Shown: piece after piece, positions 1 to 64,000 of the stretch | Layout: every line of letters starts with the position of its first letter | Numbering within the stretch: position 1 is the stretch's first letter | Assembly: GCF_964355755.1 (NCBI RefSeq) | Contig: NC_092673.1 | Coordinates: 33,363,648-33,427,647, forward strand | Direction: 5' to 3' | Source: Antedon mediterranea | Taxonomy: Eukaryota; Echinodermata; Crinoidea; Comatulida; Antedonidae | Length of the DNA: 64,000 bases | Position numbers and translations under genes: made by a program | Notes under the pieces: generated by a model | The model's database searches: none | What the model was told of the DNA's origin: nothing | The model's input: the letters and a program-made list of their open reading frames with translations, nothing else

Positions 1-1340
1 CAGAGAGCTCTATCCCATGGGAAACTGAGCCTCCTGATACTATACAGTATAGCCTCTTCTCTTAAAAGCGTTATGTAAATGGATTTCTGCCAGCCAACGT
101 GGTCGTTAAAAGTTAATATTTATGGGTTGGATGCTGTGGTATAAGCCTGTTGCAGTCAGCAGACACGATACTGTAGATTGTTTATGGTTATTAGACATAG
201 TAAGTTAAGTAAAGTCGGCTGGTATGCTCAGCAAGGTACGAAAGAAACCGCTTCATTTCTACATGGTTAAATATATTTGATCAGTTTAAGTTAAAGAATT
301 CAAATTGTATGGATATATTACAAACAGCATCTTGACATTTTAAATGTATCATTGCAACGTATGTTGGTAAAAACATGAGCGATCATACAAACGGCATTTG
401 TAACAAATGACGCATACAAATCGAAATACAAATGTTAACATTTTAATACGCAAGTATGGCTTCACTAATGACATTACATAGTTTTTGAACGGTGTTCTAT
501 TAGTGGACATCTGTATACATATCTTAGTAACGAGGAGAAGCGTTATATGAATTTATAAATATACTTATTTGGATATTAAGAGAGGCATTAGAACTATTTT
601 CTTGCCTTTAGGTTTCTACAAGTTAAGAAATCGTTAATTCGTCAATGGTAAAAGAGACATTATATTATTACGCGCGCCTACAATTATTGATGATACGAGT
701 CTTTACGCGCGCGTCGACTTCTGTGTTAAATTCCCTCTTTTAGGTCTACACAGCAGGGCTACTGATGCATTTGTATTCGTACATAATATTAAAGTATGAG
801 CTTTTTGGATCGAATTGTGTACCACGTCAAACAAGATGCCTTTATTTAACCATTATTTAACCCAATTGATGCGTATAAATATAATATAAACTGATCATTG
901 TACCTTTCAATGCCGCTACTGTAAGATCAATACATTAAATGAGTAGGCCTAGTTGTAGCATTTTACGAGATATCTGTTCAATAAATGATGATATATTTTT
1001 ATCTTACTCCTGAATTAAAATATATGCTTACGACTAAATAGACATATATAATGCGATGTGTTCGTTTTTAAAGTAAAATTGTCGTTTTATACCGAATGAA
1101 ATGATAGTCTGCTGCAATGTATATACCAATATCGTAAGGGATCATCTGAGAAAATGTTACTGTGGGAGGGAATGTTAATTTTTCGCGTGGCAATATAATT
1201 ATTGATGGCGACTTAATCCTATACGATTACTTGGTCATTAATAAAACTCCGGGATCGTCTCCTATATTTGTATTTTCTTCATACATTATCAATATGAAAG
1301 TGGATGGACCGACTAACCGACCGACGGACATACCAACGCT
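1..1340. other. Intergenic, nothing recognised
   Basis: AT-rich sequence with no credible coding frame. A short GC-rich patch at about 670-715 (ACGCGCGCG cores) matches the dispersed family also seen near 16700, 20935, 23215 and 26340. Confidence 0.6.
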
Positions 1341-1505
1341 AAAGCTCTGTCTACACTATCAAATTGTATGTGACAAAACAATGTGATGTGCCCATATATG
1401 GACTCGATGATGTCATATCACTACTATATTTGGGAATATAACTACCATATTTAGGCACATGACAGTTTTTTTTTTCAAACTAGTTTGATAGTGTAGACAG
1501 AGCTT
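1341..1505. mobile_element. MITE family A, full copy
   Basis: About 165 bp with terminal inverted repeats beginning AGCTCTGTCTACACTATCAA and ending in the complement of the same. Flanks are TAA on the left and TTAA on the right. The interior has repeated ATATGGGCACATCAC-like motifs that also form inverted pairs. The small open frame across its left edge is a chance frame. Confidence 0.85.
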
Positions 1506-2257
1506 AACATTCCAAATTATATTCAATGACAAATGGTTTTATTGAGAAAGATTTTGAGAAGTTATTTTCGACAAGTTTGGTTGGTTTTCAGGGACTGCTC
1601 AACCTCCAGAAGATATATATAAATGTTGATTTGTTGAAAAGTAACTTTCATATTTATTTGTTCTCTACCAACGAGATGAATATAAAAGTTTTTCTCGTTA
1701 TCTCAATGGAAATGTTTTCAATTTATGCATATTGCATCTATTTAATTGTTTTATGTATTTTTCAGTTTTTATTGTTCAGATTTTACCTTATTTGTCATCT
1801 GGACGAATAAATGACACGTTTAAACTGTTTCAAATGAAAAAAAATCTAAAGACAGTTCCAATAATTATGGTAAAAATCTAGGTGCCAAGAAAAACGTCTT
1901 TCTAAGCTTAGCGTCTAATAAAATGTTATCAGATGTAATCTGGTTTTATAGGCCTACCCGATTCTCAGTGCCGTATCTTCACATTATGACAACATTTACC
2001 CAGTATCATGGAATATTCGGTAAAACAGCAGCTCATGTGTATCCCATGGTGCCTGTATCATACGGGTTAGGTATAGTCTAAAATACTACAGATACAGTAC
2101 TGGGAATCGGTTGGTTTGTAGCCTAATCTAATTATATCTTGTCTTGTCAATTCAGTAAGACAATGAATAATGTTACCGATGTTGGCTTAAATAATATCGA
2201 TTTTAGTGATTGGAAAGTGATCGTGTAGAAACAAAGCTTTGTGTATGTCAACCGAAT

Positions 2258-2340
2258 TTGATGTTATATCGACTGGTATGAGCATTATAATCAATAATGT
2301 TTGTTATATCGACTGGTATGAGCATTATAATCAATACTGT
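2258..2340. repeat. Two-copy tandem duplication, about 41 bp
   Basis: The segment beginning GTTATATCGACTGGTATGAG occurs twice in direct succession with almost no difference. Confidence 0.85.
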
Positions 2341-3239
2341 CTGCAGATAGCTACAGCCGAAAACAAGTCAGGTAGGGAAAAGGAGTAATCGGCGATAGTG
2401 CTGGACGAATGGAACGTAATAGGAACCTAAACGGTAAAGATGAGCCCGTCAACGTAGGCTCGAATTTTGGTATGCTTGATCACCGGGTAATATTATATCC
2501 AAGCGCTCTTGTTATACCACCGGGATGGACAGATATGTGGGTAGCAATGCCTGGTATTCTTGAACTCTAAAAAAGCACGTATGGCTCACGTACTCTTTCT
2601 TACGCACGCACAAGTGAGTGAATCTTCCTGCTCCATGATCTGTTAACATAAGGTCGTAGGCTCGAATCCCACTTTGATCAAATCATGGTATAGTGTTGAT
2701 AGTTGAGCATTAATTATAAATACAGCTGATTACATTGTGTTTGTGCAAAAAAATATTTCTAATTTAAATATTATTTGCATATTGCATTTTATTCGAATGT
2801 TTTGTTCTTATCCATTTTCTCATAAACGTAGTAACATGCACAGCAATTTTCTTACGTAGCAATTTTAGTTACAATTCCTTTTAGCGTTGCAAATAATATG
2901 CAAATGCTAACATTCTGTCATACGAATTGAAGCAGTCTTCTTTTTTTTATTCATGCGTCACACGAAAACAACAATAATGATGACCAACCACATTAGTGAT
3001 GACGTCACAGTGACTCGGGGTCATTTTCTGCATATAAGCAGCTAGCAGCTTAATACTTGAGTTCTTCGGTTGATTGGAAACAAGATGCGAATTTCGCATA
3101 ATCGATTTTCCTCAACGCGTAATCTGTGTTAAACGTATGATGAACGCTGCAGCCAAACCCGGGATGAATATAATGTTGCAATAATGATAACACAAATTGA
3201 AGAGAGTATGAACACGTGACGTACGTGCATATATAAAAA

Positions 3240-3590
3240 GGTAATACAATTTGTCTACATAAAATACATATAAGACTATTATATTAGATTGTACATATTA
3301 TTCAGAGATGAGATCTACTGCAGAAAACATTTCTGAGAAAATGACATCGTAATAATATCATGAGATATTAAAACTGATCAATCGGGTTGGCCATGTACGG
3401 TATCATTCAAAAATATAATTTTGTCTGCATAAAATACACAAAACTATGTTAGAGGCCTACACTGTAATATATTACTTATAGATCTCCTGCAGTAACCATT
3501 TCTGGAAAAATGACAACTAGGCCTAATTACAGGATGGATTTTCCTGCAGTAACCATTTCTGGGAAAATGACAACTAGGCCTAATTAAATT
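3240..3590. repeat. Diverged direct duplications
   Basis: CCTGCAGTAACCATTTCTGG occurs at about 3486 and again at about 3542 (57-bp spacing). A more diverged copy of the whole block, including TTTGTCTACATAAAATACA, precedes it at about 3250-3350. Confidence 0.7.
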
Positions 3591-3794
3591 ATGGATTTTC
3601 AAATTTCTGATGTCCTTCATGGTGGTGGGCCTATGCCTACATTATATTTAGAGATGTATTGTCCACCAAAATTGACAAATAGCCTAATGATGAATAAAAT
3701 AAAATGTTGCATAGACCATTCTGCAGTTGTAATAAATATATTTCGAAAGGATAACAAAATTACGCCAGGAAAAAATTAAAAAAACAAAACTAAA

Positions 3795-4024
3795 AATACC
3801 GTAATGATTTCGTTTAATAGAAAAAGACAAGGAGAGAATCCACATTTAACTAAAACCCGTTAAATTCTGGGCAATGAATGGGCTTCCAGTTCAATTTTTT
3901 CTTTAAATTACAGTATTTGGGTAAATATTTTTTCCTGATCTTTATTATTACTGTATACTGTATTAAAACAGCTATTCAACATGTTTTAAAACTGTTTTTC
4001 CGGGGAACAATATATCTTTAAATA
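3795..4024. mobile_element. MITE family D, diverged partial copy
   Basis: Shares CTTTAAATTACAGT and AACAATATATCTTTAA with the complete copy at 50109-50648. The left end is not recognisable. Confidence 0.55.
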
Positions 4025-4430
4025 TAAAGAATCGTCTGTCTCGGTTGCCCATGTTTTAACTGTATATTACACTGTTTGTGGCTGTATCGCCTTAACGTTC
4101 AATTAAACATCTATCGATTAAAGTTGTTTGGATGAATATGCGAACACCACTAAATTAAGTACATCAACATGTACTCTACAAAATATATTTGGCAAGTATA
4201 ATTTTATTTTTAAATGAGATTTCACTTTGCATAACGAGGTTGCCATGGTTACATAATATCATTAATGTGTGGTAATTCGTGTATAACATTTGTGTTAAAC
4301 AATTTCTTAAACGTTCTAGCATGAGATATTTCTCCATAAAAAATGTGCATTACCTCTAAATATAAATACAATGGAAAGGACCAAGGAGATACATTCGGAA
4401 CCTAAAAAGTGTCCCCCTTCAGCTTGGTTC

Positions 4431-4619
4431 CCACTAGAACGTAACGCAAGGACGTGAACGTAACGCAAGGACGTAAACGCAACGCAAGCGTTTTAACCAA
4501 TGACAAGCGAAGTTATAGACAGTTAGCAATCACAAGCGAATAAGCCATCGCTTGTGATTGGTCAATTCACTTGCGTTGCGTTAGGTCCTTGTGTTGCGTC
4601 GCTAGTGGCAACCAAGCTT
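4431..4619. mobile_element. MITE family B, full copy
   Basis: About 190 bp foldback element. Termini AGCTTGGTTCCCACTAG and the complement; subterminal repeats of ACGTAACGCAACGCAAG; central inverted ATTGACCAATCACAAGCGA. It sits inside another repeat carrying GGTGTCCCC motifs (about 4380-4720), so it is a nested insertion. Confidence 0.85.
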
Positions 4620-6120
4620 TAATAGAGGTGTCCCCTGAATAAGGGCTTGGTCGTAGTAGGCTATACTGTATATTTCCTCTCGTTGGATTCACAGGAAAGT
4701 TTCCCCATAAATAGGGGTGTAACCTGGATGAAGGTGTACCAAATACGGAGGTTGTAGGCCTACTGTAGTTGAATACAGCGTAATCTATTTTTAGAACATA
4801 CGATTATCATTTATCTAATATCTCATTAAGGCTATCGTTAATGTATTACCGTAGTTGGCGGTGTTGATAATTTTTGAACTGATTCTTCCACGCCCATATT
4901 TAATTATAATTTTGAACATTACTTCCTGAAAGAGTGGGTTGAACAAAAACAAGAGTGTGGATTTACGAAAAGAGTCTAAAAGGGGCGTAGAACTGATCGT
5001 GTCGCAGCCACAGATACACCCTTTGACGCCATATAGAAATGATCTGGTCTTTTTGATTTCTCTTTCTTAAATGACTTTATACGAAATCTCCTGAACCGTC
5101 TTTCGTCAGGATTAATAAAATAGGCCTATATGAACATAAACTATATGTATTACTCAGGCTCTTAGTAATAAAATACCCGCCAATATATATCATCATTTAT
5201 TATCTTTACCATAGCTTTGGTTGTGGGCCCATCATTTTCTGGAGTAAGCCTAGGCCTAATTCGTTTACTGTGTGTTTTTTCCCTCTGAATGGGAGTTAAT
5301 GTCTTTTTTGGGCAAATTACGAGCTGTAACACTTTCAAATTATTTATTCTTAAAGAAATAGCTCATTCTTGAAATATTATGCGCAATCGATTTTAAAAAG
5401 TATCGTCGTATTAAATAGGTAATAGGCAGCTAAGGAAAAATATCGTCTGCTAGGCACGTGACGTATATTCGCATGCGCAGATTGCAAGTGAGATGATTGT
5501 TGAGAATGAATGAAGACAGTAATTATTTTTATGAATATATTTACAATATTTTCGTCGACATAAAATATGAATACGTACACTGGACTGGTTAAAAGAATAA
5601 GATCTCCATCTCTTTTTCAGAATAGGTTTGATTATTGGGACAGGATTACGCATTCACAAAGTTTTTGACCCATTTTCACTAGGTCCAATCAATAATACCT
5701 GGTAATTTAATTCATAATTGGGACTGCTATGTTTCTTAATTATCATTATTTCATTCAATAATTCATGTTTTCATTTTAAGTAAAGCCACCGTGAGTTAGG
5801 TGTGGTTAGGAAAGTTCTAGAGCGTGTTAACCTCTCTCAGTCAAGAGGGCGTTGTTCAGTCCAGACGGTCCCAGCAAGTTCATAAACGCGCCACATTTTG
5901 TGATGATGTGAGTCACAGCTCGCGTTTGAAGAAGAGGCTACGGTTTGTGTCAGACCAAAGTATACAGTAGGATGAAAACTTGATACTCTTCGCGACGCAC
6001 GGTGTCTGCAAGCGGCGTGAAACAGATCGTTTCGCAGTCACAGCCCTTTGATCTCCGGAGCTCAGCATCCTGTTGTTCGATTGCCATGGTTAGGCCTATA
6101 GGCCTACTGCATGCCGTTTA

Positions 6121-6299
6121 AGCGTGGTTCCCACTAGCGACGCAACGCAAGGACGTAACGCAACGCAAGTGAATTGACCAATCACAAGCGATGGCTTATT
6201 CGCTTGTGATTGCTAACTGTCTATAACTTCACTTGTCATTGGTTAAAACGCTTGCGTTGCGTTTACGTCCTTGCGTTACGCTATAGTGGGAACCAAGCT
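6121..6299. mobile_element. MITE family B, full copy with TTAA target
   Basis: Starts GCGTGGTTCCCACTAGCGAC next to TTAA and ends GGGAACCAAGC next to TTAA. Same interior as the copy at 4431, inverted relative to it. Confidence 0.88.
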
Positions 6300-7960
6300 T
6301 AATGGTCGCTAGACATGATACCGCTCATTTATCGGGTGATATTGCCATACAACATCTATTTAAACAATAAAAACTTTACTGTTTTCAACAATCAAATTCT
6401 AATCAAATTAATTCATCTTAAGAAGTTTCCGCCGATGCCTGAAAATTTGCTTATAAATTAATTCGGTTATAAATCAAAGTTAATTAGCATATAAATAGAA
6501 AATAAAGAGTGAGTTTTAATTACTTCAATCTTGAATAATGGTAAGTTAACAACATTCAGCTCTGGTTTGACTTTTTAGATTTGCCTACAGCGTCAGATCT
6601 AATTTAATTCGACAAAGATAAAACCGGCATAAAAAGAAAAATAAAACTCAGTAAACTATATAGATGCATTATGGTTGCCATGGACACCAACTGTTGATAA
6701 TAAGGACAGCAACGTCATAATCCGTAACATAGTTACAGCATCAGTAATTTGAATTTAGATAATTCCAAAGATTCTCTGATAAAATTTCAATTTTTCAGTT
6801 TTACGTACCAAAATAACAATGGTATAGGCCTACTGTAGGGTTATTGTGTTTCAAAAAGCCGTTATTTAACGGTAAGCCAAGGCCGATGTGTTTTCAGTAA
6901 GCCTACTATATTTGAAAAGCGGCGTGTTTTTTTTAAAGTTATGCTATATTTCTTTAAAAATCGGTATTTTTTCTGAAAAAAAATATACAGTAGGCCTATA
7001 GTCTATTTTATATCTTTCTAAAAAAAGGGTAGTCTATATGTTTCTTTCAAAAAGGTAATGTATGTTTCTTTAACAAATGTATAGATCTATGTTTCTGAAA
7101 AAAGGTAGTCTACAGCATGTTTCTAAAAGTCACGGCATGTTTCTGAAATCCGGTAAGTACTAAAGGCCGACATGTTTCTTAAAACCAATATGTAATTTTC
7201 TAAAAACCGCTGTGCCATATTCTTTAATAACCGGTATGTTTGCACCGGTATTTCTTTAAACCGGCATCCATATTCCAAAACAACCGACAGGGGATTACCC
7301 TTTCGCTGTGTTCTTAATGTCGACCAAACCCATCCAATTACTGTTTCCTTTTAATTATCAACGGTTTCCAGGCAACGACCAATTATCGAGCAACTAACAT
7401 TTTGCATCAATAAACTATATACTGTAGGCCTACCTATGAAACGCCGTAAGCGCAAACATTGTTAGCAAAGCAACGATGAAGTCGATTGACCGTCTAGACT
7501 CGTAATGTTTTGCAATTATCAACTTGTGTTTAAACATTGGTGTTAATTTGACTCGCCATAGACAAGTGAATTATTGACTGACTAGTTTCCCGACTAAATG
7601 CAATTTCGAACAAGTAATTGACATGACTAGAGTACGAACGGAGCCAGTGGTCAATTTCCTTACCGTTTTGCATAATGTATCTTACTTATCAAATTGTAAT
7701 TGCATACTGTATATTATTGTATACCCTTAATTTATAAATAATCTAACTTATGCACAAAACGAAACTTTGTTCTAAACCTTCTGATAAAACCACACGACTG
7801 ATACTTGCATCGATAAAATTGTTTTGTTAAAATGTATTTTTAACTCAAAAGCTGCGTCGTTCGGTTATTCTTGGCCATTTTCTCTACGTCACAATAGGGT
7901 CAAAGAAGGGTCATCGCGAATCACCAACTACGGTGTCCGTCTAATAGACCACGGGAAACG

Positions 7961-8287
7961 GCTAGTTGCCTGTATATCTACGTATTACAGGCTAGTTGCC
8001 TGTATATCTACGTATTACAGACTAGTTGCCTGTATATCTACGTATTACAGGCTAGTTGCCTGTATATCTACGTATTACAGGCTAGTTGCCTGTATATCTA
8101 CGTATTACAGGCTAGTTGCCTGTATATCTACGTATTACAGGCTAGTTGCCTGTATATCTACGTATTACAGACTAGTTGCCTGTATATCTATGTATTACAG
8201 GCTAGTTGCCTGTATATCTACGTATTACAGGCTAGTTGCCTGTATATCTACGTATTACAGGCTAGTTGCCTGTATATCTACGTATTA
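7961..8287. repeat. 30-bp minisatellite, about 11 copies
   Basis: The unit begins GCTAGTTGCCTGTATATCTA. Copies are almost identical, with only a few G/A and C/T differences, so the array is young or homogenised. Because 30 is a multiple of three it creates a spurious repeat-protein frame (7824-8291). Confidence 0.97.
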
Positions 8288-9176
8288 TTGACGGACAGGA
8301 AACCACTAGTTGTATTTCTAATTCTAAAAATGAATTTTTTTTTAAATAATTATTTAGTGAACAGGATTTCATACCGCAGTTCTGCCATCGTGCACGTTTT
8401 CCTGCCGCCCGCCTGCAATGCGCTTTCCGCCGTAACCCATATGCGCTGTGAATCACTTAAATATGATCTTGACGATAATTTTTAAAGAAAATCAATAACA
8501 TAAATTGTGACTGTATGCTACTTTTAATGCAATGTGATTAGCAGCGAGGACATTTTCGATATTGTTGCTTTCAGAAGACGCGATGCAAGTTGTTTATCTT
8601 CACTAGAATAGGATGAATTACAATAATAATATGCATTCATAATATCGTCGTATATTGCGATGGACACGCATTAACAATGAGAGTCTAATAGTATACTGTA
8701 TACAACGGACTGAGTAACGCCTTAATTCAGCATTAACATTAAAGAAAACTGAACATTTAAATTGTTACTCTTCATTGCGTACCGTACCGGTATATAAATT
8801 CAAAATATATTATTATGGAACATACGTTTTCTTCCTGCCTGCTTTGAAATATTTTTTTTCTTTGCGCATATTTGTCATAATTTATTCGCAGTACAACTGC
8901 GAGTCTACATTAAACAGCGTATTTATTCTTAAAATCACTATCCGCATCAATGATAATGACGTATTGACATTGGTAACTATAGGTAACCGTAATTTTCTTG
9001 TACAAATAATGTTAAACCATATACTTCGTATCAAATCATGTCTGTGGAGCGCATAATATACTGTTGTCACATATCATTAAAATCTTCAAGAATTATGCTT
9101 TCGTGCGCTGCTTGTTTTCATCAATTATTAACGATAACAAAAAATGGCGGTAAATAAAAATATAGTTTGGACTTAC

Positions 9177-9414
9177 TCAAGCAGTCTGCGCTCCCTGCGC
9201 TGTATTTGTTCCTTTGTTAGTTTGCCTCCTTGTTTTTCTTTCCATTCTGTAACTGTTTTCGAAGCTAACTCTACCTCAGGTTCATATGCAACGTTGATTA
9301 CTCCACCGTTTGCCTCAGCCTCGTTGTAATTGGAGACCGAGGCATTACTGGACCTGCGCACTCGTGGCGCCACGTTCAACATGGCGACACGGCCGCCAAT
9401 CGCACCTGCCGCGG
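9177..9414 (-). CDS. Candidate internal exon of an unidentified gene
   Basis: A 238-nt exon between a strong acceptor (a run of T then CAG at 9415-9417) and a consensus donor GA|GTAAGT at 9176. It carries two phase bases, 78 codons and two trailing bases. The peptide starts AAGAIGGRVAMLNVAPRVRR, continues through a glycine/acidic segment SNYNEAEANGGVINVAYEPE, and ends in a charged, probably helical stretch QIQRRERRLLE. GC content and codon use are clearly above the surroundings. I do not recognise the family; the middle methionine could be a start. No flanking exons could be identified, so it may be an isolated exon of a gene with long introns or a decayed fragment. Confidence 0.55.
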
Positions 9415-9736
9415 CTGAAAAAAAAGGGGAAAACATAAACATATATATATATAATTTCAACATACATTAATCAATAGTAAGTCTTATATAAAAAATGTTA
9501 ACAAAATAATTTATGTAATGATTATAATTATGATGATGATGATTTATCGAAATATAAATAGGTCTATAAAACTAGGCCTAATTCTTGAGTGATATTTAAA
9601 GTATGGTTTTATTAAATTTTTGTTCAAGATATAAAATATAAGATAAAAGGAAACAATGCATAACTGTCATTCCATAGATTGGAGGAAAAAATCTACAGTA
9701 GAGCCTCTTTACCAAAGTACTCAGCAAAGTGTTCCC

Positions 9737-9822
9737 TCAAAAGGAGTGTGGTGGGCCTACTGTACGAAGTGCTATCTCAAAAGGAGTGTGGTAGGCCTAC
9801 TGTACGAAGTGCTATCTCGGAG
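9737..9822. repeat. 42-bp direct repeat, two copies
   Basis: The segment beginning CTCAAAAGGAGTGTGGT and including GGCCTACTGTACGAAGTGCT is repeated in tandem. Confidence 0.85.
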
Positions 9823-10463
9823 GATCCCAGCACATCCGATTGCAGTGTCACTAAATACAGTTTAACTAACTATCGCAAGTCATTGAAATATACTGTCTGT
9901 ATTACAGGTTCTTTCTGCAGCTAAGGTATAATGTAATGTAAACCCAGTGAAAGCAGGTATAACATGTATTAAAAGTATTTAATCCATATAGGCCTAGCTA
10001 CATTTCCTGTGTCACCAACTAGGGTGAGTGCATGTTTTTTTTTTTACTTGATTTTGAAAATGGTTCCATGATAGTTCTCTGTCATTACATTTTGTATTGA
10101 AAATATACAGTAAACGTTTTTTTAATTTGTACCTAGACTTGTACCTCAATGACTTGCGACAGTCAGTTAAGATGTATCGAAGTGACAGTTCCAGAATCGG
10201 GTGCCCAACCATTGTATATACGATAATACAAATAATTGTATTTATTAGGCAAGTATTTGGGAGCAAAAATAGGCATTAGCCAATCAGAATAACTACTCAC
10301 TGTGCTCCATCACCACTCTCCCTCCTTACTTTACATTTTAATACGTCATTGGAAACTACCATTAGTTTAATTATAAATAAAATCATATATTTTTTATTTT
10401 ATTTATTTATTTTATTTAATCGAAACCAACAGAGATAATACCGCCACTAACAGGTTCGATAAA

Positions 10464-10620
10464 AACAAAGCCAGGATTGTTTCAAGCACCTTGATTGGTC
10501 CTAACAAAGCCAGGATTGTTTCAAGCACCTTGATTGGTCCTAACAAAGCCAGGATTGTTTCAAGCACCTTGATTGGTCCTAACAAAGCCAGGATTGTTTC
10601 AAGCACCTTGATTGCTCCTA
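10464..10620. repeat. 39-bp minisatellite, four copies
   Basis: The unit starts AACAAAGCCAGGATTGTTTC; copies are identical except at the right edge. The minus-strand frame through it is spurious. Confidence 0.95.
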
Positions 10621-11230
10621 ACATTGATCAAGGGCTTCTCTCGTCTATTTGATACCCAATGTAACATCAATTCTAATTCTAGAGAATCTGTGATGACACG
10701 TGCGCAAAGTGTTATATCTATCGTATGTGCGGTTTTCGAGCCATTTCTAAAAAATGTTTTGATTTTGTTGTGCATGATTCATATACATAACGGTCTTCGT
10801 GTATTATTAAATAGCTCCCTCTATACTGTAGATTAAGTGTATTAAGCTAAAGTACCATACATGCAGATGAAGGTTAAGAATATAAAATAAATGTTTTAGT
10901 GTGGAGATAATAATAAAATTATACAAAACAATGAACTAATGGATCTTATATTAGCTTAGGCCTAAATCTATAATTACCGAGTAATAAGTAGAAATTTGTT
11001 TTCAGATAGGCCTATGCGCTTATAGTACATTCGTGTATGCTGTATACCGTATATATATGCACAAGTAGTATACTAGTATTAGGCCCAGTAGGTTATGTCT
11101 GCGCGCAAAACAAAAGTTCGAGAGTGCATGAAATCTAAATAAAATTAAATAAGATAGATAAAACAATTGTTAATAAAACTACTATTATTTTTAAGAAATT
11201 GATATTGATTAGCTACTACTGTAGTAAAAG

Positions 11231-11267
11231 CATGGAGGTAAAAAATAATTTATTTTTTACCTCCATG
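11231..11267. repeat. Perfect hairpin, 17-18 bp stem
   Basis: CATGGAGGTAAAAAATA is followed immediately by its reverse complement, leaving a loop of only about 3 bases. No flanking target duplication is evident. Confidence 0.9.
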
Positions 11268-11924
11268 GTAAAAGTATCGAACAGTTTCATATTATGTTTT
11301 CGCTGTGGACAGTCATTATTGATTATGTTGTTTACTCCCGTCGCAAGATGGCTCACTACTAGATTTTCAATGTATCATTACTCCTATTTCAATCAAAATG
11401 ATATCGGAGATTTTCTACGGGTAATTTAAATAACCAGACTAGTCGTATAAATGTTTAATGATTATCATGTTTTCTTTGACATTACAACTTGCATTTAATA
11501 TATGACATAGTTGAATTATAGCGTGGTATTTATTTACCATAGTTAGGCCTCGATTACGGAAGCATAATACGTATAGAATCGAAGATATACACACAGTACG
11601 ATATGCCTAAGATTGAATATTTCATCAGGAGAGGCCCATTATAGGTTTATATGATTAGGCCTCTGGTATTAAAGCTTGTGTTCAGACATGGAGAAATAAG
11701 TTGAGCTAACTTATTTCGCCATGGTGCTGACGACGATGATGATGATGATGTTGATGAGGATGACGTCATATGGCTTACATTTCGATATACTTAATCCCCG
11801 ACCTGATCCGAATGAATATTAAATCATTCTCTTCTAAGCATATATATTGATACTTTTAATAAATTTTACTTACAATTCATATCAATAGGATAATAAAAAT
11901 AAAGGTAATCACTTCCGTAGAATA

Positions 11925-12163
11925 ATAAATGTTTTCACTTATAAACAGACAGAATAAATGGTTACATTCAATCAAAAACCCTTGACTTCTCGTCAATTTG
12001 ACTATTTTATTTTCTTTAAATTAGGCCTACAGTTTTTTCGAGTAGACTAACTTTTTTTTCGATCTAATTTTTTGTAAACGTGAATACTGTAACTAAAATG
12101 TCATATTCAACCGAATCATTTAAAAATGTATATATTTTTTCAGAGAGTACCACAGTATATCTT
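11925..12163. mobile_element. MITE family D, diverged copy
   Basis: Shares TAAATGGTTACATTCAA, TTTCTTTAAATTA and a degraded terminus CAGTATATCTTTAA with other family D copies. Confidence 0.55.
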
Positions 12164-13655
12164 TAATGATGAATATTAACAAAAAAGAGCCGAAGTTCGC
12201 CGCGGCCGACTCCCTTTACATTGTTAGCTGCACACTTGACACAAACGCGTTTAACTTACACAGTTGAGATACATTCATTTGAGCTTGACGTTTATTGTAC
12301 TAAGGGAACAAATGAAACGATAACATTTCATAATTTCTAGTTTTAGAATTTAAATTGATTTTTACACATTTTGACACAAATCCTGTAGCAAAGCTCGACA
12401 CACCTCATATTGGTCGATAATTCGATATGTGCTTTTATCCGACAATAGGTTTTGTAACTGGACATTTTAAACAGCAAAACAAGTACTGTAGATCTATAGA
12501 AAGTTGCTGCAGCGCATGCGATCGATTCCAACTTTTACATTGCGATGACGCAATTGTTTTGTAGGTTTTAACATGTAGAGGTAGCATATGATGTTCAATC
12601 GCCACTCCATTATCTGTGTATCTCCATACCAAGGCCAATTTACACAGACGAGATGAAACGCTAATATAAATATAGAATATATATAAATGTTATTCCTTAT
12701 GATCATTTACAAACAATGCGGAGCCACGGACGACGGGAGGTTTCCGCTCACGATAAAATAGACAGATTCTATGTGGGACAAGCTACGCGGTTTTCCTAAT
12801 TTCGTTACCGCTCGTCTGTGTAAATTTCCCTTTACAGTATGTTTTCCAGTATCAGGATAAATCCCGTAATAAATCATCTCATTTGTATCACATGTGTTGC
12901 CTGTATCATGTAATGGTTATAAGGATATGGTTTATAATACTAGGCGATGAATGTGAAACACAAGCGATCGCAAATCAAGGAAACGTTTGTTATTTATAGA
13001 TTTCAATTTCTGAATATTATATCCTAGATTGTAGTCTAATAAAAGTCCGTTCTTTAAATGTGTTTAGCTACTGTAAGCAAACCAATTATTGGGTAATATT
13101 GCATTTTAAAATATATTACCATATCTCTACTTTAACTTCTATTTAATTATCAATCATTATTATTAATGAATGAGATTGGCCTGCAATAAAACCGACCGAT
13201 TGAATACTTCAGTATAATAGCAAAAACACTATTCTATACTATAGTGGGCGCAGCCGAGTGGAAATAATAATTTTGGAGGCAGTTTTTATGGCACTAGCTG
13301 TATCTAATCTATCTGTTTAGGCAAATTATGTAATATTCAAATCCACGTTTCGCGGTACATCTGAGATAGATCAGATAGGTATCCAAGGCGGAGATTTTGT
13401 CCCGAGGTTTTTCCATTGTGCTCGCCTATGTTAAAATTAACCATAATTTATTTATATATAGATGCAGTGTCACATTAGGTATAATGTGAATTGGATGGAT
13501 TTATTTTGATTGAAAGTAAAAAAATGAATAGGCCTACTACATTTTATGCATTCATTTGATTTTATGGAATTTTGAAAAATAGAGTTGGTTAAATCACGGG
13601 GTAATAGTTACGTCATGGTTATTGATTGTTACCATGGAGGAATCGGTTTGTACAA

Positions 13656-13682
13656 GCCTCACATGTTACACACATGTGAGGC
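13656..13682. repeat. Short perfect hairpin
   Basis: GCCTCACATGT, a TACAC loop, then ACATGTGAGGC: an 11-bp perfect stem. Confidence 0.85.
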
Positions 13683-14173
13683 TGTATCAAGGAAGGTCTA
13701 TGATACTGTACAGTATATGAAAATCCCTAGACCCGATTAAACTATAAAAGGACAATGTAACTATTTATGTGTATGTAATTTGTTCATATTGTTTTTCCTT
13801 TTATATTTTATGCTAACATTGTCATGTATGGTGAACTGAATTGTGAAAGTCAGTAAATGAATTGTATACAAAAATCATTATGCAAATTACAACACCGTCA
13901 AGACACCGACACAAACCAATAAAATACCGGTAATGAATAAATTAAACATTAATATATTATATAATAACTGAATGATTTATTCACTAAGATGTATAATATG
14001 TGTATTGATTTTGCATTTGATGAATTAAGTAATTTACAAAAGATGCAGATTGCTGCATGCTCTAACAAAGCTAGTCTAGAAACATCGACACATGTTACAA
14101 ACATTTACATTTATCATGTAAAAGAATAATATACATATAGAATCAATATTCACCAAAACAAAGAGTCTTCATT

Positions 14174-14285
14174 TGGGGGAAACCCCTATTACGGAGACAT
14201 CACTATTCAGGGGTGAAACCCCTATTACGGAGACAGCACTATTCAGGGGGGAAACCCCTATTACGGAGACATCACTATTCAGGGG
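14174..14285. repeat. About 35-bp tandem repeat, three copies
   Basis: AAACCCCTATTACGGAGACA occurs three times with near-identical flanks (ATCACTATTCAGGGG). The CCCCTATTA motif links it to the dispersed GGTGTCCCC/TAATAGGGG repeat family. Confidence 0.85.
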
Positions 14286-15442
14286 ACGGTACTATTCAGT
14301 ACGTACATACGGGATACTTTCCAGTAAAGCAACCTAAGAAAATACATGGACTGTACACATTTGATAACACAGTAACTCGCTATTTGGGGGACACTCCTCC
14401 TAATTAATTACAGATTCGGCTCCAATGAAAAACCATATAAAGTATACTGTAATACAGTTTCATTTATTTATAAATGTCTCCCCTAATTAAAACAGGTATG
14501 AAAAAACACTGCATACAGTATGAGGTATTCTACTAGACTGCCAAAAAATTGGAATTTGGTTTAATGGAATCTTACTTATTAAATGGAGTATAATAATCGT
14601 ATGAAACCGTGAATCAGAGCAGGTAGGGCAAAACGTTATGTTATAATGACCTCTGTGACATAGGATTGTTAATAGAAGAAACGGTCGACTTTCTAATGGG
14701 TTATAATTAGCAGTCTCTTATAAGTCTAATTGATTGGTTTCAGCCTTTCTTAAGCCTAGCACCAAATAATGCCAGGCAGAGTATATAGTATTCATTACAA
14801 CGTAGATTACGATATAGGTAATAACAATTTTACCAGTATTATATTGAAATGAAATATATTTTTACTTCAGCGAAGATCAATTACGAGTTAGACATTGAAA
14901 ATTGCCGATTAAATTTCAAGATTTTTTTTCCATGATTTTAATCAATACATACATTCTTCTTTTATACATTTATAATATCTTAACCTGTCTAACCAACCAC
15001 ACAGCAGCGTTCGATGCAGCATGCCTTTATAATCAATATAATGTTTGAAAAAAAAACATATTTGGATGCGGCGGAACATCCGGAACTCTCGCTTGTGATT
15101 GGTCTAAAGTGGCCTGCTTGTGGTGTACGGTACTACATAGAAACGAAGTTTAAGAAATGTAGTCATCTAAGACGGGTGAGTTAGTTACATTGTGTATCGA
15201 CTCTTGATGTCGACTTAGCAGGACATTTCAGTTTCAAGAGTCATGAGACTCATAGTACCGTAGCTGTCTAGTCGAACAGTCATTCTGCTCACGCTTACCA
15301 ATGAACGTCCGCAGACTAACTGAAGGTATTGGACTCGATAGTTGCATAGCCGGCCGTGTGATGAGTTGTGAACGCGATAGTCGGTAAATGAAATATAGGC
15401 CACTTGCCGCTGTATAGTAATAATACAAATTGCTGTTTGTAA

Positions 15443-15828
15443 AGCATGGTTCGCACTACAGATGCAATGCAAGGACGTAAGCCCAACGTTAAGCTTGGTT
15501 TGGTCACTATGAGACTCAACGCAAGCGAGTTGACTAATCACACGCGACTTTTCGAATAATCCATTGCTTGTGATTTGTCAAATCACTTTGCGTTGCGTCT
15601 TCGTGCTTGCGTTGCGTCTCTAGTGGGAATAAAGCTTAAGTGATTTGACTAATCACAGCGATGGATTATTCGAAGTTTCGTTTTGTGATTGGTCAACTTG
15701 CTTGCGTTGCGTCTACGTCCTTGCGTTGCGTCTACGTCCTTGCGTTGCGTCTACGTCCTTGCGTTGCGTCTACGTCCTTGCGTTGCGTCTACGTCCTTGC
15801 GTTGCGTCTTTAGTGGGAACCAAGCTTT
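15443..15828. mobile_element. Clustered and expanded MITE family B copies
   Basis: At least two family B copies lie end to end (termini near 15491, 15635 and 15828), with the usual ATTGGTCAA and ACGTCCTTGCGTTGCGT blocks. The right-hand copy has its subterminal block amplified. Confidence 0.8.
15701..15809. repeat. 19-bp tandem repeat grown from a MITE end
   Basis: CTTGCGTTGCGTCTACGTC is repeated nearly six times. Single copies of this block occur at the same place in other family B elements. Confidence 0.92.
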
Positions 15829-16697
15829 GTACACATGTATTTGTTGGAGGCGGCGAACAGAAATAAATCAAGTTAATACGGAATGAAAATAGAAACCAAA
15901 CAGTATATATTATAGTAATGGCATGCTTCGATAGGATCTGTACACATGTGTAAAGTGCCATTTTAATCTATTTTGTTGTTTTAAGAAACGTGCATTTATT
16001 TATTTAAATGTATAATATAAAACAGTGTACATACCACCTCCAGCCGGGTCTTTATTTGTCGGTAAACCTTACGTAATTCCAAACGTTAACTTTTTCCTTC
16101 ACTTTGAATCCGATTATTTGCTTAATATTATTATCATACATATCTCAATTTAGTTTAGTAATAATATAGTATTGATTGGTACGTATAGACAAGATAAATA
16201 AATATTGTAATAGCACAGCATAAAAACAGATAAAAATAGAGTAATTTAATAAATGACGTCATCGTCTAAAGAAAATATGGTAGTCTCCGATATTATTGTA
16301 TAGAGTATTTACTAATTATCTTATTTATAAAAAATGCAATATGCATGTATATTGTGAATCTCATCGGATACTACTGTGCAATACTGTGTGTACAATTCTC
16401 GGTTACTGTATCTATAATGTGTCCAGTATCATAGGCAAGTTATATGATACCGCATCATATATGGATCCCATGTTAAGCATGTAAGCGGTGTGCAAATAAA
16501 AACAAAATGCACGTTCTATTTTTTATTTCACCATAATTTCTATTTCACCATAACACTGCATTGGTATGGTATCATATCCTAATTTTCAGCTATTTTATTT
16601 ATTTTTAGTTAAAATTTAATATTAATGTTGTCAATTGGTGGGGGGGGGGGTGGGGGTGTAAAAACATTACAAAAGATAATAAAGGATACACATTTAA

Positions 16698-16792
16698 TCC
16701 GCGCGTTCATCAGTTGATAAAAAACGTGCGATATTTGTACGCGCGCGTCAAATTTAATTTCCACGACGCGCCACGTGATGCGCAGACAGTTA
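16698..16792. repeat. Dispersed GC-rich repeat with ACGCGCGCG cores
   Basis: CGCGCGTTCATCAGTTGATA, TTTGTACGCGCGCGTCAAAT and CACGACGCGCCACG recur in variant form at 20930-21005, 23213-23345 and 26336-26425. It is unlike the AT-rich background and may be a shared mobile element; ends are not defined. Confidence 0.55.
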
Positions 16793-18118
16793 GATTAATG
16801 GTTTTGCACTGAAAGGTCGCTCTCTAATAAGGATGTGGATCTCAAAGATCGCAGCTTTAAAATGGCGTTTTGAATTACAGAATAGTATAAGTCTGCAGAA
16901 GCGGTCAGTTTAGGATACAGCATACATAAGCTGATGGAAATAACACGTTTGGTAATAAAAGGCGCCATACAATAATTTTAGTTCAAACACAAAGTATAAT
17001 TCTTTTGAAACTAAAAACTGAGCCTAATAAAGCGTATCATGTCAGGGAATAAATCCAATGTAAATAGCTACAATAACGACAGAAAAAGCATTTACCCTGG
17101 AGATAAAAGTAAGGGCACATCGCTTAACCTTATTGTAAAAATGTATTCTTTAAATTGGATGGATTGAATAAATTAACATAATATCAAGACGGACGGAATT
17201 CTGTTTAGTAATTGCAGAAACAACAAAATAGAATATGTTCCTTTTCAATAATATGACAAACAATAACGTTATGATAATGATGAAATAATTTATGATAGCT
17301 AAGTGCTTGTAATTTAAGCCGAGATCCTCAGAAAAACCATTCCATTAATACGGGGATATACAGTAACATGGGGTTTCCTCAACCTGCTGTACTGTAGATG
17401 TTTTTAAAACTGAAAATAGGGGTGGGAGAGGAAATAGGGATTGGGAACACACTCACAAGCGTATGTGACTTTGTCTTTTCAATATAGTAGTAGAGTAGGC
17501 CTGTATATAACAATTATAAATTGTCTGAATATACGATTTACGTTATCCTCAAATTTAAGTTTTGCCGGAGTCATGAACCGAACTTAAGACCATTCCTTAA
17601 CCATTTCAACATTGACGAAGATTGTCCCTTATAAACAATATACCTCCATGCTTATAAAAAGGAAGCTGCGTCATACAGTGTTGGATTTTTAAGATTGTAT
17701 TTCAAAAAAGACAATACGGTACACATTTATTCATTGCGTGTAACTACTCTAGAACAATCAATCTGCCATCCGTGGTTTCCTTTTTTTTTATTCCACTATA
17801 GTAATTGGCTACATTGTATAGAGTCATATCATTTTCACTAAAAGTGTGTGCTGTAATAACGTAAAGCATATAATCACTATAAACTTGAGAATTTACCCAA
17901 CATATTGTCTTTCAATGAATACTGTACACTTTTTTGTTCATACACTTATTGGATCATTCGTATTCATTTGTATTACAAATTGGATGCGATTGATATTAAA
18001 TATTATTTAACAAGTTGGATGAATGAAGAATTGCAGCGGTTAAATCAATAAATTGGATCACGTAGATTGACATGACGTGAAATAGAGAAGAAAAGCATGG
18101 GTGGATTCAGAGAGGAAG

Positions 18119-18158
18119 AAGAGAGGTGGGAAGAAGGCGACTTCTTCCCACCTCTCTT
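18119..18158. repeat. Perfect purine/pyrimidine hairpin
   Basis: GAGAGGTGGGAAGAAG (18121-18136), loop GCGA, then the exact complement (18141-18156), extended by A-T pairs. One arm is all purine, the other all pyrimidine. Confidence 0.92.
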
Positions 18159-19070
18159 TTCCTTTCTATTTTTAAAAAGAATATAAAATAGAGCTTATAA
18201 AAAAAAAAAAAAAAAAAAAATAGAGCTTTTAGTTTAAGGTACATTGATTAAGGTATATTAACATTAATTCTCAGGTCTCAGCAAGAAAAATAAAGTAAAC
18301 CAGAGCAGAAGAACGACTAAATGAAATAAAAGACGTCCATTATTATTATTCTTATTATTAATATTATTATTATTGGAAGTATTTTGTACTCTCATAATGA
18401 AATGTTTGAGCAATATGGAAATAAACAAACAGTACCCCTCTTTTTATCATCCCATTCGATTATCTGTACTGTACCTCTATATGGCATTATGGTCAGTATC
18501 ATAGGCAATTGCTGTAATACAGCGTCACATATAACATCTGTATTACTGTAAGATGTAACACTGTATCACAGTGAGAATTTGCTTATGATACCTTAGAAAT
18601 TATAGAGAGAATCGACTAATCATCCAAAAGGAATACGTGTTGTAGCAATACAGTATGAAAAAAAAACATTGTAACGTTGAAAATGTTTGTTATGCTTTTT
18701 TATTATTTTTACAACATATGCCCGCAGGCCGATAACCAGAATGTTTCCACACTTAATAAATAAAAAAAACTGACCGTGAAGCATGACTTTAAACGAAGGG
18801 CTTAGCTCGAATGCTGACAGACAAGACGATGACCCTAAACTGTGTAATTTGGCCGAGTTTATACTAATGTTTTTCCTTCATCAGATAAGTGAACGATTAA
18901 CTACAGAATCAATATATAGTGCGCATTACAGTATATGCAGTACGTAGGAGTAGCGTTGAAGTCAGTAGTAAAGAGAATATTTAACTTGATCCATTTCGAT
19001 CTAACAAAAAAAATGCTGGCTAAAAGAGGAGTCCGCTACAATAAAGATATTAAAAAGAGATTGGTGTCGG

Positions 19071-19232
19071 ATTCAGAGCAAACCTACGTCTAGGAGTCCG
19101 AGCAAACCTACGTCTAGGAGTCCGAGCAAACCTACGTCTAGGAGTCCGAGAAAACCTACGTCTAGGAGTCCGAGCAAACCTACGTCTAGGAGTCCGAGCA
19201 AACCTACGTCTAGGAGTCCGAGCAAATCTACC
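19071..19232. repeat. 24-bp minisatellite, nearly seven copies
   Basis: Unit GAGCAAACCTACGTCTAG followed by GAGTCC, nearly invariant. The minus-strand frame (repeating RFARTPRR) is a by-product of the 24-bp period. Confidence 0.95.
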
Positions 19233-19999
19233 GTATAATGCGTGGATAAGGAGGGTCACGAAAATACTACAACAGTGCTATAAACCTCTTTAATATTATA
19301 ATTTCGATATAGTCAATTATTTCATTATTATTTAGTTAATTAGCCATAATTAAAACATTTTCCAATAATGTAGGACAAGGACATATATACCGTATGTTAC
19401 GAGTTGAACTTGATGTCTTACATTTTAGGATGGGTACTGTAACACTAAGGACATGGATTACCCTAACCTTAACTACTTGATTCGAAGCCTTTATTAACAG
19501 TATGACAGCATCAACAATCAAGGAGTCCATAACACAAAACATGTTTTACAAACCAAAAAATGTCCTGCTGCAGGCGAGATTCTCTTTTCAATACAATAAA
19601 GAGTAAATTTATAAATTGTCTGAATAGGCTACTACTATTTTCGACCGATATCCTCAAAGTTTTGTCGGAGTCTTGGACTCCCCTCTTCAAATGGAAGCTG
19701 GATCATACAGTGTTGGATATTAATTGTATTTAAAAAAAGACAACACGGAATATTCCACGATGTTCATTCTGCTTCAGGCGCGGAATAGCAACACAAAATG
19801 ATTAAGTTGTTTGAATGAATAGGAATAATCAATGGTCAATGGTGGAGAGTGGCATACATTCACGTCAGGATGAAGGTAATTTAAAATGACAATATTAATC
19901 CACGATTAGGTAAGTTTGTTGTTCAATTGGTTTTATAGCCAGAAAGAATAAACTAATAAAATGCAGGCTATGCAGAAGAAGCAGACCGTAAAAAGGGCA

Positions 20000-20430
20000 A
20001 GCGAAGTTATAGACAGTTAGCAATCACAAGCGAATAAGCCATCGCTTGTGATTGGTCAATTCACTTGCGTTGCGTAACGTCCTTGCGTTGCGTCGCTAGT
20101 GGGAACCACGCTTAACTGTCTATAACTTCGTTTGTCATTGGTTAAAACGCTTGCGTTGCGTTTACGTCCTTGCGTTACGTTCTAGTGGGAACCAAGCTTT
20201 AAGGGAGAACTTTCTTGTGACACTCTAAACGCAACGTAACGCAACCTAAAGTACGCAAAATAAGCAAATGCCCTCATAATGATTGTGTTTGCCCCCGCCT
20301 GCGTAATATCAAACCTGCGATGTTTCCAGCACTGTTGCGTCGTCGGTTCCCACTTGTGATTACGCAATACAGCACTTTGCGTCAATGCGTCGTTGCGTTC
20401 CGTTGCGTCGCTAGTGGGAATCACGCTTAA
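20000..20430. mobile_element. Two adjacent MITE family B copies
   Basis: The first (about 20000-20199) lacks its outer left end and has an internal rearrangement: a terminus GGGAACCACGCTTAA lies in the middle. The second (about 20209-20430) is diverged with GTAACGCAACCTAAAG and ends TAGTGGGAATCACGCTTAA. Confidence 0.75.
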
Positions 20431-20929
20431 ATGAGGGAACACTTTGTTGGGTCCTGAAGGTGTCCCAATAAAAAGGTTCAACATTAATCATCTCTATTCA
20501 GCTGATATCCCTAATAAGTGGACACTTTGCTTGGTCCTGAAGGTGTCCTCTAATAGGGGTGAGCCTACTATTATATTCTATATCATATTATGGATTGTAT
20601 TCACATTTTCTTGACCTACGATACTATATACTGTCAACAGATATTGACGATCTATGGAATGTGACATCCGCTTACACTCATTAACTATTAATGATTATTC
20701 TGGGATCAATTCCTTGTAATATTAAGGCTCGTGAGTTGTACAGGTTAAGACAAAATCAATTCAGTCGTTTAGTTTTGCATAAAGGCCAAGCAACACTAGA
20801 TTTAAAATGGCAAACACTGTTCCTGTACATTAGGTATAGTGAAACTTATGAGGGGTTTGCATAAAGGTAAGCACATCCCACTCTTGCAACATGGTACGAT
20901 CAGTGACGTAGTAAAGTCACAAAGTTGAC

Positions 20930-21005
20930 GCGGACGCGCGCGTACAAATATGTTTTTATCAACGTTTCAACGCGCGCGTGAGGTTATGTGCGCTTTCAAC
21001 GATCG
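20930..21005. repeat. Dispersed GC-rich repeat, second copy
   Basis: GACGCGCGCGTACAAATATG, TTATCAACGTTTCAACGCGCG: same cores as at 16698, in the opposite arrangement. Confidence 0.5.
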
Positions 21006-22711
21006 CGTAAGTTTGCATAAATGTTTCATACCAACATTTTGACCTTCTGGAGTGGTGGCCATTAAAGAATAATAAGAGGATAACAAGAATAACTTATTAT
21101 GCCTACTGTACTATTATCACATCAAAATGGAGAAATCACTTTTCTGTGTGCCTCACATAGCAGAAATATATTACTGTAGGTACGTTCATTCAATCAGTCA
21201 CGTGCAAAAACAAATGTATGTATTTATTATTAATATATAGTGAGTTTTACGCTCTGACTAAATCGTCATAGTATAGGAAACTATTACTGTTACGCTCTAC
21301 TACATTTGTAAATAATATTTTGAACATTATGAATTTATAATATAGAGTTTTAGGGTAGTATAACATATTATTCAGTGGTGATTTAAAACCCACTTGTATG
21401 TTTATTTGTATGCCCGGTGATAATTAAATTTTGCGCAAAATGTCATGATATTTAATATAGCCAATAACTGAACGGTATTCGCATGCCAGATTGCATACCA
21501 TAACACGCAAGGTTCGAGGCATGAATAATACTAGAACCATTAATTATAATTCCTGTATTTATATCTGATAGGCCTACGTCGAATTCCAACATATTAGCAG
21601 CGCAGGTACTGTAGACATCAGTAATATCATGATGCATTATTATAAGCGACATGCGAACATTATATAGACCATTAGCACTGTAAACTATGTAATTCTGCAT
21701 AATTGACGTTCGTACGTACGGACGGATATGGTAAGATTCGTCTTATATAGGCCTATCGGACGCAGGTTATATAGAAATATATTCTATTATAAGATAATTC
21801 GACGGATTAATAATGCCAAACAATTAACACGTACGGGACAGTGACAATCGGAAATCCATGTAGAACTTATACAGCGGTAGGGTCCATACTGTCAGTCGGA
21901 CCCTGGTAAGTGAACATCTTATCTAAAATAAGTTTATACTTACCCATGTCGAAGACTTGACTCTATGGCTATGTAAATATGTCCGAATATATAAGATCCA
22001 GAATTATATGATAGTAGTTTTGTGAGTCAGCATCGCGAACGGGCTGGATTGTACTCTGTTGGTGTCAACTGTGGCTTTTCTCTTTTTAGATTTCGTTACG
22101 CATGAAAGGGCCTTCATAATAGGGGGATAACCGATTCTGGACCGTATCTGCATATCAAAGCCTATTCAACACCGTACCAAAATAATCAATAACCCTCGGG
22201 CATTAAAAAAATCATATTTGTCATTTTTCTACTGATTTTCAATAGATTGAAGGTTGAGGCAGTCATGACAAGGCATAATCAATAGGGTTTTTTTTATATA
22301 GTATATACGATATATCGATTGCGTATACGTAGGTCTACATCACACACCAAGTGCGTACGCTTCGAGTACGCGTAACGCGCCATGTATGTATACGGTCTTT
22401 AGTAATAGGCCTACTGTGTTGGATTTTGTATTTTAGCAGATTAATTAGGCAAAAACGTGGAAGTTTAACATTGGATCTTTTTCAGGTGATCTAATAATGT
22501 CAAAGTTCACCAAGCAGTCGCAATGAGCGTAATTCTATTTTTTTTTTATATTTTACCATGAACTATCAGAATCGAAGCACATATACGATTTTTAAGTTCT
22601 CAGCATCCTTCTCCTCTAAGTCGCTCCCTCAAACTAAAAACTTATTTCAGGGTTTTAATTAAAGAGAATTGTACATGTATGTGTCTATGAACTTTCATAA
22701 TTTAAAGCTGG

Positions 22712-22830
22712 CTGACGGTTGGACGCAATGCAAGGACGTAAGAAGAACACGTCCTATCACGACGACGCGAAGGACCATCTAAAGTGTCCTGATTGGTCAA
22801 GTCACGTGCGTTGTTCCTACGTCGACGTAA
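22712..22830. mobile_element. MITE family B, diverged fragment
   Basis: GGACGCAATGCAAGGACGTAAG and GATTGGTCAAGTCACGTGCGTTG resemble family B ends, but the right terminus is lost. Confidence 0.5.
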
Positions 22831-23212
22831 AGTATGAAGTAATAATATTACAGCCTACAGCGACTCCATAGACTGTATTTATAACCTGGCGTATGAGGGC
22901 AGTGTAATGGTATACATGATGCTGACGCGCGCATGATCATGTAGATGCATATTCAGTATAAACGAAAATAAATGCATTTCTAGATTTTGCCAACGGAAAG
23001 TTATTTGAAAATATATAAGTGTATATTGCCTCTATGCCATCTAAAATAATAGGCTACAACTCTAATAAAAACGAATTACATTTTAACACTATTGAAATGT
23101 AGATACCCTAAAATGATGATAATAATTTTAAAACGTTACTAGTCAGCACTAAAACGATATTGAGAGCAATATGAAACGGTCATATTTTAGTTTTGACACT
23201 ACGAACGAAGAG

Positions 23213-23345
23213 ACTTTTACGCGCGCGTTCAAATGACCATGGTGCGTTCACAATCCGATGATATAGTACAGCATTTTACACGCGCGTCGGTGTTGCTCAA
23301 GAGAAAATTTCGTTTTTACGACGCGCCTCGCGATTGCGCATCTGT
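23213..23345. repeat. Dispersed GC-rich repeat, third copy
   Basis: TTTTACGCGCGCGTTCAAAT at the left and TTTACACGCGCGTCGGTG further right, then ACGACGCGCC as at 16698. Confidence 0.5.
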
Positions 23346-24427
23346 CTAGTCGAAACATCAGTCTCAGAGATATATTACGAGCATGCACAGAGTGACTTTT
23401 AGACTCAATGGCCACATAATCGCGTGGTGCGTCGTAAAAAATCGTGCATGTGTAACTAACTATGTGTTGGAGGGCATCTCCCAAAAAATGATTGTGCGAA
23501 GCTACACTAAAAGCATGATTTAATCCGTGTGATGCGTATTACGTATTAAAAGATGAAATAAGCCTAAATGTGTTAATTAAAAGCTAATATTCTGATACTA
23601 TCCCATAGAGTACATTTGACAATGTCGGAAAAAGACTCCCAGCCTACAAAATGAACGTAAATGAACGTTACGTAAACGAACGTTACGTAAACTCACCGTT
23701 ACTGCTTGTCATGATGCAATTACTGATAATAAAATAATAAAATATAAATCCAAGATATTGAAAACAATTATCATCATTGTTATATCTTAAAAATAAGAAA
23801 AACAACGTTGCACGCGGCAGGTCTATCATTAGTGACAACAGTTATAGTAAATAGATTTTGAAACGTCATCGCTGAACAATACGAATAAAGTGATTACGTC
23901 ACAAAACTGACAAGATAGACAATAAGGTGTGAACAGATTGTAAGATTAACACATACGGTTTATCAACAATCTATTTTATACTTTTAAAAAACAACCATTT
24001 CCACATAACGCTGTGTTCACACTTTCATTAAAATTCGCATCATTTGCATATTAGGCCTATAAATTAACATTTTAATGATATGCGCGCGATTTTAACCAAA
24101 ATAGAGTATATGTACAGTATTATAATTTTGTATTATTGACTATGAAAAAATTGTTTTAATTAAAAATTAAAGTGCATTGCTTTCTTCTTAATTATGCATT
24201 TTGTTTGCATAATTTAGTTGCTTTATAGCCATTATTAGTGGTATATATCGTTTATGTTAACGGAATTTTTCCAATCGACAATAAAATTTGATTTTCTGAT
24301 CACAGTAAATTTGTTGAGAGGTTCTTTTGTTTAGAGTGGATTGAAGTGCTAGTGGTAATTTAAAACCGGCCTACTCACGATTTCGTCTTATTCTAACCTC
24401 AAAATAATAATAACTCTAAAAAATAAT

Positions 24428-24690
24428 GCTCTGTTTACACTATCAAACTAGTGTGATGTGCCCAATTATGATGGTGATATGCCCAAATATGGTAGTGATA
24501 TGACATTATCAGATTCAGATTCAGATTCAGATTCGATTTATTAGGTTATTCATACATAGCATAATGATAATTGTTTTCTTGGCAGAAAAACACAAGCAAA
24601 ACAATACACACATAATATTTACATGTCCATATATGGGCACATACATTTTGTTGTCGAGTCACATAAGGTTTGATAGTGTATAAAGAGCTT
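24428..24690. mobile_element. MITE family A copy with an inserted AGATTC-repeat element
   Basis: Termini GCTCTGTTTACACTATCAAA and GGTTTGATAGTGTATAAAGAGC enclose a break at about 24509, where AGATTC is repeated five times and followed by CGATTTATTAGGTTATTCAT up to about 24620. The insert looks like a short retroposon with a hexamer tail on the minus strand. Confidence 0.75.
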
Positions 24691-25061
24691 AATATAGGCT
24701 AGCTGACAAAATTTAAGTGCTTTTTGAGGAAATTCGTTGTCAAAAACATCGGTGTTAGCCCAACATATATAATTTATCAAAGGGTTTTCAGATTGGTTTA
24801 GAGTTTTTTGGCCGATTATCAACATTTCTGAAGACATCAGCAATGTATTTTGTATTTTTCAGCTTCATGATGAAAGGAATGTCACGTGTGACCCTGTAAT
24901 TAGAAATTTGCCTATAGCCTATATACAAGTGTTAATTACACTGTATACTAATTGACTAATGTTGGAGGGTAGTGCGTTTGATTCAGCATCAACAGCATAG
25001 CTATCATAACACAGAGAAATAAAACCGTCGGTAGAAATAAAGAACTTTGTAAGTGTAAAGG

Positions 25062-25185
25062 TCCGTCTACACTATCAAATTTTTTATGCGACAACAAAAT
25101 GTGATGTGCCCATATATGGACATGATGATGTCATGTCACCATTATATTTGGGCAAATCACTACCGTATTCGGGCTTTACTGTTCT
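25062..25185. mobile_element. MITE family A, truncated copy
   Basis: Left end CCGTCTACACTATCAAA and interior AAAATGTGATGTGCCCATAT are intact; the right terminal repeat is missing. Confidence 0.75.
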
Positions 25186-26335
25186 TATATTTGATGCTTT
25201 AAAGGTGATCTCCGGGTTTAAAATTTATATTGCTTATTATGAAAGGTAAACATTTGCAACAGCATTGCTAACAACTCCCCCCCCCCCACCCCCTCTGCTT
25301 ATTTTTCTCCGTCAATGGTAAAGTAGAAGGAGTAGAAGGAGTAGAAAGAGTAGAAGGAGTGTATGCAAAATAAGCCTGCCGATAAATAAGTTGGGTTATC
25401 ATCAATGTTGTTGAAAAGTGTTATATTTTATAATAAAACTTTATGCCCGGTATCAACCTTTAACAGAAAACTTTTCAAGATAAGGAAAACGACTTACCTT
25501 TATTATTAATAGGTTATGATTCCAATGGTGGTATTATCCAGGCATTATTCACTTTAAACAGGACTACATTACGGAATATAGATTGAAACAGGTTTTCATA
25601 TATTTCCTTTAAAAAATGAAAATTTAAATAGATTAAACTTTCGGTTTAAAATTAATTTAGGAAATGTAGAACTCCAGTCGTACAGCATTGGGATTCGAAC
25701 CAACCATTTTCTGTTTTATCGGCCATTAAAACAAGTCAATTAAGCCATACAATAGTATATATTTAACAAGACAAACATGAATACTCTCTACCTTCATTCA
25801 GATATATTTTTCTGAGTCATATGATTTGAACTACGTACTGGAAGCTTCTCATTAGATAGTGCTTGATTAAATCACTATGTTTTATAGTAAAAACTGATTT
25901 ATAAATATAGAATCACTACTGTATTATTTTACAAAATATTTATTCAAAGAAACGGGAAAATGATGGTGGTACGACGACTATTGGTAAACAGTGTGTAGGC
26001 ATAAAGACAATATACAGCACGTGTTACTCAAAATATTACTATTATTAACAGACTTTTACTAAAATAATCTAAATTTGCAATGTCATTTAACAGAACAAAA
26101 GAATAATCGTGATGATGTATAAATAGCAAATACTGCACAACAAGGTGTTTAAACATAACGCTGTTTGTCGAGATTTTAGCGTACGGTGTTTGATGATATT
26201 GCAAGGATAGAATGAATGGCATATTGAACGAGTCGAGGTCATTCTTTAGAGTAAGTGGCTATTAAAAAGGACATTACTTTATTCAAATATCACTTTATCT
26301 TGTTACAATATGTATGACATGTACAAACAGGTTCA

Positions 26336-26425
26336 ATGTGCGTTTAAACGTTGATGAAAATGATATAGTTGTACGCACGCGTCAAAATTGCGTCACAATC
26401 ACAACGCGCTTCCGTTTCTTATGTG
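26336..26425. repeat. Dispersed GC-rich repeat, fourth copy
   Basis: TTTAAACGTTGATGAAAATG then GTTGTACGCACGCGTCAAA and CAACGCGCTTCCG follow the same order as at 16698. Confidence 0.5.
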
Positions 26426-27725
26426 CCGCAGGCACTAGGCCAATGGAGCACCCGTAAATTAAAATAAAAGTCTCTTATGGGGGTTATGAAGTGAATACCA
26501 GAGAAATTATTGAAGTTTGATGACTTAAAAAGGAAATATTTCACTTAAGTGTATGTGAATACGGCCACAAAATCCATAAAATCATAAATAACTTTTTTCA
26601 GAGATTCTTACCATTTTTATATTAATTTGTGGTTATTTTTTATCTCTCCCATCTTTTTTTCTTTTATCTTTTTCAAAGGAAATGTAATTCGAAATATCAG
26701 AAGGTACCGTACCCGAATCAATAGTCACTTGTTCACATTGATTAGGTTTCAAAATCTGTACACTGCGTCACTTTTACAATCGTATTTACACACGACTATC
26801 AATATCTGAGTCATTTAAACGTATAATAGCTTATTAACACAATAATTATAGAAAAACAGTTACTGAACAATATATGTAATTTAGATTAAATATTGATGCA
26901 TAAATGCATAAAATTCAATGAGTATTTAGGTTGATACCAGTATAATTTAGGAATATTGGATATTGCTTTGAATTGTACACTATTATTATTATTTATTGTC
27001 CTTGTCACACGTAGGCTGAATTAAATTCAAATTTAAATCACGAACGGTGTGGGTACAACCGTGACCTTAGTATCCGCTAAGCATCACGAAGAAAACGTAT
27101 AGAAATATGCTTAACTTCTTAAATGTTCCTTGCTACAACAATATAGCAACTAATAAATCATATACTCCAGTCCATAAGGCGAGCATGGCAAGCTACCGCA
27201 ACTTAGGATAAAATATAACGAAGCTGCCGCCTTACCTGGTCTGTATAATACTATGGTATGTAAATTACCAATGGAACAGAAACAGTTGCTAGGTCTAATA
27301 AGCATAACAATTAGTTAATTATTTCACTATTTATCTACTTCGGAATTCTATTTTCTGAGAGGATATGTAAATTTGTCAATAAAAATAGGCCTACGTAAAT
27401 TTCGCTATAAAACAGCTTAACAACGAGTATTGATAATACTAAGAATCAATATGTTTAGACCATCTCGAAAAGAAGCCTTCCTCTTTTGTTTGCAAAAGTA
27501 TTCTCGGAAAGAAGCCCATCTAAAAAAGACGCCCACAAGAGTTTTAACAAAAGAAGAACATGAGCTTCTTTTCGAGCGTTGTGATAACTTATAATATATT
27601 ATTCATCTTCATCTTTTATCTTTATTTAAAACTTATTATCAACTCTTTTTGTTTGGTCTTACGTGGTTTCGTCCAATTTATATTTCTCCATTTGTCAATA
27701 GATAATTCTGAAAGTAAAAGTGTAT

Positions 27726-28480
27726 TTCCACTGTCCACTATCTCTATCTGTCCACTATCTCTATCTGTCCACTATCTCTATCTGTCCACTATCTCTATCT
27801 GTCCACTATCTCTATCTGTCCAATATCTCTATCTGTCCACTATCTCTATCTGTCCACTATCTCTATCTGTCCACTATCTCTATCTGTCCACTATCTCTAT
27901 CTGTCCACTATCGCTATCTGGCCACTATCTCTATCTGGCCACTATCTCTATCTGTCCACTATCCCTATCTGTCCCCTATCTCTATCTGTCCGCTATCTCT
28001 ATCTGTCCGCTATCTCTATCTGTCCGCTATCTCTATCTGTCCACTATCTCTATCTGTCCACTATCTCTATCTGTCCACTATCTCTATCTGTCCACTATCT
28101 CTATCTGTCCACTATCTCTATCTGTCCACTATCTCTATCTGTCCACTATCTCTATCTGTCCACTATCTCTATCTGTCCACTATCTCTATCTGTCCACTAT
28201 CTCTATCTGTCCACTATCTCTATCTGTCCACTATCTCTATCTGTTCACTATCTCTATCTGTCCGCTATCTCTATCTGTCCACTATCTCTATCTGTCCGCT
28301 ATCTCTATCTGTCCACTATCTCTATCTGTCCGCTATCTCTATCTGTCCACTATCTCTATCTGTCCGCTATCTCTATCTGTCCACTATCTCTATCTGTCCG
28401 CTATCTCTATCTGTCCACTATCTCTATCTGTCCACTATCTCTATCTGTCCACTATCTCTATCTGTCCACTATCTCTATCT
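27726..28480. repeat. 17-bp minisatellite, about 44 copies
   Basis: Unit CTATCTCTATCTGTCCA. Since 17 is not a multiple of three and the unit has no stop in any forward frame, all three forward frames stay open, giving two overlapping spurious proteins of 274-307 residues. Between about 28254 and 28410 units ending CCA and CCG alternate strictly, a 34-bp higher-order repeat. Confidence 0.97.
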
Positions 28481-30001
28481 TGATAATAACAGTTATAATA
28501 ACTCTTTCTTGTATTCTTTGTTTAATAAAAAAATAAAATCGTAGAAAGTACTGAATTGCATTGATATTACAAATAGGGAAGAGTTAAATTGTAATTTAAA
28601 ATCTTCCCTCGTTGTAATATCTGGTTATATTTGGTTACAACAAATACAACAACAAACAAATTCAAAGAATAGTACCGACCACACTCTAGTCAGATATTAT
28701 ACCAGTAAGCTGTTTTGAAAACGTTTTAGTTCTATACCTTTTTTCTACAGATTGCTATGAGGTAATGAGTCTTTTTAACGAAAATATTTTCTAAATTGGA
28801 ATATTTTTGATAATGGTAAGTTGTTCCAAACTTTTAATCCTTACCTTTGATATGAGAAGTATTCCTAATTCTGTTTTTATTTCACTTGTAAAATACCGAT
28901 GGCCATAACACTAACTGACTGTATTTAATATTTCCTACCGGTAGAATTGCAGTATCGTCATTGACTTGTTTGGTTTGTGATTTGCGTAACTAAAAACATC
29001 ATTACATGATAATAGACAACATCTGGTATTCCATGCTTGTCACTTGTTGAAAAATCCACAAACGCCAGCACAACCCACCAATCAGAACGCCACAGTAGTA
29101 GAGCAGATTTGAATGCGTTGGAACCGACCTAACAGATGAGCGGTAAACGGTAAGCGGAATACCGTGTGCTTTTCCAATTTATTACACATGTGGAAAGTTC
29201 AGTCTAAACAGAGTCGCGTGTCATTCGAATTTCATCAGCGGAAAATTTGCGTAGAGATGGTAGACGTTTTCCGAATATATTGTCCCATTTATTACACAAA
29301 CTCTAAATTACGCCGAATACCGCGTAGCTTGTCCCATTTATTACACAAACTAAAGCGGCAACGGCATGATACATTTTTCGTAAACATAAAATGTGAATCT
29401 TCTTTGCGTGTGTCGAAACAGTGACGATTCAACTTCTAGAAAGAGGTGGATGCGAAATTGACATAACGGTATATTCGTATGTTGCGTCGTACGTTGCGAT
29501 GCGGCAGGATTTTTTATTTTCTAATGGGAACCAGGTTTTATGTACGTTCTGCATGCCATAGTCTTGGCGGAAACATTTCTTCATTGTGAACAAGGTTTAA
29601 ATGAAACACACCGGCTGTACACACGAGTTGTTCTCAAGGAATCCATCAATTTGTTTAGTTAATTCCAAGGAACAGCGTGGACATTTCTTCTTACATGTTT
29701 CCACCGATCTCATACAGTAAAAGAAAACGTGTGGACAATCTTCGTTATTAACGTTACCCGTTCAAATGTTATTAACGTAAAAACGGATAGTGTGAACCAG
29801 TTCAAACGTTATTGAAGTAAAAACGGGTAGTGTGAATCAGTTCACGAGTTAACGTAAAAAAGGCTAGTGTGAACCAGTTCACACGTACGTTAACGTAAAA
29901 ACGTCTAGGCCTCGTGTGAACCAGTTCGCACGTAATTAACGTTACGACCGTCCAGTGTGAGCCAGTTCACACGTAATTAACGTTACAATCGTCGAGTGTA
30001 A

Positions 30002-30227
30002 AGCCTGTTTTCATGTCGGCGTTAGGCTTAGTCGACGCTATCGTTCGTAACAATCGTTCGTAACAATAATCAGCAATCTTCTAGGTAAACATTGAAATGT
30101 TAACGATTTACAGGCAAAGGTACTCGCTATCGTTATCATTTCAACTTGATCGTTTTCAAACGATCGTCGTTGAACTGTTAACGATCAACGACGAAAGCGT
30201 CGAATAACGTCGACAGGAAAACAGGCT
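30002..30227. mobile_element. MITE family C
   Basis: 226 bp with termini AGCCTGTTTTCATGTCG and the complement of AGCCTGTTTTCCTGTCG (16 of 17 match), bounded by TAA on the left and TTAA on the right. The interior has further inverted pairs (ATCGTTCGTAACAAT, AACGATCGTCGTT). Confidence 0.8.
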
Positions 30228-30252
30228 TTAATCAACGAAAACCCAACGTTAA

Positions 30253-30427
30253 GCGTGGTTCCCACTAGCGACGCAACACAAGGACGTAACGCAACGCAAG
30301 TGAATTGACCAATCACAAGCGATGGCTTATTCGCTTGTGATTGCTGTCTATAACTTCGCTTGTCATTGGTTAAAACGCTTGCGTTGCGTTTACGTCCTTG
30401 CGTTACGTTCAAGTGGGAACCAAGCTT
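30253..30427. mobile_element. MITE family B, full copy
   Basis: GCGTGGTTCCCACTAGCGAC to GGGAACCAAGCTT, with TTAA on both sides, inserted in the tandem repeat at 29740-30482. Confidence 0.88.
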
Positions 30428-30993
30428 TAAGCAACGTTACGGCCGTCCAGTGTAAGCCAGTTCACACGTTATTAACGTTGCGATACACATGTGTATAAGC
30501 TTTTGATTTGCATGAACAAATTCGGCTAGTGAAAAATCGGCTATATATACAATACAAATTCACTAATTAAATTATCCTGTTTTTAAAACAATTTAATAAA
30601 CAACAAAATCTGACATTTTGTGCGTAAAACACATACATAATTCATATATTTAAAACTACAGTATTCAATAACAAATTAAATTATGTAAAATTTACACAAA
30701 ATATCATAAATGAAGCAATTTAAATAAAACATTTTTATAGACTGAAGTACTTTTATCAACACACACACCAATGTAACAATTCTCATTTAATATATACTGT
30801 ATTGAATAAAAAGAAAAATTCTCTAAGACAATATTGAAATTGATTGTTGTAAATTTAATTACACCACATTGTTAAATTACGACGTTGGTGGCAGCATTTT
30901 GAATTGATGTTTACCTATAAAAATAATGCACACTTTCACAATTATGAATTACTGAGGTGCGACCAAATATATGCACACAAAAAGAAAAAAAAG

Positions 30994-31147
30994 GTTGGTT
31001 CACACTTAGATGCAAGACGACAAGCTCAACGCAAGTGGGTCGACCAATCACAAATAAAAGTTTGGATGGTCCATCGCATGGTGATGGGTTAAAATTCTTG
31101 TGGAGCAGTTACATCCTTGCATTGCATCCACATAGAAACCAAGCTTT
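30994..31147. mobile_element. MITE family B, diverged copy downstream of EHMT
   Basis: GGTTCACACTTAGATGCAAG and TCCTTGCATTGCATCCACAT keep the family B layout with many substitutions, so this is an older insertion. It lies about 200 bp past the EHMT stop codon and could be within the 3-prime untranslated region. Confidence 0.7.
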
Positions 31148-31352
31148 AGAATATAATAGCTCACTGGCAGCCCAGGCTCAAGAACCCTGTATACTGAATG
31201 TATTGTACTAATGTCTACATAAAGGAAAAAATATTTACAGAAGTGCTCTTAACACAAACTTAAAAATAATTGTTAAAATTAAATCTATGCCTTTTTGAGA
31301 ACGTCATAAAACAGTGTCCGAATCGATCAAACATTCAACTAAATTAACGAGG

Positions 31353-31497
31353 TTAGTCAACAACAATTTCTTCTTCAGTTTCTGGATCTTCTTGTTCTTG
31401 GTCGGGTCGCGGTAAAGGATGTTTACAGTACGCCGAACCGCAACAGCAATTAAAATATTTGGATTTGATTGCCCAGAATTTATCACCATAATCAAAC
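31353..31497 (-). CDS. EHMT: EHMT last exon, SET end and post-SET
   Basis: 145 nt. [15 protein letters not shown] supplies the catalytic tyrosine and the phenylalanine position linked to dimethylation specificity; [10 protein letters not shown] supplies the three post-SET zinc cysteines (CxCxxxxC), with an extra cysteine between the first two. A short acidic tail ends EEEIVVD and TAA. No clear AATAAA polyadenylation signal was identified below 31353. Confidence 0.98.
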
Positions 31498-34400
31498 CTA
31501 TAAACACATTAATTGAAGTTAAAAACAACATAGCATACAGTAAGACACCTTTGGGACAAAACATAATGTCTTCCTTATAGGGGTAAAAATGCACAAAATT
31601 TATTTTGTGCACATGGGTGAAAGATAGTCGCACAAAACCGAAGTCAATGAAGCAACTGCTCAAACGTTGACCCACTCAATTACAGATTATTAAATGTACA
31701 GTTACCTTGCCCAGTGGGCTAGGAGGAAAAAACGAAATTAAGCAAAAAAAAAAAAAATCAAAATCTAGGAAGCAAAAAAAATCCTTTGTACATACCCTAA
31801 TTCTTCATAAGCATCAACGTCGCGAGAGGTAAAAAAGACAATGCGTGGGAACCTCAAATCGTGGTGGTCTATGAAAATCCTAACCGGTACAATATTTGGC
31901 TCACATAAATGGTTAATGAATCTACTGATATTGCCATAGTAACGTGCATCAATACAATACACATCTCCTTCCTGGAAAAACAATGTTTATTATTACCATT
32001 ACTTGTTTTGTGGACAAAATAAAACAAGTAAAATCAGTAAACTGTGCCGGTTAGTTAGGAGGTTGTTACACTAAATGGCACTGTGTAATCCAAATCTAGT
32101 GAAAGCCTCTATTACAGGGACACCCTCAGGACTAGAAGATTTCAAGACTGTGTCCCTCTTGACCACCAGAACATATTATTCCTATGGACTGTATTTTAAC
32201 TTTGCTGTATACAAGTTTTTGGTAGCATAAAAACATATAGTTCCCTTCGTAATAAGGGTACTGTAGTTCCTAGGACGACAAGATACAGTACTAGGAGTTC
32301 GATGATAATTTTGACCTTATAATAACCTTGACGTTTCATCGGTTGATAATATCTCAAAGTAAAACAAGAGTACAGTAGCCAAGTGTGCAATACATCACAA
32401 TTTGCAGAATGCTACTTACCCTATTGTCTAAATCAAAGAGGTAGGAATCATCTTGTCTTCTATCTGCTTCTTCATCTGATATTAACTCGCCAGCATATCT
32501 GGAATAATAAGAAATAAAGCATACGTAAATATTTTATTTTAACATTAAACAAAAAACCATTTGTTGGCAGCCAATTTGACTAGTTTTTGCTTTAAATTAC
32601 AGTTTTTTCAGGTAAATTAATTTTTTTTCAATCCAATTTTAGTATGTAACATTAAAATGGCGTATTCAACAAAACATTTTTTCAGGGGGAGAATTCATCT
32701 TTAGGAATCAGTAGAAAATAATATTTGTAAAGAAACAAAAACAGTTAAAAGAGTCTTAAGCTCTGTCTAAACCATCAAACTAGTTTGACAAAAAAAGTGT
32801 GCCCAAATACGGTAATGATATGCCCAAAGATGGTAGTGATATGACATCATCATGTCAATATATGGGCACATCACATTTCACATAAAGTTTGACAGTGTAG
32901 ACAGAGCTTTAAATAAACAAAACTTGCTATTACTTACTCGCATATAAATGTTCCTTTGGGAATTTTCTGCATCGCCCTCAATCCCCAACCCATTTTATTC
33001 GTTCTAAACAGTTGAAGATGACAACGGATGCCATGCTGAACGACACGATTCTTGCAATTCATCCAACAATTACACGCTCGACCGCACTCAAAGATTAACG
33101 GTGGATCCTGGTAATTGAACTCATCGACAAGCTTGCCATTCTAAATTTTAAAATAAATTTTTGTTCATTTAAATAATTTTTAATTTTAGATTGGGAAATT
33201 GTATTGCAGATTATGATGTTTTAAAGGTGGCCTCCAGGGTTGAAATATTTAAATCTTGAAATGGAATTGTATTTAGCCATAACATCGGCAAGAGGCTCAC
33301 TCACTCCATGGTTCTGGTGGTAGAATGAGTGTTCTCGAATAAGGACTATAAACCGTATACACATTTAGCTCATGTGCACTTTAAAAATCTAGTGTATCTA
33401 TCGAGACAAGTAGGGGGCTACCCCGGTATACTACTACAAACAGTCACCATCACACACAACAATAACTGGGCCCCTGGGAGAACAGTCTCTGACTGAAGAG
33501 GCTACCCAGTATAAAGAAAAAGAGATTTAAAAAAAGTATACCTTGTTGTACCAGCATTTTGTGCTACTCTGGCAACAGAAACAGGAATCCAATGCACAGT
33601 CATCATCACATTTGCAACCCTACAATCAATAACACAAAAAAATTATTAAATAAAACTCAATCAAAATGATTCAAATACATACATGATAAGCACCTGGGTT
33701 TAATGCAAATAAGGTGATTATATATCCTAAAAGGCACAGCTACTAATTAACATAAACATTAAATTCTCTACAGAGGAATGTAGTCATTGAAGAAAGAGTA
33801 AAACTTGTTGATAGGGGTGTCTACTGAATATGGGTCGGCAGTAGTATATTACATATTTTTTCCTGAGTTCGTTTTAAAGAAAGTGTCTCATGCGACATGT
33901 GATAAAAAAAAAAGTGAGAAGAAAACTGTCAAAATATGCACCTTCATGTGGATGATACGTCTGTCAATGTTTAACGATGATTTTTCGCAGCTATTTGCTA
34001 CATACAGGAAATCAGTCGGAATTGGAAAATTATCGACTGCATTGACAACTTGGATTGGTCTTGCCTCCCGACCTCGTGAAATATCCCTAAAAACATAACA
34101 AAGAATAAGTTAACATCTACCGGTATCAGGTATAACCAACCAAGTCAAGTTGCAGGTAAGGCAGAGGCATCACAAATAAAAGTTACAAAATCGACACCGG
34201 TTGAAGGTACTCCTTCCCCACAGTTCTGATGGTAGGACAAGTCTTCTTGGATAAACTTCTAACTGGAGGTCCATTGTACACAACTGGCACAAGAACCTAG
34301 TGTATCTTTTAACATGTTGTGGATAGACGAATGAGCTGCAACACTATCTAGAGATGGTAGGAGCGGTATTTATTAAGTTCAGTTAAAAAACTCTGCATGA

Positions 34401-37400
34401 AACGACCCTTAAAATGTTTTGGTTTAATATTATTGTCAACATTAACAGATCTTGTCTTACTTTGACAGTATTCGCTCTGACCGAACAGTACGCAGCGCAG
34501 AAGCCTGACGTATTTTCTGGTTTACTTGTAATGCAAGATACACATTAGACTTGGCATCGCAACAATCTAAAGCTGTGTCCTTTTCTCGATTTTTCAAGAG
34601 TGTGTTTGCTTCTCGCATCAATAACGTTCTGAAAATTACAAATGTTAGACAAAAGAGTTTCATTATAGTGCTATGACACCATAGCTGGAAAGAAGGAAAA
34701 ATGGATGATAAAATTACTTTTTTAAATAAGCTAATTATTAACGTTTGCATAGTAATTAATAAATTACCATACTTATTCGAATAAACACAATAGGGTTTAA
34801 TAACACATTTCAACAGTATTTGTAGTAGAATTCACGACTTCCAAGAGCTACAATTTACCAAGCATTTTGATACCATTTTTACTGTATTTTATCACTTCTT
34901 GATATTATTTGTGTTGTATTTTTTCATATCTAGGATATTTTTTTGGTTAATACATTTTACCATATTAAACCCATAAAAATAAATGCCTCCCAAACAATTA
35001 ATTTCCCAAAGCATTTATTCGAATTAAATATGATAGCTTATTCTAAAAAAAAAAAAATTGTATCATCCATAAAACTTAAGAAGCCAAATGAAATTCTTTG
35101 TAGAGGAACGAAAAATGTTAGCATTTATTATCATTATATTATGCTCATATTATTAAGAAGCGGTTTAGTGACTAATATTCTACTGAAGTTTCAAGTGTTT
35201 AACTTACACAACGCTATCATATCTATCCTCCCTGGCAGCAATATGCCTGAAAAAATTAACACAATAAGCTTACTTACTCAAATTTGATAACTATCAAAGT
35301 CTTTTGCATGCTTGCAGGTAGATAATTTAATTTTTTATTTTGTTGATGATAGGATTATATTACTTGATAATGAAAACATTAGGATAGAATGGCTTTTTAT
35401 AATTGTGTTTCCATTACTGTTTTACCTTTTAATACGAGACAAGCATTATAATTTTTGGACGAATAAAGATATTTTTCTTATCTTTTTTGTAATATATAAT
35501 ATATTAACGTAATAATACTGTTACTAAATACTCAATAGTCCTTGATTAAACAGGCCAACTTTGAACAATAATTATTATAGATTAGTTTAAACAATAGAGG
35601 GTGTTACACTTACAAGGGCGTGTCTCCATTATGATTGGCAGCATTCACGTCACAATTGCTTTCAATAAACAGTTTGATGATGTCATGGGCACCAGCATAG
35701 GCTGCCCAATGCAACCCAGAGTTGCCTTCCTAAATGTGTCAAAAAGATTATAGTAACAACACAAATGATGGCAGTATATTGTACAGAAACAGTACTGTAA
35801 CAGAATACAAGGCTGCAGTGAGTCTATTTTACGATAACAGAACAATTCACATTATACATACCTGATCTGTGATGTTAGGATCACATCCTCTATCAAGTAA
35901 ATGTTGAACAACGTCTAAATGCCTAGCCTCTGCACCCCAGACTAGTGGTGTCCAGCCACCATCATCCTGCAATGTACAATCACATTGAAAGACTAAACGT
36001 TGATTCAGCTAAGAGCTGTCTATAAGCACCAGATTGTCAGTGCTGTATCTTGTTTGTTTGTTTGTTTTATTTGATTTCCACAAATAATACATAATATATT
36101 TCATTATAAATAATTAGTTAACTATAAATGTGGATGGTGGTCAAAATAAGTCTAAGAAAAAGCAGAGACCATATGACAATATTTGTCCAGTATAACAGGC
36201 AACTTCCATAATACAGCATTGTATCAAATTTGGTGCTTTTATCATGAAAGGTTAGGGTCTACCTATCTACGATACAGGTGACACATGCGTGAAACACAGA
36301 ATTTGCCTACGATATTGGACAACTTTAGATACAGTATCGAGAAATGGGTGTAATAAGAAACCTGTAATAACAACAAATGTTTACCTGGATGTTAACGTTG
36401 GTAACAGAGAGTGAAGTGAGATATTGGACACCTTCTAAGAAACCATTCTTTGCTGCTATATGTAAGGCAGCCGTACCTTCATCATCCTGCGAAAAAAAAA
36501 ATCCATAAACATTTACAGTTTACATAAACAGTTTCAATGTGTTTGTTAATTATAAACTACATCTATCTAGTTATAGTATTATATCAAAGATTTTTTTCAT
36601 TTGAATAAAGTAATTTTAGAAAATCTAAATGGTCCTGGGCTTGGTTAACTACTTTTTCTGCTCCTGACCAGTCATCCATTCATTTATTGAGGAAGAAAGT
36701 CTGGCGGTAAGAATGCGCCAAGAATTCAATTTCTACCTCTTTTAGTTGACAAGATAAAGGTATATTTGTACTGTAAATTGAAAATAAAATAACATCCGCT
36801 CCATTTCATACAATTAAGTCTCGAAAAATGTGACCTTGGGAAGAGGTCTTCTGAAGCCAAACTCCTCACCTTACAACTGACGTCAGCTCCATTGAATATA
36901 AGCTGTTTGAAACACTCAATGTGCTTGTTTGCTGCTGTGCACATCAGGGGTGTCTGTGTGTCCTCATCTTTGGCATTGCAATTACCCCCAGCCTGTAGCA
37001 GCACATACAAGATGACATGATGACCCTTCGTGGCGGCGGCATGCATCGCAGTTTCGTAATTGTACTCAGGAAATCGATGATTGGGATCAAATCCTTCAAC
37101 TATAGTAAGAAGTAAAAAAAAAAGCATTTTCAGAAAACTTCTGCCTCAAGACCTTGATTGACCTCTTTGACTACTACATCCATGGCACATGAGCTTAGAA
37201 CAGGTTCAAGAGAATGAAAAATGCAGATTGGTCAAACATAAAAAACATGCACTCTAAAATTTTTTCTATAAACTATAGCAGAAAAAATAGTTTACTTGAC
37301 TCAACTGAACGATAAGTTTAAAAAGCTAGTTTAGTAAACAACAATTAGAAACACTTCAAGAAATAAGTAGTTCTATATTGTACTAAAGGTTTACTGTAAC

Positions 37401-40400
37401 ATTAATGGTGTTAGTGTATTTTGTCTATAATTAGCAGTCTATATACTGTATATTATTTATAATTGTAGAGAAACTTGTAATAAAATGGAGTTTCTTACCT
37501 AATAAGGCAATTACTTTCATCAGATCTCCTTTCAAAGATGGTAAATACAGGTTTTTAGGAGTAAATCCAAGCTTCTTGGACCTAAAAGGGAAAAAATGAT
37601 CACAAACTGAAACACACTACAAAATAGTTTTTAAAAAAAGGCATGTTATTGGGAAAAGTCCATATACATTTAACTTTTTAGAGATGGAAAATGACTGCAA
37701 ACCCAATTCTGAATATTAAGCATGCATTTTGCAATCCAGACCTTCAAGAAAGTAGAAATATTGGTGATTCAGATTTGATTTGTTCAGTCATACCTAATGA
37801 CCTAATAAAGTCTACTTTTTAGCAGATTTCTTAATTTAGTTGGAATTTTCTTTACTTTTATGCACAAAGGCCAAGAATTGGAAGAAGACTTACTTGAATG
37901 TATTAATACACTTTAGTGCAGCAATTAGTGTACTTCTACTTGGTCCAACAGAAAGAAAATCTAGGAGAAAAAATAGTTTTGATAGTAAAAATGGAGTGTC
38001 ATATTAGAGAAGTCCTAAGACCAGGAGAATCACCAGTTCTAGAAACATGTTTCTAAATGAACATGAGAAGAAGTAAACTTGAAGAGTGCAATGGAAATCC
38101 AGTCAACTCTACCAATACTGGACTTTCTGGAAAACTGGAAACTCTTCCAAAACCAGACCTTTCTTAAGGTTCAAAAGGTGCCAACAACACATTCATAATA
38201 CCAGACTTTCCAGCAAACCATAATAGGTCAGGACCAAGGGTGTCCGGTATTGGGAAGGTTGACTGGATAAGCTTTACATAAGTAATAGCAAGCAAGCAAA
38301 CCTGTGCATATGGACTTTCCATTTTTCAATTTAACGGAACATGATTCCTTATCCTGCTCATTTTCTTCAGGATTGTTGGGTAAACACAATGATTTACCTC
38401 CCATTCTTGCCCTGCAGAAACAATTACATAACAAATGAAGAAAAGACAGATTCTTGACAATCACAAGAAGTGCAAATCACTACAGTACATATAAATTATC
38501 ACAGCATAAATTAGCTACTTGGTTGGTATCAAGATTTATTAAACAACAATGAAGGAAATCACATGAAAATATATAATTTCACAAACCTTTTATTACTACT
38601 TTCATATTGCTCAATGAAACTTGGAATGATGTTGCTTTCAACTGTTTCCAACAACGCTATCGGCAGTCTAATCTGCCGCTGCATTTGCAACTCTTGTGCC
38701 GTGATAAGAGAAAGATTATCTGGAATGATATTAGTAACTTTGTGCGCTCTGGACGCATCTTCACCACAATGAGGACAATACAGTGTATTGTTGACCTCGG
38801 CAATACATTCGCTGTGGAAATGATGACGTGTGTGATCTCGTCGACACTCCATAAATGTTCCCTATAATCAAATTAAAAATAAGTAATTGGTTACACATAA
38901 ATATATATTTTTTATGTTGCTTCTCTAGACCACTTATACTTAAATTAAGAAAATCAGACTTTGAATAGGCCATTTTGTAGTTTTAATAAAGTTAATCACT
39001 TCTGAAAAACCAGAAAAAATAATGTTTTCGTTTATAAAAAGACAATTTAACAAGTAAAATTCAACCAAAAACCTGTTGGTTTTTACTCTTTTTTGCTTTA
39101 AATTACAGTTTTTTCAGACAAATGTTTGTTTTTTTTTATCAAATTTGTTTGTCAAAGTGAGAACCTATTATGTGACATTAAAATGGCATATTTAAAACAC
39201 AAAAAAATGAAAAAAATTGATTTTCTGTGGGACAATATATCTTGAAATGTTTATCAAAAAATTCTTAAACTTACCATTGAGCAAAAGCAGCCACATCCTG
39301 GACACCAGCCATGAACAAGTGCTTTTCTCCTGTGACAAATACAATTAAATAGTTACTAAAAATTCTGTACATGACCGAAAAAAGTAAAATAAACAAAATA
39401 TCAGTAAGGTGTTGACACTTTTAGAAAAATAATATAAAAACTTAGAATATAGTAGAACATCTCATCTGGGACACCTCTTTTAAGGTGACACTTTCTAATA
39501 AGACAGTTTGGGACACTTGAAAGGTCTTTTCTAATGAAACAAATGTGTTTCATTGTTACGTTACTTTACCTGTGGTCTTTACAAAGTGTTATTGCAGAAA
39601 TTTTTGTTGATGGTTGACATAAAACAGGATATTCAACTTTTTCTGTACATAATAATATCTGTTAGAAAAACAAAGACGTAAATAGAAAGGAAATCTGAGT
39701 AGTAAAAAAAAAACATTTGTGAATGGAATCAATTAATAATGATCAAAAATCTCAAAACTTTGTGTCCAAAAACTCAATAGGGTTGGTGAAATTCAGTCCA
39801 AAATACGCAGAATTTTTTCCAAAATACGTCAAGTTGAGGGCGCTATACTAATCCAAAATACGCGAGTCTTTCCAAAATACGTCAACTTGAGGGCGCTATT
39901 CATTTTTCAAAATACGCGAATTGTCAAAAATACGTCAAGTTGAGGGCGCTAGTCATTTTCAAAAATACGCGATTTGTCCAAAATACATCAATTTGGAACC
40001 ACTTGTAATTTTCCAAAATACGTCAACTTGAGAGCGCTATTCATTTTCCAAAATACACGATTTAAATAATTACTTTACTTCTTCTAACCAATTATTGATA
40101 TTATTTTAATCACAATACCATATGCTTTTTATTATTATATATTATATGAAATAATTATTATGTTAGATTTCAGATTAGGTAACTTATTAGACCATAAGTA
40201 CTGCGATGTTGGTCTGTCGAGCTCGGGAAAAATATCGATTTTGTAGATCACCAAATATATAACACATACCTGACATACATGACTATACTTAAATACTATA
40301 TACGTACATGCTGGTTTTGTAGTCGGTTTATGCCGCATTTAAACTAGCTACGCCTGGCAATGCAATCGTACATCGTTCAGACAATATTAATGTATATTAT

Positions 40401-43400
40401 AGGCACTGTCTATTGACTGATGTTGGCACATATTTGTTTTTATTCAGTAATAAATGACATTGAAAAAAAATAATTGGCTACTATGGCCCCGTTTCTGCTG
40501 CCAAAAATATACCGTATATTTTATATACGGTATATTTTTTGGCAGCAGAAATGGGTCTCATAAAAAATATACCGTATATATTTGCGGTATATATACTGCA
40601 TAAATATCCCCATCGTTTGTGGATATTATACGGTATATTCCAAAATATACCGTATATTTCGTTCCCCGTTTCTGCTGCACTCAAAATATACCGTAAATGT
40701 GACCCGACTCATGACACGAGGTCAAAAACTAACAGAGCGCGACGCGTTTGTTTTGGTTTTTCTGCTGCATTGAAAGTTGAAACACACGTGTAAAAGCAAG
40801 CAACAGATCAAAATGTCACTGTGGACCGAACAAATCACTATTTTTGCAATTCAATTGTGGGGGGAAGCGAAGGTTGGGGGGAGACTGCATGGCAACAGAA
40901 GAGATACCGAGATTTTAATTACAATAAATCGAATGTTCTTACACGACAACAACGTTGATACTGTATAATAGAAAATGGAAATTAAAACGGCAATATAGGA
41001 TAATATAGCATAATATAAACTCAATTTGAATAACAGAGTTTATTTATAGTGACATTTCTAGATTGTGCTTGTATGTGCGGTGTAAATTCGTTGCCACTTC
41101 TGCTCATTAGATTTAAAATAGAAAGCAATGCTACGACGTTTTGAGAAACCATCATTGTTTTGTTTTTGTCAGCATGTACCGGTAGGTAAAAACCTCACTA
41201 CACGAGGTCAATCCATACTTCCGTCTCACGAAATGCATTTTGGGTAATGAAAGCCAACTTTTTTACAACCCACCCACGAAGTATGTGCAGCGGAAACGGT
41301 GCACGAATTTCATATACGGTATATATACGGTATATTTATACGGTATATTTATACGGTATATTTTGGGTTGGCAGCAGAAACGGGCCCTATGACATTTTAT
41401 TTACAAAAAATTCTGCCTTCTAATAATTTCATTTACAACTAAAATGTACTTGTTTGTTTTATTCCAAGAAACTTTTTTTAATACATTAAACTGTAATTTT
41501 ACCTTACACTCTCAATATGATACATTTGGAAAGGCTCTCGTATTTTGGAAAAAAGATTGCCGCCCTCAAGTTGACGCATTTTAGAAAATTAATAGCGGTC
41601 CCAAATTGCAAATTGACGTATTTTGGACAAATCGCGTATTTTGGAAATGAATAGCGCCCTCAATTTGACGTATTTTGGACAATTCACGTATTTGGGATAA
41701 TTTATAGCGCCCTCAACTTGACATATTTTGGACAATTCGCGTATTTTGGAAAATGAATAGCGCCCTCAAGCCGACGTATTTTGGAAAGACTCGCGTATTT
41801 TGGATTAGTATAGCGCCCTCAACTTGACGTATTTTGGAAAAAAATCTGCGTATTTTGGACTGATGTTCACCAACCCGACTCCAAAAACTGGAATTGCAGC
41901 AATTTTAAAATGGATATTATTTTGTGATACATCTTAAATATCTTTAATAAAATTAAATTTGTCACTGTCTGGAGAAGTTTGATTCCTGCAGCAGCCATTT
42001 TGTCTATCTAGGATCACATGACTGCAAAGAATGTAAAGGCTGACTCTTTTTTGATTCATCGAGTTCATAAACCTCAGCAAACTAGTTTGTCAATAAGGTG
42101 AATAAAGGTTTTCCAAAGTTTTCCAGACCATTTGACAAACTTTGGAAAACTGCAGAAAACAAGTTTGCAGAAGTCTACATTTAGCAAAATTTAACAGAAT
42201 TTGCAAACTAAAGTTTGCTAGTGTAAACAAGACTTTATTTTTAAAATTCATGATTTAAATTTTTGATTTTGAAAAGGTTGAATAACTTACCCCTCCGTCA
42301 ACATATTCAACAGCTTCACATATCCCTGAGTTAGTCTGGCTAGAGGTATTTTCCATTAAACAACAGCATATGGATGTATTCACCTACAGAATAAAGAATT
42401 TCATTCAGAAATGAATCCTTGAAATAGCCTTGGATATTTATTTCTTATACATAGGCCATTAGACCAAATACAACCATATATAAGATCAACTTGTGCTCTC
42501 TGACCCAGAGATAAAAACAATGGAACATACCTTTATATTTTTCCTTTTTGTGCTCTCACATGTTTCTAGTAAACAAAAATTAAAAGAAATTAATTTAATT
42601 ATTAAACATTAATTGTAGAGTAGTACCCTTCCTTTGGAACAGCTCTATTCTGGGGACACATTAAGGAGATACTTTGAAACAATCAAGGGGAATGACAGTT
42701 TTTGACAAGTGTTACCAACCTGATAGTATCGAGTCATCGAAAACAGTAGTGGAAACCCTAGGTTGTACAGTTATGTCTTCAGAAACCTCATGCTGATTAT
42801 CTAAATATCATTAATAGGAGTAAAAGTATACATGAAAATAAACATAACCTTTTTTTCAGTTTTACTAAAAAATATCATACCTCAAAAGTGAAAAGCTCCA
42901 TCTAAACTATAAAACTTTATGCGACAACAAAATGTGATGTGCCCATATATAGACATGATGTCACATCACTACCAAATTTGGAAACATCACATTTATTTGT
43001 CAAACTAGTTTGATAGTGTACACATAGCTTAAGAAATCAACATCATATTAAAAGTGACATAAAGAAAGTGAATTACCTATGGCTTCCAAACGTTTTAACT
43101 TATTTTTTTGTCTCATCTGTTGTGCTCGGTACTCATAGGTCACTTTGCGTTTTCTTTTCCGTTTTTCCTCAGCTTTCTTCAATGAGTATTCAGTTTCTGT
43201 CAGTTTGTTTTTCAATTTCATTTGATTCATTTTAAAGGTATTCTGGGATGGCTCGTTGAGTTCTGAAGTTTGTTCCAAGATTTCTGGATATAAATCAACA
43301 GACATATTTTCTTCCAAACTCTCTGTTACTTTATTATTCCATTGTTTTAAGTTTTTTTTCATGTCATTTAAATCAATCATCTCAACTTTTTGAAAATGTC

Positions 43401-46400
43401 CATCATTTTGTTTGATGTCTTGAGTAGGATTATTCGAAACCACATTATTTGTTATTTCTGATGCTTTGATGCTATTACTTTGTATAGAGTTTTTACCTAG
43501 TTCATGATTAGAAACAGATAAGAAAGACATTGATCCAGACACGTTAGATCCATTTACACATGATTTAAACAGTTTAACTCTGTCGGTACTAGAGTCAGTA
43601 TCTTTCACTACTTCAGGTTCAGTGCATTTTAATGGAATACTTCTTTCAGATTCTCGTTTTATTGATTTAAACACAGAGAAAATGTTGTCTATTTTATTTC
43701 CTCCTTTTGCAGGCAAAATGTCTTTGTCCGATTTCTCATCCTTTCTGGAGAGTTGTACCTCTTGCACTGGAATTTCAATTGCGCTTTGATCATATTGGTT
43801 CCTGTCAGAAACATTTTGTTCAACTGCTGAATTTTTGGTTGTATTAAGTAATGTTTGAGAAATTTTAGAATTTCCATCTGACAAATAATTTTTATGTAAT
43901 TTGGAATTTTCATCTGCAACCGATTTCTTATCGATCTTTTCGACAGAATCAGGTGAAGTAAAAGATGATGTAACAGGAAGAACAGTTGGCATCTGGTGTT
44001 GTATTACAACTTTTTGTCCTGTGTTGCTTGAACCTAAACTAGTAATTGGCGAAGATGTTGGTAACAATAAGCTAAGAGGGCGCTCTCCATTTTTTATAGG
44101 TGCTTTTGACATATCAACTATACTCAGCAGTTCATTGACTGTCCGACCTTTAACTAAATTGGTTGGAATAAGAACGTTTGCTTTTGAAGCTTTAACACAG
44201 TTCAGGAGTTTTGCAGAGGCCAGCAAAGAATTTGTTTTTTCAGTTAAAATATTTTCTTGCTTATCACCAACATCTTGTATTTTATGTGTTCTATTAAATT
44301 TTTTATTTTTGAACATTTGAATTTGCAAAGGTCTTTTGTGTGCTTTTTCGCGGAAAAAATTAATTCCGTTTTTATGTTCTATGTTCCGTTTTACTAATTG
44401 TTTCTGGTTTGGTACAGGTTGTTTTTCTTCATCACTTGACTGACTTGATTGAAATCTACGAGGTGCCTTCCTTTTTCTTTTACCTCTTCGGATATCAACA
44501 CCTTTTCTAGATGTTTTCTTCAAAAAATTGTTCACAGATGTTACAGGAACTTTATGTTTTGAAATAAGATCATTTACTGGTATCTTCACTGTCCCTGGCA
44601 AATCTAATCCATTTTCTACAGCTGTGGCAATCTGAGGTTTTTCCACTAATACCCCAGTAGACTTTTGACGGTCAGATTGTCCAGGTATAGGAACCAGTAC
44701 ATAATTTGTAACAATGCCTTTGTTATTAGTTTGTTTTAACATATGCATTTTGTTTGCAGATTGCAAACACTCCTGTTTTATTGTTTTATTTAAATCTTTG
44801 CATTCAGGTGTATTTGAAAGCGAGGTAATAGATTTTCTGGCTGTTTTTGGAAGTGAGGAAACAGACTTCTTGGCTATTTCTACGAGTGAAGGGACAGACT
44901 TCCTTGCTATTTTTTTAAGTGAAGGAACAGACTTCCTGGCTGTTTTTAGAGGTGAATGAACTGATTTCCTTGCTGTTTTTGGAAGTGAAGGAACCGACTT
45001 CCTTGCTGTTTTTGGAAGTGAAGGAACCGACTTCCTGGCTGTTTTTAGAGGTGAAGAAAATGATTTTCTTGCTGCTTTTTGAAGTGAAGGGAGAGACTTC
45101 CTGGCTGTTTTTGGAGGCGAGTGGAAAGGCTTCCTGGCTGTTTTTGAAAGTGAAGGAACAGACTTTCTGGCTGTAAAATAGCGATGAGGTTTACAAAGAG
45201 ATTTCCGAGCAGTTAATTTATGATGCGGAGGTGGAACATATAAAACTTCAACACATGAATCACTGGAATCATCCAATGTAAACGAAGAATCCGACTCCTC
45301 TGAAGTGCTGATTAAAATTCTTTTGCTCATTACATTGTTTGATTTTCTATCTTTCAATGTGGAATTTGTTTGTAAAATTCCTTTTTTAGTGATGCCATTC
45401 ACACAACTTTTTCTAGCTGTTGGAATGAAACCACAATTGGCTTTCTTATTTTCTACTTTTAAAAATAAAACATCATTTTCGGATTCTTCTGACGATGTTA
45501 GAATTGGTGGCTTTGCATTACATTCCTCTTCTAAGTCATGATCCACCGTTCCATCTTTATTTACGGTAAGTACAGAACTCGATACATGACTAACCATTTG
45601 CATGTCCATAGTTACCTCTTTAACCACAAGATGAGTACATGGTGTGACTGTCGGTTTAACAGCTTTTTTTAAGTAATCCTTCTGTCTCAGACCGATATTA
45701 ACAGGTCCTTTAAAATCACTACGTGGAATGGGTTGTTTAGGATGACTATCTAGAAGCTTATTATCCTTTTTCAATGTTTTCTGAAAATACTCTGGTACCC
45801 TGCTTTCCGAGTGATCAGAAAGCAATTTTCGAGCTGCAACATTTATAGACTTTGGAGATTCCTCTTTTGCAAGAACAAGTTCCTCATAAGCATTTTCAAC
45901 TTCATGGCCTAATTGTTTCCATCTTTTTTTTTGTGAACTATAACCATCCATGCTTGGAGACCAGGTTTTATCAGTATCCGAAGCAGAACTCCAATTTTCT
46001 GATTCAGTAAACTTATCAGACGAATGTTCCAAGTCAGTTTCATCAGGACTTAGCAAGTTAAGAGTTGTTTGAAAGTTTTTGCCTAATATCTTTTGAGCCT
46101 GCTCATTAATTTTGTCATGTTGGTTTGTACAGTTAGTGTTATTTTGAATACCAGGTGAAGTAACTATTGTTTCTTCTGCAGCTTTCTTATCTGGATTTTC
46201 AGTTGGTAATTCTTTACTCATTCCTGCAACTATTGGCAATGATGCATCAGTTGTTTCAAGACTCCTTTCTTTTTTCTCTATAGAGTCGGTTTTCACTAGT
46301 TTTTCGTCAAATACATTGATTTGCTTGGTTTCCATTTTACCATTGCATAAACTATTTGAATGTTTATCGCCAGCTTGTTGTTGGTTTTCATCAGGTCCTG

Positions 46401-46444
46401 TCATCTTTCTTTTCTTTACAAACACTTCCAACACATTATAGTTT
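31353..46444 (-). CDS. EHMT: EHMT (G9a/GLP-type) histone H3 lysine-9 methyltransferase, 22 joined coding exons
   Basis: Nuclear SET-domain enzyme that mono- and dimethylates H3K9 using S-adenosylmethionine and normally works as a G9a/GLP-type dimer. The 22 exons listed below join with matching phases at every junction (5,842 nt, stop TAA at 31353-31355) and give about 1,933 residues from the ATG at 46404; human paralogues are about 1,200-1,300, and the excess is N-terminal. Domain order, counted from that ATG: disordered basic/acidic N-terminus with the H3-mimic array (about 398-531); cysteine-rich RING-like zinc region (about 1150-1320); ankyrin repeats (about 1380-1660); pre-SET with the nine-cysteine pattern (about 1660-1770); SET (about 1770-1890) with NHLCEPN and GFDYG; post-SET CxCxxxxC near the C-terminus. 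A single gene with features of both EHMT1 and EHMT2 suggests an unduplicated invertebrate orthologue. The true N-terminus is unresolved: the exon start is in phase 2, so at least one upstream coding exon or a start inside this exon is needed. Confidence 0.97.
31796..31971 (-). CDS. EHMT: EHMT exon 22, SET catalytic core
   Basis: 176 nt beginning [20 protein letters not shown] and containing NHLCEPN, which holds the cofactor and substrate-channel residues. It ends EELG, phase 2, donor GG|GTATGT. No catalytic residue appears altered. Confidence 0.99.
32420..32498 (-). CDS. EHMT: EHMT exon 21, SET domain
   Basis: 79 nt encoding [20 protein letters not shown] and FDLDNR, matching vertebrate [21 protein letters not shown]. 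Confidence 0.99.
32556..32706. mobile_element. MITE family D, partial copy in EHMT intron
   Basis: Contains GCTTTAAATTACAGTTTTTT and AACATTAAAATGGCGTATTC, both shared with the copies at 38930 and 63561. Confidence 0.6.
32759..32908. mobile_element. MITE family A in EHMT intron 32499-32937
   Basis: AGCTCTGTCTAAACCATCAA to GACAGTGTAGACAGAGCT with TTAA at the left and TTTAA at the right. Its right end is 29 bp from the donor of the exon at 32938. Confidence 0.88.
32938..33140 (-). CDS. EHMT: EHMT exon 20, pre-SET end and SET start
   Basis: 203 nt including [20 protein letters not shown] (final pre-SET cysteines) and [19 protein letters not shown], the SAM-binding start of SET (GWG motif). Donor GA|GTAAGT. 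Confidence 0.99.
33262..33530 (+). mobile_element. tRNA-derived SINE copy in EHMT intron
   Basis: Shares long stretches with the copy at 57020: CTCACTCACTCCATGGTTCT, GGACTATAAACCG, GAGTAGGGGGCTACCCCGGT and GGCTACCCAGTATAAA. It lacks a clean promoter box. It fills most of the 401-bp intron. Confidence 0.8.
33542..33619 (-). CDS. EHMT: EHMT exon 19, pre-SET zinc cluster
   Basis: 78 nt, phase 0 at both ends, encoding [19 protein letters not shown] and KCWYNK. The CxCxxxC and CxC spacing is that of the triangular Zn3Cys9 cluster of SUV39-family pre-SET domains. Confidence 0.98.
33942..34086 (-). CDS. EHMT: EHMT exon 18, pre-SET start
   Basis: 145 nt encoding [19 protein letters not shown] and later [12 protein letters not shown], matching vertebrate DVARGYExxPIPCVN and MNIDRNITHL. 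The donor AAG|GTGCAT is weak beyond the GT. Confidence 0.97.
34190..34335 (+). mobile_element. Old SINE fragment in EHMT intron
   Basis: Diverged copy of the same SINE: CCCACAGTTCTGATGGTAGG, GGAGGTCCATTGTACACA and AGAACCTAGTGTATCTTT are recognisable. Confidence 0.6.
34461..34628 (-). CDS. EHMT: EHMT exon 17, last ankyrin repeats and linker
   Basis: 168 nt. [20 protein letters not shown] matches the final ankyrin helices and [10 protein letters not shown] matches the vertebrate linker RTEKII or VERIVS before pre-SET. Donor AA|GTAAGA, phase 2. Confidence 0.97.
35210..35248 (-). CDS. EHMT: EHMT exon 16 (39-nt microexon), ankyrin helix
   Basis: Joined to its neighbours this encodes [14 protein letters not shown], in exact register with vertebrate LHIAARENRYDCVM. 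Acceptor TTTTTTCAG. The donor that keeps the frame is TT|GTGTAAGT at 35209; a stronger GTAAGT lies two bases further on and would break the frame (see findings). Confidence 0.93.
35614..35729 (-). CDS. EHMT: EHMT exon 15, ankyrin repeat
   Basis: 116 nt beginning [20 protein letters not shown], with the third cage tryptophan (LHWAA) conserved. It ends TT|GTAAGT inside a leucine codon, phase 2. Confidence 0.98.
35862..35966 (-). CDS. EHMT: EHMT exon 14, ankyrin repeat with methyl-lysine cage residues
   Basis: 105 nt, phase 0 at both ends, beginning [20 protein letters not shown]. Both tryptophans and the glutamate that form part of the H3K9me1/me2 reader cage in GLP ankyrin repeats are present, so the reader function is probably kept. 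Confidence 0.98.
36053..36160 (-). mobile_element. Retroposon-like element with GTTT tail
   Basis: (TTTG)n followed by TTTTATTTGATTTCCACA and GTGGATGGTGGTCAAAATAA. A related copy starts at 47255. Orientation inferred from the simple-repeat tail. Confidence 0.5.
36385..36486 (-). CDS. EHMT: EHMT exon 13, ankyrin repeat
   Basis: 102 nt, phase 0 at both ends. [20 protein letters not shown] matches the vertebrate repeat SEEGRTCLHHAAKIGNLEMV. Confidence 0.97.
36870..37099 (-). CDS. EHMT: EHMT exon 12, ankyrin repeats 1-3
   Basis: 230 nt. It contains FDPNHRFPE, then MHAAATKGH and LLQAGGNCN, then [18 protein letters not shown], which are ankyrin helices in register with vertebrate EHMT. Donor AAG|GTGAGG. 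Confidence 0.98.
37499..37581 (-). CDS. EHMT: EHMT exon 11, ankyrin repeat 1 start
   Basis: 83 nt encoding [20 protein letters not shown] and KVIALL, matching vertebrate KKLRFHPRQLYLSxKQGELQKV. Phase 2 in, phase 1 out. Confidence 0.97.
37894..37960 (-). CDS. EHMT: EHMT exon 10, helix leading to the ankyrin repeats
   Basis: 67 nt encoding [20 protein letters not shown], which aligns with the vertebrate segment LGPGREALEKALVIQESER just before the ankyrin block. Acceptor CTCCTAG, donor AA|GTAAGT. Confidence 0.93.
38099..38266. mobile_element. MITE family E in EHMT intron 37961-38301
   Basis: 168-bp foldback: CCAGTCAACTCTACCAATAC at the left, GGTATTGGGAAGGTTGACTGG complementing it at the right, with AT-type dinucleotides at both junctions. 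Right end 35 bp from the donor at 38301. Confidence 0.85.
38302..38411 (-). CDS. EHMT: EHMT exon 9, linker
   Basis: 110 nt, phase 2 in (completing R) and phase 1 out. 36 residues including [15 protein letters not shown], an unstructured acidic linker between the zinc module and the ankyrin block. Kept on phase, splice sites and location. Confidence 0.88.
38587..38861 (-). CDS. EHMT: EHMT exon 8, FHxxC and [10 protein letters not shown] zinc segment
   Basis: 275 nt starting GTFMECRRD and containing HHFHSEC and [13 protein letters not shown], the end of the EHMT RING-like zinc module, followed by a less conserved linker. Donor AAG|GTTTGT, phase 2. Confidence 0.96.
38930..39244. mobile_element. 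MITE family D copy in EHMT intron 38862-39274
   Basis: Shares AATCAGACTTTGAATA, AATAATGTTTTCGTTTATAA and the terminus GGGACAATATATCTT with the family. Right end 30 bp from the donor at 39274. Confidence 0.75.
39275..39329 (-). CDS. EHMT: EHMT exon 7, HGWCPGCG zinc-ligand segment
   Basis: 55 nt encoding [18 protein letters not shown], the counterpart of vertebrate MVKHxCCPGCGYFCTAG. Donor ATG|GTAAGT. The preceding small intron is largely one MITE copy. Confidence 0.95.
39570..39658 (-). CDS. EHMT: EHMT exon 6, cysteine-rich region continued
   Basis: 89 nt, phase 0 in and phase 2 out (AG|GTAAAG). 29 residues including [16 protein letters not shown] and LCKDH, matching the vertebrate segment that ends in LCEDHR or LCETHR. 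Confidence 0.93.
39775..41879. mobile_element. DNA transposon F with subterminal tandem repeats, in EHMT intron
   Basis: Inverted arms (about 39775-40068 and 41538-41879) start GGGTTGGTGAA and consist of four to five roughly 60-bp direct repeats of AAAATACGTCAAGTTGAGGG CGCTAT type. Direct repeats TCCAAAAACT at 39765-39774 and 41880-41889 could be a 10-bp target duplication. No transposase frame is visible, so it is non-autonomous. Element G is nested inside. Confidence 0.8.
40485..41386. mobile_element. Foldback element G nested in F
   Basis: Left end GGCCCCGTTTCTGCTGCC and right end GGCAGCAGAAACGGGCC are inverted; CTAT lies on both sides (40481-40484 and 41387-41390). Each end carries copies of TATACCGTATATT. 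The first 70 bp (40485-40556) alone form a near-perfect hairpin, so a second terminus copy sits inside the left end. Confidence 0.78.
42291..42383 (-). CDS. EHMT: EHMT exon 5, start of the cysteine-rich region
   Basis: 93 nt, phase 0 both ends, 31 residues with an ICCC cluster and the segment [11 protein letters not shown]. This aligns with the vertebrate EHMT segment that runs from LCSCRM to the MATESVD motif at the beginning of the RING-like zinc region. Confidence 0.92.
42531..42565 (-). CDS. EHMT: EHMT exon 4 (35-nt microexon)
   Basis: 35 nt between acceptor GTTTACTAG and donor AAG|GTATGT. It encodes [12 protein letters not shown] when joined, a short lysine-rich linker before the cysteine-rich region. 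Phase 1 in, phase 0 out, matching both neighbours. Confidence 0.8.
42720..42800 (-). CDS. EHMT: EHMT exon 3
   Basis: 81 nt, phase 1 to phase 1, acceptor TGATATTTAG, donor G|GTTGGT. It encodes about 27 residues ([13 protein letters not shown] and onward) without a recognised domain. It is kept because its phase fits both neighbours and the frame is open; a skipped form would also preserve frame, so it could be an alternative exon. Confidence 0.75.
42893..43030. mobile_element. MITE family A in EHMT intron 42801-43076
   Basis: AGCTCCATCTAAACTATAAA to TTTGATAGTGTACACATAGC with TTAA at the right. It makes up half of the 276-bp intron; right end 46 bp from the donor at 43076. Confidence 0.82.
43077..46444 (-). 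CDS. EHMT: EHMT exon 2 (provisional number): giant N-terminal exon with H3-mimic array
   Basis: This exon is 3,368 nt with acceptor CCTTTTCCCCTCAG at 46445 and donor G|GTAATT at 43076. The open frame starts after one phase base and contains an ATG at 46404 (A at -3) just after a KKRK basic patch. The encoded 1,120 or so residues are low in hydrophobics and probably disordered. Visible pieces in order: AARKL (45823-45837), SSEES followed by DVLFLKV, an isolated TARKS (45406-45420), a second serine/acidic stretch ending CVEVLYV, a TARKS unit at 45199-45213, eleven 11-residue TARKS-type units (44812-45174), a basic segment [10 protein letters not shown] that could be a nuclear signal or AT-hook-like patch, and a basic C-terminal end [12 protein letters not shown]. 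Vertebrate EHMT proteins also have a poorly conserved N-terminus with one ARKT mimic, but not a repeat array that I know of. Confidence 0.95.
44812..45213 (-). repeat. EHMT: 33-bp coding repeat encoding tandem H3K9/H3K27-like mimics
   Basis: Eleven units of exactly 33 bp run from 45174 down to 44812, preceded by one unit with a 13-residue spacing (TARKS at 45199-45213). The consensus unit is [11 protein letters not shown]. In order the twelve cores are TARKS, TARKS, TARKP, TARKS, AARKS, TARKS, TARKS, TARKS, TARKS, IARKS, IAKKS, TARKS. TARKS equals histone H3 residues 6-10; the AARKS unit is preceded by K, giving KAARKS as around H3K27. The residue after S is V, L, F or I in every ARKS unit. 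Three units contain an SP dipeptide. The frame is kept through every unit, and unit-to-unit changes are mostly synonymous or conservative, which argues for selection on the peptide. Confidence 0.95.
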
Positions 46445-47254
46445 CTGAGGGGAAAAGGTGTGCATTATAAATGAATGTTCAGTACAAAATCACTGGAATA
46501 AATGAAAAAAAAAGGAATTCTGTAAATATTTAGTATGAATCGTTGGCAGTCACAAAAAGATGATGCTGCATGGTATTTAAACATTTTTCGCAATTTAAAA
46601 AAAATAATGTCGCCAATGGTGCAACACTGTAAAGAACATGACCTAAATATGGGGGTGAGTTAAATGGCTGTATTCACCAATCAAAAACAAGTTTTCATTA
46701 TTTTCACTAATTGAAGTCAATCAAATTTCAGGTCAGTAGTACCTAGATAGAAGAATTTATTTTTTCCCAAATCTAAGTGCGATACATAAAGCACTTAGTA
46801 CTGTAGAGTAGCTGTATTATTGTAGTAGCTGGAGTATTTTTTGTCCTACCCTTTTTGAATAAATGTTATTGAACTTGAGTTAAAACAACAATATTTACAT
46901 TAAATATACAGTAATGACAAAACCTTGTTACAATCTCTTGCGTCAAGTAAACTAACTACCCAGGTTAGAGACAATCTTCTACTGTATACTACAGTATAAA
47001 ATTATATTTCTAACCAAAAAAAAGTTTCCCAGAAAAATAAAAACACACTCATTGTTTGACACAGTTTTAGAAATGGAAATAAATGTAGTACCAGAACAAA
47101 AAAAACATGTGAAAAGACGGTCAGTGTTAAGTTTGTCTAGGCAAATGTGAATACTGGTAAAAATACTAATGGTAGATCTATATTTAAACAAAATCTAAAC
47201 TTCCGTTTTCAAAATAACTTAATAAGCATTTTTTTCTTTTCTGAAGATAATGTT

Positions 47255-47438
47255 TGTTTGTTTGTTTTATTAGTTTTCCACACACAAATAAATACAATTA
47301 ATCACATGTTAAATAATATAGTATTCAATAACTGAAATAACAAAATTAGGATAAGTGGTGTGTGGATGGAGGCCAAAATAAGTTTGTTAAACAAACTTTA
47401 AGCCATGGCCACCGGTTAAAATTAAAATCAAAATAAGT
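47255..47438 (-). mobile_element. Retroposon-like element with GTTT tail, second copy
   Basis: TGTTTGTTTGTTTGTTTTAT then TTTTCCACACACAAATAAAT and GTGGATGGAGGCCAAAATAA match the copy at 36053. It abuts the inverted repeat beginning at 47439. Confidence 0.5.
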
Positions 47439-49402
47439 TTGGATAGTGAATCTTTGACACCCTCGGCTTGGTAGATTGCAATAACAACAATACCTGGTAG
47501 TAGCTAAGTTTTATTTTATATACCTGTTAGATAATGCACTGTTGACGTGATTGGTGTAATATTAGTACAATTATCAGATAAAAATTTACTGTTGGATCAG
47601 GCATTCTTCAGCAAAAACTATCTTTATTAAAATAATTTGAGAAAGAATTAAGATAATAATTTAAATTTAACTTCAATCAGAAAAACTGTATTAAACATAA
47701 CATATACATTAATACAAACAAATTATATAGTATTTCTAGTATACAGTAACAATTTAACCATTAATCAGATGATTAATCGGTGACAGCGTTTTGTTTAATG
47801 CTTTCCTCTCTCCTCGGCTTCGTGTCTTTTCCTTCATATATATTTATTTTTCTATGTTTTTGTAACTTTTATTTTATGTTTATTGCCGAAATGAATAAAA
47901 TGAAAATAAAATAAGATAAAAAAGGATTTTTTTATAAAGCCTCAGATTTTCACTTAAGTACAACTATCTTGACTTAAGCAACCAGCCTAGCTAATGTTCT
48001 AAGCACATATTACCATCCTTCAGTTCCTTTAATTTAAAGGTGTACATACATGGTTCACCTAAAAAAAAAGATCAACAATTTTTACCATCTTCTACATTTG
48101 GGTACAATCTAACAATGCTTATACTTATAGTAAGTACTAATTACATTTTAATAACCAACTAAATTTTAAGCTATATCTTTAAAAGATATTTTAAAATATA
48201 TAAATATATACAAGATGACTATGGATATGACTATCATGATTGTGTAGTTACTGTACAAGTAACAAAACAGAAGTGACCTTTGTACTCTTGAACTATAGAG
48301 GGCTTTATTACAGCAATACAGTGTACATACCTACACACAGAGAACAAAGGAAATTAGTATAGTAATAACAATACATAACTTTAAATATTATATGTGTTAA
48401 TAATCAAAGATGTCTTTAGTTTATACAGTAATCATCTGATTAATGGTTAAATTGTTACTGTATACTAGAAATACTATATTATTTGTTTGTATTAATGTAT
48501 ATGTTATGTTTAAAGCCCCATTCCCTACATTTTTTAGATCTAATTTAAGATCACAAACTATATATAATGTAAAAATAATACTATATGGTCCTATTGCGAT
48601 AACTTTTTTCGTCTTTAAACGGTTAAAAATGTGAAAAATAAATCGATTCTAATAATTATAGCGGCCCGCTATAAATCCCAAAATGCATTGCGCGTGGATT
48701 GATATTTTTGTTTTTCACCAGTGTAATTCGCCCACTTTTCGATCGATTGTGAAGCCAAAAAAAATGGAAGACTCCTAACTTTTCAGCGAAAATACCGGGT
48801 TTTCCCCAATTTGTATCAACGGAGTCTGGCAAAAATAGAAAGACAATTAATGCAGCAACTATACAACGTCAGGCTAGGTATATAGCTAGCGTACGATGTT
48901 CGTACGTTATCGATGTTTACCAGCTAGGCCTACAAAACTAAGCCTAGCTAGGCTAGGCCTAAGACCATCCACGAGAGGTCGATCGCCGCGAGCTACTTAG
49001 GTAGTGCATTGTTTCTCACTTTTTATCATAATTTACCATAAAACGTACATTTAATTTAAGACAAGGAATGACATGGTTTAATGTTTTTAAAGTGATATAT
49101 ATGTATTATTTTCAAAAAAACGTCCAAAATTGCAGGGAAGGGGTCTTTAATACAGTTTTTCTGAATGAAATAGTTAAATTTAAATTATTATCTTAATTCT
49201 TTCTCAAATTATTTTAATAAAGATAATTTTTCTTGATGCTTGATCCAACAATAAATTTTTATCTGATAATTGTACTAATATTACACCAATCGCGTCAACA
49301 GTGCATTATCTAACAGGTATATAAAATAAAACTTAGCTACTTCCAGGTATTGTTGTTAATTGCAATCTACCAAGCCGAGGGTGTCAAAGATTCACTATCC
49401 AA
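47439..49402. mobile_element. Large inverted-repeat element in EHMT intron 1
   Basis: Left arm 47439-47775 (337 bp) and right arm 48429-49402 are reverse complements once a 637-bp insertion in the right arm is removed (974 minus 637 is again 337). Arms start TTGGATAGTGAATCTTTGAC. The spacer is about 650 bp. No open frame, so a non-autonomous foldback transposon. Confidence 0.9.
48514..49146. mobile_element. TTAA-flanked element nested in the right arm
   Basis: 633 bp between TTAA at 48510-48513 and TTAA at 49147-49150. Terminal repeats AGCCCCATTCCCTACA and the complement of AGACCCCTTCCCTGCA (13 of 16 match). The intact left arm shows the empty site with one TTAA. TTAA duplication is typical of piggyBac-type elements. 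Confidence 0.9.
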
Positions 49403-49849
49403 TAAAATAAATAAATTGTTAATGTACTGTTTTTGGGATAAAATTCAGCTTTTATACATTATTCTTTTTGGGAAAAAAAAGTAAATTATTTATGTACCGT
49501 TCACTAAATATTGTGCAACAATATTATCATATTCATGAGCTATTTTGAAGAAATAAAAGTGGGAAGAACCCAGAAAAGACAAAAAAATTGTATATTTTCT
49601 AGTTTTTTAAGCAACTTGCTCCACTATGAATAAAAATATTTTACCATTAATCATGAGCAACAATTTCCATTAACATCATGAATCTCAGTGGAACCAATCA
49701 AACAAAATATTCTAAACTTCTGATTATTTTAAAAATATAAACATCTGGGTAGAATAGAATGTATATCTTACTTCTATTTCTGATGATAGCAAAATACAGT
49801 TTGAAAATTTTGGTTACAAAAAAAATCTACAAATTTTAAGTTTGACAAA

Positions 49850-49910
49850 AAAAAGTGTGATGTGCCCAAATATGGTAGTGATATGCCTAATTTTGGTAGT
49901 GATTTCTCGA
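49850..49910. mobile_element. MITE family A fragment
   Basis: GTGTGATGTGCCCAAATATG and GGTAGTGATATGCC match family A interior; no ends. Confidence 0.6.
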
Positions 49911-50108
49911 CAGCGCTTGGTAAGTAATCATTTCTATTAGACGGAAATTATAAATATTTTATTGGGACTCCTTAGATTAGTCAATTTATTTCCTTTGAAA
50001 ATGAAAACATACAACAAAAGACATACATTTTATGATTAAAAATTCATAAGGAACATTTTTATACATTCTAAGTGTACATAAATTAAACAAACTCTCAATT
50101 ATCTTTAA

Positions 50109-50648
50109 AGATGTATTGTCCCTTGAAACACAAAAAATGAATCTAAATTTAAATTGGCCATATCAAAGTAATATTAAAGTTATTCACTTTAAGTCGAAAA
50201 TTCGAGCCAAAAACAACAAGTTCACGTAATTAACAGGTAAATTAATTTGATTACATTTCGTCTGGAAAATCGTCAAGAGCGAAAGTAAACTTGGTTTCAA
50301 ACCACGAGTATGCATTATGCTAATTGGGATTGTTTACAACTCGTCACGGTTGAGAAGGTGTTTTCACACAGATCGCGAGGAAGTTTTATGATTACCTGTA
50401 TGCATACAGAGTAGCCAAACAAACGTGTTGCATTATGAGATATGTTCTGATCAAAAACTTTGACTGGAAGTCAAAGTTATTTTTTGAACAAAAAAAAACG
50501 TCTGTATTTCAGTTAAATTATTATTTTTTGGACTAATTTTTGGTGAAAGTTAATACCGTAACTATTATGATACTTCAAAATGACCCACTTTTTTTCGAAA
50601 GATTAAACAAAAATTTTTTTGGGAATTAGTCAAAGGGACAATACATCT
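50109..50648. mobile_element. MITE family D, complete copy
   Basis: 540 bp with perfect terminal repeats AGATGTATTGTCCCTT and TTAA on both sides. Reference copy for the diverged members listed elsewhere. Confidence 0.9.
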
Positions 50649-53600
50649 TTAATCATTCAGAGTGTACATAAATTAAACAAATATCTTTTCTTCAAGATTG
50701 AAGAAGAATGTGTGCAGAGAGAAAATTTTCTTCATCATAATGTATACAGATCAACAACCTTTTGTTTTTGATTTTCTTTCTAACACTCTGATAAATTGTA
50801 TCCTTATTTGTATACTTTAATTGTCTATCTGTGTAATTATTATCAGGCCTGATGATGATCCAATAAAGATTGAAATGTTGAATCATGACTTCCCTCTCAT
50901 TTTTAGAGTAAGTTTTTAACGGTACAGTTAATACATTGCGAGAAATGCCCTTTATGGCTCAGCAATGGATGCAAACTGGCGTTTTCTACTCCAAGAGTTA
51001 AAATATATTTGACAGCGCAACTGCAGCCTTGTTGGTATAGTTGTGCATATAAAGAGTTTTTTTATGTTATTTATATTTTTATATATACAAATACAATGAT
51101 TAATAAAAAAGAAAATAAATGAAATGTATAATCATTTAGTGTAGAGAGCCTCTTGACTGTTATTTTTGTTATAACATTTAGGTAATCTTTATTGATTTAC
51201 ATTCTTTTGTCTGTATGTTTGTTTTTGTTTTCTATGGCGAAATAAATGATGAAAGGTGCTGCAATTGGTTTTACAAGACAGACCATATAATATAAACAAT
51301 CATTTTCATAACTTCTCTGATTTATGCTTCTTTTGATTCACCTAATTCATAAATTTGACTAAAAGGATTTATTTTACATGTTTAAGATTTTTTGGTATAA
51401 AGCTAATTTTAAAAAACTATAAAAATCATTTGTTGACAAAATTTTAATTAGTTTGTATCCGGATGTTTTTTTTTTTACTTTGTAACATTTTACTAAAACA
51501 AAAGGAAGGAAATTTTAATGTCGCCATACTTCACATACTGCATTACTACTGCGGTGAATTGCATTATGAATAAATGACTTCTTCCAACAAAGCCACTATA
51601 TCTTATTGTTTATGAAATAAGTCTTTTAATTTTTTAAATAATTGAATTTACTATGGAATGAATTCAACACTGGACTTAATTTGTTAAAATTAACTGAGTC
51701 GTTGGCCAGTGACCAAGAAAACTCCAATCCGAACAATGGCTACAATTCCCACAGGTTTAACAAAGTCCGATACTTTTTTTACCGATCTCTGCCTGCCTAA
51801 TAAAACTTACCATGGTATCGGTAAAATTAACCATCCAATTCAAACATAAGATTATGTTGACACATCCGAGTCAATCATTGTTTTTAACATCACAGTTAAA
51901 TTTTTTGGTAAAGTTACGGTAAAACTAACTGTGTAAAAATATCCAAGTGCGAACGGATGATCAAATCTTCCAATGAAATTGGTTAAAGCTACGTGTTTAA
52001 ATTTACCATTTTCAAGTCCAGTGCGAACAAGGCTTTACAATTGAAAGTGTTTGCTCTAGTCGTGTATCATTTAGCAATTTCCTGCCTAACAAACTATTTG
52101 GATTAATAATGGTATATTTCTAAAATCACCAAAATAAATCTTTTTCTGTCGGTTTTCTGCTATTCTTTTTTCTAAGCTGTTAAAATGATTGCAGGAGACT
52201 ACATATACAGTAGACTAATGGAATAATAAACAACAAACCTTAGATAGAAGGCGCTACATATGTTTTTATATCAATACAAATTACGATTACCATAATTGGA
52301 TAGATAAAAGTTATATATTCTGTTTAGTGTCACTAAATGATCAGTTTTAATCTGTGTTCTAACCAAGTACCAAACAAAACTAACATCCATGTATGTTGAT
52401 AAGATACTAAAAGCAACATAGGCCTACTGTCAATTTTACAATCATGTATCATGCAACTGGAATATTAGGCCTAGAGACTTGTGTTAAAATCTTGTTATGG
52501 ATATGTAATCGATACAGCTAGATAAATGAAAATTAAACTAGATATAATAAGGATATGTTGTTAACCCTCAAAGATGGGTACATTGCAATTTGAAAATTCA
52601 GTTGATATTATAAACATATTACTTCCTGCTTCAAGTTTAATCTACATTGATAATCTGCTACTAGTTAGCATTGCTGATGTGGTCACAAAAATACAGTAAA
52701 TCTATCCACCTACTGTATATATACTGTTACCTACAAAGACCATACTTACAGTTCATTAAATAGAATTTAAAACTACTATTAGATATGGACAGGTTAGACA
52801 ATTTTGAGGTAAACCACCAAACAAACATTCATAAAAAGAGAAAAATAAATAGGCATAAAAATGGAAGAGTAATGAAAAAGCTATGTGCATATCGAAAGAG
52901 GTTACTACACAGTAATGTAATGAAGGTAATGAATTGTACTGGGATCGATAACTGATACCATAAGAAAAGATCTTAAAATCGCATCTCTAAAATACAAATT
53001 TAATTTGTTAATGAATTTCATCATGGACCTATATGATTTCATTTTAAAATTGACCTTAATTCACTTACAGAACCTCAAACTAGACATGGCTAAGTACAAT
53101 TGTAATAGTAATTATTTAAAAAAATCTTTTATTCATTTTAGAATTTTTCTTCTACTACTAGTATTAAGGATTTATTTAATGATTTGGTATATTTCCACTC
53201 CAAAAAAAAAAATAATGCAGGAAAATATAACTTCCATTTTCTTGGCAGCAGGAGGAAAAAGTTTTTAAAATGACATTCACTTGATTAATAGTGAAAGATG
53301 CAATTCCTATGTTTCTTGATATCAAATTTAAAACTTGGTTACCATATAGCATACGTTAACCTCCTCTGTGTCAAAAAAATCTGGAGAATTGATTTAAAAA
53401 ACAAGAAAAAACACAAAAAAAAGTTTGATGATTCATGAAATTAACTGTTTCTTGTTCAATGTTAGCTACTAGAATTGACCTTTAACCTTGGATGGACGCT
53501 ACTTTTAATCTGGCAAAGTGAGCCATTGGTCGCAACATTCTATTTGAAAGTTGCATTTTTGTTTATTTCATTGTCGTGAAGTTAAAAAAATATGAATACT

Positions 53601-54618
53601 GTATATTGCAAATTTACTAATGGTCCTAATCAATCACATTTATTCAAAAATTGTACTACCTTGCAGGGAAATCGTAAAATCAGAAATATCAGATGAAAAT
53701 TACATTTTATTAAGAGACAATAACAATTGAGTGGTTTTTTTTTTACTGACCGGGAGAATTGTTATATTTGTTTTAACATTTTGTGACACTGAGAGAATCT
53801 GCCAGTTATTTTGAAGAAACAAACAAACCTTAAATCTTTGAAAACTGAAAATAGAAAAGGAGAAAGACTTGTTACAGTATTGATAGAATTGTTTTTTAGA
53901 TTTTTTGTCCTCGTCAGATTCAAGTTAAGCAACAAGTTGTTACATGGAGTTATAGCTCCATGGCATGGTTGTTCAATGACGAAATAGTTATTTTACCAAC
54001 GTAGAAAACGGAGCATAAAAAAAACATTTTTTACCAAAACAAACACTGTATAGGTAGGATACCCTGCAAATATTTCAACACTTAGGTTATTAATTTAATG
54101 GTGATTCCACTCATTTTATGAGTATACTGTACCACCATCATGTTTATGAGGTAAAATGCAGAAAATGATTCCAACCAAAATAAAACTTTTTTTTTAAATA
54201 TTAAAAGTAAAAACAATTATATTATAACCAAAACAAAACTTTTGAGAACAAAGTATACTGCAGTTATACAAATAATGTATGAAAGCATTCCCTACGGAAT
54301 TATGTTTCTGATGTTTTCAACAAAACTCTAGTCGTTCCTGCAACTTCGGCAAACTTGACATCTCAAAAATTGTATTCTTTTATGATGTACAGTTTACCGG
54401 CCACGCTAGCGTAGGGGCTTGAAAACAAACCACACAGAGCCTACTCAAAACATAAAGCGACCAGTAGATTAAAGATATCTAAACTAATATAGGCATTTAA
54501 ATTAAACTGAACATCGTACAATTAGAAGTATTTATTGATAAAACTGACACCAACTACAAGTGACATACTATTCATAAAATATCGAATAAAACAAGTATCT
54601 GTAAGCTGCAGTTCTCAC

Positions 54619-54636
54619 CTTTCGATCGGTCGCCAT
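54619..54636 (-). CDS. EHMT: Possible EHMT first coding exon (six codons) ending at a strong donor
   Basis: An ATG in a good context (A at -3, G at +4) opens six codons, MATDRK, and runs into a consensus donor AAG|GTGAGA at 54618. It sits in a promoter-like stretch. The exon ends in phase 0, whereas the next confident exon (46444) needs phase 2: direct joining would give a stop after eight codons. So either an unseen exon of length 3n+2 lies between them, or this ATG is an upstream ORF in the 5-prime leader. Assignment to EHMT rests on orientation and position only. Confidence 0.5.
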
Positions 54637-54720
54637 TATTTTACCGCGTCGAGAGACAGAGCATGCGCGCTGAGTCTTTAAAGTCCACTGCTTTCGGTAC
54701 TAGAAGTTCTACCCACATTT
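54637..54720 (-). promoter_or_regulatory. Promoter-like region upstream of EHMT
   Basis: This is one of the few GC-rich patches in an AT-rich surrounding. It contains GCATGCGCGC at 54661-54670, which resembles an NRF1 site, and the start-codon context ATAATGGCGACC, which resembles the YY1 site often found at first ATGs of housekeeping genes. No TATA box is evident. Recognition is by motif resemblance only. Confidence 0.45.
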
Positions 54721-55439
54721 TTAAAGATAAAAGAACGCCGAGCAAATTTCAAATATTTATTGTTTAAAAAAAATTAATTTTGAACGATTTTTGTTTGGTA
54801 TTTAAAACTACATATTGATGTAAATGTATGTTATTGAACCTGGCAATAAAATAGGTCTAGCCTACATGTACATCAATTGTTCAGACTTAAATATAACATG
54901 TCACTTTTCTGGAAATGTTGGATGTTGCCATCAATATATTGCAATGCTTCCAGCATTCTTTAAAAAAAATTAATCTCCAAGTTGTCAATAATTATTTTAC
55001 ATAGCAGATTAAAGAAAAATGTAGAAATTAATATATTTTCACCTCACTGAATAATTAGCTTATTATGATTAACAAGACCCATCATAGGTTTAAACCGGTT
55101 TAGGCGGCGATTAAATAAATCTTGGCCTATGCAATTAAAATAATATAGGAATTTAAACTGACATATATGTCTAATTATTTAACATTTCTTAAAGTAAAAT
55201 ATGACTCACTATACACAAAAATTACATGTAAATATGCACAGAAATTAATATCCATAGAGGTTTCAATCTGGAAAAAAGGATAGCCAGGCCTTAGCACGCC
55301 ATCTTTAAATTTGATTAGGCAGGGAGAATAAACTTCACGACTAAAAATGGTTAAGTTGACATGAATATGTATTCCTAGTGATTCAAATACTTCTTTAGAC
55401 AACAACCACGTTTTCATGAAGAGCGTGGCCAATATAATG

Positions 55440-55500
55440 GAACTACTTTTCTTGCACCGCCGCCATATTGATGACGTCAGTACAGTTGTAACCAACAATG
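55440..55500 (-). promoter_or_regulatory. CRE plus YY1-like cluster around an ATG
   Basis: A perfect CRE (TGACGTCA, 55472-55479) lies a few bases upstream, on the minus strand, of AATATGGCGGCGG (ATG at 55464-55466), which resembles a YY1 site at a first ATG. The ATG runs MAAVQEK and then a stop unless spliced. It could be the promoter of another gene or a second EHMT promoter about 830 bp upstream of the first. Confidence 0.4.
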
Positions 55501-57019
55501 ATTATTGGTGAATATGCTGTTTCATGCAAATACTAGGCCTACTCAATATTCAAACATCTGTAAACATGATCCATGAAGTTTTTGTATACACCCCTGTACA
55601 TTTTCAGCAATCATCAGGGGTGAAACTAATCTCACATTATCTCGCTATAATCGGAAGTTATTTTTTAAATCAGACGTTTCTATTGAGGCCGTATACACAT
55701 TTATCATAAAACACAAATAATGTATTTATTTATTTCATGGGATTAACTTACCTTGCATTGCCTTGGTTTGAGATAATAGCAATAATTTATTGACCATAAT
55801 TAGGCTACACCTTTTGTAACAGTGACAACATTTACTAAAAACTAACTATAAAATGTATAACAATAATAGTGAAATGTAATAATAATTATCAAACTGCTTG
55901 TGGGCTACAAACCGCCCCATACCCCATCCCCAATCTTATAGCGTCTAAAAATCCCCAATTTTCTTTACTCAACATATTTAAATTAATACAAATAACAAAG
56001 TTTTATACAACACAAACAGTTTTAATTTAAGAGATATCAGATCTTTTTTAACGTTTTTCGACAAGGCTCTTACATAATTTATCAGTCAATTCACAACAAA
56101 TATGGTCGTTTCCAAGATAAAATACTTTTGATACAAATAACATTCCTTTAAAACTAAAATGATTAATTAAATTCATAATGTTCATTAGAAAAACAAATAA
56201 TTTATCTACTATACTAGGCTAGTCTTGCGTAATAGGTCAATAAACATTATTGTTTTTGCAGAAAGAATAGGCCCTACATAACTAGGCCTATTGGAATCCA
56301 CCTTCGAAATTGAAAGATCGGAAGCTCAATAAAGTTTAAAAGTGCATTTGTCATTGGTAATGATTTCATGAAAACAATTCAATGCATAATCATTACCATA
56401 AAGAAATAATTTCTCCGTCGACATACCGATCATTTCCGGGCTAGGCCTAGTAGGCCTAAATTGTATCGATCGAAACACATAAACACCATAAATAAACAAT
56501 ATAAATCAACACGTAATACCGACTGTAAAATAAACATATAGGCATAAATGACTCAGGTATAGCGTTAATAACGGCCGTAAAATAAAACTCACAGTAATAA
56601 ATACAAATAATATACAAGTTATTTATTATTTTTTGTTTTCGAATAAACAAAGTTTTATTGGCACGCGCGCGTGTTCCTGCGCTAATAAAAGTCGTACTGT
56701 ACCAATATCATATTTTTACCTCGCAGTACCCTTACTACTGTAATTCAAGGTCAATACGTTTAGTTTCTATAATTCATTGTTGTTTTCTATGAAATCTAAA
56801 CAAAAGTTACCTATAATAATGATCAGTACAAATAATTGTAAAATAGTAACCTGGTTCTATTGATATATAAAACATGCTATAGAGTTTGTATGGGTATAAC
56901 CAACGACCGGACCACTCAAATAAACGGTGAAGATCAATCTATTTTGAATAGTGTTTGGTTGAGTTATTATGGAACGATTGTTTGCATAATAATGTATTTT
57001 TGTATTTGTATTTATTTAT

Positions 57020-57331
57020 TTAGCGGTTAAGGCAGTGGAACCGTAATTACGTAGCCATAACATCGGCAGGGGTTCGAGGCTCACTCACTCCATGGTTCTG
57101 GTGGTAGAACGAGTCTTCTCGGATAAGGACTATAAACCGTAGGTCCAGTGTACACATCTAGCTCGTGTGCACTTTAAAGAACCTAGTACATCTTTCGAGA
57201 CGAGTAGGGGGCTACCCCGGTGTATTAGTACATCACAGCCACTGATCACCAACTGAGCCCTCTGGGAGACCAGTCTTTGACTGTGAAGAGGTTACCCAGT
57301 ATAAATATAAATTTCAATTTCAATTTCAATT
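57020..57331 (+). mobile_element. tRNA-derived SINE, best copy
   Basis: GGGGTTCGAGGCTCAC resembles a pol III B box. The body carries GGACTATAAACCGTAGGTCC, GTGCACTTTAAAGAACCTAG and GAGTAGGGGGCTACCCCGGT, and the tail is a repeated ATTTCA. Other copies: 33262-33530 and 34190-34335. Confidence 0.82.
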
Positions 57332-57488
57332 TAATCACACTCTTGTTTACAACAAGACCAATTAATTGTGGCTTATGAGTGAACAAATATACAATATAGA
57401 AATTAAAATAAACACGAATCATCAAACAAAATAGCAAGTTGCAAATGTGAAACCTCATGACGTAACCTAGACCAGTGCTTGAATTTTG

Positions 57489-57590
57489 ATTATGTCATAT
57501 CACTACCATTTGGAAATATCACTACTATATTTGGCACATCAAACACACCTTTTTTTGTCTAACTAGTTTGATAGTGTAAACAGAAATTTA
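57489..57590. mobile_element. MITE family A, partial copy
   Basis: Right part only: ATGTCATATCACTACCAT to CTAACTAGTTTGATAGTGTA. Confidence 0.7.
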
Positions 57591-57596
57591 GGCCCA

Positions 57597-58005
57597 TTTC
57601 CACTAGAACAATAAAGATTGACGATAAAAAGTAAATATCTTTATGTACTGGATGTCTAAGGATGGATAAGCAAGCCTGCGAGCTACAGCGATTTTAATTG
57701 CTTTTGCTTATCCTTGCCTCCTTAGATTTCCACCTGTCTTGTTTTTGTTACCTTGTTTTAAATGTATTTCGATTTTAAAGGGTAAATAAAGAATGAATGA
57801 ATGAATGAATAAACATACGTTTATAACCATTTGTGCTGTCTTTGATAAAAAAATATTTGTTTTAATCCAATCAAATGACGTCATGATCAATAAGAACAAA
57901 AAATCATCGTTATTACTCTTACTCATGTAGTCATTTGATTGGACGTGTGAAAATATTATTTTCATCAAAGACAGCATAAATTGTTATCTTATTGTTCTAG
58001 AATGA
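57597..58005. mobile_element. Foldback element H
   Basis: Left end CCACTAGAACAATAAAGAT and right end complement ATTCTAGAACAATAAGAT are inverted. An inner inverted pair GTGCTGTCTTTGAT / ATCAAAGACAGCAT spans 57830-57977. GAATGAATGAATGAATG simple repeat inside. Confidence 0.72.
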
Positions 58006-58009
58006 AAAG

Positions 58010-61000
58010 TTTATAATTTCTTTTATTTTATGTAACAAAAATGTATGTTTACCACTTTATCGTTCCTAGTGTGTGTAAACAGTCTTTTAAGCGGCAATTT
58101 CTAAGATTTTTCATTCCATTCTTCGACACAATTTCTCCTGCTAGTTTTTCGTACAATATTCTTTTTAGGCCTACTGACCATGAGTTAAAAAAAATTTTTA
58201 CCTCCATACTGACGGTTTTCCATTTGAACCCATAAATTAAGTCGATACATTTTAGTAACTCATCAGCGCACGGATTGGTTTTGAAAGTAACGTCAAATAG
58301 ACATTTAATGATACAAGGCTTAGGGTTCATATACAAAACTTTCTCAGATATAGGCCTATATATTCTGGGTAAAAGCCTACCATGAGTAGGCCTATCAAGA
58401 CTCAAGACGTTTATAATAAGTAGGGCCTATATTATGGAAATTAGCTATTTCAATGTTTAACATGGGAATTCGATTCATTTAATTATATGGTTGCAGAAGA
58501 AAGGATTGGTGAGACTTTTAGTTTCTGTAGATTGTGAACATTTTTATGTTTTCTGTTGTTATTGTAATGAGCCGATATTGAACAAATCAAATCAAACATC
58601 ACGGAGACGATTACTAACAATAGTTATTCAAATATAGATTGAAAAGGTAATATAGTTTATTGATGTGACCGTTCAATCGCTCTAATGACTTCATTGAACC
58701 AAACCGTATGAACTTCCGGATATTGAGCAGTTCTGAGTGGGCCTAACCTATCAACTGTAACCATGAACGAATTATATTATAATTCCTTCGTGCTGTGATA
58801 ATATTTATCATTCGAACGTTTAAAACTATGATACATGATTAGCAATGCTGTGTAAAAATGTATACCGTATAGGCCTAATGAACAATATGATATCAAGTGG
58901 CATGACGTGGCATTATAAAATATCCCATAATGCAATTTTCGTAGCAATTGTGATTGCTAACAAAGATGGAAATCGTTATGGATCATTCATGGACCTATAA
59001 ATTGATAGATTAATTAATAGACCTAAGTTATAAGCACGTTGATCATATGGAGATACCTCCATAATGGATCATTGTCTTAAAAACCTTCCCGAACAACTTT
59101 TCTTGGTAGGCCTACTCTGGCCTACATCAGTCTATAGAAAATCTGCAGTGTTCCAATTTCTTCCTGAGTACGCTTTTATTTATTATGTGAATGCAAATAT
59201 TAGCAAAAGATAACACATTGTTATTGAAATTAATATATTTTGTTGTACTGGGAAATCATCCCACACCGGAGATGCCCTAAATGAATCTTTGAGAAGCACG
59301 AGCCATGGCAGCTCAATTACGTAATCATGAAAAACAATAAGCAGCATTACCGGTCCGGGGTTTCTTTGACGTCTAGGCCTATTAATAATAGATTATAATC
59401 AATCAACGCGTAACTGTTGGTGGTGTTCCTGTAATCTGTTACCAAAAAATAACGATTCTGCCCCTTGTACCAAATAACCGTTTTTCAAGTTGTTCATGAT
59501 GCCTCCCATGATGATGCTGGGGAGGAGGTTGATCGACATAAAAGAAATGCCGATAACTTATGTTCTGATTCTCCTGACCTTTTCAAATGGTAGGCCTCAA
59601 ATTTTGTTACGCCTCTGGCTACAACTTTTGAGCAGGAAGAGATAAAATGAGAGTTAACATAAATTCAATCCAAAAAAAATGTGATACAGCAGGCGAATAA
59701 CTTGCACTTACACTATGATGGAATATTGTTTTCTAGTTAATTGATGATTTGGTTGTAGGCCTACTTAAATGTCTTTCTTGCTGGACAAAATGCATCTATT
59801 ACTCAAAACTACAACTATGGAAAATATTTACATAGGCTACGAAAAAGAAAGTAGAAACATGCATCTCAGATCGCATATACTGTAGTGGTTAGCATGTATA
59901 TGCCTTATTTGTTTGTATATATATACTTTTCTTTCTTATTATCTATTTTCCCATCGCTAATAGTTCATTTTTTCACCCAGGCTTAATCTGGTAACATCAA
60001 CACAAAATAACAACATTTATAGGTATCTAGGAATTTCAACGAATTATCTTTTGTGCATTCTTTCTTGGGTGCACGTGACCAAATGCAAGATTCTAATCAT
60101 GGTAATTGTAATGTAATGTCATTTCCATAACATCGAGTTCTCAAAGCTGTGTATTAACATTTTTTAAGGAACAGGGTAGCCGAATTATTAAGTACCCTAG
60201 CCTTCCATTAAAAGAGTAGCTATCTTATTTTTATACTCATTGCTTTTATATTCACTTACATAAGATATTTTGTTTAAATTGTAAAGTAAAATTCACACTT
60301 TTTACGTTTGACGGAATGGAAGCCCTCTTCTGTTTCAGCCACTCCTAATATTGAATTATCTATCGATTAATTCGTGATGTCTTGTGTAGTTATTAATATT
60401 AGCTATCGTATTTTCTGTTTCTATTGTATTTTAGCATTGAGAGAATGTTATTATTGCTCATATCACAATGAAAACAGTTATTGTGTATATGCTATTTGCC
60501 ATGATATTACCGTTTGAGTCACTCCCGTGTTCATTAAAAATGAGTAAATAAAAACATATATTTTAAAATAATTATTAAAACTTTATGTAGGCCTATAAAG
60601 AGTTATGCCAGACTTCACCACGTTTAATGATGACATGCATGTTGGCGTTGCACGAAACCAATGTGACGAGTTCATATCTAGGCTTAGTTATTAATTATAT
60701 TTTATGAATTGTTTATGTTGACTTGATTTACTTTTATTTATACGTTTAAGTGTCTGTTCGAATGTAGAATATTCAATAGCAAATAAACTGTAATTTCGAA
60801 ATATTGATGAAAATGTGAAATTTTAGTTATACTAATTTTTTTTTTATTGAAAATCATAGGCTGAATTTTAATATTGTTTTGCTTTACAGTTTTGTAAAAC
60901 TACATCACCTGATTGATTAACCTTTGACCATACAGTAGATAAAGCTACGATAAATAAGAAACAGTGTATTTACACAGTAACACTCATAATATATTTATAA

Positions 61001-62710
61001 TATATGAAGCCAAATGGCACAGTGGCAGCTTTTTAAAAAAAGGGAATTGTTTTTCATGTTAAGATTGCAGGAACATTTTAATTTAAAAATGCAAGATACG
61101 CCTATAGAGGTTTATGCGTCAAAAAACAAAAGTGAAGACCACTTGTCTATATTTATCTAGAAACATTATCTACAAAGTCAACGGTCCTTATCGAGTACTA
61201 TTATCCTAAAGGCGCTTTTCCAATTCCCATTAATTGTATACCTCCATGCTCCATTCAATTTTTGGTTCTCCCTTTCAGCATTACAACTTAAAAACAATCT
61301 ACCTATATAGGTGTTACAAGTTGGTAACACTTTTCAAACAGAGGACTACAGAAATCTAGCGGTGGCATACATAAATAACTACACGTCTGAAAAGTTCCTC
61401 TTTATCGCATTATTCATTCATAATAATATTCTAGCCTACAGACTAATATTTTCCACCAGAGCACTGTTTTATAAACATCTTTTAGACAATTGGAATAGAG
61501 CAGGGAAGAGTGAAAATTACAAATAGAGAGAATAATTCGTCGATCATATGCTCTTGTACTTTTACAATCCTCGGAATCTGGATTGATTTATTGTTAATTT
61601 AATAAAAATGAAGTATACAGATAAAAATAGGCCTCAATAGAAATAGTTTTAGGACTAAGTATCAATGATAAATTATAAGTGAACAGCTGAATGCAAGACA
61701 ATTGTTTCTGAGTCAGTTCTCTCATGTAGCCTGTAACATCAAGTTCTTTATATTTTCTATAGGCTAGGCCTATTCAACAATTTTTTAAATATATACAGCA
61801 CTTTTTCTCATGTTTTATATGCAGAGCTAGCTCTGTACCGAGCATGGATATATATTATTAAAGGCACGTTTTATAGCCTTTCTTCTTATCAAGTCATGTG
61901 ACATTTTACGCCACTCCCGTACGTCTGCCTTTGTTAAAATATCAATGCGCGAGCTCATACTGAGATCCCGGATCATCTGACGTCATCGGCTATATGCTAA
62001 TTATACAATGGTTGCCACCACGAGCAGAATAACAAGTTTTAGAATAAAAATTTACATTAGGCCTACTGTTGGTAATTTATTAAACTAATATAATCTTCCG
62101 TAAATAACAACATATTGACTGTAACCCTTCCAGCGGGTCATATTTTGGAAATTATGTCGCCTTCTAATCCACCTACCATACACACGTTGGGTTGTTTCTC
62201 AAAATATTTTTTTTAAATATTACAAATATATTACTTATTAATCTATCTCACAAAAGTTTCTGTGTGACCGTAGAATATTCAATAGGAACTAAACGTTGCT
62301 CGTTGAAATATTGATGGAAATGTAAAATCAAATTTGTTTCTCGCGCGATTAAGAAAAATGCAGAGCAACACAAAGTTAGTTAGACAATTGCTTTTTCTCT
62401 TTTGTAATAAAGTCGTCATTAATAATTCGATGATATTGAGGTCTTATACAATTCTAGGTTTCATTCGAATTTTAAGACGTCATTTTGGAAGTAGACCTAT
62501 AGAATTAATTAACGTTGTCATGTGATGCGATTAATGTCAGTCTTAGGCCCGAATTGTTCCCATGAGTCTGGGACTTTATTCATAAATGTATGACTGTAAG
62601 GTCCGATGATTATACAATGCATTAATGATGTATAATTGTATGTAAATGTAAAAAAATACATAATGCATAATGTATAATTTAATAAGAATGTTATATATAA
62701 GGGCCAGCTA
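58010..62710. other. Intergenic, no gene recognised
   Basis: AT-rich with scattered TAGGCCTA motifs. The frames seen here (for example 58049-58405 minus, 61311-61526 plus) have no recognisable domain and no convincing splice sites or promoter. Confidence 0.5.
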
Positions 62711-62713
62711 TTA

Positions 62714-62950
62714 ATGCAATGTTTTGGCATGAAAAAAAGAGAAACGCCCTGTGGTAAAGTCACACGTTGTTACGTACGTTACTACCGACCTCCTGGAAAT
62801 ATCAATGCGCGATCCAAGCAACACCTAATAGAACCCGGATGGTATGACGTCGAATACTATGCAAATTTTTATGACGCCATGTTCGAAATGAAAAGGCTAG
62901 CTTTGCCAATAGGTAAAAATATATGCTACAATGACTTGTATTTTTGCAAA
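62714..62950 (+). CDS. Weak candidate coding segment, unidentified
   Basis: An open frame of 79 codons including RYYRPPGNINARSKQHLIEP and DAMFEMKRLALPIGK. It is richer in GC and in charged and aromatic residues than the shadow frames around it, and a plausible donor (ATAG|GTAAAAA) lies at about 62913, so it might be an exon rather than a complete gene. No family is recognised and no promoter or neighbouring exon is visible. Confidence 0.25.
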
Positions 62951-63560
62951 TAAATTTAAATCAAGAGAGATTATCACACACAAAGGAAGGAGATGACGTG
63001 AACCAAACAATTGGTCACAGAAATCCAAAATTGTCAAAAGTAATTGTCCAAACTAAGGAATAAATATAGATCTAGGCCTATCTCCACGTGATTTGGAGGC
63101 ACAGGCCTATATGTCCGATTTGTTTGTTTTTTTCATTTTACAGTAAACCCAGCTCAAACGTACACATTTACGTACAAGAAATGATATAGGCTACACCAAA
63201 CAAAAACAATGAAATTTTCGGTTTGAGGAGAATTTGATTATGAAGGCTACAGTAGGGCGGGTTGTGTCACAAACACAATATAAAATAGGGTCTACTACTG
63301 TTTGTTTAACTTTAATCTAATTTGGAGACCCAATTTCTGGTTAATGTATTCATGTGTGACCACATATTGTTAATATTATAAATTATCATTGTGCCCAAGG
63401 ATTACCAATATGTAAAATGATAATACTGTATTGTATGACTATATGGTGTAAATTCATCGGGTTACATAAGCACTGAAGTTACCACCTAGATAATAGCGCA
63501 AGATGTTTGTTACGAATAACGTTTCGTCATTTTTTTAAATTTAGCATCCATCGGATTTAA

Positions 63561-63905
63561 AGATGTATTGTCCCCCAAAAACATGAAAAAATGAAGATTA
63601 ATTAAATCAGACTTTGAGTATTTTATTTTATAGTTTTAATATAGTTATGTCTGAAGACGGAAAACGTTAAGAAGAAGAGATGAGAAGAATAGGCTTCCAT
63701 AGAAAAAATATTAAAACAAATAATGTTTTCATTTATAAAATAACAAAATAAATGGTTAAATTCAACCAAAAATCCATTGGCTGGCATTTTTTGCTTTAAA
63801 TTACATTTTTTATTCAGGTAAATACATTTTTTTAGATCAAATTTTTGGTCAAAGTGGATAACTATTATGTTACATTAAAATGAAATATTTAAAAAAGACA
63901 GAATT
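63561..63905. mobile_element. MITE family D, left part
   Basis: TTAA followed by AGATGTATTGTCCCCC, then the shared interior (AATCAGACTTTGAGTATTTT, GCTTTAAATTACATTTTTTA). No right terminus before the window ends. Confidence 0.75.
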
Positions 63906-64000
63906 CATTATCATGACAGTTGTACTATAGTCTAATCATGGAAATATATTTCCTCCGTGATCTTAATTAAAACCACCTCATCCAAGCGTTGATGCAAATT

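Follow-up and report, generated by a model that had tools for sequence, protein, structure and literature searches.

A tandem array of ARK-type histone-tail mimics in the N-terminal part of an EHMT from the crinoid Antedon mediterranea

We found that the EHMT gene of Antedon mediterranea encodes, within its first long coding exon, twelve ARK-type units that resemble the histone H3 tail. Our preferred reading, to which we assign a probability of roughly 0.55, is that this array would serve as a selected, multivalent platform for auto-methylation and reader docking. The array is in frame and its cores are kept, a SET domain and an ankyrin cage lie in the same chain, and the genome contains H3 genes and an HP1-like locus. 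Counting against the platform are a second crinoid, Anneissia, that is without the array, and ARK-free repeats in the N-termini of other EHMTs. Coordinates below are positions in the window, that is, the whole 64,000-nucleotide stretch of DNA that was analysed. The features are as follows.

31353..46444, minus strand: complete model of the EHMT gene with 22 exons, 1933 codons and a stop (splice-site model; identical to the public protein P0001)
43077..46444, minus strand: first long coding exon, residues 1-1109, which holds the array (acceptor CCCCTCAG, donor ATAG|GTAATT, phase fits the next exon)
44812..45213, minus strand: array of ARK-type histone-mimic units, n=12 (direct reading, codon table, repeat finder, selection tests)
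45406..45420, minus strand: lone TARKS site upstream of the array (direct reading; aligns with TARKSC of Anneissia)
38587..42383, minus strand: EHMT-specific Cys-rich region, exons 4-7 (PF21533 EHMT1-2_CRR, E 1.2e-25; exon table)
34461..37581, minus strand: ankyrin repeats, exons 10-16 (PF12796/PF00023; methyl-lysine cage residues at G9a spacing)
31353..34086, minus strand: pre-SET, SET and post-SET, exons 17-22, with the stop codon at the end (PF05033, PF00856; PDB match)

All twelve units lie in one open minus-strand frame of 1138 codons (43048-46464), where they start at residues 418, 431, 442, 453, 464, 475, 486, 497, 508, 519, 530 and 541. The spacing is thus 13 residues once and then 11 residues ten times, which puts 11 of the 12 units in a 33-bp register, and Tandem Repeats Finder recovers the same array as 11.1 copies of 33 bp (78% matches, score 380). 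The core reads TARKS in eight units, ARKS in two more (AARKS and IARKS), TARKP in one and IAKKS in one. Lys is present in every unit, preceded by Arg in 11/12 and followed by Ser in 11/12; the K+2 residue is hydrophobic in all twelve, and three units end in S-P-x-K. Two extra ARK sites are found 5' of the array in the same exon, the lone TARKS and an AARKL at 45834. Counted as ARK[ST], the Antedon protein carries 11 N-terminal sites preceding the Cys-rich region.

The exon model of the host gene was built from canonical splice sites, with phase agreement as the test. All introns are GT-AG, the phases agree and there are no internal stops across the 22 exons; the first in-frame ATG is at 46404. 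An initial wrong-gene reading was dropped when two small exons (42800-42720 and 42565-42531) and a linker exon (37960-37894) brought all phases into agreement. The model equals, letter for letter, a public Antedon mediterranea protein of 1933 aa annotated as 'uncharacterized protein' (P0001), which probably goes back to the assembly that the window is taken from and so backs the exon model, the unit number being that of one assembly. The protein runs from the Cys-rich region through ankyrin repeats to Pre-SET, SET and post-SET, with PF21533, PF12796/PF00023, PF05033 and PF00856 above their cut-offs. For the catalytic part, the top PDB match is EHMT2 (5jhn, E 3.7e-125), and annotated EHMT proteins match the model at 48-78% identity over the covered part. 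Judged from these domains, the host gene is a true, complete EHMT (G9a/GLP, KMT1C/D) with predicted H3K9 mono/dimethyltransferase activity. The first-pass annotation had proposed both the complete orthologue and the array at 44812..45213, with eleven units at 11-residue spacing, eight TARKS and two more ARKS; its counts and coordinates proved exact, and the host assignment was borne out by the 22 exons, the EHMT-specific Cys-rich, ankyrin, Pre-SET and SET domains and the presence of the array in the annotated protein.

No Pfam domain was detected in the first long exon at E 1 and, together with the composition, this absence suggests that the N-terminal region is disordered. A tblastn search of the EHMT protein on 8 of the 17 genomic SET loci returned its own gene, five others at no more than ~43% identity and two loci without a match, which makes a single EHMT copy in Antedon likely. 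As a separate observation, the intron between exons 4 and 5 contains an inverted repeat with 238-nt arms (39780-40017 and 41639-41876) that are 88% complementary, lie 1621 nt apart and are built of 53-bp subrepeats; it is a foldback or MITE-like element.

We asked how rare the array is. Elsewhere in the Antedon genome no comparable array passed among the 70 candidates scored, the next match having E 0.014 and internal stops. When the array region was compared with 5.8 billion proteins (2046 candidates), only the Antedon protein reached E <= 1, in a search that covered proteins of ~1063-3383 aa, such that shorter or longer hosts, or arrays too diverged to share words, would escape it. Among the open-licence papers listed on histone mimics and G9a automethylation, the titles and abstract openings yielded no description of a multi-copy mimic in an EHMT, and no paper on EHMT in crinoids was found in the open-licence literature.

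To place the array among its relatives, we collected the best 120 of 1542 matches at E <= 1e-30 and all 43 matches at E <= 1e-5 from EHMT-region searches. The resulting set comprises 139 different proteins, including many vertebrate isoforms and no ophiuroid, and ARK[ST] was counted N-terminal to the Cys-rich anchor in 138 of them (P0019, which is without the anchor, was left out). Seven proteins had no site and 125 had a single one, with 2 sites in one protein, 3 in one, 4 in two, 7 in one and 11 in one. Every one of the six proteins with at least two N-terminal sites is from an echinoderm: Antedon (11), Asterias (7), Patiria (4), Anneissia (4), Acanthaster (3) and Strongylocentrotus (2). Diadema, Lytechinus and a partial Apostichopus protein have one site each, and the Ptychodera EHMT has none before the anchor and one after it. 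Thus, the non-echinoderm EHMTs scored have at most one N-terminal ARK[ST], unlike Antedon with its 11 sites, head-to-tail 11-residue spacing and H3K27-leaning flanks. The earlier suggestion that no EHMT with such an array was known therefore needs qualification: the 11-residue array is confined to Antedon among the proteins scored, but five other echinoderm EHMTs carry 2-7 sites.

The nearest orthologue found, Anneissia japonica LOC117120307 (P0002; 78% identity across 97% of the region used as query), is also the sole other crinoid found. A comparison with related orthologues, which the first-pass annotation had put forward as a check, cuts both ways here, in that Anneissia is without the 11-residue array yet carries four ARK[ST] sites in the corresponding region. 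Two of the four lie inside a doubled 49-residue segment with LTARKTLPKT. In an alignment of the two crinoids, only the TARKSC and LTARK sites are common to both, and by eye the Anneissia YFKARKSVPS resembles the start of the Antedon array. The simplest reading is that the array arose in the Antedon line by multiplication of a site resembling YFKARKSVPS.

Among sea stars, the Asterias rubens EHMT2-like protein (P0006) resembles Antedon in having ARKS sites tandemly repeated in the N-terminus, five of its seven sites being spaced by 43, 43, 43 and 41 residues (the repeat scan covers four of them, the fifth was added by eye). It differs in that the core, AARKSAPYS, sits in a long unit (AARKSAPYSRN...), and we read it as an independent array. 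Residues ~195-330 of the Asterias protein contain the exact H3 heptapeptide AARKSAP (H3 24-30) four times at 43-residue spacing. Overall, the 138 N-termini hold eight distinct tandem repeats, of which three include the motif, with units near 11, 43 and 49 residues, and five do not. Repeats as such are therefore unremarkable, and what stands out is the three that multiply the mimic. Since their unit lengths and sequences differ, we read them as independent gains, and the mimic appears to have been multiplied more than once within echinoderms, the Antedon array being the largest among the proteins scored. The ARK-free repeats occur in Diadema, in Saccoglossus, as two acidic runs and in Bemisia; that of the sea urchin Diadema antillarum (P0003, residues 51-87) is a Lys-rich tandem repeat of DLSK type.

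We next considered whether the units could have accumulated without any function. Shuffling the 1216 pre-anchor residues gave a mean of 0.046 ARK[ST] sites, compared with the 11 observed, and none of 500 shuffles reached 11; together with the codon tests below, this rules out chance or low complexity as the source of the array. The alternative that survives best, albeit as an unlikely one, is neutral minisatellite growth: slippage within a disordered region would have copied a 33-bp stretch that by chance contained an ancestral ARKS site, and the added repeats would be functionless. It is favoured by the abundance of minisatellites in the window, by the ARK-free repeats just listed and by Anneissia, which manages without the array. 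The codons argue otherwise. When the 11 equally spaced units were compared codon by codon, dN/dS between units was 0.062 for the ARKS codons (0.038 for ARK alone) versus 0.927 for the six spacer codons, which indicates that the cores were preserved after duplication. Ala and Lys are unchanged in 11/11 spaced units, with two codons in use for each. The 51 single-base departures from the consensus unit fall into 14 silent and 2 non-silent ones in ARKS, 9 and 23 in the spacers, and 0 and 3 in the first codon (T). Under random placement with the transition share kept, 13.3 non-silent departures would be expected in ARKS where 2 are seen (P 5e-5), and counting each distinct change once leaves 2 versus 7.1 expected (P 0.014), the safer figure because the units share history. 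Fisher tests on hand-counted deviant codons gave 1e-5, or 0.011 for distinct types, and the excess of non-silent changes in the spacers is non-significant (14 versus 9.9 expected, P 0.07). These patterns point to purifying selection on the ARKS cores between units while the spacers drifted. Slippage of a functionless repeat also sits poorly with the sea stars, which multiply the motif too, at another unit length. With the key letters apparently kept by selection and the motif multiplied differently in sea stars, EHMT may methylate its own tail and use it to dock silencing proteins.

The machinery for such docking is known from vertebrates, in which the N-terminal mimic is automethylated and binds HP1 and CDYL (PMC8541646, PMC6180122, PMC9768651), the G9a/GLP mimic being needed for a coactivator role (PMC8541646). 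Binding to the mimic is opposed by Aurora B, which phosphorylates the position that follows the methylated Lys of G9a/GLP (PMC6180122, PMC8541646, PMC9768651). The vertebrate sites (K185 and K239 of G9a, K205 of GLP) share with Antedon the enzyme family, the region N-terminal to the Cys-rich domain and the A-R-K-S/T core. G9a had been credited with a single mimic at the outset, which is incorrect, as a review names two H3-like automethylation sites, K185 and K239 (PMC9768651). The Cbx3 chromodomain binds G9a K185me1/2/3 with Kd values of 28, 9 and 14 uM, and buries the Ala of its ARKS/T motif in a tight pocket that fits only a methyl side chain (PMC3325965). Ten of the 12 Antedon units fit this Cbx3 motif (PMC3325965) and 10/12 fit the four-residue EHMT target motif of PMC10611923, TARKP and IAKKS failing the latter. 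Two reports count against the platform: in ADNP the ARKS motif matters, yet the methylated ARKS peptide failed to bind HP1 (PMC3022755), and Sampath et al. (cited in PMC8541646) saw no change in G9a enzyme activity upon automethylation.

The reading side is likewise represented in Antedon. G9a recognizes methyl-lysine through W839, E847 and W877, with E870 and D905 as further mutants (PMC4255711), and Antedon W1521, E1529, E1552, W1559 and D1587 correspond to G9a W839, E847, E870, W877 and D905 with identical spacing. At the level of residues, the ankyrin methyl-lysine cage is conserved, and binding is predicted. H3 genes were found in the Antedon genome, and a locus on C2 near 6.725-6.728 Mb has a chromodomain across two exons and a chromoshadow match, the Pfam matches being partial; its open frames read EFQVE...YFLRWKGY, which we take to be HP1-like.

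If the array is indeed such a selected platform, the SET domain would methylate many of its lysines, in cis or in trans, and the methylated units would bind with high avidity chromodomain proteins of the HP1 or CDYL type and perhaps also the ankyrin repeats of EHMT itself. For a mimic with many sites, avidity for any such reader should rise; in place of a weak single-site contact (9-28 micromolar for methylated G9a K185 and Cbx3), EHMT would bring to its sites of action a scaffold that recruits readers strongly and tunably. Phosphorylation of the Ser after each Lys by an Aurora B-type kinase may then release the docked readers.

The same Ser permits another interpretation, in which the R-K-S-hydrophobic cores form a cluster for Aurora B/PKA-type phosphorylation, or the positive charge of the units serves to bind DNA or nucleosomes, and methylation is secondary; we regard this as quite unlikely. 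R-x-S followed by a hydrophobic residue suits Aurora B, and the near-invariant Ser, the hydrophobic K+2 and the three S-P-x-K ends would fit such a cluster. However, all 11 spaced units have Ala at -2 despite its two codons, these kinases are not known to us to need Ala there, and the unit in which Pro replaces Ser still retains ARK. Of the published findings, phosphorylation by Aurora B next to the methylated Lys of G9a/GLP speaks for the cluster (PMC6180122), and the Cbx3 pocket, which accepts only a methyl side chain at -2, speaks against it (PMC3325965).

We also examined which part of the H3 tail the units resemble. Over 10 residues around the Lys, the nine units after unit 1 with intact ARK[ST] match H3.3 K27 at 6-7/10 positions versus 4-5/10 for K9, while unit 1 and the upstream TARKS lean to K9 (6 and 5, versus 4 for K27). 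The first-pass annotation had called the units mimics of H3K9 (residues 6-10), a description that suits unit 1 and the upstream site better than the nine K27-leaning units; with these flanks the label is too narrow, and ARKS-type mimic is preferable. Pro at K+3, a feature of H3K27 that H3K9 does not have, is found in 27/41 distinct EHMT ARK[ST] contexts, and in 116/118 sites once the named invertebrates are excluded.

From these flanks one could propose that the readers of the array are of Polycomb type (EED, CBX) instead of HP1, which would link EHMT to PRC2. Besides the nine units and the common Pro at K+3, the exact AARKSAP of four sea-star units fits this proposal, as do reports that G9a/GLP methylate H3K27 in vitro (review PMC9768651) and that PRC2 is activated through EED by methylated ligands (PMC11980035). 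Still, we consider it decidedly unlikely. The one H3 locus read in the Antedon genome has Ala at position 31, so that units with Ser at +4, recounted by hand, lose one K27 match, and unit 1 and the upstream site are nearer to K9. Moreover, Cbx3 buries six residues that do not include Pro at +3 (PMC3325965), and the vertebrate sites that bind HP1 share it. Highly improbable is a pseudo-substrate decoy, in which unmethylated units would fill the enzyme's own peptide groove and throttle EHMT until methylated: Clr4 is restrained by a loop and freed by automethylation (PMC9768651) and twelve tethered substrates would imply a high local concentration, but the Clr4 loop lies within the catalytic domain whereas over 1000 residues separate the Antedon array from the SET domain, and G9a automethylation is reported to leave enzyme activity unchanged (Sampath et al., cited in PMC8541646).

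A bolder extension of the auto-methylation and docking platform, which we put forward tentatively as unlikely, would unite in one EHMT chain the roles of writer, reader and multivalent substrate. HP1 and the ankyrin cages of further EHMT molecules would bind the methylated units, so that the enzyme would self-assemble on its own product and be activated in trans before methylating nucleosomes, and phosphorylation of Ser in mitosis would switch it off; the mimic would have been multiplied at least twice (the crinoid 11-residue and the sea-star ~43-residue unit), possibly replacing the vertebrate G9a-GLP heterodimer. In the vertebrate enzymes, methylated substrate appears to stimulate G9a/GLP via the ankyrin domain, and formation of the heterodimer may lift autoinhibition (PMC8564726). 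PRC2 offers a parallel as a self-methylating silencing enzyme (EZH2 loop K510/K514) whose product is bound by a reader in trans, its site being a short loop instead of a tandem array (PMC11980035).

While the G9a/GLP mimic itself is already known, its repeated multiplication in echinoderm EHMTs appears to be new. Here a histone-tail sequence has been multiplied, as a predicted modular docking site, within the enzyme family that writes and reads that sequence, and the phylum offers a natural valency series (1, 2, 3, 4, 7 and 11 sites) with which to test why a silencing enzyme methylates itself.

EZHIP, a PRC2 inhibitor of placental mammals, likewise combines a histone mimic with a 33-bp tandem repeat; unlike in the Antedon EHMT, the repeat as described is separate from the mimic motif and the protein is a non-enzyme (PMC12713659, preprint). 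Further tandem repeats are present in the window outside the gene. A 17-bp minisatellite of 44 copies lies at 27731-28480, ~2.9 kb downstream of the EHMT stop, with all three plus-strand frames open, and two others are found at 7960-8287 (30 bp x 10.9) and 19069-19231 (24 bp x 6.8).
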